This document shows positions 1 to 37,769 of a stretch of 37,769 bases of DNA, piece after piece. The DNA is from Candidatus Acidiferrales bacterium. GTDB taxonomy: Bacteria; Acidobacteriota; Terriglobia; Acidiferrales; UBA7541. The stretch lies in NCBI GenBank assembly GCA_030038535.1, contig JASHSV010000025.1, forward strand, positions 1-37,769. Direction: 5' to 3'. The notes beneath the pieces were generated by a model. It was given only the letters and a program-made list of their open reading frames with translations, had not been told where the DNA came from and made no database searches. Position 1 is the stretch's first letter. Every line of letters begins with the position of its first letter. Position numbers and translations under genes: made by a program.

Positions 1-507
1 GGATGGATGGAAAAGGTGTGCGGCGGCCATATCGACGGCGTGATCGGCGTGGACCTGCTCGAACGATTCGGCGCGACGATCGACTTGCAAAAGCGCGTTG
101 CCGTAGTGGCCGGCAGCCGCGCCGAACGCACTCGTGAACGCGAGGCCCGCGGCGCCGTGGATAGCTGCATCGACCTGTTCAATCGCGCGGACTGGAATCA
201 CTTCGGCGACTGCGTGGATCCCGAAGTTGTGTGGCTGATGCGCGACCAGGACGTGCACGGCCGCAAACACCTGATCGAATATCTCGAGAGCTGCGGAAGA
301 GGGGAGTGCTCGCACGCGCTCCCGCAGGTGCGCATCGAGCGATTTTGGTTCGCCGGCGACGTGGCCTGGTTTGAGTACATCTCCCGGATTCCCGGCCGGG
401 AACCGGAATTGCGTGGCATGGCCATCGTGCACCGCGAGGCGGATCGCTGGCTGCTGGTCAACGTGAGCAATTCCGAATTGCGGGCGCGCGCTCTCCCCGC
501 TCCCTGA
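1..507 (+). CDS. Retropepsin-like aspartyl protease C-terminus fused to NTF2/SnoaL-like domain (5' partial)
   Basis: The reading frame is open to the first base of the window, so the gene starts outside it; the ATG at 7 need not be the real start. The first visible residues (DGVIGVDLLERFGATIDL) look like the last strand-turn of a retropepsin-type aspartyl protease: a G-x-D-x-L-x-x-F segment followed by an ID pair. The catalytic DTG would lie upstream and cannot be seen. From about residue 40 the protein changes to an NTF2/SnoaL-like alpha+beta barrel of about 115 residues, the fold used by DUF4440-type and polyketide-cyclase-like proteins. No catalytic residues can be assigned there. The gene converges on the ABC permease gene, with 12 bases between the two stops. 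The family calls come from motif recognition; the function is unknown. Confidence 0.6.
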   Translation, partial: GWMEKVCGGHIDGVIGVDLLERFGATIDLQKRVAVVAGSRAERTREREARGAVDSCIDLFNRADWNHFGDCVDPEVVWLMRDQDVHGRKHLIEYLESCGRGECSHALPQVRIERFWFAGDVAWFEYISRIPGREPELRGMAIVHREADRWLLVNVSNSELRARALPAP

Positions 508-519
508 AAGCGGCCGCAA

Positions 520-2022
520 TTACTCGTATCGCAGGACTTGGACGGGGTCGAGGCGCGCCGCCCGCGCCGCAGGATAAATGCCCGAGAGCAGGCTGACGAC
601 GATGGCAAACGCCACGCCACCCGCAATCAGCCAGAGCGGCAGCAGGACCACAGTCTCGTGCGGCAAATCCTGATTCGTGAGATAGATGTTCGTGCCGAAG
701 TTGATCACGCGGCCGATCAGCCAGCCCAGCAGCACTCCCAAAGCTCCGCCCGCGGTGCCCATCACGCCGGCCTCGACAAAAAACAGGCGCTTGACGTCTG
801 CATCGCTGGCCCCCAGCGCCTTGAGCACGCCAATCTCACGCCGCCGCTCCAAGACGGACATCACGAGCGTGTTCACGATTCCCAGCGAGGCCACCACCAG
901 CGCCACGCTTCCGAAAATCGCCAGGAACAGATCCACAATCACGAACACGCGCCGCAGGCTTTTGGTCGCATCGAGCAGGGAGAAGGTCCGGAATCCCATT
1001 CTCTTCAGCGCATCTTGCGTGGGCTGGACGCGCGCCGGGTCGTCCACGCGCACAACGAGCGCCGAATAGTTTTCTGAAGCTGAAGGCTTGGCCTGCATGA
1101 TATCTCTCAGCGTTGACGCCTGTGCCGGATGCAGCTTTTCCGCCAGCCCCACGGGCAGAAAGACGCGCGAGGCCGCACTGGCCGTTATGCCCGCGAAGGG
1201 TTCGGTGTCAATAATGCCGACAATTCGCAGGCGTCGTTCGCGGCGGACCACGGAAAAACTGACGGTGTCATCGGTGGAATCGCCGGAGGCGGGATCCCCC
1301 CTCGCCGTGCTCGCCGCGGCATTCTGCGCCCGGGTGCCACGGCCCGTGGGATGCGCTGGAGCCTGGGTCGGCGGTGGCGTCGGCTCGCGTTCGCCGTAGT
1401 GCAGCACGATTTCTCTCCCCAATAGCGAGTCGAGCTGGGCGTCCGTCACGTCAGGGGTGCTTCCTGTACGGGGCCCCATCGGCAATGGGAAGGAATCGCC
1501 CGGGGAATTGGCTGGCGCCAGCAAATCGCGAGCAAAGTCCGCGTGCAGGATGGCCTCCTCGGCCTCGGGCCCCGAAAAAAACCTGCCGTGCATCTTCTCG
1601 AACGCTTCATTCTGGCTGGCCGAAGGAGAAAGACCGCTCACGCTGGTAAATAGCGTGCGGCCTTCGAAGCTCACATCGGTGAGCAGCCGCACTTCCGGGT
1701 ACACTTCAATGACGTGCGGCAGCGCGCTGATATCCTTGCGCGCCCCATCGTCCAGCGGGCGCGTGTTCGACTCGAGAACGCCGGAGCGCCGCTCGCTCCG
1801 CTCCATTCCGCGCATATCGCGGGCCGTAAACACGCCAATCGTGTTGAACAGGCCGGAGCGGGCAAAGCGCTCGGTCACCAGCCCCTGCAGCCCCGCGCCC
1901 AGCGAGAGCATCGCCACAAGCGCGGCCACACCCACGGCGACACCGGCCGTGGTCAGTGAATTGCGAAAGCCGGATTCGCGCAGGTTTCGTCCGGCCAGCT
2001 CCACCAGGTCGTTGGCCTTCAT
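520..2022 (-). CDS. MacB/FtsX-type ABC transporter permease
   Basis: The 500-residue protein has the MacB layout. A first membrane helix lies at about residues 22-45, a large periplasmic domain at about 50-345, and three C-terminal helices form the FtsX core. The segment ERRREIGVLKALGAS and the ending YPAARAARLDPVQVLRYE are typical of the family. Such permeases do not form a channel: they transmit ATP-driven movement to the periplasm for lipoprotein, peptide or antibiotic handling. The periplasmic domain holds a low-complexity Pro/Thr/Ala-rich stretch (about residues 213-250), probably a lineage-specific loop. The start ATG overlaps the stop of the ATPase gene (ATGA), so the two are translationally coupled. 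No MacA-like adaptor or TolC-like partner is visible here, so the substrate cannot be inferred. Confidence 0.9.
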   Translation of the reverse strand: MKANDLVELAGRNLRESGFRNSLTTAGVAVGVAALVAMLSLGAGLQGLVTERFARSGLFNTIGVFTARDMRGMERSERRSGVLESNTRPLDDGARKDISALPHVIEVYPEVRLLTDVSFEGRTLFTSVSGLSPSASQNEAFEKMHGRFFSGPEAEEAILHADFARDLLAPANSPGDSFPLPMGPRTGSTPDVTDAQLDSLLGREIVLHYGEREPTPPPTQAPAHPTGRGTRAQNAAASTARGDPASGDSTDDTVSFSVVRRERRLRIVGIIDTEPFAGITASAASRVFLPVGLAEKLHPAQASTLRDIMQAKPSASENYSALVVRVDDPARVQPTQDALKRMGFRTFSLLDATKSLRRVFVIVDLFLAIFGSVALVVASLGIVNTLVMSVLERRREIGVLKALGASDADVKRLFFVEAGVMGTAGGALGVLLGWLIGRVINFGTNIYLTNQDLPHETVVLLPLWLIAGGVAFAIVVSLLSGIYPAARAARLDPVQVLRYE

Positions 2023-2753
2023 TGCAGCGCCTCGATCGTTGGATCGCCGGGCGGTCCTTGCGCCGCCAGCCGCCCATCGGAAAGCACCAGAATGCGTTCG
2101 GCAAAACTCGCCGCGAGCCTGCGCTCGTGCGTCACCAGCACCACCGTCATGTGCAGCGATTCATTGAGCGTGTGGATCAGGCGCATGATCTCTTCGCCGT
2201 TGCGGCTGTCGAGATTTCCGGTGGGCTCGTCGGCCAGGAGAATCGAAGGGCGGTTCACCAGGGCCCGCGCGATGGCCGCGCGCTGTTGCTCGCCTCCGGA
2301 AAGTTCGCCGGGGCGGTGGGCGGCCCGCCCGGCCAATCCCACGTGCTCGAGCGCTTCGCGCACTCTGGCGGCGCGCTCTTCCCGCGGCACTTCCGCCAAA
2401 CGCAGGGGCAGCTCCACGTTTTCTTCGAGCGTCATCCTTGGCAGCAGATGAAAGGCCTGGAAGATCATGCCTACCGTCCCCCGGCGATGCGCAGCCAGCT
2501 CTTCCGGGGACATGGTAGCGAGGTTGCGGCCCTGAGTTTCGAGCGTCCCGCTGGTCGGCCGATCCAGTCCGGCCATCAGGTGCAGAAGCGTGGATTTGCC
2601 CGATCCCGATGCGCCCACCAGCGCCACGCGCTCGCTTTCACGCACTTCGAGCGACACCCCGTCCAGGGCTCTTACCTCCGAATCGCCCATCGTGTAATAG
2701 CGGCATACGTTTTCCGCGCGTATGGCGTTCGGCGTTCCGTTCCTGTCGGGCAT
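2019..2753 (-). CDS. MacB/LolD-type ABC transporter ATP-binding protein
   Basis: This 244-residue nucleotide-binding subunit powers the permease encoded just downstream. All motifs are intact: Walker A GASGSGKST, the Q-loop in IFQAFHLLPRM, signature LSGGEQQRAAIARAL, Walker B ILLADEPTGNLDS, and the H-loop in VTHER. The sequence ADEPTGNLDS and the length match the LolD/MacB/FtsE subgroup. It should act as a dimer on the cytoplasmic face of the inner membrane. Its stop overlaps the permease start by 4 bases, so this is a two-gene operon. The Shine-Dalgarno before the ATG is poor (GAGAACG), and I saw no clear promoter in the 160 bases that separate it from the divergent cupredoxin-like gene. Confidence 0.92.
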   Translation of the reverse strand: MPDRNGTPNAIRAENVCRYYTMGDSEVRALDGVSLEVRESERVALVGASGSGKSTLLHLMAGLDRPTSGTLETQGRNLATMSPEELAAHRRGTVGMIFQAFHLLPRMTLEENVELPLRLAEVPREERAARVREALEHVGLAGRAAHRPGELSGGEQQRAAIARALVNRPSILLADEPTGNLDSRNGEEIMRLIHTLNESLHMTVVLVTHERRLAASFAERILVLSDGRLAAQGPPGDPTIEALQ

Positions 2754-2912
2754 CAGCGTTCTCGATTCTCGTCCCTCTCTCTATGATACGTGCAGTGCGA
2801 GTAGAAGTTGCAATTCGGCGCCGTTGCGCCGCTCTGCTCGCTTTGATAGCCTCCTTTCCTTCAGGGGCTTGGTTCCCTGTGCCCAGCGCAGGAATCGGAG
2901 GAGGAACGGCCC

Positions 2913-3374
2913 ATGCCGTCCGGCACGGCGGGTTTGGGACAGCGCATCGCTCCATGGTTGCTGGCGATCACGCTGGCCATGGCCCTGTTGCAAGCCTATC
3001 GGATGAACCCGGTGGATGAGTTCCGCTTCGGCGTCGAACACCGCGATGCGATTCCTCCTTGCCGAACCAACCCAATCCAGATCTTCGATGCCGCAACGCC
3101 GGCCGTCTCGCCCGACGTCTGCTGGGCCAAGGCCGGCGATCGCGTAATCTGGACGTTTCCAAATAATCCCAACCGCCCTTTCCACGTGCATATGTCTCCG
3201 AACCCGTTTACGAACAAGCCGGGCGGGGATAAAGCTTTTGAAGCGGATTCGGCAAACGGGGTAGTGGTCTCCGATCCGGTTCGTCCCGCCGGCGACTATG
3301 TGGTGTACAAATACGTCGTCAGTTACGACGGCGGAAAGAAGAAGATTGATCCCCACGTTGTGATCATGAGGTAG
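2913..3374 (+). CDS. Membrane-anchored cupredoxin-like protein
   Basis: The 153-residue protein begins with one hydrophobic segment (about residues 11-27, APWLLAITLAMALLQAY) that acts as a signal anchor or uncleaved signal peptide. The remainder resembles a small cupredoxin-like beta sandwich: AGDRVIWTF, then FHVHMSPNPF, then a closing DPHVVIMR. This strand order is seen in plastocyanin/azurin-like and phytocyanin-like exported domains. A full type-1 copper ligand set (His-Cys-His-Met in the usual spacing) is not evident, so copper binding is uncertain. The start is supported by a strong ribosome-binding site, GGAGGAGGAA at 2897-2906, seven bases before the ATG. It is transcribed away from the ABC genes. 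The exact role is not recognised. Confidence 0.6.
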   Translation: MPSGTAGLGQRIAPWLLAITLAMALLQAYRMNPVDEFRFGVEHRDAIPPCRTNPIQIFDAATPAVSPDVCWAKAGDRVIWTFPNNPNRPFHVHMSPNPFTNKPGGDKAFEADSANGVVVSDPVRPAGDYVVYKYVVSYDGGKKKIDPHVVIMR

Positions 3375-3499
3375 GTGGAGGGAACGCGGCCGAAATTGGG
3401 ACCTGCGGCCGCCCACGCGTTCTGCCGCCCTACTCGCGTGATACGGCGCCTCCCCATCCGGCGATTCGGCCCGATACCCATCGAAAAAAATCCACAGGC

Positions 3500-3522
3500 A
3501 GATTGAAAAATTGCTTCAATCT
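3500..3522. repeat. Inverted repeat AGATTGAA-N7-TTCAATCT
   Basis: Two perfect 8-base arms are separated by 7 bases and end two bases before the TTGACA box of the putative porin promoter. The position suits a second regulator that contacts RNA polymerase from upstream. A short hairpin is the alternative. The regulator is unknown. Confidence 0.4.
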
Positions 3523-3524
3523 TC

Positions 3525-3553
3525 TTGACACGCATCGAGCGAGCGGAGAGGAT
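3525..3553 (+). promoter_or_regulatory. Putative sigma70-type promoter of the porin gene
   Basis: TTGACA at 3525-3530 is a perfect -35 box. With a 17-base spacer the -10 would be GAGGAT (3548-3553), only 3/6 to consensus. Transcription would start near 3560, so the palindrome at 3564-3584 would cover the first transcribed bases. The geometry mirrors the repressor-gene promoter near 15.13 kb. No transcript data. Confidence 0.45.
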
Positions 3554-3563
3554 GCCCCCCGCA

Positions 3564-3584
3564 TTCGGTGGTCTGACCACCGAA
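3564..3584. promoter_or_regulatory. Palindromic GntR/FadR-type operator upstream of porin
   Basis: A perfect 21-bp palindrome: 10-base arms TTCGGTGGTC and GACCACCGAA around a central T. The core TGGTCTGACCA matches the TGGT-N3-ACCA pattern bound by FadR-subfamily GntR regulators such as PdhR and LldR. The same 11 bases form the core of the palindrome at 15094-15118 in front of the gntR-oxalate oxidoreductase operon. I infer that the GntR protein encoded at 14370-15080 binds both sites. Confidence 0.7.
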
Positions 3585-3762
3585 CCAGGGGTGGTAGTGG
3601 TGGAGATCTCCGCAGAATCCGCCGCAGCCGCTATGCGCACGCCTTTTGACGCGCGCGTGCTCGCCCCTTCCTCAACGGTCTGCGCCCCGCACTCTTCAGG
3701 CTACGCCTGTTCGGTTGGCTTTCCCTGTCAGGTCTCGCAAACGCTTCTCTTAGGGGGAAATC

Positions 3763-5520
3763 ATGCGCATCGTTAGGTTTGTTTTGCTCGCGACCGCCTG
3801 CAGCTGCCTCGTGTTCTCCACACGGGCCGCGGACTCCGGCAAGAGTTCCCCTGACCAGCCTTCCGCGACGGGTGCTTCCGGTACTTCGAGCGACGCGGCC
3901 AAGCCTGTCACTTCCACCAGCGCTGCGCCAACGGCACCGGCGGCCGCGACGCGGGAAGAAGTCGAGGAGCTGCGCGCAGAAGTGGCGGAACTGAGGGCTG
4001 CCATCAAGAAATTGATGGATTCCAAGGCCCAACCCGAAACTCCTGCGGCTCCGGTTGCCGCGGCGCCCACTCCGGCTTCGTCGGCCGCTGCCACCCCGGC
4101 GACGGAAATAGCTGCGGCGCCCATCCCGCCGGTCGCAGCTTCGGCAACTTTATCCAACACCGAACCCGGTCCTGGAGCCGGCGCTCCAGAGGTTACTAGC
4201 GGCAACGACTCCGACAGCCTCACGGACATCGACGCGCTGCTGCAAGCCTCCAAGGCCAGCCAGAACGCGGGCGGTCCGCCCGTCACCGCCGGATGGAACG
4301 GAGAACACTTCTTCATCCGCAGCGCAGACGGTAACTTGCAGATCCAGCCCTACGGCTATGTGCAGACGGATTACCGTTCCTACCGTGGCGACGGCGCGCC
4401 CGCAAACAGCTTCGCCGTGCGCCGCGCACGGTTCGGTTTCCAGGGCAATTACGGCAGCCACCTTCAGTTCGCCCTTCTGACCGACGCCGCGTCTTCCGGA
4501 ACGGGCGCCACGGGCGCAATCATTCGCGACGTGTATTTGAACGTGAAGTTCAATGACGCATTCCAGATTCAGGCTGGGCAGTTCAAGGAGCCGTTCGCCC
4601 AGGAGGAAGTTACGGGCGTCACCAATATCGACTTCGCTGATCGTGGCCTGCAGTCGTTGTTGTACCCCTCGGCCGCCTCCGCCTACCGCAGCCCGGGCGC
4701 CGTAATTCACGGCGACATCTGGGGAGGTGTGCTCCAGTACTGGGGCGGGATCTTCAACGGACACGGTTATGCCACCGCATCCAACACCACCAGCATTCCG
4801 GAGACTGTGGGACGAATTCGCCTCTATCCTTGGCGGAATCACAAGGACAGTTTTTTCCGCGCTTTCGCCTTGGGAGGCTCAATGGCTTATAGCTACGCGC
4901 GTGGCCTCTCGAATGAGCAGACTCCTCCGACAAGCATGCCGGACGCGGCCTACACCTTCTTTCCCCAGTTCCCCATCAACGGCAACGTCTGGCGGGGTGA
5001 GGGCGAGTTCACATTTATCCACGGCCCCGCGGCTATGCGCGGCGAGTACGTGCAGGCCCAGTTCGACCGCACCGGCGTCGGCACGCTGGAATTCGGCGGA
5101 CTCGGTTTCCAGAATCTTCCGACGGTCCGATACAAGGCCTACGGCATCGGAGCCACATACTTGTTGACCGGCGAAAGTCGCCCTGAAAACGGCACGCCCC
5201 GCATCAAACATCCCGTCTTCGGCCCGGAGACCCCTGGCGGCGGAGGAAGGGGGTGGGGCGCGTTTGAGCTGGCCTTCCGTTACTCCGGAATTCAGGGGAA
5301 TGAGCCGGGCATCTTCTTCGACAATACCTTGACTCCGGAGTTCGTGCCCACCTTCGACGACCGTACCGACCAGTTCACCGGAGGAATCAACTGGTATCTG
5401 AACTACTGGGTGCGGTTCCAGACGAACCTCAATGTCGACCGCCTCAGGCAGCCGAGCACCATCGGCGAATTGCCGCAGACGTACTTGGTTTTCGAACAGC
5501 GGCTCCAGTTCCGCTTCTAG
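3763..5520 (+). CDS. OprP/OprO-like outer-membrane porin
   Basis: The 585-residue protein starts with a signal peptide (about residues 1-23, ending TRA-A). An Ala/Pro/Ser-rich linker follows, with a short coiled coil at about residues 66-88 (REEVEELRAEVAELRAAIKK) of the sort that trimerises or anchors porins. From about residue 195 a beta barrel matches the phosphate-selective porin O/P family: GYVQTDYR, then FAVRRARFGFQGNYG, then IQAGQFKEPFAQEEV, ending in QRLQFRF with a C-terminal Phe for BAM insertion. OprP-family members often pass small anions. Upstream lies an operator sharing its core with the one before the oxalate oxidoreductase operon, so I infer oxalate or a related dicarboxylate as cargo; the sequence alone does not prove this. 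The ATG has an AGGGGG ribosome-binding site. Probably co-transcribed with the lipoprotein gene 133 bases downstream. Confidence 0.85.
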   Translation: MRIVRFVLLATACSCLVFSTRAADSGKSSPDQPSATGASGTSSDAAKPVTSTSAAPTAPAAATREEVEELRAEVAELRAAIKKLMDSKAQPETPAAPVAAAPTPASSAAATPATEIAAAPIPPVAASATLSNTEPGPGAGAPEVTSGNDSDSLTDIDALLQASKASQNAGGPPVTAGWNGEHFFIRSADGNLQIQPYGYVQTDYRSYRGDGAPANSFAVRRARFGFQGNYGSHLQFALLTDAASSGTGATGAIIRDVYLNVKFNDAFQIQAGQFKEPFAQEEVTGVTNIDFADRGLQSLLYPSAASAYRSPGAVIHGDIWGGVLQYWGGIFNGHGYATASNTTSIPETVGRIRLYPWRNHKDSFFRAFALGGSMAYSYARGLSNEQTPPTSMPDAAYTFFPQFPINGNVWRGEGEFTFIHGPAAMRGEYVQAQFDRTGVGTLEFGGLGFQNLPTVRYKAYGIGATYLLTGESRPENGTPRIKHPVFGPETPGGGGRGWGAFELAFRYSGIQGNEPGIFFDNTLTPEFVPTFDDRTDQFTGGINWYLNYWVRFQTNLNVDRLRQPSTIGELPQTYLVFEQRLQFRF

Positions 5521-5653
5521 TGAGCAGGAGCCAACCATGCGCTGGAACGGACTTGTGATTTGGCGGGCGGAGAAAGTCATGATTCATTCGAAAAATACCG
5601 AGCAGAGCAGTACCGGGCGGAATCCCAGCGGTCATCTCGGAGGAGGTTTTTCC

Positions 5654-7600
5654 ATGAAGTTCAGACTGATGAAGATTTTCGCGGCCATTCTATTACTGGC
5701 GGTTGGGTTGATATGGAACAGTTGTGGATCCCAGCCCGGGTGTCCCACCTGCGGCACGACCACGAACGGCGCTTACGGCGTCATTGATGTGGTCCCGGTG
5801 CCGGAACACAACCCCACCGGCGAGCCCGGCGGGCCGTTCAACTCCTTCGACATTAGCTGGTTCGACCCCAATCAGCGCGTGGTCTACACTTCGGACCGCA
5901 TCGGCTTGGACGTGGTGGTGACGAGCACCACGCTCGATGAAGCGGTGAACACCATCGGCGGGCTCAATGAAGTGGCGCAAGCGGGGAATAATGGGAGCCC
6001 CTGCATCGGCAGCAATACCCCGGCGCCGGGCACGACCGCGGCTACCACGCCGAACATTCCCTCGATCATCACCGGCCTGGGTTCGCAGAGCGGCAGGGGC
6101 ACAGCGGCAGTACCGCAGAACATTCTCACGCGATTTGGATGCAGAAACCCCGGCTATTTCGACACCTTCAGCACATTTTTCCCTGGATTCGGGGCCAACG
6201 GATTCTTTGGCGGGTTCCCAGGGGCACAGTGCTGCGCCGCGCGCGCGAACGGCGTGAATCCACTCTCCGGACCGAATGGCCTGCTCGTTACTCCCGACGG
6301 CACTACACTCTTTGCGGGCAGCGGCAGTTCTACGGTAGTGGTGGTTGACGTGAGCGGCGCCACATCGCCCCCCATGGTGATCGCTGATTTTCCCACTGGT
6401 TCTTCACCCGATTTCGACGGCCCTGTCGGCGTGGCTCCCTGCATCGCCTCCTGGAACGGCGGCGCCGGTAGCGATCCCACCTGCGGGGACGATCGTTCAG
6501 ACGAAATGGCCTTTGGCACGATCCCCGCGGGATGCACGCCTTCGGCAACAAGCACCGCGTGCCATGCCATCTTCGCCGTCATCAATGGCGACCCAGGGCT
6601 CCCGATGGTTTCCATCGTGGACGTGACGGACATCGTGACCAGGAATTACACCAACCCCATGCTTGCCGCGGGGCAGGGCATTTGCGCGCCCGTGAATCCG
6701 GCGGCGAATTACACGCCCGGCGTGGTGAGCTTTGCGACCGGCTTGGTCACGGGGTCAAATTACCCCACCTGCATTCTGGGCCAGATTTACTACGATGGGG
6801 CGAGTCCACAGAGTTCGATGGTTCCGGTGGACAATAACAACGGCTTTTTCTGTCCCGACCCGTCCGAAGCTGTTCCCTCCGGCGTTTCCGGACAAGGCGT
6901 GGGTGTCGGAGGCGCGAATGTGCCCTGCCATCATGGCCCAATCGTGGACAGCAACACAGGGGTCTTCATCACCAACAACGGAACCGCGACCAGCACCCAG
7001 ACGGGAGAAATCGCTCCTGCGGGCCTGGGTGGGCTGGCCTTTAACCCATTCCACAACACGTTTTATCTGGCGAATTCCAATTGCACCGTTTCCAATTTGC
7101 CTACGCAGGCCAGCGTCGCCGTAGGCTGTATTGACGAAATTGATCCGCAGCTCGGGAATCCCAACGGGCCGATCGTCATAGCCTCAATCCCCGTTCTCAA
7201 CTGCATGGCCGCCGCAATCGTCCAGGGCCCCGGACACGATTTTCTGATCGGCTGCGGCGACCATGATGGCATCGCGTTTCCGCCGAACTGCATCATCTTC
7301 GACGGCACCACCAATCAGATCGTGGCCACCATCACGCAAACCGGCGGCACAGATGAAGTCTGGTACAACCCCGGTGACAACCGCTACTACACCGCCGGGC
7401 GCGACATGCCCAACGGTCCGGTGATGGGCGTGATTGATGCCGGACAGCGAATCTGGCTGGTAAACGTACCGACGAACTCGAACTCTCACAGCGTGGCTGC
7501 CGATAGCATCAACAACCACATCTTTGTGCCGTCGCAAGCGGGAAACATCTGTTCCACGCAAAGCAGCAATGGCTGCATTCTGGTTTACGCGCGGCAATAG
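5654..7600 (+). CDS. Cysteine-rich YVTN/NHL-like beta-propeller lipoprotein
   Basis: I place the start at the ATG at 5654 because GGAGGAGG (5639-5646) lies seven bases before it and the protein then opens with a lipoprotein-like signal (MKFRLMKIFAAILLLAVGLI, Cys at residue 24). An in-frame ATG at 5579 is possible but would bury that signal. The 648-residue product has repeated blades such as GLLVTPDGTTLFAGSGSSTV and IIFDGTTNQIVATI, typical of YVTN/SMP-30/NHL propellers that are exported and bind ligands or partner proteins. About 22 cysteines are spread through the chain, unusual for a bacterial propeller and suggestive of disulphides or metal binding. It follows the porin gene on the same strand and may share its transcript. 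Substrate unknown. Confidence 0.7.
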   Translation: MKFRLMKIFAAILLLAVGLIWNSCGSQPGCPTCGTTTNGAYGVIDVVPVPEHNPTGEPGGPFNSFDISWFDPNQRVVYTSDRIGLDVVVTSTTLDEAVNTIGGLNEVAQAGNNGSPCIGSNTPAPGTTAATTPNIPSIITGLGSQSGRGTAAVPQNILTRFGCRNPGYFDTFSTFFPGFGANGFFGGFPGAQCCAARANGVNPLSGPNGLLVTPDGTTLFAGSGSSTVVVVDVSGATSPPMVIADFPTGSSPDFDGPVGVAPCIASWNGGAGSDPTCGDDRSDEMAFGTIPAGCTPSATSTACHAIFAVINGDPGLPMVSIVDVTDIVTRNYTNPMLAAGQGICAPVNPAANYTPGVVSFATGLVTGSNYPTCILGQIYYDGASPQSSMVPVDNNNGFFCPDPSEAVPSGVSGQGVGVGGANVPCHHGPIVDSNTGVFITNNGTATSTQTGEIAPAGLGGLAFNPFHNTFYLANSNCTVSNLPTQASVAVGCIDEIDPQLGNPNGPIVIASIPVLNCMAAAIVQGPGHDFLIGCGDHDGIAFPPNCIIFDGTTNQIVATITQTGGTDEVWYNPGDNRYYTAGRDMPNGPVMGVIDAGQRIWLVNVPTNSNSHSVAADSINNHIFVPSQAGNICSTQSSNGCILVYARQ

Positions 7601-7758
7601 CCCGCCCGAAAGAGGACAAGGGCTTGTAGCGCCGGAAACTGTTACCGCAGGATCCTGATTTCCTTCGGGGGAGCACGAAAGGTATATACTTCGTCGCCCG
7701 GCATATGCCCGCGAGAAAGCTCCCGAGAGTAAGCATCCGGGAATGCAAGGAGCACGTC

Positions 7759-8412
7759 ATGTCCAACCAGCGCGCAGCAGGTAAGACTGGTTCAAGAGCA
7801 GTCGCGCTTTTCTGCCTCCTGGTTCTCACCACATTCGCCTCGGGTTCGCGCCTTTCCGCTAACACCTCCGGCGCCAATCCGAAGTCAACTGACGTGCCCG
7901 CGGAAGTCATTGCTCATCTCACTCTCGAATCACCACCGGGGAACCAGATGGTGCTCCAGCGCATCGGGGATAAGCACTATCTCTACATTCAGCAGGCAGG
8001 CAAGCAGGGCTTTGTGATCGTCAACGTCAGCAAGCCGCAGTATCCGAGTTTCGTCAACCGGCAGGCAAAGGCCAACGACGCCACTGCGGGAAGCCTGCGG
8101 ATGGTGGGATCCGACGTCGGGGTAGCCGAAGTCCCCGACAAGTCCGCCAAGGGAACCATCCAGAGCGGGCCGAGCTCTACAGAGACTGTCAAGATTCTCG
8201 ATCTGACCGATCCCGCACATCCCAAGGTCCTTCAGACTTTCAAAAACGTCACCAGCATCCTGGGGGATGGGGCCCGCGGCATTATTTACCTCGCAAACGA
8301 CGAGGGCCTGTGGGTGCTCAAGCATCACCGCGCGCCGATTGCGCCGGAAAAGCAGAAAAAGCCCTGCGACTCCTATTCCGCCATAGCCGCGATGCCTCCC
8401 GACTGCCAGTAG
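7759..8412 (+). CDS. Exported LVIVD-repeat-like protein
   Basis: The ATG at 7759 is chosen over an upstream ATG at 7705 because AAGGAG (7747-7752) precedes it by six bases and the product then begins with a Sec signal (basic residues, then AVALFCLLVLTTFASG, cleavage near residue 30). The mature part of about 185 residues holds repeats like FVIVNVSKPQYPSFV and VKILDLTDPAHPKVL, the pattern of LVIVD repeats, which build small propeller-type folds. I see no catalytic motif. It is the third gene in the same direction after the porin, separated from the propeller lipoprotein by 158 bases, so it may belong to the same group or have its own promoter. It converges with the DUF4440-like gene. Function not known. 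Confidence 0.6.
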   Translation: MSNQRAAGKTGSRAVALFCLLVLTTFASGSRLSANTSGANPKSTDVPAEVIAHLTLESPPGNQMVLQRIGDKHYLYIQQAGKQGFVIVNVSKPQYPSFVNRQAKANDATAGSLRMVGSDVGVAEVPDKSAKGTIQSGPSSTETVKILDLTDPAHPKVLQTFKNVTSILGDGARGIIYLANDEGLWVLKHHRAPIAPEKQKKPCDSYSAIAAMPPDCQ

Positions 8413-8472
8413 CCGGCGAACGCGCGGCGCACTGGGTCGTCCGGGTCTTTCTTCGAGCGTCCTGCACTGTCC

Positions 8473-8964
8473 TTATCTAACGGCGGTTTCCTGATAGTGC
8501 AGGCATTTCCATTGCCCGTCGCGCCTCACCCAGATCTCGCTGATCAGAACTTTTTCGAATTGAATGGCCGACTTGGGCGGGAACCGGAAGAATGCCTCAT
8601 AGCGGACGAGGGCGGCATCCGGCCCGAGCTGAATGACCTTTAGAAACGACAAGGTATAGTCCGTGTACATACTGTGCTCGACTTCCCGCAGCATGTGCCA
8701 CTTGTTGCGCTCGCCCTCCCGATCCGCCTCGACTGCCACGTAATCGTCGGTGAGCAAATCGCCGTACGCTTTCTTGTCTTTTCTCTTGAAGGCTGCCCAC
8801 TCTTCATGGACCTTGCTGTCAAGCAAGTTCGTGAGCTCAGCCGGGGCGGTCAGCTTTTCGGGCTGGGCCGCCGTGCCTGCGGCCGCCGGTGGCGTCGCTT
8901 GATTGCCTTCGAGAGGCACCGACAGCAGCAAACCGATTCCCGCGAGGAGAAGCGATCTTTGCAT
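8473..8964 (-). CDS. Exported DUF4440/NTF2-like protein
   Basis: The 163-residue protein has a cleavable signal peptide (MQRSLLLAGIGLLLSVPLEG) and a Pro/Ala linker. An NTF2-like domain of about 115 residues follows: LLDSKVHEEWAAFKRKDKKA, DDYVAVEADREG, RRDGQWKCLHYQETAV. This is the DUF4440/SnoaL-like pattern. Family members range from small-molecule enzymes to non-catalytic binding proteins; no active site can be assigned. AAGGAG lies six bases before the ATG. It is on the same strand as, and 82 bases downstream of, the OFA transporter gene, so it could be read through from the oxalate operon, but hairpins at 9030-9055 may separate them. Confidence 0.75.
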   Translation of the reverse strand: MQRSLLLAGIGLLLSVPLEGNQATPPAAAGTAAQPEKLTAPAELTNLLDSKVHEEWAAFKRKDKKAYGDLLTDDYVAVEADREGERNKWHMLREVEHSMYTDYTLSFLKVIQLGPDAALVRYEAFFRFPPKSAIQFEKVLISEIWVRRDGQWKCLHYQETAVR

Positions 8965-9029
8965 GATTACTCCTTCCGAGCAGCGCCTGATTGTAGGTTG
9001 TGCGGCTGAAGAATACGAATCACGCAGGC

Positions 9030-9055
9030 GCCGCGAGCGGCGATTCCTAATCGCC
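9030..9055 (-). terminator. Tandem hairpins at the end of the oxalate operon
   Basis: Two adjacent inverted repeats lie at the 3' end of the transporter gene: GGCGATT-N3-AATCGCC (9039-9055, spanning the stop codon) and GCCGC-N2-GCGGC (9030-9041). There is no T-tract, so factor-independent termination is doubtful; they might instead stabilise the 3' end. Confidence 0.3.
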
Positions 9056-10600
9056 GTGCGCTGGAGCCGCCGTCGGGTGCGGCGGGGCGGGCGTCGCCTG
9101 AGGCAGCGCGGGCACCTTCAGCGGCCGCAAAACGAAGAAGGCCAGCAGTGCGGCAATCACGTTAAAGACGATGGCCACGTCGAAGACGCCTGCCCATCCC
9201 GTGTTAGGCAACGTGAACTTGGCGGAAAATGGAGTCCATAAGTCACGAAACACGGACAGAAGGATGGCATAGGTCCCAAGGCAGGCGGACACCGCCAGCA
9301 AGATCCGCTTCAACGTCGTGCCCAGTTCGAAATGCAGTACCTCGGGTCCCAAATAGAGTGCAAACATGGCGATGAGCCCGCCCACCACAAAAAGAATGTC
9401 GGCGCGGAAATCGAAGGCCTTGCCCGCGGCAAGCGCGGATCCGATAGGCACAAAAATGGCTGCCGCGCCCTTGGCCGTGTACAGGTAGCCGTAGTTCGCT
9501 GTGGCGTGCTTGCGCCCGAAAAAGTCGCCGCAGAGCGCCGGGAACAACGAGAAGATTTCGCCCCACCCGAAGAAGGTAAATCCGCTGAACAATACGAAAA
9601 GCTTGGGACGCGCGGCAAACTGAATCAGCACGTAAATGGCGATCGCTTGCAGTCCGAACGCCAGGCCCATCGTGTTTTCCCGGCCGAAGTGGTCGGAGAT
9701 CCAGCCCCAAAATGGCCGGCAGATTCCATTCAATATCCGGTCCAGGAAGAGGGCAAATGTCAGCGCCGGCATACTCGTAAAGAGGAAGGACACCGGCACC
9801 TTGTCTACCTTGAAGTCTGTGGCCATCGGCCCGAGCTGCGCCGTAGCGATCAGCCCACCGGTGGCCACGAGGATCATCATCACGTACATCAGCCAGAACT
9901 GCGGCGTAGTGGCCATCTGGCCCGACGTGAAATCACCCAGGCTCTGCCGCTTCCTCACTATGGTTCCTGCGGGCGCCTGCCGCCACGTCCTTGGCAGCCA
10001 GCCCGCCGGCGGCGCCTTAAGGAAGCACGCCGCGATGATAACCGTGACTCCCTGGATGATTCCCCACCGCACGAACGCGGTTTGATATCCTGCCGAATCG
10101 ATCAGATCGGCGATCGGTTGAACGGTGAAGGCGGCTCCCGCGCCGAATCCCGCGGCGGTCAGGCCTGCGGCGAGCCCCCGGTGGTCCGGAAACCATTTCA
10201 GCGCGCTCCCCACGGCCGTGCCATAAACGATTCCCGCGCCGATGCCGGCGACCGCGTACCACAGATACAGCGAGGTGAGCGTTTCCGCCTTTCCGCTTCC
10301 CACCCAGCCCGCTCCGGCGAAGACTCCGCCTAGCATCACCAGCAGCCGCGGTCCGAACTTGTCCACCAGCCAGCCCTCGAACGGTACGAGCCACGTTTCC
10401 AGCAGCACAAACACCGTAAAGGTCACTTGAATGAGCGCCGCGTCTACCTTCAAGTGCTGCTGAATCGGCTTAACGAACAAGGTCCAGCCGTACTGAAAGT
10501 TGGCCACTGCCACCATGCTGAGAATGCTGAAAAGTAGAATTACCCAGCGGCTGGAAAAAAAGGAAGAGGACACATCCGCAGTGTCCTGAGAAGCGCCCAT
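9047..10600 (-). CDS. OFA-family MFS transporter, probable oxalate (oxalate/formate-type) antiporter
   Basis: The 517-residue inner-membrane protein has at least twelve hydrophobic segments and typical OFA features: NFQYGWTLFVKPIQ in helix 1, GWLVDKFGPR in loop 2-3, NGICRPFWGWISDHFGR around helix 8, and NYGYLYTAKG in helix 11. In OxlT of Oxalobacter the substrate carboxylates are held by Arg272 and Lys355. Here Arg295 and Lys377 lie in equivalent motifs with nearly the same spacing (82 versus 83), which supports oxalate or a similar dicarboxylate as substrate. It is about 100 residues longer than OxlT, with a Pro/Ala-rich tail. I prefer the ATG at 10600 (AGGGGAG seven bases upstream) to the adjacent GTG. 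It is the last gene of the gntR-oor unit, 144 bases after the beta subunit. Confidence 0.85.
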   Translation of the reverse strand: MGASQDTADVSSSFFSSRWVILLFSILSMVAVANFQYGWTLFVKPIQQHLKVDAALIQVTFTVFVLLETWLVPFEGWLVDKFGPRLLVMLGGVFAGAGWVGSGKAETLTSLYLWYAVAGIGAGIVYGTAVGSALKWFPDHRGLAAGLTAAGFGAGAAFTVQPIADLIDSAGYQTAFVRWGIIQGVTVIIAACFLKAPPAGWLPRTWRQAPAGTIVRKRQSLGDFTSGQMATTPQFWLMYVMMILVATGGLIATAQLGPMATDFKVDKVPVSFLFTSMPALTFALFLDRILNGICRPFWGWISDHFGRENTMGLAFGLQAIAIYVLIQFAARPKLFVLFSGFTFFGWGEIFSLFPALCGDFFGRKHATANYGYLYTAKGAAAIFVPIGSALAAGKAFDFRADILFVVGGLIAMFALYLGPEVLHFELGTTLKRILLAVSACLGTYAILLSVFRDLWTPFSAKFTLPNTGWAGVFDVAIVFNVIAALLAFFVLRPLKVPALPQATPAPPHPTAAPAHGD

Positions 10601-10744
10601 CACTCTACTCCCCTGGTCCCGAATCTGGCTAGAACCAAACCCGAATCCGGCGGTCGCATCCGTTCGTTGGGCCTCTAACGGGAGAAAAGAGACCCGTATT
10701 CCTTGAATCTCTCCTTGGATACTTCTCGGCCATCCCCAGCCATG

Positions 10745-11779
10745 CTATTCGGCCGGCGGCTTGTCGCCCTCCACGTCCTTCATCATGGGAATCACGCCCG
10801 GGATTAGCCACTTCTGCCACATCTCGTCAACCTTGCTTTGGAAATAATCGATGTCGTCCTTGGTGAAATGCGCGAAGCGTCCCTGCTTCATCAGATAGTC
10901 GCGCACCGGCTGCCGGACGTACCGCCCTTCCGCGATTTCCTTGGTCTTGCCCAGCAGGCGCAGGGTGTGGTTCTCCACTTCGTAAAGCGGCCAGATGCCC
11001 GTGGTCACCGCCAGTTCGCCCAGCTCGTGGGAGATGTAGGGATCGTAATCCCAACCCTTGGGGCAGGGATCGAGCGAGTGGACGAACGTCGGCCCGCCGA
11101 TCTCCAGCGCCTTCCGGATGCAGTTCATCCCCAGCAGACCGTACGACATGCAGACCGTGGCCACATACTTGCACTCGGGATGCCCTGCCGCCAGCATCCC
11201 CGCGGTATTTTTCTTCCAGCGGTGGTGCATGATCCGCTTCATTTTTCCCGGCGGGCTGAACGTGGTGTGCGCGCCGTATGGTGTCGAGCCCGAAAGCTGG
11301 ATGTCCGTGTTGGCGTACGACTCGTTGTCGTAGAGCAGAATCAGGAAGTTGTAGTCCGGATGCGTGAGCGACGCGGAAATGGCGCCCAGGCCCATATCCG
11401 CGCCCCCGCCGTCGCCGCAGAAGGCGATCACGTTGATGGGCTCCTTCTTCATCTTGCCCTTGCGCATCTGCGCCTTTAGCGCCGCCGCTGCGCCCAGGCC
11501 CGCTGAGCCGCTCGAGCCCAGTTGTGTGTGCATCCACGGCACCACCCACGACGTGCTGTAATACGTCGTGTTGGCCACGTACATGCACCCCGTGCTTCCC
11601 AGCACTATCGTGCGCGGTCCCGCTGCCTTCACCATCATTTTCATCACCAGGGCCGATTCGCACCCCTGGCAGGTGCGATGCCCGGAGGTGAAGTACTCCT
11701 CCAGGGGAATCTTCTTTACGCCCTTGAACGGGTCCAGCTTCTGCGTCGCGTCGATTTCTACGAACGGTGAAATGGCCAT
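10745..11779 (-). CDS. Oxalate (2-oxoacid) oxidoreductase, beta subunit: TPP- and [4Fe-4S]-binding
   Basis: The 344-residue subunit binds thiamine pyrophosphate and the proximal [4Fe-4S] cluster of a 2-oxoacid:ferredoxin oxidoreductase. Visible features are the CQGC pair (Cys37, Cys40), Cys65 in STGCMYVAN and Cys239 in DPCPKGW, the four expected cluster ligands. The pyrophosphate/Mg motif begins at GDGG (residues 122-125) and continues to YDNESYANTD. Together with the alpha subunit it forms the active site, where the TPP ylid attacks the 2-oxo carbon; electrons pass through this cluster to the ferredoxin domain of the gamma-delta subunit. AGGAGG precedes the ATG. It lies 51 bases after the alpha gene. 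Taken alone it could belong to any PFOR-type enzyme; the alpha subunit decides for oxalate. Confidence 0.9.
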   Translation of the reverse strand: MAISPFVEIDATQKLDPFKGVKKIPLEEYFTSGHRTCQGCESALVMKMMVKAAGPRTIVLGSTGCMYVANTTYYSTSWVVPWMHTQLGSSGSAGLGAAAALKAQMRKGKMKKEPINVIAFCGDGGGADMGLGAISASLTHPDYNFLILLYDNESYANTDIQLSGSTPYGAHTTFSPPGKMKRIMHHRWKKNTAGMLAAGHPECKYVATVCMSYGLLGMNCIRKALEIGGPTFVHSLDPCPKGWDYDPYISHELGELAVTTGIWPLYEVENHTLRLLGKTKEIAEGRYVRQPVRDYLMKQGRFAHFTKDDIDYFQSKVDEMWQKWLIPGVIPMMKDVEGDKPPAE

Positions 11780-11830
11780 TCCTGTCCTCCTGAAATTCGA
11801 ACTCGCAAGCTCGCTCGATGCAGCTCCCGA

Positions 11831-13063
11831 TTACTCCCGCAGCCCGATCCACTGGGTCGCTGGCTTCTTTTTCCCTTCGGCGGCCTCGTACAGCTCGTGG
11901 GCGATCTTTTCCACGTCTGGAACCGTCACTTCGCGTCCACCCAGCCCGCCGATGAAGTTCAGCACCGGGGGATGTTTGCTTATCGTGTCCGTGTAGAGCG
12001 CGGCCCTCGTCTCGGTTGCCACCACGCCGGACATATAGGGCGAGCCGAACGAGAAGTCGCGGTCGAGCACACCGACTGCCTTGAAGCGGGAGAGGCATTT
12101 TGCCAGCTCTTCCGCCGGGAACGGCCGGAACCAGCGCAGCCGCACCATCCCGACTTTCTTTCCTTCACTGCGCAGCTTGCGGATGGCCACGCGCGTCGGC
12201 ATCGAAAGCGTTCCCATGCCCATAATCACCACGTCCGCGTCCGCGGTCTCATACTCTTCGAAGAACGGGTTGCCGTACTTGCGGCCGAAGATGCGCTCGA
12301 AATCCGCGTACGCTTCACGAATCACTCCGGGCACCCGCTCCATCGCCGCGTAATTCTGCCGGCGGATTTCCATCACCCAGTCCTCGTTGGCCTGTGGCGC
12401 CACCGTAATGGGGTTGTCCGGATGCAGCAGCAGGTCCGCGCGGTTGTAGCGTGGCAGGAATTTGTTCACTTGGTCTTGCGTCGGAATCTTCACCATGGCC
12501 TGCGAGTGCGTCAGGAAGGCGCCGTCGCAACTGATCCCGCACGGCAGGAAGATGCGCCGGTCTTCGGCCACTCGGTAGGCGATCAGCGCGGTATCCAGAG
12601 CTTCCTGCGCCGTGTCCACCCATACCAGCATCCAGCCCAGATCCCGCACCGTCAGCGCGTCATTATGCTCCACGCCAAATGCTCCCGGATCGTCCAGGGC
12701 GCGGTTGCCCACCATGGCGATCATGGGGATGCGCAGAGCCGGCGTTACCGTCAGCGCCTCCATCGCGTACATCCAGCCCACCCCGCTCGACCCCGTGAAC
12801 ACGCGCGCTCCGCACGCCGAGGCGTGTTTCACGATCTCGAACTGCGAGTGTTCGCCTTCCGCCACAATGTATTCGCAGTCGAACTCCCCGTTGGCCACCA
12901 ACTTGGCCACGTACTGCATCACCGTGTCGTATGGGCGTATCGGATAGGCCGTGATTACATCCACGTCCGCCAGCTTGCACGCCACCGCGATCGCTTCGCT
13001 TCCCGTGATTAGTGCAGTCTCTTCCGTGCCCCGCTCCGGAAGCGTTGCCGTCATCTGTGCCAT
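11831..13063 (-). CDS. Oxalate oxidoreductase, alpha subunit
   Basis: This 410-residue subunit carries the substrate side of the active site. Pyruvate:ferredoxin oxidoreductases have YPITP; here it is YPIRP (Arg43), the change known from the Moorella thermoacetica oxalate oxidoreductase. As I recall that enzyme, oxalate is handled by Arg31, Arg109, Asp112 and Phe117. Arg43, Arg121, Asp124 and Phe129 here keep exactly the same spacing (constant offset 12) in NRALDDPGAF. Glu71 in AEGEHS is the likely TPP-activating Glu. The reaction would be oxalate to two CO2 with two electrons to ferredoxin, without CoA. The C-terminal half (about 255-385) is the transketolase-C-like domain. AAGGAG precedes the ATG. 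A different small dicarboxylate or oxoacid substrate is the main alternative. Confidence 0.87.
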   Translation of the reverse strand: MAQMTATLPERGTEETALITGSEAIAVACKLADVDVITAYPIRPYDTVMQYVAKLVANGEFDCEYIVAEGEHSQFEIVKHASACGARVFTGSSGVGWMYAMEALTVTPALRIPMIAMVGNRALDDPGAFGVEHNDALTVRDLGWMLVWVDTAQEALDTALIAYRVAEDRRIFLPCGISCDGAFLTHSQAMVKIPTQDQVNKFLPRYNRADLLLHPDNPITVAPQANEDWVMEIRRQNYAAMERVPGVIREAYADFERIFGRKYGNPFFEEYETADADVVIMGMGTLSMPTRVAIRKLRSEGKKVGMVRLRWFRPFPAEELAKCLSRFKAVGVLDRDFSFGSPYMSGVVATETRAALYTDTISKHPPVLNFIGGLGGREVTVPDVEKIAHELYEAAEGKKKPATQWIGLRE

Positions 13064-13174
13064 GGTCCGTTGCTCCTTCGCCGCTGTGCGGCCCGGTATT
13101 GTCCGGGCCGGAAATTTGCTTCCTCTCAGGCGGCCGGCCCCGGCCGGTCGCCCCGAATTCCTCTCACCGCCGCG

Positions 13175-14347
13175 CTAGCTACTCTTCGCAATTTCCAGCA
13201 TTTCGGGCGTCTGTTCCTCGTATTGGCCTTTGTACCGGAAACCGTGGGAACGGTCCGCCTTGTTCGCGATCGTGCCCTTGAGCCAGGTGTTGTACGTGTC
13301 CTTGTTCTTGCGCCACGCTTCCCACTGGCTCGAGTTGTCCTTGAAGGCCACCTCGTTCACCATCGTCACGCAGTCCTTTACCGGGCACACCGCCTCGCAC
13401 ACGCCGCACCCGCAGCAGGCCTCCATGTTCGCGTCGTACAGGCCTTCCGGCGTCACGTCGAAGCAAGAGTCGGGGCATTGCAGCCAGCACAGCGTGCACT
13501 TGATGCAGGTATCGAAGTCAATTACTGGCCGCATCGTCCGCGTGGACCACTTTTTGAACGTGGGATTCCGCGCCGGCTGGAAGCCGCCCGTTGCATGGGT
13601 CGCCGGGTCGTCCATCTTGTGTCCCGGCGCGATGCAGGGAATCGACACACCGTCCCGCATCTCATGCCATTTCAGCAACTCGAACTGGAAAGGCTTTTCC
13701 GGATTCCCCTGGCTCGGGCTCACGTTCTGCGCCGTGATGCGGTTGTAGCTGTTCGTGGCCGACTGTACCTTCACCGCGTCGTTCCATTCGTGCAGGATGA
13801 ATTGTTTCACCGAGTCGAGCTTGAGCATGTCGGGCAGCAATTTGGCTATGGCCCCCAGGATGCGCACGTCTGTGTGGTCGTCCTTGTATACCCACAGGCC
13901 GGAGAAGCTTGGGATCCCCTTCAGCACCGCCAGCTTGTAGGGATCCTGTTTCTGGTGAATCATCGGCATCAGCTTCTCAGGCGGCTCTTTCGAGGTGACG
14001 ATCAGCGTTCCTCCGGCCTTGGTCAGCCGGTTGATCGGCTGCAACCCGTACCACGCCCACGATTCCACGCCCTTGCACAGCGTGTCGTCCACGCATACGG
14101 TGATGTCCACTTCCTTCGGCTCGTACTTGGCCATGCCCTCTTCCAGCGTCAGGTCGTCCGTCGCCACGATGGCAAAGTACTTGGCTGGAATCCCGTTGCG
14201 TTCCGGGCTGTCTCCATAACGCCCGAACGAGGTTCCCGGCTTTCCTTCCAGGCTCGCGGCCAGCACGATGCCTCGGCTGATATTTTTCGCCAGCGTCTTC
14301 TGGAAGATGCCCCGGTACACGATTTCCACCGCGAACAAACGGCCCAT
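13175..14347 (-). CDS. Oxalate oxidoreductase, fused gamma-delta subunit with 2[4Fe-4S] ferredoxin domain
   Basis: The 390-residue protein begins with a gamma domain of the 2-oxoacid oxidoreductase family (AVEIVYRGIFQKTLAKNIS through about residue 185). A linker follows, then a delta-type ferredoxin domain with two CxxCxxCxxxCP motifs (Cys281/284/287/291 and Cys311/314/317/321). These clusters carry electrons from the TPP site to an external ferredoxin. A gamma-delta fusion is also seen in the known three-subunit oxalate oxidoreductase. Between the domains (about 195-265) is a segment with GHKMDDPATHATGGFQPARNP that I cannot assign, and a tail of about 65 residues follows the last cluster. 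The start has AAGGAAGGGG upstream and lies 22 bases after the gntR stop, so the two are co-transcribed. The alpha gene follows after 111 bases. Confidence 0.87.
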   Translation of the reverse strand: MGRLFAVEIVYRGIFQKTLAKNISRGIVLAASLEGKPGTSFGRYGDSPERNGIPAKYFAIVATDDLTLEEGMAKYEPKEVDITVCVDDTLCKGVESWAWYGLQPINRLTKAGGTLIVTSKEPPEKLMPMIHQKQDPYKLAVLKGIPSFSGLWVYKDDHTDVRILGAIAKLLPDMLKLDSVKQFILHEWNDAVKVQSATNSYNRITAQNVSPSQGNPEKPFQFELLKWHEMRDGVSIPCIAPGHKMDDPATHATGGFQPARNPTFKKWSTRTMRPVIDFDTCIKCTLCWLQCPDSCFDVTPEGLYDANMEACCGCGVCEAVCPVKDCVTMVNEVAFKDNSSQWEAWRKNKDTYNTWLKGTIANKADRSHGFRYKGQYEEQTPEMLEIAKSS

Positions 14348-14369
14348 GTTGGTCCCCTTCCTTTTCTAT

Positions 14370-15080
14370 CTATATCGTCTTGAAAAGAATTTCCTCAATC
14401 TCGAACAGGTGTTGTCGCATTGCCTCTTCCGCGCCCTCTGGTTCCCGGCGCTTGATGGCATTGAAAATCCGCCGGTGACCCGCCAGCGACTTTTCCGGCC
14501 TCCCTGCCACCTGCAAGGAGCGCTCGCGGCTCTCCCTCAGGATGTCCATCATCATGTCCACAACTTTCAGGATCACGCTGTTCTTGGAAGCCTGGGCAAT
14601 CGTGTAGTGAAACTCCGAGTCCTCTTCGACGGCCAGTTCTTGCCGCGCCACTTTCTCCCGTTGCCGTTCCAGAATATCTTCGAACCTCGCAATGTCTTCA
14701 CGCCCGGCGTTGCGCGCCGCGCGCGCCGCCAGTGGAGGCTCGATCATCGCGCGCACTTCTAGCAGTTCCCTCACCAATTCCCGCTTTTGGCCCAGCAGGC
14801 TGGCCAGCGGATTCAGCAACGAGTCGATCGAAGGCGTGCGGACCAGCGTGCCCTCGCCCGGTCGTGGCTCGACCAGGCCTTTCAGCTCTAGCGAGCGGAT
14901 GGCCTCGCGAACCGCGCTCCGGCTGACGTCAAATCGCTCGGCCAGCTCGCGTTCGGGCGGCAGCTTATCGCCCGGCCGTAACGCACCTTCCAGAATGCGC
15001 CGCTCGAGCTGTGCGGCCACCTCCTCATAAACTTTGGTGCGTTGGATTGTCTCCAGTTCGACTTTGACAGGGGCGGTCAC
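14370..15080 (-). CDS. GntR/FadR-subfamily transcriptional regulator (FCD domain), probable oxalate-operon repressor
   Basis: I choose the GTG at 15080 as start (236 residues). Upstream in-frame codons would run through the operator and promoter, and the product would not look protein-like there. The N-terminal GntR winged helix (about residues 9-75) contains VYEEVAAQLERRILEGALRPG, PPERELAERFDVSRSAVREA and LVEPRPGEGTLV. The C-terminal FCD domain (about 85-225) has the His-bearing helices EFHYTIAQAS, GHRRIF and MRQHLFEIE, which in this family bind a metal that coordinates carboxylate ligands, fitting oxalate or a product as effector. Its own start is preceded by a 25-bp palindrome, so it is probably autoregulated. 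It heads the operon gntR-oor(gamma-delta, alpha, beta)-transporter. Ribosome-binding site is weak (ACGGAA). Confidence 0.88.
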   Translation of the reverse strand: MTAPVKVELETIQRTKVYEEVAAQLERRILEGALRPGDKLPPERELAERFDVSRSAVREAIRSLELKGLVEPRPGEGTLVRTPSIDSLLNPLASLLGQKRELVRELLEVRAMIEPPLAARAARNAGREDIARFEDILERQREKVARQELAVEEDSEFHYTIAQASKNSVILKVVDMMMDILRESRERSLQVAGRPEKSLAGHRRIFNAIKRREPEGAEEAMRQHLFEIEEILFKTI

Positions 15081-15093
15081 GGGGTTCCGTTGC

Positions 15094-15118
15094 GGTCTGA
15101 TGGTCTGACCATCAGACC
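15094..15118. promoter_or_regulatory. 25-bp palindromic GntR/FadR-type operator
   Basis: A perfect palindrome with 12-base arms (GGTCTGATGGTC and its complement) around a central T. The core TGGTCTGACCA fits the TGGT-N3-ACCA operator pattern of FadR-subfamily GntR proteins and is identical to the core at 3564-3584. It lies between the predicted start of transcription (about 15120) and the GTG of gntR, a classical repressor position. Confidence 0.8.
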
Positions 15119-15126
15119 CGGGCCTA

Positions 15127-15157
15127 ATCCTAGCCCCGGTTCCCCGGGAGGTGTCAA
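15127..15157 (-). promoter_or_regulatory. Putative promoter of the gntR-oxalate oxidoreductase operon
   Basis: On the minus strand TTGACA (15157-15152) is a perfect -35 box. TAGGAT (15132-15127, 4/6) is a plausible -10 with a long 19-base spacer. Transcription would start near 15120, at the edge of the palindrome. The end of the -35 box lies 46 bases from the operator centre, against 44 bases at the porin promoter. Confidence 0.5.
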
Positions 15158-15176
15158 GTACCAATCGCACTGGTAC
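15158..15176. repeat. Inverted repeat GTACCA-N7-TGGTAC abutting the -35 box
   Basis: Six-base arms separated by seven bases end directly at the TTGACA box of the operon promoter. An N7-spaced inverted repeat of different sequence lies in the same place at the porin promoter (3500-3522). It could be an activator site; it also contains the TGGT/ACCA elements in the opposite order. Short arms make chance possible. Confidence 0.3.
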
Positions 15177-15288
15177 CCCGCCGTCCCTAGGCGGCCTTTT
15201 CCGTGCCAATTTCGCCTCTCTTCTGGGCGTTGGAATCGCGCCAGGCTTTGCACCCACACCCGGCTGGGAGCACAGTAGTCTGGCATCC

Positions 15289-15867
15289 ATGCGCCCCACT
15301 CGCCATTATTTTCTCTCCACCGGGCGGCTCGGATTCGGCCATTGGTCGCTCGATGACCTTCCGCTCGCCCTGGCTCTCTGGAGCGATCCGCGGGTCACTC
15401 GCTTTATTTCCGGTCCGCTCCCTCCGCAGAAAGTCGAAGAGCGCCTGCGCAGCGAAATCGCCATGCAAAATTCCCTGGGAGTTCAATACTGGCCCATCTT
15501 TCTCCGAGCAAGCGGCGAGCATGTGGGATGCGCGGGCCTCCGGCCCTACCACCAGACCAGTGGAGTGTATGAACTAGGCTTTCATCTACTACCAGCCTCG
15601 TGGAACAAAGGCCTGGCCACGGAAGCGGCCCGGGCCGTGATTGCCTACGCGTTCACCACGGTCGGAGCTTGCAGCCTCTTTGCCGGCCATCATCCCGACA
15701 ACGCCCCCTCTCGTCGCGTTCTCGAAAAACTCGGCTTCCGCTATACCCACGACGAGCTTTACGCTCCCACCGGGCAGATGCATCCTTCCTACCTTCTCAG
15801 CCCGCCGTCTCGTGTGGTGTCGGAGTGCTCCGAACCAAAACAGGACGCGGAAAAGGAGAAATCATGA
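15289..15867 (+). CDS. GNAT-family acetyltransferase (RimJ/RimL-like)
   Basis: The 192-residue protein follows the RimJ/RimL-type GNAT pattern: an N-terminal strand with LGFGHWSLDDLPLALALWSD, a central YELGFHLLPASWNKGLATEA segment (acetyl-CoA binding, with the N/G-x-G-x-A turn) and the late motif HPDNAPSRRVLEKLGF. Such enzymes acetylate the N-terminus of ribosomal proteins or small amines; the acceptor cannot be told. I take the ATG at 15289; an earlier start would run through the divergent operon promoter. The stop overlaps the start of the next gene by 4 bases (ATGA), so the two are coupled. The gene is divergent from the oxalate operon, and I see no operator closer to it than 15094-15118. 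Confidence 0.82.
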   Translation: MRPTRHYFLSTGRLGFGHWSLDDLPLALALWSDPRVTRFISGPLPPQKVEERLRSEIAMQNSLGVQYWPIFLRASGEHVGCAGLRPYHQTSGVYELGFHLLPASWNKGLATEAARAVIAYAFTTVGACSLFAGHHPDNAPSRRVLEKLGFRYTHDELYAPTGQMHPSYLLSPPSRVVSECSEPKQDAEKEKS

Positions 15868-16382
15868 CTCATCGAACGGGACGGAGTGTCTGTATGATCG
15901 GAGTCCTCTGCCTGTGCCTCGCCGCCAGCCCCATCGGGCGTGCGCAATCGCCGGCCACACCGCAGAAGGAGGCCGCCGTGTCCCGCCATGCCAGCGGAAC
16001 GTTCGACGTCAAGGTCACCCCTCAGGAGCCTGATGCCGTCGGTGCTGATTCCGGCATCAGTCGCCTGCTCCTCGAGAAGCAGTTCCATGGCGATTTAGAA
16101 GCCGCGAGCAAGGGCCAGATGCTCGCCTGCGGCGGTCCACCCTCGGGTTCCGGGGGATACGTTGGCATGGAGCGGGTCACCGGAAAGCTTTCCGGCCGCT
16201 CAGGCAGCTTCGCGCTCCAGCACAATGGCACCATGGAGCCGAGCGGAGTCCATCTGAGTGTCACCGTCGTGCCCGGTTCGGGTACCGGCCAGCTCGTTGG
16301 CATCTCCGGATCGATGAACATCGTCATCGAGAGCGGCAAGCATTCCTACACGCTCGACTACTCGCTCCCGCCGTCTCCCTGA
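15864..16382 (+). CDS. Exported DUF3224-like protein
   Basis: The 172-residue product has a signal peptide (about residues 1-27, ending GRAQS) followed by a domain that resembles DUF3224: ASGTFDVKVTPQEPD, SRLLLEKQFHGDLEA, GGYVGMERVTGKLSGRSGSF and the late GSGTGQLVGISGSMNIVIE. DUF3224 proteins are small beta-barrel-like proteins of unknown role, usually cytoplasmic; an exported version is less common. AAAAGGAG (15851-15858) precedes the ATG, which overlaps the GNAT stop. The gene is convergent with the methyltransferase gene downstream. No function is proposed. Confidence 0.75.
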   Translation: MTHRTGRSVCMIGVLCLCLAASPIGRAQSPATPQKEAAVSRHASGTFDVKVTPQEPDAVGADSGISRLLLEKQFHGDLEAASKGQMLACGGPPSGSGGYVGMERVTGKLSGRSGSFALQHNGTMEPSGVHLSVTVVPGSGTGQLVGISGSMNIVIESGKHSYTLDYSLPPSP

Positions 16383-16459
16383 CGGAGAGACCGGAGACAG
16401 CGAAGTTCGCGCATTGCACCTTTGCGAATGGGGCAGACTGAGCGTTCGAGGTCTTGCCT

Positions 16460-17305
16460 TCAAGTGCGTACGGTTGTGGCCCGCAGGACGTGCCCTCCCC
16501 GCTCCGGCAATGGGCCGGTAGACGAGGGAAAATATCGCGCCCGGATTTCCGGCGGCCCTAGATCTTCAATCTCCCGGAAACCCAGGCCCGCGAGTTTGCC
16601 GTGGAGTTCCTGCGGCTCGAAATGCGTCAGCCATTTCTCACCCAGCGCTGCGACTCGAGCCGCTCCTTCGTCACGGTACGCGCGCATTTCCGGCGACAAG
16701 GATTCCGGGGGATCCGCGTAGTCGAACACCACATGTGCGCCTCCGGGCACGCCCGCAATAAACCCCAGTGTCCTCCAGATAGCTGCTTCAGTCAGGTACG
16801 GGACAACGCCCAACCACGTGAAGAAAGTCTGCTGCGCCGGGTCGAACCCCGCCGTAGCCAAACCGTCTGCGAGCGTCTCCAGCTCGAATTGGACGGGAGC
16901 GAATATCAGCCACTGTGGCTCCTTAATCCCCGCATCAGCCAGCCGCGCGCGCTTCCACGCCTGAGTAGCAGGATGATCCACTTCGAACATGCGCACGCGG
17001 TCTCCCCACGGGCTGCGGAAGGCAATCGTGTCCAGACCTGCGCCCAGCACTACCAGTTGGCGTACGCCGCGCTCGACCGCTGCGGCCAGTGCATCCTCGG
17101 CAAACCGAGTGCGCACCGCGATGAACAGACGCATTCTCCGCCGTGCGGGCTGTTCTCTCGCTTCGCGCGCCACCCTTTCCGCATCGACCCCAAGAATTCG
17201 CACCGCCAGCGGGTCGGCAAAAATGCTTCCGTTTTCGAGGAGTTGGTGCGCAGCGCGGTGCGCCGCCGCTGCCAGCGCTGTCCGGCTGGGTTGTCCCGGT
17301 TCCAC
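16460..17305 (-). CDS. Leucine carboxyl methyltransferase-like SAM-dependent methyltransferase
   Basis: The 281-residue protein matches the LCM/TIGR00027-type family of putative SAM-dependent methyltransferases. The signs are SRTALAAAAHRAAHQLLENG and IFADPLAVRILG near the N-terminus, the SAM-binding LVVLGAGLDTIAFR (about residues 87-100), the acidic EVDHPATQAWKR after strand 2, and FFTWLGVVPYLTEAAI. Bacterial members are implicated in O-methylation of carboxyl or secondary-metabolite groups; the substrate is unknown here. The frame starts with GTG at 17305; there is no good ribosome-binding site, so the start is uncertain. It is divergent from the relic at 17332. Confidence 0.85.
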   Translation of the reverse strand: MEPGQPSRTALAAAAHRAAHQLLENGSIFADPLAVRILGVDAERVAREAREQPARRRMRLFIAVRTRFAEDALAAAVERGVRQLVVLGAGLDTIAFRSPWGDRVRMFEVDHPATQAWKRARLADAGIKEPQWLIFAPVQFELETLADGLATAGFDPAQQTFFTWLGVVPYLTEAAIWRTLGFIAGVPGGAHVVFDYADPPESLSPEMRAYRDEGAARVAALGEKWLTHFEPQELHGKLAGLGFREIEDLGPPEIRARYFPSSTGPLPERGGHVLRATTVRT

Positions 17306-17331
17306 GAGTCAGACTCTATCAGAATCGCTGT

Positions 17332-17649
17332 ATGGGCTTTCGGAGCGGCCCTGCCTCGCCTCTCGCAGTGGCAGGCCCGGCGCGCCCCTATCCGCAAATC
17401 CGTCCGATCTCGGAACATACCGTCATCGAATTTGGCGCGGTCCAATTCCAGTCCAAAGATGTCGCCATTTGGCTTCCCAGGACTGCGGAGGTTTACTTCG
17501 ACTGGAAAGGCAAGCGCATTCATCGCAGCCACAGTTACAGCAACTACATGCTTTTCTCCGTGGATAGCCAGCACCGGATCTCTGCGCCCAAGCTGCAGCA
17601 GTCGGCCGGAGAGATTCCCGATGCAACCACGGCCCCGCTCAAACCGTAG
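17332..17649 (+). pseudogene. Probable C-terminal relic of an exported acidobacterial protein
   Basis: From about 17380 the frame encodes a compact domain: TVIEFGAVQFQSKDVAIWLP, TAEVYFDWKGKRIHRSH and SNYMLFSVDSQHRI. As I recall, this resembles the last strands of outer-membrane-lipoprotein-like or 'hypothetical exported' proteins frequent in Acidobacteriota. The upstream part is not protein-like, has no signal peptide and no ribosome-binding site, and runs into the start of the divergent methyltransferase. I therefore call it a truncated remnant. A small standalone gene of 105 codons cannot be excluded. Confidence 0.45.
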
Positions 17650-17730
17650 CTCGTATTCGCGCTGTCCTTTGGTGCCCGGTATTTCCGGTTTCCGGCGGGA
17701 AGCTGCCGCCGCGCACGCCCCGCCACAGCT

Positions 17731-19119
17731 TCAGTGCCGGTAGACGTATGTGAACATGTACTCGATGCGGTCAGGATCGCGCGCAACAACCCGCCTGCTT
17801 TCCAGGGAATCTGCGAGACCGTCTGCCGCCGAAATGGGCAACTTGTCGTTCGACAGAATGTAGCCGCCGGGATTCAGCATCAACGCCATGTTCAGGCAGG
17901 CGAGTGACTGCTCCAGTTCGCCGAAGTAAATAAAAATGTTTGTGCCGATAATCATGTCGAAGCCTTCCTGTGTCCCCATCGCGGCATGCTGGAATACGAT
18001 ATTCACATCCAATTCCTTGAGGCGCCGCACGATTTCCGGGCGAATCTTCACCGCGCGCGTCTGCGTTGTTGCCGCTGCAGCCTCGGGCACGGAGATCGGC
18101 GCGATCGGTTCGCCGATGCTCGCCCCCAGCTTCTCCCAGTACTCGACAAAAGACTTGCGGTATTCGGGCGTCATTCGCGCCGCGATGTCCCAGGGAAGCT
18201 GGACCACGTAAGCCCTTCCCCTGGCCGCGTTTCGCCTTGCCCTCTCGATGTGGAAATTTACCTCGGAACTGATATCCATCGTGTACAGCTCGACCGCGGC
18301 TGGATCGCAAAGTCCCAGGCGGATCAGGGAATCGAGAACGGCAAACGGCTGGATGGTCTGCCGCGGATAGAAATCACTCCCCATTTCCTTGTTGGCGAAA
18401 TCCAGGCCTGGGCCGACCACGGCCACGCGCCGAACCGCGCCCGGCCGCAGCAGCCCCTTCTCCATCATATTCATCAGGTGCTGGTCGATCATGAAGTCCG
18501 GCCAAAGGTTCGTGTCCAGCGAGATGCCCCGGTCCTGGAATAACTGGAACCGGCTGCCCTCCTGCGTCTCGCGGACGTAGCGCGCCATCTCGTCCCGCAT
18601 CCGAGCGAGGTTTCCCAGCAGATACGTCTTGATTTTTTTCTGATCCTCCCGCGTCTGGAACGAAAAACCCTTCTTCTCCAGAAACGCGCGCATATGCGCG
18701 ATGCCTTCGTTCCGGCTCCCTGCAGCCATGGCGCGGATCAAATCGTCGGCGCGCTTATCCGCGAACGCGTCCACCAGCGAGCTCTGGCCATACTTGACGA
18801 GATAGGCGTCGTCGATCCGGTATTCCTTCGTGAACGTCACGCCGAACCTCAGCAGATTCGTGAGCGTATCCTCTTGGCCGCGCTCGAGCCGCGCCCGGAT
18901 TCGCGCGTCCTCCTGGCGCTCCCACATCGCCCATTTTTCCGCGCTCGGCAAGCCCGTCCCGCCGAGCTCCCCGGGAAGATTCGCGGCCTGCGCGCGGAGC
19001 ACCGGTTCTGCCTGCTCGTAAGTCAGAAATTGCGGATTCGTCGCCGTTTGTGCTTCTGCGAGCGCGCAAGTCGATGCCAGCAGAAGCACAACCACCGCCG
19101 GTTTCGGATTCACGCGCAT
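17731..19119 (-). CDS. Exported CheR-like SAM-dependent methyltransferase domain protein
   Basis: Starting at the ATG at 19119 the 462-residue protein has a clear Sec signal peptide (RVNPKPAVVVLLLASTCALAEA, cleavage near residue 23). After an alpha-helical region (about 30-205) comes a class I methyltransferase-like fold. RRVAVVGPGLDFANKEMG is motif I, VELYTMDISSEVNFHIERAR the acidic strand-2 region, and GFDMIIGTNIFIYFGELEQS resembles the strand-4 'FD-I--RNV-IYF' motif of CheR-type enzymes. The following helix and MLNPGGYILSNDKLP also fit. SAM is normally absent from the periplasm, so a secreted enzyme of this kind is odd; it may have lost catalysis. An earlier in-frame start would hide the signal peptide. 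The APC permease gene lies 112 bases upstream on the same strand. Confidence 0.7.
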   Translation of the reverse strand: MRVNPKPAVVVLLLASTCALAEAQTATNPQFLTYEQAEPVLRAQAANLPGELGGTGLPSAEKWAMWERQEDARIRARLERGQEDTLTNLLRFGVTFTKEYRIDDAYLVKYGQSSLVDAFADKRADDLIRAMAAGSRNEGIAHMRAFLEKKGFSFQTREDQKKIKTYLLGNLARMRDEMARYVRETQEGSRFQLFQDRGISLDTNLWPDFMIDQHLMNMMEKGLLRPGAVRRVAVVGPGLDFANKEMGSDFYPRQTIQPFAVLDSLIRLGLCDPAAVELYTMDISSEVNFHIERARRNAARGRAYVVQLPWDIAARMTPEYRKSFVEYWEKLGASIGEPIAPISVPEAAAATTQTRAVKIRPEIVRRLKELDVNIVFQHAAMGTQEGFDMIIGTNIFIYFGELEQSLACLNMALMLNPGGYILSNDKLPISAADGLADSLESRRVVARDPDRIEYMFTYVYRH

Positions 19120-19231
19120 GTCTGGTACGCAGGATATCCTGCGGTTACACCGCACGCGCTCGGCTGCCTGGGGCGCCCCACTTTTCCTGCTCGCCACGCT
19201 CCCACGCGCATTTTCGTTCTGATCCACGCCT

Positions 19232-20635
19232 TCACCCCGCCAGTGGATTGCCTGGATTCTGGAGAGCCGGGTTCTTCCGCGAACCTTTCCATCGGTAGAT
19301 CGCACCCCCACATGCCACCGTCAGCAATCCCCAGGTCGCTTCGTGCGGGCGTTCCACCAGAGTCCAACTCAGCATCCATAAACTGGTCGAAACAAAAATC
19401 GCCGGAATGGCCGGGTAGCACCAGCTCACCGCGGCCAGGCGGCGCCAGCCCGGGCGCTGGCGCAGGCGCCATAACCCGGCTACTGCCAGCGCTGCAAACA
19501 GAATCAGCGCGAAGCCGATGTAGTACACCAGCGCTTCAAACGTCCCTGTCAGCACCAGAATCGAGGACAAGAGTGCTTGGTACATGATGGCTCGAAACGG
19601 TGTCTGCCAGCGCGGATGAAGCCTTGCGGCCCCGCGCGGAAAGCACCCGTCCTGCGCCATCGCATAGTACACGCGCGGCCCCACCACGGACATGGCGCTC
19701 ACGCTCGAGAGCAAAGCCAGCGTCAGCATCCCCGCGAAAAGGGTTCCTACCCGGCTGCCGAACATGGCCTTCGCCGTCGCCGCCCCTACAGCCAGCACTC
19801 CCTCGAGCGATTCCAGCGGCAGCGCATAAATGTACGCCACGTTGAGGGCGAGATAGCAGAAAGCAACCAGCCCTGTCCCCATGAGCAGCACACGCGGCAG
19901 AATGCGCTCCGGCATCAGGATCTCTTCGGCTACATACGCCGCCGCATTCCATCCGCTGTACGCGAACATCACAAAAATCAGCGAGACCGCAAATTGCGAA
20001 GCCAGCCCGTGGGAGGAAGTGCGCGCCGCGTCCATCCCGAAATGCCCCCAATCGCCCCGGCCGGCGGTGAACCCGAGCGCCAGAAATGCGCCAATCACTC
20101 CGAGCGTGATTGCAGTCAGCCCGTTCTGGAGCCTCGCGGCCACCGCTACTCCGCGGACGTTCACCAGCGCCAGAATCGCGATCAGCGCCACACTCACCAG
20201 CCGCGCCCGGTCCACGTGCAACAATCCCCATACCGCGGGTTGCGGCGCTTGCGATGCCAGCATCGGGAAGGTCGCGCCCAGATACTCCGAAACCGCGAGT
20301 GCTCCCGCCGCGATCGGCGCCGAGAAACCGGCGAAAAACGACACCCAGCCGCTCAAGAATCCCCAAGTGGGCCCCCACGCTTCGCGCAAATATGCGTACT
20401 CTGCGCCCGACCGGGGAAGATTCACGCCCATCTCCGCGTACGACAAACACCCCGCCAGCGCGATTGCTCCACCGGCCATCCAGATCGCCAGCACCAGCCA
20501 GGGCCGGCCGAGGTCTCCGGCCAGAAATCCGCTGGTCGTGAAAATACCGGCGCCAATCGTGTTGGACACCACCAGAATCGTCGAACTGGCGGCGGTGAGC
20601 TCGCGGCGCGGAGAAACGGCCGGGCTTGCGTTCAC
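19232..20635 (-). CDS. APC-superfamily amino acid permease
   Basis: The 467-residue inner-membrane protein has about twelve hydrophobic helices and the APC signature in helix 1 (VVSNTIGAGIFTTSG), where unwound residues bind the amino-acid backbone. Further family signs are GGAIALAGCLSYAEMGVNLP and GAEYAYLREAWGP (helices 2-3), and FVMFAYSGWNAAAYVAEEI in helix 6. It is closest in style to LAT/basic amino acid-polyamine type exchangers; the precise substrate cannot be read from sequence. The start codon is GTG (20635) with a weak AGCAGG upstream. It may be co-transcribed with the exported methyltransferase-like gene that follows. Confidence 0.88.
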   Translation of the reverse strand: MNASPAVSPRRELTAASSTILVVSNTIGAGIFTTSGFLAGDLGRPWLVLAIWMAGGAIALAGCLSYAEMGVNLPRSGAEYAYLREAWGPTWGFLSGWVSFFAGFSAPIAAGALAVSEYLGATFPMLASQAPQPAVWGLLHVDRARLVSVALIAILALVNVRGVAVAARLQNGLTAITLGVIGAFLALGFTAGRGDWGHFGMDAARTSSHGLASQFAVSLIFVMFAYSGWNAAAYVAEEILMPERILPRVLLMGTGLVAFCYLALNVAYIYALPLESLEGVLAVGAATAKAMFGSRVGTLFAGMLTLALLSSVSAMSVVGPRVYYAMAQDGCFPRGAARLHPRWQTPFRAIMYQALLSSILVLTGTFEALVYYIGFALILFAALAVAGLWRLRQRPGWRRLAAVSWCYPAIPAIFVSTSLWMLSWTLVERPHEATWGLLTVACGGAIYRWKGSRKNPALQNPGNPLAG

Positions 20636-21023
20636 GGCCTGCTACACATACCACAAACTTTGCCCCGCTTCCCCCTCCTCACCGGATCGAGCGCGCACGC
20701 CTTCGAACATCTCCCGGCGCCTCCCGCGGCCGATTGCTGCCGTCAAGTCAGCGGATTGCGGTACTTCCGTTCTATTGTCGGCGCCCGCTGCTCCCGGTAG
20801 CCTTTATGGAGGAGTGGAGTGTAGCTGCCCGCGGCACTCACTGAGCCTCGGCGCCGCTCGCCTGAGCCACGTTCCTGAGTTTTGGCTCTCGGCGGCGACG
20901 GGATGCAGTGTTCCTCGCAAGGGCCTCTCCATAAATCTTGCCTCCCGTGTCCGGAATTTGCCGCCGCCTTTGATTGCAGGCGACAGCCGGCTGTCCGGTA
21001 ACATCGAAGTTCGGGGCGAGCGA
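20636..21023. other. Divergent intergenic region, nothing recognised
   Basis: These 388 bases separate the APC permease (minus strand) from the PilZ protein (plus strand) and should contain both promoters. I found no convincing -35/-10 pair, palindrome or small gene. If the PilZ gene starts further upstream than 21024, part of this is coding; in-frame TTG codons exist between 20950 and 21024, but the encoded residues are not PilZ-like. Confidence 0.4.
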
Positions 21024-21887
21024 TTGGCTATCGACACCAAACCCGAGCGCACGCGCCGTAGCGATCGCATTTCCATCGCCCTTCCTGTTCTCGTCTTCGG
21101 AACCGAGATTACTGGCCAGGACTTTTTCGAAACCACGCGCACGCATCTGCTCAGTCGCCACGGGGCTGCCGTCGTATTGAAGAGGCAGCTTGCGCCCCTC
21201 CAACAGGTGACCATCCGCAATCTCAGCAGCGGCAAAGAAGCCCCCGCGCAGGTGGTCGGGCCGTTGGGTGGACGCCCGGAGGGCAGCGTCTACGCGATTA
21301 CACTGCTCGATCCCCAGGAAAACCTGTGGAACATGAATTTTCCGCCTGTTTCCGATTCGGAGAAGGACTGCTCCCGCATCCCGCTCGAATGCAATGCCTG
21401 CCATCATCGCGAATTGGTGTACTTGGATAATCTCGAGTCCGAAGTGTTCGAGGCCAACCGGAAAATCACCCGCCCCTGCGAACGCTGTAGCGAACCCACT
21501 GTATGGCATGCAGCGCCTGCGGAAGCTGCCTCAGATTGCGCTGCCCTGTTGGAATCGCCGCGGCCCGGCGGACAGCCGGCGAGGCGCAAAGGCGCTGGCG
21601 GACGCGAAAGTCGAAAGTACCCGCGCGTTCGCATGAAGGTGATCGGCTGCGTCGTTCAGCCGGGATTCAGCTCGGAAGAAAGGGTCACCGTGGAGGATAT
21701 TTCGCGGGGAGGTCTCAGCTTCCGCGCGGCGAAGGTGTACCACGAGGGCTCGATCATCGAAGTGGCTGCACCCTACTCGCCCGGGGCGGCAAACGTCTTT
21801 GTCCCCGCGCGCGTCGTCCGCGTGGAAAACCGCCCCGGCTCGCAACTCCCCCTTTACGCCGTGGCTTACTTGAAGAAGCCCGCCTGA
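21024..21887 (+). CDS. Tandem PilZ protein with a central zinc-ribbon-like segment
   Basis: The start is uncertain; I choose TTG at 21024 (GGGGCGAG upstream), giving 287 residues. A degenerate N-terminal PilZ-like domain (about 8-110) has RRSDRISIALPVLVFG and TRTHLLSRHGAAVV. A central segment has two Cys pairs, C123-x2-C126 and C152-x2-C155, as in a zinc ribbon. The C-terminal PilZ domain (about 192-285) is canonical, with RKYPRV and EDISRGGLSF, the RxxxR and DxSxxG elements that bind cyclic di-GMP. It is probably a cytoplasmic c-di-GMP receptor whose output would be protein contact, perhaps through the first domain. No signal peptide or membrane helix. No partner gene is evident nearby. Confidence 0.75.
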   Translation: MAIDTKPERTRRSDRISIALPVLVFGTEITGQDFFETTRTHLLSRHGAAVVLKRQLAPLQQVTIRNLSSGKEAPAQVVGPLGGRPEGSVYAITLLDPQENLWNMNFPPVSDSEKDCSRIPLECNACHHRELVYLDNLESEVFEANRKITRPCERCSEPTVWHAAPAEAASDCAALLESPRPGGQPARRKGAGGRESRKYPRVRMKVIGCVVQPGFSSEERVTVEDISRGGLSFRAAKVYHEGSIIEVAAPYSPGAANVFVPARVVRVENRPGSQLPLYAVAYLKKPA

Positions 21888-21965
21888 AGTAAGCGTCTTT
21901 CGCTTCGCCGCGCAGATACCCCTCGGGTTTGCTCCATCACTTTCGAGCCCTGGGATTTCTCTATA

Positions 21966-22244
21966 ATGGATGTCGAGAATCTCAGGCTCCACTATGCCCG
22001 CACTCTGCAATGTTGGTTTCAGCGTTTTGAAGACGCGGCTGGCGTAGTTCCCGGCCGGTTTGGGCCGGATTTCGTGAATACCTGTCGGCTCTATCTGGCT
22101 GGTTCTATCGCGGGATTCAGGGCCGGCACGCTCCAACTGTTTCAGGTCATCTTCGCTCGCGGAGAGTGTCATCGCCTCCCCGCTACACGCGCCTATCTCT
22201 CGTTCGGGGAGGAGATTTGTGACGCCGACTCAGTATGTTTGTAA
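21966..22244 (+). pseudogene. C-terminal relic of a cyclopropane fatty acid synthase
   Basis: The frame opens with VENLRLHYARTLQCWFQRFE and continues FVNTCRLYLAGSIAGFRAG, TLQLFQVIFARG and LPATRAYL. This is the characteristic last 70 residues of CFA synthase/mycolic-acid-cyclopropane-synthase-type methyltransferases (HYA-TL--W---F, the RLYLA-S-A-FR-G helix, LQ-FQ---A). The SAM-binding and catalytic parts are absent: the preceding 80 bases do not encode CFA-like sequence, and the PilZ gene ends just before. There is no ribosome-binding site. I read it as the surviving tail of a deleted gene. Confidence 0.7.
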
Positions 22245-22322
22245 CTTCTCAAGACGCCGTTTGTGGCCAGCCAGCGCCATAGGTCCGGTTTACCCATCTC
22301 ATTCCAATCTGGCAGGCGATAG

Positions 22323-22586
22323 CTACTGCAGTTTGGCGGCCTCAGATTTCGCGGCGCGGAGAATGGGAATGTCGGGGTCGGCGTCTTTCCAGAGTGTGAG
22401 GAAATCCTGGTAGGCAGCACGGGCTTTCGCCCTGTAATTCCCGGCTTCGGGGGCTTGCGTTGTTTGCCCCGCCAAGGCATAGGCCCGGGCGAGGCCGAGG
22501 TGGGCCACTGCCCCAATGGTGTCGTTGGTCACGATCCCGCGATGGTCGAGGATTTTCTGGAACTCGACAGCGGCTTCGCTTCCTTG
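22323..22586 (-). repeat. Inverted repeat copy 1 (3' end of regulator gene)
   Basis: These 264 bases are 97% identical (7 differences counted by eye) to 31381-31644 on the opposite strand. The first 200 bases in coding direction hold a single mismatch. Identity stops at the stop codon and drops to roughly 75% just upstream. Confidence 0.9.
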
Positions 22587-24749
22587 ATGCCCAGCCAAAT
22601 ACGCGTCGCCTAGCACATACGCAGGATACAGACCGCCCGGCAATCCCAGCTCGTATGCCGCGACGGCCCGAAGGGTCTCGATGGCTCTCGGAGCGTCTTT
22701 CCGGTTGAGCGCAATTTGCGCGCGAAGCGTAGGCAAGAAAATGAACTGGACGACGGTATTTTCCGGGAAACGCTTCGCCAAATCGTCCGCCAGGGCCTGT
22801 ACCCGGGCAACGTCCCCTGCCAGCGCCAGCGCCAGCGCTGCTATAAGCTGCGCATCCCGCTCGCTTGATAACCCCAGCACTGCCGCGGCATGCTGCCGCG
22901 CCTCTGCGACATTGCCGAAAAGGGCTTCCCACAGGGCCTCAGAGCGTTCGTAGCCTGCCCCCGTTTCCTTCTCGTCCGCATGTTTCGCCGCAGCCAGCGC
23001 TCGGCGAGAAAGTTCCAGAGCCTTCCTGAGCCGACCGGCATAGGCGGCCGTCTTGGCTTCTTCTAGAAGCAGATCAACTTCCAATCCGGTGTTACCCGCC
23101 GCTCCAGACACCTGTTGAGTCATTCCGGCCGAATCGTTCTTCAAGAAAGCAATCTCATAGAGAACCTCGCGCGGCGCGGAGGATTCGACGCCTCTTGCTA
23201 GTGCCTCTGTTGCCGCGGCCCCAGCCTCGTCCAGACGGTTCAAGAAGAGATATGCCCATGTAAGATTGTCATAGAAGATCTGGTTTGCTGGGTCGAGGCG
23301 AAAGGCCTCGCGCGCTTCCTCAAGGGCCTTGTCATATTGCCCGAGAGCGTCGTAGACGCCCGTCAGGTTGCCCGCCGGATAGAAGTCTCGGGGATACGTT
23401 TGCGCCCAGAGTTCATAAACCTGCTGTGCCTTGGCCAGGTTGCCGGTGGAGAATTGAAGGTAGTGAGACTCGATGTAGAACCTCTCCCGTTCGCTCACCC
23501 TTTCTCTCAACTCGTAGGCCTTCCGTGTGTTCTCTGCTCCGAGGCTGGTCTGTCCGAGTTGGAAATAAGTCGTCCCGAGGGTGGCATATGCCATAGCGAA
23601 GTTCGGGTCCAGACGGATAGCTCGTTGGAGAAATGGCACTGCGGCCGGAAAGTCGTTTTTTCTCGACAGTGTCTCACGTCCCCGGCTGAAAGCCTGCAGG
23701 GCTTCGAGCGAGGGCGTGGTGGCCTGCTCGAGCGGGGTGTCAAATTTTTGCACCGTGCTGAGCGATTCGCCCAGCTTCGTTCGCAGCCGGGTGGCCGCGG
23801 TGTCGAGCGCCTTCAGAACGTCTTCCTTCCTTGCTGCCTGCACCAGCTCCTGAGCCAGAATCTCGCCGCTCGTGCAGCTCTGCGCCTTCAGGCCGATCAC
23901 GTATTCGCTTCCCAGACTGGCGATCGATCCGGCCAGCACCGCTTTGCTTCCGCTCCGCCGGCACAATTCCCGGGCCACGTCGCCGACCAGGCGGTCGCCG
24001 GGAGACCGTTCCATCAACTTCAAGGTCTCGTCTATTTTTTGGTCGGAAAGAAGATTTAGAAAAGGTGATTGGGTCAGTTGGATGGAAAGCCCCTGTTTGA
24101 GCGTCTCATCGAATACCGCATCGCCGGTAGAGTTGGCAAAATCGGCCAGAACGATGGTGTCGCGGTCAGTGAGCGCATGTGTGCGACGGCCGGAGAAGGG
24201 CAGCGCCCCAGCGACCACCACCGCAACAATGGCTGACGCGCCCAGCAGGTATTTGTGCCTCGAAGACCATCGCCCGATGGCTGCCCAACGAGGAGCAGGA
24301 GGGGTCTGAGTGTGGGCCATGCTGCCTGCGGGAGGTTGCTGGAACGCTGTATCCGGTTTCTGCCGTTCGCTCTCGCTGCCTGTGCCGCTTGCAGGCGGCG
24401 CTAGGCCGTCCAGCTTCTCGACCGGCGCGATGAACCGGTAGCCGTATCGCGGAATGGTTTCCACATACCTCGGGGCCTCGGCGGAATCCCCCAGAACGTC
24501 GCGCAACCGGTTCACCGCGCTGTTCAGTCCATTGTCGAAATCCACAAACGTGCCGGAAGGCCACAGCTTTTGACAGATCTCTTCGCGTGTAACCAACTCA
24601 CCCGGCCGCGCCACAAGCATCTCCAGGACCTGCAGCGGCTGTTCGTGCACTTTAATCCGGTTGCCGCGCTTCGAGAGTTGCCTGAGTGAAAAATTCACCT
24701 CGAAAGGGCCAAAGCGGGCGCGTCGAAGCGGCTGGATGGACTCGTCCAT
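22323..24749 (-). CDS. Winged-helix (OmpR/CadC-type) transcriptional regulator with membrane helix and TPR-rich C-terminus
   Basis: The 808-residue protein begins with an OmpR/PhoB-type DNA-binding domain (about residues 12-110): FGPFEVNFSLRQLSKRG, EQPLQVLEMLVARPGELVTR, DNGLNSAVNRLRDVLGDS and RYVETIPRYGYRFIAPV. A linker and one membrane helix follow (about 167-185), then a periplasmic region of more than 600 residues that begins with a domain containing [20 protein letters not shown] and [19 protein letters not shown] and continues as TPR-like helical repeats. This is the CadC/ToxR-like one-component layout: outside sensing, direct DNA binding. The tail is paralogous to that of the kinase encoded at 28726-31644. 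The gene is divergent from the TonB-dependent receptor gene (260 bases apart), so that receptor is a plausible target. Confidence 0.87.
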   Translation of the reverse strand: MDESIQPLRRARFGPFEVNFSLRQLSKRGNRIKVHEQPLQVLEMLVARPGELVTREEICQKLWPSGTFVDFDNGLNSAVNRLRDVLGDSAEAPRYVETIPRYGYRFIAPVEKLDGLAPPASGTGSESERQKPDTAFQQPPAGSMAHTQTPPAPRWAAIGRWSSRHKYLLGASAIVAVVVAGALPFSGRRTHALTDRDTIVLADFANSTGDAVFDETLKQGLSIQLTQSPFLNLLSDQKIDETLKLMERSPGDRLVGDVARELCRRSGSKAVLAGSIASLGSEYVIGLKAQSCTSGEILAQELVQAARKEDVLKALDTAATRLRTKLGESLSTVQKFDTPLEQATTPSLEALQAFSRGRETLSRKNDFPAAVPFLQRAIRLDPNFAMAYATLGTTYFQLGQTSLGAENTRKAYELRERVSERERFYIESHYLQFSTGNLAKAQQVYELWAQTYPRDFYPAGNLTGVYDALGQYDKALEEAREAFRLDPANQIFYDNLTWAYLFLNRLDEAGAAATEALARGVESSAPREVLYEIAFLKNDSAGMTQQVSGAAGNTGLEVDLLLEEAKTAAYAGRLRKALELSRRALAAAKHADEKETGAGYERSEALWEALFGNVAEARQHAAAVLGLSSERDAQLIAALALALAGDVARVQALADDLAKRFPENTVVQFIFLPTLRAQIALNRKDAPRAIETLRAVAAYELGLPGGLYPAYVLGDAYLAGHQGSEAAVEFQKILDHRGIVTNDTIGAVAHLGLARAYALAGQTTQAPEAGNYRAKARAAYQDFLTLWKDADPDIPILRAAKSEAAKLQ

Positions 24750-25009
24750 GACGACTTTCTTCTATTTGTCTCGGCTGCATTCCTTCAGGGTCGCGGCAAT
24801 TCGGAAGACATCTCGGGCCGGGTCGAACCCTAAGGGCAATGATATCTGCAGCATACACCGTGATGTGCGTTCATTCCAGATTTAAGGCGCGTTCCATTGA
24901 CCCTACGCCCGTCTCCCTCCACAGTGACCGCGTTTCTGCGAGCTAGCTCGTGCTGCGGGCCCCGCGCGAGGCTCGCAGAGTATGGCTTGGAACTGGAAGA
25001 GGAGGACGC

Positions 25010-28000
25010 ATGGCCCGACAAAATGCTCTTCGTACCGCGTTCCTGACTCTAACCCTGGCTTTCTCCTCCGCGGTGGCGAGCGGTCAGGTCTCCCAAGGGT
25101 CAATATCCGGGACCGTGGTTGATGCCGCAGGGGCGGTCTTGCCGGGCGCTTCGGTATCGGCGAAGAGCGAGGCAACAAACCAAACGGCGAGCACCACCAC
25201 GGACGCGGCCGGGCTTTTTCGACTAAGCCTGCTGCCGGTTGGTTCTTACACCGTGGCGATTACGAAGCCCGGCTTCGATAAATTGATGCTGGCCGACGTC
25301 GGGGTTGCGGCCGGGGTGGACAACGGACTGCAGACTCTTTCGCTCAAAGTAGGCAGCGTCACCAGCACAATCGAGGTTTCGGCCGCGGGTGCCTTGGTGG
25401 AAACCAGCGAGGCGCAGGTAAGCGCCACGTTCACCGGCACCCTCCTCGACAACTTTCCGGGCATTCAGGGGAATGAGGGCCTGGACTTCCTAGCTTTGAC
25501 TCTGCCCGGGGTCGCCAACGTTCGCGACATCAGCTATGCGAACACGAACGGCCCGGGCTTCTCGGTGAACGGCATCCGCGGGCGGAACAACGATCAGCAG
25601 ATTGACGGCCAGAACAACAACGACAATTCTGTAGGCGGGCCGTCCTTGTCCCTCTCCATGATCGAATTCGTTCAGGAATATCAGATCACCACCAACAATT
25701 TTTCGCCGGAATATGGCCGCAACTCCGGCTCGGTGGTGAACGTGATCACCAAGTCGGGCACAAACAATTGGCACGGGACCTTGTTTGGCTCTGAGAGCAA
25801 CTCCGACCTGAACACACTCAGCAATACGCAAAAATACTTCGAAGACCTGACCAAAGTTCCCCATTTCAACGACGAATTCACAGGCGGTGGGATCGGCGGC
25901 CCGATCTGGAAAGACCACGTGTTCTACTTCGGAGGGTTTGACGACGAAATCATTTCACAGAATACCGTTTACTCCACCGGAGATCTCACACCCGACCCCA
26001 CCGGTCTTGGCCAGCTGTCCACCTGCTTTCCGAACAGCCCCTCGGTGGCGGCGCTCAAAGCTTACGGTCCCTTCGGCGTCACTGGCGGCGATCCCATCCC
26101 CGTCGGCACGCCGAAGACTTTCAACCTGACCGGATCCATCGTTCCCGGTATGTCGCCGTGCCCGGTGCAGTTTTCCGGTGTGCAGCGAACCCTGTCCACC
26201 GGTTACAGGGAATATGACTTCATTCAAAGGGCGGACGTTGTGATCAGCCAGCATGACCGGTTTTACGGCCGGTATCTCTACAATCATTCTAATTCGCCCA
26301 ACGGGGACCCGTTCAGCACTGCCGCGAGCGGCTACCCCGCCAACACCCCGGCGCTGAGCCAGGACGCGGGCGGGAGTTGGACGCATCTTTTCTCCAGCCG
26401 TATGAGCAACGAAGTGCGGCTCAGCTATGGGAGGTTGAATGTTGAGTTCGGCGGGAATGACATTGGCAATACCGTGCCGGATGTAGGGAACCTTACCCAA
26501 GCTCTCGCTCACGTAGGCTTCAGCGGCACCTTGGGCGGATCAGCGCTTTTGGGGTTCGGGCCGGCGGGTAACGCCCCTCAAGGACGCATTGTCAACACAT
26601 ATCAACTCCAGGATAACTGGAACCGTGTTGTGGGCCGCCACCAACTCAAGGCCGGTGTAAATTATACGCACCAGCGCTCGCCGAACGTTCTCTTGAGCAG
26701 TATCAACGGGCAGTTCAATTTCGGCAAGTTCACCAACGCTTCAGCCACCGCGATCACAAACGCTTCCTGCAGTGTTGCTCCGGGGAAGACTCTCAGCAAC
26801 GTCAGCGCATTCGCCTGCGACATCCCGAGCAATGTCAAGATCGCGGTCGGCCCTCCCACCTTGAACTTTGTCGAGAACGACACCTTCCTCTACTTCGGTG
26901 ACGATTACAAAATCCGGCCGAATCTGACGCTCAATCTGGGGCTCACCTGGTCCTACTACGGCCAGCCCGCCAATCTGTTGCACGACCTCACCGTGGCTCA
27001 GCAGACCGGCTCGTCCCCGTTCTGGAATCCGTCGCTCCCACTCTCCGTCACCACCTTCCCAAAGATCCCGGCTCCCAAGAACAGCTATGGGCCGAGCGCG
27101 GGCTTCGCCTGGTCGCCGCATTGGGCCAACTGGCTCACAGGCAACGGAAATCAAACCGTGGTCCGGGGTGGATACCGTCTGGCCTACGATCCGCCCTTTT
27201 ACAATATTTACCTGAATATCGCGGGCTCCGCGCCGAATGTGCTGCTGCAGACACTGACGGGCGCGAAGGCGAACATGAATCCCCTGCCCGCGATGCCCTT
27301 TGGCCCCGCAGTGCGCACGGAACTCGCGCCATTCGTGACCCTGGGCGTGTTTGACCCACGCACCTTCGATGAAACCTCCATTACTCCCAACTTCGGGCCC
27401 GACAGGGTTCATAGCTGGTCGTTCGGTGTGCAAAGGGAACTCTCCAGCCACGCCGCTTTCGAAATCCGGTACGTGGGGAACCACGGACAAAACCTGTTCC
27501 AGGGCATTGACGCCAACCCCTACATTCAGGGCATTGCCAACACCTTCCCCAACCTGCTCCCTGCGGGCGTCACGCCGTGTTCCGCGGCAAATGCTGTCGT
27601 CCCCGAAGCGATTGGCCGCGAGTATTGCAACCTTGGGTTGGTCAAGGAACGCACCAATCACGGCTACTCGGACTATGACGGGCTGCAGGCGGAATTTCGC
27701 ACCACCCGTCTCTTCAATCAGTTGACCATGAGGACTAGCTACACCTTCAGTAAGACCACTGACAACGTGGACGAAATCTATAGCACCTTCGCGGGCGGCG
27801 ATAGCAACTCCCTCGCTCAAGACCAGCTCAATTTCACCGGTGCCGAGCACGGCCTCTCCGGCCTGAATTTTCCGAACATTTGGACGACCTCCTTCGTCGA
27901 GGAAATCCCGTTCATGCGAGCGCAATCCGGCACGCTGGGCCACGTCCTGGGAGGTTGGGGGCTCTCCGGAACCTACATTCTCTCCTCCGGCCAGCCGTAT

Positions 28001-28624
28001 ACGCCTATTCAGGACGCTCTCGATTGCTTCAGCCAGCCGGTGGCTCCGTGCACTCAGACGCAGGGAACACCCACGGACAAATTCCCCTTCGACTACGCGT
28101 TCATGAGCGGACTGGGCGGAGGAATTGACGAATCGGCGCGGCCTTTTGTCGGCAACCTCAACGCTCCCGTAACCAGCATCGGGATGTTTGCCGCCGATGC
28201 CTGCAACTATGTCGGCGTCGGCTGCATGCTTCCTGCCACTACGCTTCTCAACTTTGCTCAGGTGAATACCGGCGTTGCAAACCCTGCCACGGTCACTCGC
28301 GAGCAGGTTCGCCTGATTGTGAATGCCCCGGAAGCAGAGGCCGTATTCGGTACGCCCTTCGGGAATGCCGCACGGAACAGCCTCACCGACGCGAAGACCA
28401 ACATTCTTAATCTGGGAATCTTCAAAGAGAGCAAGGTCAGCGAGCGCGCCACGCTGCGCTTTACCACCACCATGCTCAACGCCCTCAACCATCCCAACTT
28501 CAGCAGCATTGACCCGTTCCTGGATGATGCGGGCTCCTATTCGGAGGGCACTGGTTTCGGAATTCCGCAGGTCACGTCCGGGGGCAACAGAACGATTAAG
28601 TTCGCCCTGAAGGTCATTTTCTGA
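25010..28624 (+). CDS. Oar-like TonB-dependent receptor with carboxypeptidase-regulatory domain
   Basis: Start at the ATG at 25010 (GAAGAGGAGG at 24996-25005). The 1204-residue outer-membrane protein has a signal peptide (about 1-26, ending ASGQ). A CarboxypepD_reg-like beta domain follows (about 30-115: GSISGTVVDAAGAVLPGASV, LLPVGSYTVAITKPGF), then a plug (about 125-240: NGIRGRNNDQQIDGQNNND, EYGRNSGSVVNVITKSGTN), then a large beta barrel ending in IKFALKVIF. This is the Oar/TonB-dependent-receptor form abundant in Acidobacteriota, thought to take up large carbohydrates or peptides; the ligand is unknown. No TonB box is obvious to me. It lies between two membrane signalling genes with paralogous tails, one a DNA-binding regulator divergent from it and one a Ser/Thr kinase 101 bases downstream. 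Confidence 0.92.
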   Translation: MARQNALRTAFLTLTLAFSSAVASGQVSQGSISGTVVDAAGAVLPGASVSAKSEATNQTASTTTDAAGLFRLSLLPVGSYTVAITKPGFDKLMLADVGVAAGVDNGLQTLSLKVGSVTSTIEVSAAGALVETSEAQVSATFTGTLLDNFPGIQGNEGLDFLALTLPGVANVRDISYANTNGPGFSVNGIRGRNNDQQIDGQNNNDNSVGGPSLSLSMIEFVQEYQITTNNFSPEYGRNSGSVVNVITKSGTNNWHGTLFGSESNSDLNTLSNTQKYFEDLTKVPHFNDEFTGGGIGGPIWKDHVFYFGGFDDEIISQNTVYSTGDLTPDPTGLGQLSTCFPNSPSVAALKAYGPFGVTGGDPIPVGTPKTFNLTGSIVPGMSPCPVQFSGVQRTLSTGYREYDFIQRADVVISQHDRFYGRYLYNHSNSPNGDPFSTAASGYPANTPALSQDAGGSWTHLFSSRMSNEVRLSYGRLNVEFGGNDIGNTVPDVGNLTQALAHVGFSGTLGGSALLGFGPAGNAPQGRIVNTYQLQDNWNRVVGRHQLKAGVNYTHQRSPNVLLSSINGQFNFGKFTNASATAITNASCSVAPGKTLSNVSAFACDIPSNVKIAVGPPTLNFVENDTFLYFGDDYKIRPNLTLNLGLTWSYYGQPANLLHDLTVAQQTGSSPFWNPSLPLSVTTFPKIPAPKNSYGPSAGFAWSPHWANWLTGNGNQTVVRGGYRLAYDPPFYNIYLNIAGSAPNVLLQTLTGAKANMNPLPAMPFGPAVRTELAPFVTLGVFDPRTFDETSITPNFGPDRVHSWSFGVQRELSSHAAFEIRYVGNHGQNLFQGIDANPYIQGIANTFPNLLPAGVTPCSAANAVVPEAIGREYCNLGLVKERTNHGYSDYDGLQAEFRTTRLFNQLTMRTSYTFSKTTDNVDEIYSTFAGGDSNSLAQDQLNFTGAEHGLSGLNFPNIWTTSFVEEIPFMRAQSGTLGHVLGGWGLSGTYILSSGQPYTPIQDALDCFSQPVAPCTQTQGTPTDKFPFDYAFMSGLGGGIDESARPFVGNLNAPVTSIGMFAADACNYVGVGCMLPATTLLNFAQVNTGVANPATVTREQVRLIVNAPEAEAVFGTPFGNAARNSLTDAKTNILNLGIFKESKVSERATLRFTTTMLNALNHPNFSSIDPFLDDAGSYSEGTGFGIPQVTSGGNRTIKFALKVIF

Positions 28625-28725
28625 GACTTCTGTAGGTCTTGCCGCAATCTTGTTGTGCGTCGGGCCTGCCCGGCCCATGTGGCGCGATTGCACGGAGAAG
28701 AGGCTGCGCGTAGCATGTCACTCCA

Positions 28726-31644
28726 GTGAACGATCCCGCTCCCTTGATTGGCCGCACCATTTCGCACTATCGCATCCTGCAGAAGCTCGGCGGGGGTGGG
28801 ATGGGTGTTGTCTACGAGGCCGAGGACTCCCGCCTCCATCGTCACGTAGCCCTCAAGTTTCTTCCGGAAGACCTGACCCATGATCGCCAGGCGCTCGAAA
28901 GGTTCCGGCGCGAAGCCCAGACCGCCTCCGCGTTGAACCACCCCAACATCTGCACGATTTACGACATCGGCGAAGAGAATGGCCAGGCCTACATCGTCAT
29001 GGAGTGCATGGAAGGCCAATCGTTGAGCCATCGGATTGATGGCCAGCCGATGGAAATCGAGCAGGTGGTGGAGCTGGGGATAGAGATTGCCGACGCGCTG
29101 GAAGCGGCGCACGCCAAGGGCATCATCCATCGCGACATCAAGCCGGCAAACATTTTCATCACCGCGCGTGGCCAGGCCAAGATACTCGACTTCGGCCTCG
29201 CCAAAATGACGCGCCCAGGCGAGGGAGAAGATTCGGTCACGAAGGACTTCGCCAGCCTGGGTCTGACTAAGGCCGGGGCAGTTGTGGGCACGGCGGCCTA
29301 CATGTCACCGGAGCAAGCCCTCGGGCGCGAACTGGACGCGCGCACGGACATCTTCAGTTTCGGCTGCGTGCTCTACGAGATGGCCACGGGCCGGATGCCG
29401 TTCCGCCGCGAGACTGCGGCGGAGATGTACGATGCCATCCTGAACCGCGCCCCGGTATCCCCGGCGAAGGTGAACCCGAAGGTCCCGCCTGCGCTGGAAG
29501 CCATCATCGCCAAGGCGCTCGAAAAAGACCGCGAACTTCGTTACGCGCATGCGGGCGACATGCGCACGGACCTGAAGCGGCTGAAGCGCGAGATGGAGTT
29601 GGGGCATTTCCTCGCGCCAAGCCCGGCGCAATCCGCTGCCCCCTCCGCGGCCCCCGTGGTTTCAGAACCGTCTGTGCTCCCTCGTGCCGCCACAGCGCGC
29701 TGGTATTGGCGTTACAAATACCTGGTCGGCGCGGCAGGGATTGTTGTGCTGGTGGTCGCCGGTGGGTTGTTCTTCTCCACCCGCCGTGCGCAGGCGCTCA
29801 CCGATCGCGACACCATCGTCCTCGCTGACTTTGCGAACACGACCGGCGATTCCGTATTCGATGAGACGCTCAAGCAAGGGCTCTCCGCGCAACTGGTGCA
29901 GTCGCCTTTTCTGAGTATTCTTGCGGACGATAAGGTGAAGGACACCCTGAAGCTGATGCAACGCCCTGCCGACGAGCACTTGGCGGGCGACGCGGCCCGG
30001 GAATTGTGCCGGCGGAGCGGGAGCAAAGCGGTGCTGGCCGGCTCGATCGCCAGCTTGGGAAGCCAGTACGTGATTGGGCTGAAGGCACAAAACTGTGCGA
30101 GCGGCAGCATTCTCGCTCAGGAGCAGGTGCAGGCGAAAAGCAAGGAAGAGGTGCTGGGGGCGCTGGACGTCGCGGCGACGAAACTGCGGGCGAAGCTTGG
30201 CGAGTCCATGAGCACGGTGCAGAAGTTCGACACGCCGCTGATGCAAGCCACCACACCTTCCCTCGATGCCCTCCAGGCGTACAGCATGGGGCGGGAACAA
30301 ATGAGGGCCGGCAACGCCGCGGCTGAGTTGCCTTTCTTCCAGCAAGCCGTCCGTCTCGACCCGAATTTCGCAATGGCCCATCTCTCGCTCGGCATGGCCT
30401 ATTTCAACCTCGGGGAACCCAACTTGGGGGAGGGGCCCATTCGGAGGGCATTCGAACTGAGCGGGCACGTGAGCCAATGGGAACAGTTTGCCATCCAATC
30501 TCGCTATTACCGTTCGGTGGTCGGTGATTTGGCGAAGGCCCTCCAGACCTATGAACTCTGGTCGCAGGTCTACCCGCGAGAGTCCATACCGGTGAATAAC
30601 CTCGGTTCCATCTATGCCGATCTCGGGCAATACGACAAAGCCCTTGCGCAAAGCCGCGAAGCCCTCCGCCTGTCCCCGGATCAGCCGAACCGTTATGCAC
30701 AGCTTGCCGGCGCCTACCAATCTCTGAATCGTCTAGAGGAGGCTCGGGCCACCGCCGAAGAAGCGCAGTCAAAAAACCTCGTTTCCCGTGACCTGCACAT
30801 CCTGCTGTATCAGCTTGCCTTCTTGCAGAATGATGCAGCGGGAATGGCGCAGCAGGTGGCTTGGGCTGCGGGCAAGCCAGGACTGGAAGATGTGCTGCTG
30901 GCGACCGAAGCCAACACCGCCGCGTATTCGGGGCGGCTCGGAAAGGCTCGGGAACTTTCTCGACGAGCAATGGCTTCTGCGAAACAGGCGCACGAGAAGG
31001 AAACGGCAGCGGTCTACGAGGTCGAAGCGGCCCTGCGGGAAGCCCTGTTTGGCAATGCAGACGAGGCCCGGCCGCGGGCCGCTGCGGCCCTCGCCCTTTC
31101 GACGGGCCGGGATTTACAGAATCGAGCAGCGCTGGCGCTGGCCTTGGCAGGGGATACGGCTCGGGCGCAGGCGCTGGCGGACGACCTGGCGAAGCTCTTC
31201 CCGGAAGATACCATTGTTCAATTCAATTACCTGCCCACGCTTCGTGCGCAACTTGCGCTCAGCCATAAAGACGCTCCGAAGGCCATCGCGGCGCTGCAGG
31301 CCGCCGCGCCCTACGAACTGGGAGCACTGGGCGGTCTGTATCCTGTCTATGTCCGGGGCGAGGCGTATCTGGCTGGGCGTCAAGGAAGCGAAGCCGCTGT
31401 CGAGTTCCAGAAAATCCTCGACCATCGCGGGATCGTGACCAACGACACCATTGGGGCAGTGGCCCACCTCGGCCTCGCCCGGGCCTATGCCTTGGCGGCG
31501 CAAACAACGCAAGCCCCCGAAGCCGGGAATTACAGGGCGAAAGCCCGTGCTGCCTACCAGGATTTCCTCACACTCTGGAAAGATGCCGACCCCGACATCC
31601 CCATCCTTCGCGCTGCGAAATCTGAGGCCGCCAAACTGCAATAG
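28726..31644 (+). CDS. Ser/Thr protein kinase with membrane helix and TPR-rich C-terminus
   Basis: The 972-residue protein starts with GTG at 28726. A complete PknB-type kinase domain spans about residues 15-285: glycine loop [13 protein letters not shown], Lys44 in VALKF, catalytic [10 protein letters not shown] (Asp137), DFG (Asp155) and [11 protein letters not shown]. One membrane helix follows at about 332-350. The outer region of about 600 residues opens with [20 protein letters not shown] and [19 protein letters not shown], then TPR-like repeats such as [20 protein letters not shown]. This region is paralogous to the tail of the winged-helix regulator at 22323-24749. I infer that the two proteins sense related signals but answer by phosphorylation or by DNA binding. 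Same strand as the TonB-dependent receptor, 101 bases downstream; the ribosome-binding site is weak. Confidence 0.9.
31381..31644 (+). repeat. Inverted repeat copy 2 (3' end of kinase gene)
   Basis: Partner of 22323-22586 in inverted orientation, about 8.8 kb away across the receptor gene. Six of the seven differences fall in the last 60 bases and are mainly synonymous. Recombination between the copies could invert the intervening segment. Confidence 0.9.
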
Positions 31645-31926
31645 CTGTCAGAACTTGAGTCCAGCGAGGGCCCCAGCCCAATCGATGCTTCGGAACTGTC
31701 TTGTAACAGCCAATTGGCCCTGTGAGCTCAGAGCTCACTCTTGAGAAACAGGGAGAGCAGCGTCGCACCTTGCAAATCGCCATGAGGCCTGCACTTGGAC
31801 CCGAATGGACCGGAATTCAGACCTCGCCGCAACCGACGTCAAGCAGAAAGATTTGAAAGCAAAGAAGGTAAGTGGTCGGGGCGCGCGGTCCCGAAGCGTC
31901 GGGACGAACCGCGGACTCCACACGAT
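31645..31926. other. Non-coding spacer with nested palindrome
   Basis: No gene is seen between the kinase stop and the tRNA. The spacer holds a perfect 17-bp palindrome, GTGAGCTC-A-GAGCTCAC (31722-31738), inside an outer inverted repeat CCCTGT (31718-31723)/ACAGGG (31748-31753). It could be a transcription terminator without a T-tract for the kinase gene or an operator; neither is proven. Confidence 0.4.
31873..31917 (-). repeat. Decayed partial copy of the tRNA-Pro 3' end with hairpin insertion
   Basis: The 16 bases TGGTCGGGGCGCGCGG (31873-31888) equal the 3' end of the adjacent tRNA, CCA included. After an interruption, GAACCGCGGAC (31906-31916) continues the match. Where the tRNA has ATTC of the T-loop, this copy has 17 bases forming a hairpin, GTCCCGA-AGCG-TCGGGAC (31888-31905). 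It may be an old attachment-site duplication, a palindromic repeat insertion or a tRNA terminator. Confidence 0.6.
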
Positions 31927-32003
31927 TGGTCGGGGCGCGCGGATTCGAACCGCGGACCTTCTGCGCCCAAGGCAGACGCGCTACCAGGCTGCGCTACGCC
32001 CCG
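31927..32003 (-). tRNA. tRNA-Pro(UGG)
   Basis: The 77-nt minus-strand sequence folds into a complete cloverleaf. Acceptor CGGGGCG pairs with CGCCCCG. The D arm is GCGC-AGCCTGGTA-GCGC. The anticodon stem TCTGC/GCAGA encloses loop CTTGGGC, anticodon TGG. The T arm CGCGG/CCGCG has loop TTCGAAT. Discriminator A and an encoded CCA end it. UGG reads proline codons, with wobble covering most of the CCN box. It stands alone, between the kinase gene and the O-methyltransferase gene, opposite in direction to both. Confidence 0.96.
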
Positions 32004-32148
32004 ACCCTTCTCAATCACTCGATTCTACTTCGCTTCGACTCTTTCCTTCCAGCGCCCCACTTCCCGCTCGGCAACACTCCAGTGCCGGATTAACGCGCAG
32101 TCAATTTGCGCTAGAATACCGGCGCCAGCGCAAGCCAAGGAGCGCACC

Positions 32149-33171
32149 TTGCCTTCTCTCACCGAGCTAAGACCCGATCACATCATGCAAGTCGGCATGG
32201 GCTTTTGGGCCTCCAAAGTTCTGCTCAGCGCCGTCGAGATGGGCGTGTTTACGGAGCTGGCCCAGGGACCGCGGCAATTCGAAAGTCTTGCGTCGCGCCT
32301 CGGACTGCATCCGCGCTCCTCGCACGATTTCCTGGATGCTCTTGTCGCCCTCGGTCTCCTGAAGCGTTCGCAGGACCTGTATTCCAACACCTATGAAACC
32401 GACCTGTTTCTCGACCGCCGCAAACCAACCTACATTGGCGGCGTGCTCGAAATGGCTAACGCCAGGCTCTACGGCTTCTGGAACCACCTCACCGAAGCCC
32501 TCCGCACCGGCCGCGCGCAGAACGAGGCCAAGGAAGACGGCAGTCCTTCTCCCTTTGTTGCTCTCTATGCCGATCCCGCTCGCCTCAAGGGCTTTCTTGC
32601 TGCCATGTCCGGAATCAGCCGCCCTGCGAACTGCGCCATCGCCCGGCAATTCCCGTGGGCGCCCTACAAGACGTATGCCGACGTGGGCACTGCGCAGGGT
32701 GATCTTGCCGTGCAGATCGCACTCGTCAATCCCCATCTCACCGGAATTGGATTCGATCTGCCGGAGGTCGGCCCGGTGTTCGAGGAATACTCGCAAGCCA
32801 GTGGCGTAGCGGACCGTGTGCGATTCCAGCCCGGCGATTTCTTTCGTCACCCGCTTCCCCGCGTGGACGTCATTACCATGGGTCACATCCTCCACGATTG
32901 GAACCTGGCCGAGAAGAAAATGATTATCGGCAAGGCGTTCCAGGCTCTCAATCCCGGCGGCGCCTATATTGTCTACGACGCGCTCATTGACGACGACCGC
33001 TCGAAGAATGTCTTCGGCCTCCTGATGAGCCTCAACATGCTCATTGAGACTCCCGGCGGTTTCGATTACTCCGGCGCGGACTGCATCGGGTGGATGAAGG
33101 AAGCCGGCTTCCGCGACGCTCGAGTCGAACATCTTGCCGGGCCCGATTACATGGTCATCGGTCTCAAGTAG
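32149..33171 (+). CDS. Family-2 O-methyltransferase (hydroxyneurosporene/ASMT-like)
   Basis: I take the TTG at 32149 as start because AAGGAG (32137-32142) lies six bases upstream; the protein then has 340 residues, the usual family length. The N-terminal dimerisation/winged-helix part contains [38 protein letters not shown] and [12 protein letters not shown]. The SAM site is [16 protein letters not shown] (motif I near residues 176-190) with the acidic IGFDLPEV after strand 2. [12 protein letters not shown] holds the catalytic His of the family (His249, in HDW). Such enzymes methylate phenolic or other hydroxyl groups of small molecules. There is no biosynthetic cluster around it, so the substrate is unknown. 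Confidence 0.88.
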
Positions 33172-33287
33172 CGCCGGCCTTCCTGTTCGCCGCCTAAATT
33201 GGCCGTTGCGCCGGACCGCCCACATTCCACAATCGTGCGAGTCGCTACATGCGCGTTTCGCACCGCCGGTCGACTCGGAGGCCGCTC

Positions 33288-34208
33288 ATGCCTGCGCCAT
33301 CGGGCGCCCGCATCATCAGGCGCTACTACCTCGAGATGTGGAACCGCTGGATTTTTGCTTTGGCTGACCGGCTGCTCTCTCCCGACATCCGCTTTCGCGG
33401 CTCGCTCGGTGTCGACGTGCGCGGCATCGAAGCCTTCCGGGGCTACATGCGCCACGTCCAGTGCGCGTTTCCCGATTTCTCCAACACAATCGAAGAAGTC
33501 GTTGCACAGGAAACCAAAATCGTTGCCCGGCTCACCTATCGCGGCACTCATCGCGGCGAGCTCTTCGGCATTCCCCCCACCGGAAAGCGCATCGCGTATA
33601 GCGGCGCAGCATTCTTCCGCATCTCACGCGGAAAAATTGCTGAGGGCTGGGTGCTCGGCGATACAACTGCCCTCATTCGCCAGCTCGACGCCCCGCCTTC
33701 CTCCCCGCCTCGCGAAGCCGCCCAATCGAGATTCCGCATCGTCGCCGCGAATGCGGAACAGCGCGACTGGGCCGCCGCGCTCATGGCTTCCTCGGAACCG
33801 TGGACTACGCTTCGCCGCGATCTCCCGTCCTGCCGTGCGGCGTGTCATCGTCCCGATTCCCTCCTCTTCATCGCCTTCCTGGACGCCGAACCGTGCGGCT
33901 TCGTCATTCTCCAGCGCCGCGGAGTGGCCGATTCGCCTTACATCAAATCGATCGCCGTCGTCGAATCGCATCGTGGTCGCGGCGTCGGCTCGCGACTCAT
34001 ACGTTTCGCCGAAGATTTCTTCCGCTTATCGGCCAGTCACATCTTTATCTGCGCGTCCTCTTTTAATCCGCGCGCGCGCGCCCTCTACGAGCGGCTGGGC
34101 TATTCCTATGTCGCTGAACTGAAAGACTTTGTCATCCTCGGCGCCTCGGAGATCCTCTTGCACAAGTCGCTGCTTTCCACAGCCCAGGGCAACACGTCCG
34201 CCCCTTGA
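33288..34208 (+). CDS. NTF2/SnoaL-like (ester-cyclase-type) domain fused to a GNAT acetyltransferase
   Basis: The ATG at 33288 is preferred (GGAGG at 33277-33281) over one 39 bases earlier, giving 306 residues. The first part (about 5-130) is SnoaL-like: IIRRYYLEMWNRWIFALAD, SPDIRFRGSLGVDVRGIEAF, FPDFSNTIEEVVAQE, YRGTHRGELFGIPPTGKRI, with a closing KIAEGWVLGD. The second part (about 148-300) is a GNAT domain with VVESHRGRGVGSRLIRFAED, the acetyl-CoA-binding R/Q-x-x-G-x-G/A loop, and FNPRARALYERLGY. The open frame shows no stop or shift between them, so this is a real fusion rather than two genes. A plausible reading is that the first domain binds or modifies the molecule that the second acetylates, but that is only inference. 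Confidence 0.8.
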   Translation: MPAPSGARIIRRYYLEMWNRWIFALADRLLSPDIRFRGSLGVDVRGIEAFRGYMRHVQCAFPDFSNTIEEVVAQETKIVARLTYRGTHRGELFGIPPTGKRIAYSGAAFFRISRGKIAEGWVLGDTTALIRQLDAPPSSPPREAAQSRFRIVAANAEQRDWAAALMASSEPWTTLRRDLPSCRAACHRPDSLLFIAFLDAEPCGFVILQRRGVADSPYIKSIAVVESHRGRGVGSRLIRFAEDFFRLSASHIFICASSFNPRARALYERLGYSYVAELKDFVILGASEILLHKSLLSTAQGNTSAP

Positions 34209-34354
34209 GCCATACCACTTTCGACACTCTTTCCTTCTGCTCGTCTCGGGGATTAATTGAGGGGCTGCTACAGTCTTCCCGTACGTATCATTTATCCCTT
34301 CCGAGCGCCGATACGGTCCTTCTGGAATAGACGGTCTAAGGGCAGGACGCCAGC

Positions 34355-36604
34355 GTGCGAAAAATCCGGTTGCGGACCAAATTTCTGCTTTCCCTTTTGG
34401 CGGTCTCGGTTGCGCTCACCGCAGCGACCCTCTTGATTGTCCGCTTCAGCGTCCAGAAGCAAATCCGCCAAACCATCGCTGACGACCTGCAAACCTCCGT
34501 CAACATCTATCGCAGTTTCGAGCTCCAGCGTGAAATCTCCATCACTCACTCGGCCGAACTGGTGGCCAATCTTCCGCTCGTCCGCGCCCTGATGACCACG
34601 CAGGACCCCGCCACCATCCAGGACGCATCGGAAGGCATCTGGCGCCTCAGCGGCAGCGATCTGCTCATCCTCGCCGGGCGCGATGGCGATGTGCTCGGAC
34701 TACGCACTCGCGACTTCGTGCTCACCCTCCCGGTTGCGCAGGGGCTCTTCCGCGACTCGCTCCGCAAGGGCGAGCCGCGCGACTGGTGGTTCGGCGGCGG
34801 CCGGCTGTATCAGGTGTGGATGCAGACGATTTATTTCGGCGAGTCCTCCAACAATCGCATCACGGGATACTTGGCCCTGGGCCACGAAGTCGGCCCCAGC
34901 GCCGCTCGCGACCTCAGCACCATCACCGCCAGCGAAGTTGCCTTCCTTTCTTCGACTACCGTTGTCGCCAGCACGCTCACCGCCGAGCAGCAATCCGACC
35001 TGGTTAAGCAGATCTGGCGATCTGACGCGCCTCCCAGCAACAGCTCCCAGGAAGTGCAGCTTGGCAAAGAGCACTACCTGGTCCGCACCGTCAACCTCTC
35101 GCCGGGCAGTTCGCCCGCGATATCTCTCAGCGTTCTCAAATCGTTCGACAAGGCCACTGCCTTCGTCAGCGAGCTGAATCGCGTCCTCTTTGGTATCGGA
35201 CTGCTCAGTGTTTTCCTCGGCGGAGGGCTGGTGTTTGTCCTTTCGGACACCTTCACCAAGCCGCTGGCCGGTTTGGTCGACGGCGTACGCGCCCTCGAGC
35301 AAGGCGACTTTAATTTTCCTCTCGACACCGTGCATGGTGGCGAAGTCGCAGAAGTCACCGGTGCATTCGACCGCATGCGGACCAGCATCCGCAAAGCCCA
35401 GGTCGAGCAGAAGCAGCTCGAAGAGCGCTTTCGTCAGGCCCATAAAATGGAGGCCGTCGGACGTCTCGCGGGCGGAGTGGCCCACGACTTCAATAACCTG
35501 CTCACCGTGATTCGCGGCCACTGCGACCTTCTGGTTGACTCGACTCCTGCCGAAGACCCGCATCGCCACAATGTCGAGCAGATTCAGAAGGCCGCCGGCC
35601 GCGCCGTCAGCATGACTCGCCAGCTCCTGGCTTTCAGCCGCATGCAGGTGCTTCAGCCGCGTGTCCTGGGCCTGAACGCCATCATCGCCGATATGGCTAA
35701 AATGCTGCCCCGGCTCATCGGCGAACACATCGAATACATCTTTCAGCCCGCCGCCGACTTGGCCAACGTTAAGGCCGACCCGGGACAGATCGAGCAGGTC
35801 CTTCTGAACCTCGTGGTGAACGCGCGCGACGCCATGCCGGGCGGAGGCACGCTCACCGTCCGTACGCAGAACGTCGCCATGACCGACGTGGAAGCCCGCA
35901 AGCGCCCGCCCATGACTCCCGGCCGCTACGTCCTGCTTTCCGTCTCCAACACCGGCCACGGCATGAGCGCCGAAATCAAGTCGCACATCTTCGAGCCCTT
36001 CTACACCACTAAGGAAGCGGGCAAGGGCACTGGTCTCGGCCTCGCCACCGTTTATGGCGTGGTAAAGCAAAGCGGCGGTTACATCTGGGTGGAGAGCGCT
36101 CCCGGCAAAGGCGCGACGTTCGAGATTTACTTGCCGCAAGCCGTCGAAACCACTGCCGACAAGGATGCCGAGGCCAAGCCTGCGCCGCTTCCGCGCGGCA
36201 CGGAAACTGTCCTCGTGGTTGAAGACGAAGAAGGCGTTCGCGAGCTGGCCTGTGAGTTCCTCAAACTGAACGGTTACACGGTCCTCGAAGCCTCCAATGG
36301 CGCGGAAGCGCTGGTCGTCGCCAAGCGCCACTCCGGCGCCATCCACGTCCTCGTGAGCGACATGATCATGCCGCGCATGGGCGGACTCGAGCTCGTCGAG
36401 AAAATGAAGACCGTCCGTCCTCTCGCCAAGATCGTGCTTATGTCCGGTTATTCCGAATACAGCGCGGCAACTTCTTCCAGCTCGCAAACCCAGCCCGTGA
36501 TGGTGCAGAAGCCGTTCACACAGGGCTCCCTGGTCGCTGCCGTCCGCGAGGCCCTCGACAGGAAATCCGCGCCCAATGGTTTGCCCCGCGGGCCGGCCAA
36601 CTGA
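34355..36604 (+). CDS. Hybrid sensor histidine kinase with C-terminal receiver domain
   Basis: The 749-residue protein begins with GTG at 34355. The layout is: membrane helix 1 (about 11-31), periplasmic sensor of about 245 residues, helix 2 (about 281-303), HAMP (about 304-358, TKPLAGLVDGVRALEQGDF), HisKA with phospho-acceptor His377 in GGVAHDFNNLLTVI, and HATPase_c with NLVVNARDAMPGGG and GTGLGLATVYG. A receiver domain (about 622-740) has acidic residues VVEDEE, phospho-acceptor Asp669 in VSDMIMPRMGG and Lys in VQKPF. The AHDFNNLL kinase type coupled to a C-terminal receiver is common in Acidobacteriota and Deltaproteobacteria. No separate response regulator gene is adjacent, so the output is unknown. 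The porin-like gene follows after 71 bases. Confidence 0.92.
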   Translation: MRKIRLRTKFLLSLLAVSVALTAATLLIVRFSVQKQIRQTIADDLQTSVNIYRSFELQREISITHSAELVANLPLVRALMTTQDPATIQDASEGIWRLSGSDLLILAGRDGDVLGLRTRDFVLTLPVAQGLFRDSLRKGEPRDWWFGGGRLYQVWMQTIYFGESSNNRITGYLALGHEVGPSAARDLSTITASEVAFLSSTTVVASTLTAEQQSDLVKQIWRSDAPPSNSSQEVQLGKEHYLVRTVNLSPGSSPAISLSVLKSFDKATAFVSELNRVLFGIGLLSVFLGGGLVFVLSDTFTKPLAGLVDGVRALEQGDFNFPLDTVHGGEVAEVTGAFDRMRTSIRKAQVEQKQLEERFRQAHKMEAVGRLAGGVAHDFNNLLTVIRGHCDLLVDSTPAEDPHRHNVEQIQKAAGRAVSMTRQLLAFSRMQVLQPRVLGLNAIIADMAKMLPRLIGEHIEYIFQPAADLANVKADPGQIEQVLLNLVVNARDAMPGGGTLTVRTQNVAMTDVEARKRPPMTPGRYVLLSVSNTGHGMSAEIKSHIFEPFYTTKEAGKGTGLGLATVYGVVKQSGGYIWVESAPGKGATFEIYLPQAVETTADKDAEAKPAPLPRGTETVLVVEDEEGVRELACEFLKLNGYTVLEASNGAEALVVAKRHSGAIHVLVSDMIMPRMGGLELVEKMKTVRPLAKIVLMSGYSEYSAATSSSSQTQPVMVQKPFTQGSLVAAVREALDRKSAPNGLPRGPAN

Positions 36605-36675
36605 GCCGATCTCGCTCCAGTTCTCACGCCCGTGCATCGATTCCAATCACAACCAATCAGCGCAAGGAGACAGCC

Positions 36676-37769
36676 ATGCCGATTCGCCTAGCCCCCAGCT
36701 TCCAGGCCGCCGTGCGCGCGGCAGGTGTGGTGCTTCTGCTCGCCGCAGCGCCGCTTGGCGCCCAGCAACCAGCGCCGCCTGCGCCTGCGTCGGCGGCCGC
36801 CCCTGCTCCGCCGGCGCATTCCTCCGCGGCACAATTGCGCCGTGTCGCCGACGCGCTCGCCGCTCTCCAAACTCGCATCGAGGACCTCACAACGCAGGTT
36901 GCCGATATGCGCGCCGAGCAGCAGCGCAGTCGCCTGGAGTCCGCCGAGCTTCGCCATCAAGTTGAGCTCCTCCGCGGCCAGCTTGGTGCCGCCCAGGTCC
37001 GCAACGCTGCCTATGTGGTTCCCTCACAGCAGCAGGCTCCCGGTCCGCCTCTGCCCGGCGGCCAGCAGTCCTCCGCGGCCGCGGGCGCCGAATCCGTGCA
37101 GGACCTTTCCCAGCGCCTCTCGCAATTGGAAGAGGATCAGCAGCTCACCGATGCGAAGCTCGACGACCAGTATCAGTCCAAGGTCGAAAGCTCCTCGAAA
37201 TACCGCCTGCGTCTCAGTGGCCTCGTCCTTCTCAACCTCTTCGACAACCGCGGCAACGTGGACATTCTCGACTTCCCTCAGATGGCCGAAGAACCCGACC
37301 CCGTTGAATCCCGCGGCGCGTTTGCCGGCACCCTCCGTCAATCGCAAATCGGTGTCGAGGCCTTTGGCCCCGATATCTTCGGCGCCCGCACCAGCGCCGA
37401 CGTCCAATTCGATTTTGCCGGCGGCTTTCTCGATGCGCCCAACGGCGCGGAATTCGGAATTATGAGGCTCCGCACCGGCACAATCCGCTTCGACTGGGCG
37501 AATACCTCCATCGTCGCCGGGCAGGACAGCCTCTTCATCGCCCCGCTCACGCCTACTTCCATGGCTTCCATCGCCATTCCCGCGCTTTCCCAATCAGGAA
37601 ATCTATGGACCTGGACGCCACAGCTTCGTGTCGAGCATCGCATCGTGATTTCCGATAACACCAGCTTTCAGATCCAGGGCGGAATTCTCGATTCCTGGTC
37701 CGGCGACGTTCCTCCCGACTTTTACGAACGTTATCCCACTTGGGGCGAAGAATCCGGCCAGCCCGCCTA
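36676..37769 (+). CDS. Coiled-coil-anchored outer-membrane beta-barrel protein (porin-like, 3' partial)
   Basis: The frame starts at ATG 36676 with AAGGAG (36664-36669) upstream and stays open to the window end (at least 364 residues). It has a signal peptide (AAVRAAGVVLLLAAAPLGAQ, cleavage near residue 34) and a Pro/Ala linker. Coiled-coil segments follow: LAALQTRIEDLTTQVADMRA (about 60-105) and QDLSQRLSQLEEDQQLTDAK (about 140-165). Barrel strands then begin, such as YRLRLSGLVLLNLF, QIGVEAFGPDIFGAR and TIRFDWANTSIVAGQ. This plan resembles DcaP-like and other trimeric porins with an N-terminal periplasmic coiled coil. It lies 71 bases downstream of the hybrid histidine kinase in the same direction, so co-transcription is possible. 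Confidence 0.75.
   Translation, partial: MPIRLAPSFQAAVRAAGVVLLLAAAPLGAQQPAPPAPASAAAPAPPAHSSAAQLRRVADALAALQTRIEDLTTQVADMRAEQQRSRLESAELRHQVELLRGQLGAAQVRNAAYVVPSQQQAPGPPLPGGQQSSAAAGAESVQDLSQRLSQLEEDQQLTDAKLDDQYQSKVESSSKYRLRLSGLVLLNLFDNRGNVDILDFPQMAEEPDPVESRGAFAGTLRQSQIGVEAFGPDIFGARTSADVQFDFAGGFLDAPNGAEFGIMRLRTGTIRFDWANTSIVAGQDSLFIAPLTPTSMASIAIPALSQSGNLWTWTPQLRVEHRIVISDNTSFQIQGGILDSWSGDVPPDFYERYPTWGEESGQPA

Follow-up and report, generated by a model that had tools for sequence, protein, structure and literature searches.

The locus analysed here raises the question of what a methyltransferase fold might do behind an export signal. The window, by which we mean the whole stretch of 37,769 nucleotides from a Candidatus Acidiferrales bacterium (Acidobacteriota), encodes a protein, P0001, that combines a Sec-type signal with a fold resembling that of CheR. 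SAM is regarded as a cytoplasmic cofactor in bacteria, and the earlier note on this DNA had therefore proposed that the exported fold uses another ligand, has lost catalysis or is retained inside. The reading that we favour, giving it about an even chance, is that P0001 is a Sec-exported periplasmic protein in which a helical N-terminal domain precedes a class I core related to CheR and probably SAM-dependent. An exported family that retains its cofactor-end residues, in a phylum with further exported methyltransferases of canonical SAM motif, turns periplasmic SAM and methylation into a directly testable question. For a relative of CheR, activity in the periplasm would imply that carboxyl groups of envelope proteins or of imported compounds are methylated there.

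The codons of P0001 run from 19119 down to 17734 on the minus strand, followed by a stop at 17731-17733, and contain no internal stop (Table 1). The GC content by codon position of the ORF containing P0001 is 0.63/0.44/0.76, which fits a coding ORF. The ORF is thus intact, and the Sec signal, VVGPGLDF, acidic strand-2 end and CheR-like strand-4 motif described in the earlier note are all present in it. The strand-2 segment reads ELYTMDIS, with D282 at its end, and the Pfam CheR match spans residues 353-422. In the helical N-terminal region, R77 and R123 are invariant and R197-G198 and D202 are near-invariant. One copy of the gene was found in the source genome, which comprises 369 contigs and is 79% complete with 4.4% contamination.

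Table 1. Features of the P0001 locus in window coordinates
Feature	Position	Strand	Basis or detail
CDS of the predicted exported CheR-like protein P0001	17731..19119	(-)	462 aa + stop; family alignment
Signal peptide, residues 1-23, predicted cut after A-E-A	19051..19119	(-)	read from sequence
N-terminal helical region, residues ~30-215	18475..19032	(-)	DSSP of low-confidence model; conservation
Class I methyltransferase-like core, residues ~228-440	17800..18438	(-)	hhalign, hmmsearch vs PDB, Foldseek
Motif I VVGPGLDF, residues 234-241	18397..18420	(-)	G236, G238, L239 invariant 16/16
QTIQPFA, residues 254-260, in the place of CheR GEEPYS by inspection	18340..18360	(-)	Q254, Q257, P258 invariant 16/16
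D282, acidic end of strand 2	18274..18276	(-)	invariant 16/16; aligns with D of CheR strand-2 end
Strand-4 motif FDMIIGTNIFIYF, residues 387-399	17923..17961	(-)	T393, N394 invariant 16/16
Amino acid permease (PF13520), upstream same-strand neighbour	19232..20635	(-)	Pfam

The N-terminus of P0001, MRVNPKPAVVVLLLASTCALAEA/QTATN, begins with a positive n-region, followed by a hydrophobic core and, before Q, the A-x-A site A-E-A. Upstream of the P0001 Met the frame is open to a GTG at 19311 and overlaps the 3' end of the upstream gene, so the start is settled by the relatives and not by the window alone. In the closest relative (L021, 66% identity) the frame opens just 5 codons ahead of the Met. 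For L038, L032, L039 and L024, the listed start follows a stop by 0-1 codons, which rules out a longer start there. An upstream start that abolishes the signal, raised in the earlier note, is therefore not supported. P0001 was also considered as a lipoprotein, and this was rejected by inspection: the A-S-T ahead of C18 makes a poor lipobox, and the cysteine is not kept across the family alignment (A1).

Signal peptides were called across the family with a home-made script, not SignalP, that scores a hydropathy window, n-region charge and small residues at the cleavage site; it is lenient, and any start near the matched region may pass. In this survey of homologues, as the earlier note had proposed, a signal-like N-terminus was called at 27 of 31 family loci, and in 24 of these the n-region carries a net positive charge. 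The exceptions are L033 and L034, where a hydrophobic stretch is in frame but no start passes, L036, which fell below the threshold, and L040, a remnant of the gene for which the script's printed match was discounted. Run identically on CheR controls, the script passed 4 of the 13 that it judged, 1 of them with a net positive n-region (22 loci, 9 unjudged). In the genome of the window, it passed 1 of 15 other methyltransferases judged (25 matches, 10 unjudged), namely L145. These comparisons indicate that the predicted n-h-c signal peptide is a family trait, conserved in orthologues, and the extracytoplasmic location of P0001 is well supported in silico.

The frame open to the GTG would allow the N-terminus to be a cytoplasmic helix or anchor, with the domain acting in the cytoplasm. 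Against this stand the signal-like N-termini throughout the family, the starts pinned by upstream stops, and the positive n-region, which by the positive-inside rule would place the domain outside; in addition, a methyltransferase of another family (L100, described below) follows a signal and a c-type cytochrome domain. We consider a cytoplasmic location very unlikely, and the conserved cleavable-type signals likewise count against the idea that the protein is retained inside.

A search with P0001 among 297 genomes of the phylum found relatives in 15, its own included. A 16-member profile, run against 396 genomes of the phylum, found them in 24, again including its own, some with two copies; one genome (G323) yielded fragments only and another (G203) a remnant. 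A1, the profile alignment, was made from 16 of the 21 places then known, omitting L031, L033, L034, L035 and L040. A single-sequence pattern scan of genome contigs gave two loci, L021 and L022, which both lie in assemblies of Acidobacteria, that of Candidatus Acidiferrum typicum being one. Two relatives, 66% and 52% identical to P0001, retain the signal, motif I and the strand-2 and strand-4 features, which at these identities is more than chance. No relative was found on the plasmids searched and none was confirmed on the viral contigs searched; an origin from a mobile element was rejected on these grounds. One copy (L031, G171:C22) is frameshifted or reflects an assembly error, and another (L040, G203:C4) is a truncated remnant; some lineages may thus be able to do without the gene.

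We assessed the relationship to CheR by Pfam, profile comparison and fold search. Pfam CheR (PF01739) matched P0001 at 22.6 bits (E 7.8e-5), below the gathering cut-off of 27 bits. Among 10 further members with bit scores, L024 passed (29.1 vs 27), eight fell below and L022 was unmatched, so the cut-off was passed by 1 of the 11 members scanned. At E<=0.01, CheR matched 14 of 16 members and Methyltransf_12 matched 13 of 16. Methyltransf_11 or _12 ranked ahead of CheR in 5 of the 10 further members; L032 and L037 passed the Methyltransf_12 cut-off, and L032 passed that of Methyltransf_11 too. An NCBIfam scan of four members gave no model at its cut-off.

In hhalign, the family profile aligned with 13 CheR sequences over 143 columns with a probability of 97.1%, a P of 5.5e-11 and a score of 86.1, these sequences having been picked from 22 loci of the phylum by the pattern GEE(P/A)Y(S/T), a filter that the other 9 failed. 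The scores were 37.3 against 8 generic methyltransferases, 18.0 against 11 PIMTs and 12.8-21.2 against 8 column-shuffled CheR alignments. A profile search of the PDB was led by CheR 5ftw (3e-5), NodS (3.2e-5) and CheR 1bc5/1af7 (6e-4). The match to the NodS N-methyltransferase (PDB 3OFJ), a cytoplasmic enzyme, lies in the strand 4-5 region of the family and covers just ~46 residues.

AlphaFold models were built from 3-sequence alignments and had mean pLDDT values of 46.0 and 47.7; being poor, they were used for fold search only and not for the pocket. With the whole mature model (pLDDT 46.0), Foldseek returned 129 PDB matches, headed by CheR 1bc5, 5y4r, 1af7 and 5xly (E 2.8e-6 to 2.4e-5), and 49 of the 50 rows listed have titles naming CheR or another methyltransferase. 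With the core-only model nothing in the PDB matched at E<=0.001, and CheR came up at E 0.11. The invariant G236, G238 and D282, together with the fold matches of this low-confidence model, agree with a class I methyltransferase, which has a Rossmann-type core, a glycine motif after strand 1 and an acid ending strand 2.

P0001 shares with CheR (PF01739; PDB 1AF7, 1BC5, 5XLX) a helical N-terminal region ahead of the class I core, the strand-2 acid and a strand 4 of the form FDxI...N..IYF, compared with FDxIxCRNVLIYF in CheR. Within this strand TNIFIYF stands against RNxxIYF: the N is kept and the R is replaced by T in 16/16 members, while R occurs in just 9 of the 13 CheR sequences. After motif I, the GEE(P/A)Y(S/T) segment of CheR is absent from P0001, and the longer QTIQPF segment takes its place. 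CheR is moreover a cytoplasmic protein of chemotaxis systems, whereas P0001 is predicted to be exported, and no chemotaxis gene was present among the annotated neighbours of the family. The Pfam score below cut-off, the export and the rebuilt motif-I loop indicate that P0001 is not CheR itself; among the families compared, its core is nearest to CheR, as a distant relative. The interpretation in the earlier note is thus partly supported: the exported CheR-like fold is borne out by the family-wide signal and by profile and fold comparison, and two of the explanations offered for it, retention inside and lost catalysis, are not.

Conservation in A1 bears on lost catalysis. The residues invariant in 16/16 sequences are M1, R77, R123, G236, G238, L239, Q254, Q257, P258, D263, L265, D282, Y327, G332, T393, N394, N410 and G419. 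Of 37 invariant or near-invariant residues, 20 fall within 50 cofactor-end residues (p 5e-12, for segments picked after viewing the alignment). By analogy with class I methyltransferases and CheR structures, these motif positions would contact SAM. Since invariant residues, G236, G238, D282 and N394 among them, cluster at the expected cofactor end, the sequences do not suggest that catalysis was lost.

Motif I itself is non-canonical, with no acidic residue before the G, and a conserved insertion of ~12 residues separates GPGLDF from QTIQPF, whereas CheR passes directly into GEEPYS. The resulting family segment beside motif I, ADKEEGYDFYPxQTIQPF, shows strong conservation and is missing from CheR. 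Such a segment could belong to an exported enzyme whose former SAM site now takes up a different cofactor or substrate present in the periplasm. The acidic end of strand 2, which normally holds ribose, is invariant, and nothing points to any particular alternative ligand; we therefore regard this explanation as improbable.

The rebuilding of the motif-I loop and of the GEEPYS segment would also suit an exported binding or structural protein, whose fold was recruited to the periplasm and perhaps kept a ligand (a nucleoside, SAH or a receptor-imported compound) without methyl transfer. In favour of such a protein, too, SAM is not known from the bacterial periplasm, nor is a source or export route for it there. 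That the cofactor-end residues, with D282 and N394 invariant, are among the most conserved of the family argues against it, and we hold the non-catalytic alternative to be possible though rather doubtful.

Under the favoured reading of a SAM-dependent periplasmic enzyme, P0001 would bind a nucleoside cofactor, most likely SAM, and would methylate an envelope protein or small molecule in the periplasm. By analogy with CheR, the methyl acceptor may be a carboxyl or other oxygen. From the sequences we infer a methyltransferase function for the family with about even chances.

We also investigated whether other methyltransferases of the phylum carry export signals. Strong PIMT matches in 17 genomes numbered 14. 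Of the 12 judged by the signal script, with L093 left out, 4 passed (L086, L088, L091 and L096), and L092 resembles a lipoprotein by eye. At 246.9, L091 exceeds the NCBI cut-off of 188 for a PIMT equivalog. The signal peptide or lipobox on these five suggests periplasmic PIMTs, which would mean protein repair in the periplasm.

A second case is a single ORF (L100:1342-2475 (-), which is G261:C7:2871-3968) that contains a signal peptide, a CAACH cytochrome domain and a Methyltransf_31 domain with the motif I ADIGAGTGY. Haem c is attached outside the cytoplasm, and the methyltransferase part fused to it is accordingly expected in the periplasm. At E<=1e-25, 71 of 297 genomes have relatives of L100, with some rows covering just the cytochrome half, and no other row among the 297 genomes matched both halves. 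In the PF13847-type family, a signal-like start was called at 27 of 30 loci, that of L100 included, and all 30 show motif I in canonical form (ADIGAGSGY, for example), a pattern that the script was set to look for. In the loci of this widespread and probably exported type, L161-L189, motif I lies near the locus middle, and HPVSGR often follows the signal peptide. The window's own genome holds one case, L145 (G000:C102:5207-5530 region (+)), in which the signal-like start MLRRSFLLALALCLFGAAPCFG lies ~45 residues before motif I; its N-terminus looks truly exported.

These results indicate that a signal on a methyltransferase fold is not unique to the P0001 family: the phylum has other cases with a canonical motif I, and the window's own genome has one of them. 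The signal-bearing PIMT and PF13847-type proteins (L086, L088, L091, L092, L096, L099, L100, L145 and L161-L189) resemble P0001 in having a class I fold behind a signal peptide or lipobox; they differ in belonging to separate families with a canonical motif I, and the P0001-family profile scores just 18.0 (PIMT) and 37.3 (generic) on such methyltransferases. The retention of canonical motifs in exported methyltransferases of the phylum weighs against a non-catalytic role for P0001. Genuine extracytoplasmic SAM-dependent methylation, an option that the earlier note omitted, gains some weight from these predicted proteins. A broader proposal is that Acidobacteriota carry out periplasmic SAM-dependent methylation through several independently exported families (the CheR-like proteins, signal-bearing PIMTs, the PF13847-type and the cytochrome c fusion), the CheR-like one serving envelope components together with TonB-dependent receptors. 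We put this forward tentatively and think it less probable than not; it would imply an as yet unknown route carrying SAM out of the cytoplasm.

Methylation in the plant Golgi lumen is reportedly supplied by GoSAMT SAM transporters, a precedent, although a eukaryotic one, for SAM-dependent methylation beyond the cytosol with a dedicated SAM transporter. Secreted methyltransferases, as distinct from periplasmic ones, are reportedly found in Plasmodiophora and M. tuberculosis, among others. Our search of the literature on periplasmic bacterial methyltransferases found one case with proposed periplasmic action, the OMT of Anaplasma phagocytophilum, which methylates glutamates of an outer-membrane protein (PMC4636158). 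Its authors suggest periplasmic action from a Phobius prediction (PMC4636158). OMT, an O-methyltransferase different from P0001, has no signal peptide reported for it (PMC4636158).

The gene neighbourhood was examined for possible partners. At 12 of 31 loci, a TonB-dependent receptor gene lies directly upstream on the same strand, no more than 206 bases from where the match starts; the receptors are of the carboxypeptidase-regulatory/OMP_b-brl_4 type, for which 5 were scanned and the remaining ones assigned by similarity. Of these 12 loci, 7 belong to a single family of genomes (f25), and none to the window's clade (the window, L021 and L022). A receptor also lies downstream of L037, convergent to L024 and L075, and one gene away from L028 and L083. 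On the 29-member tree the receptor label changes 6 times, with at least 4 changes forced by starred branches.

The receptor beside L027 has its best match in genome G373 beside another family member, L078. In the 9 other genomes with a listed best match, that match does not adjoin a CheR-like gene; in G183 the best match was not among the matches listed. Since the best-match receptors mostly stand apart from the CheR-like gene, there is no single inherited pair. Receptors of this kind are common, with 18-56 matches listed per genome when at most 28 candidates were scored. The highest first-look receptor count was 307, in the 6.8-Mb genome G379 (vs 202 in the search that gave the 18-56 matches); this is ~4.5% of genes at an assumed one gene per kb, so chance would roughly account for at most ~1.4 of 31 loci.

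A universal partnership with the TonB receptor was rejected on the 12 of 31 loci, its absence from the window's clade and the several label changes. In several lineages, relatives of P0001 may nevertheless act together with the neighbouring outer-membrane receptor. The same neighbour would fit a binding partner of a non-catalytic exported protein.

Other scanned neighbours of the relatives include TPR proteins, multihaem cytochromes, cytochrome c, FG-GAP/ASPIC and DUF3179 proteins and several that are Pfam-less. Within one genome family, L029 (10299-12521 (-)), L030, L033 and L034 have recurrent neighbours of ~150 aa (DUF6152) and 270-390 aa, the latter with no Pfam match in the one scanned. 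In the window, the amino acid permease lies 112 bases upstream of the P0001 gene and was not seen as a partner in the relatives. A PF04072 (LCM-type) methyltransferase lies at 16460-17305 (-), 425 bases downstream. Elsewhere in the window, 9047-15299 (-) encodes alpha, beta and delta-type subunits resembling those of oxalate oxidoreductase, next to a GntR/FCD regulator and an oxalate/formate antiporter; the antiporter passes its NCBI cut-off, and the subunits fall short of theirs.
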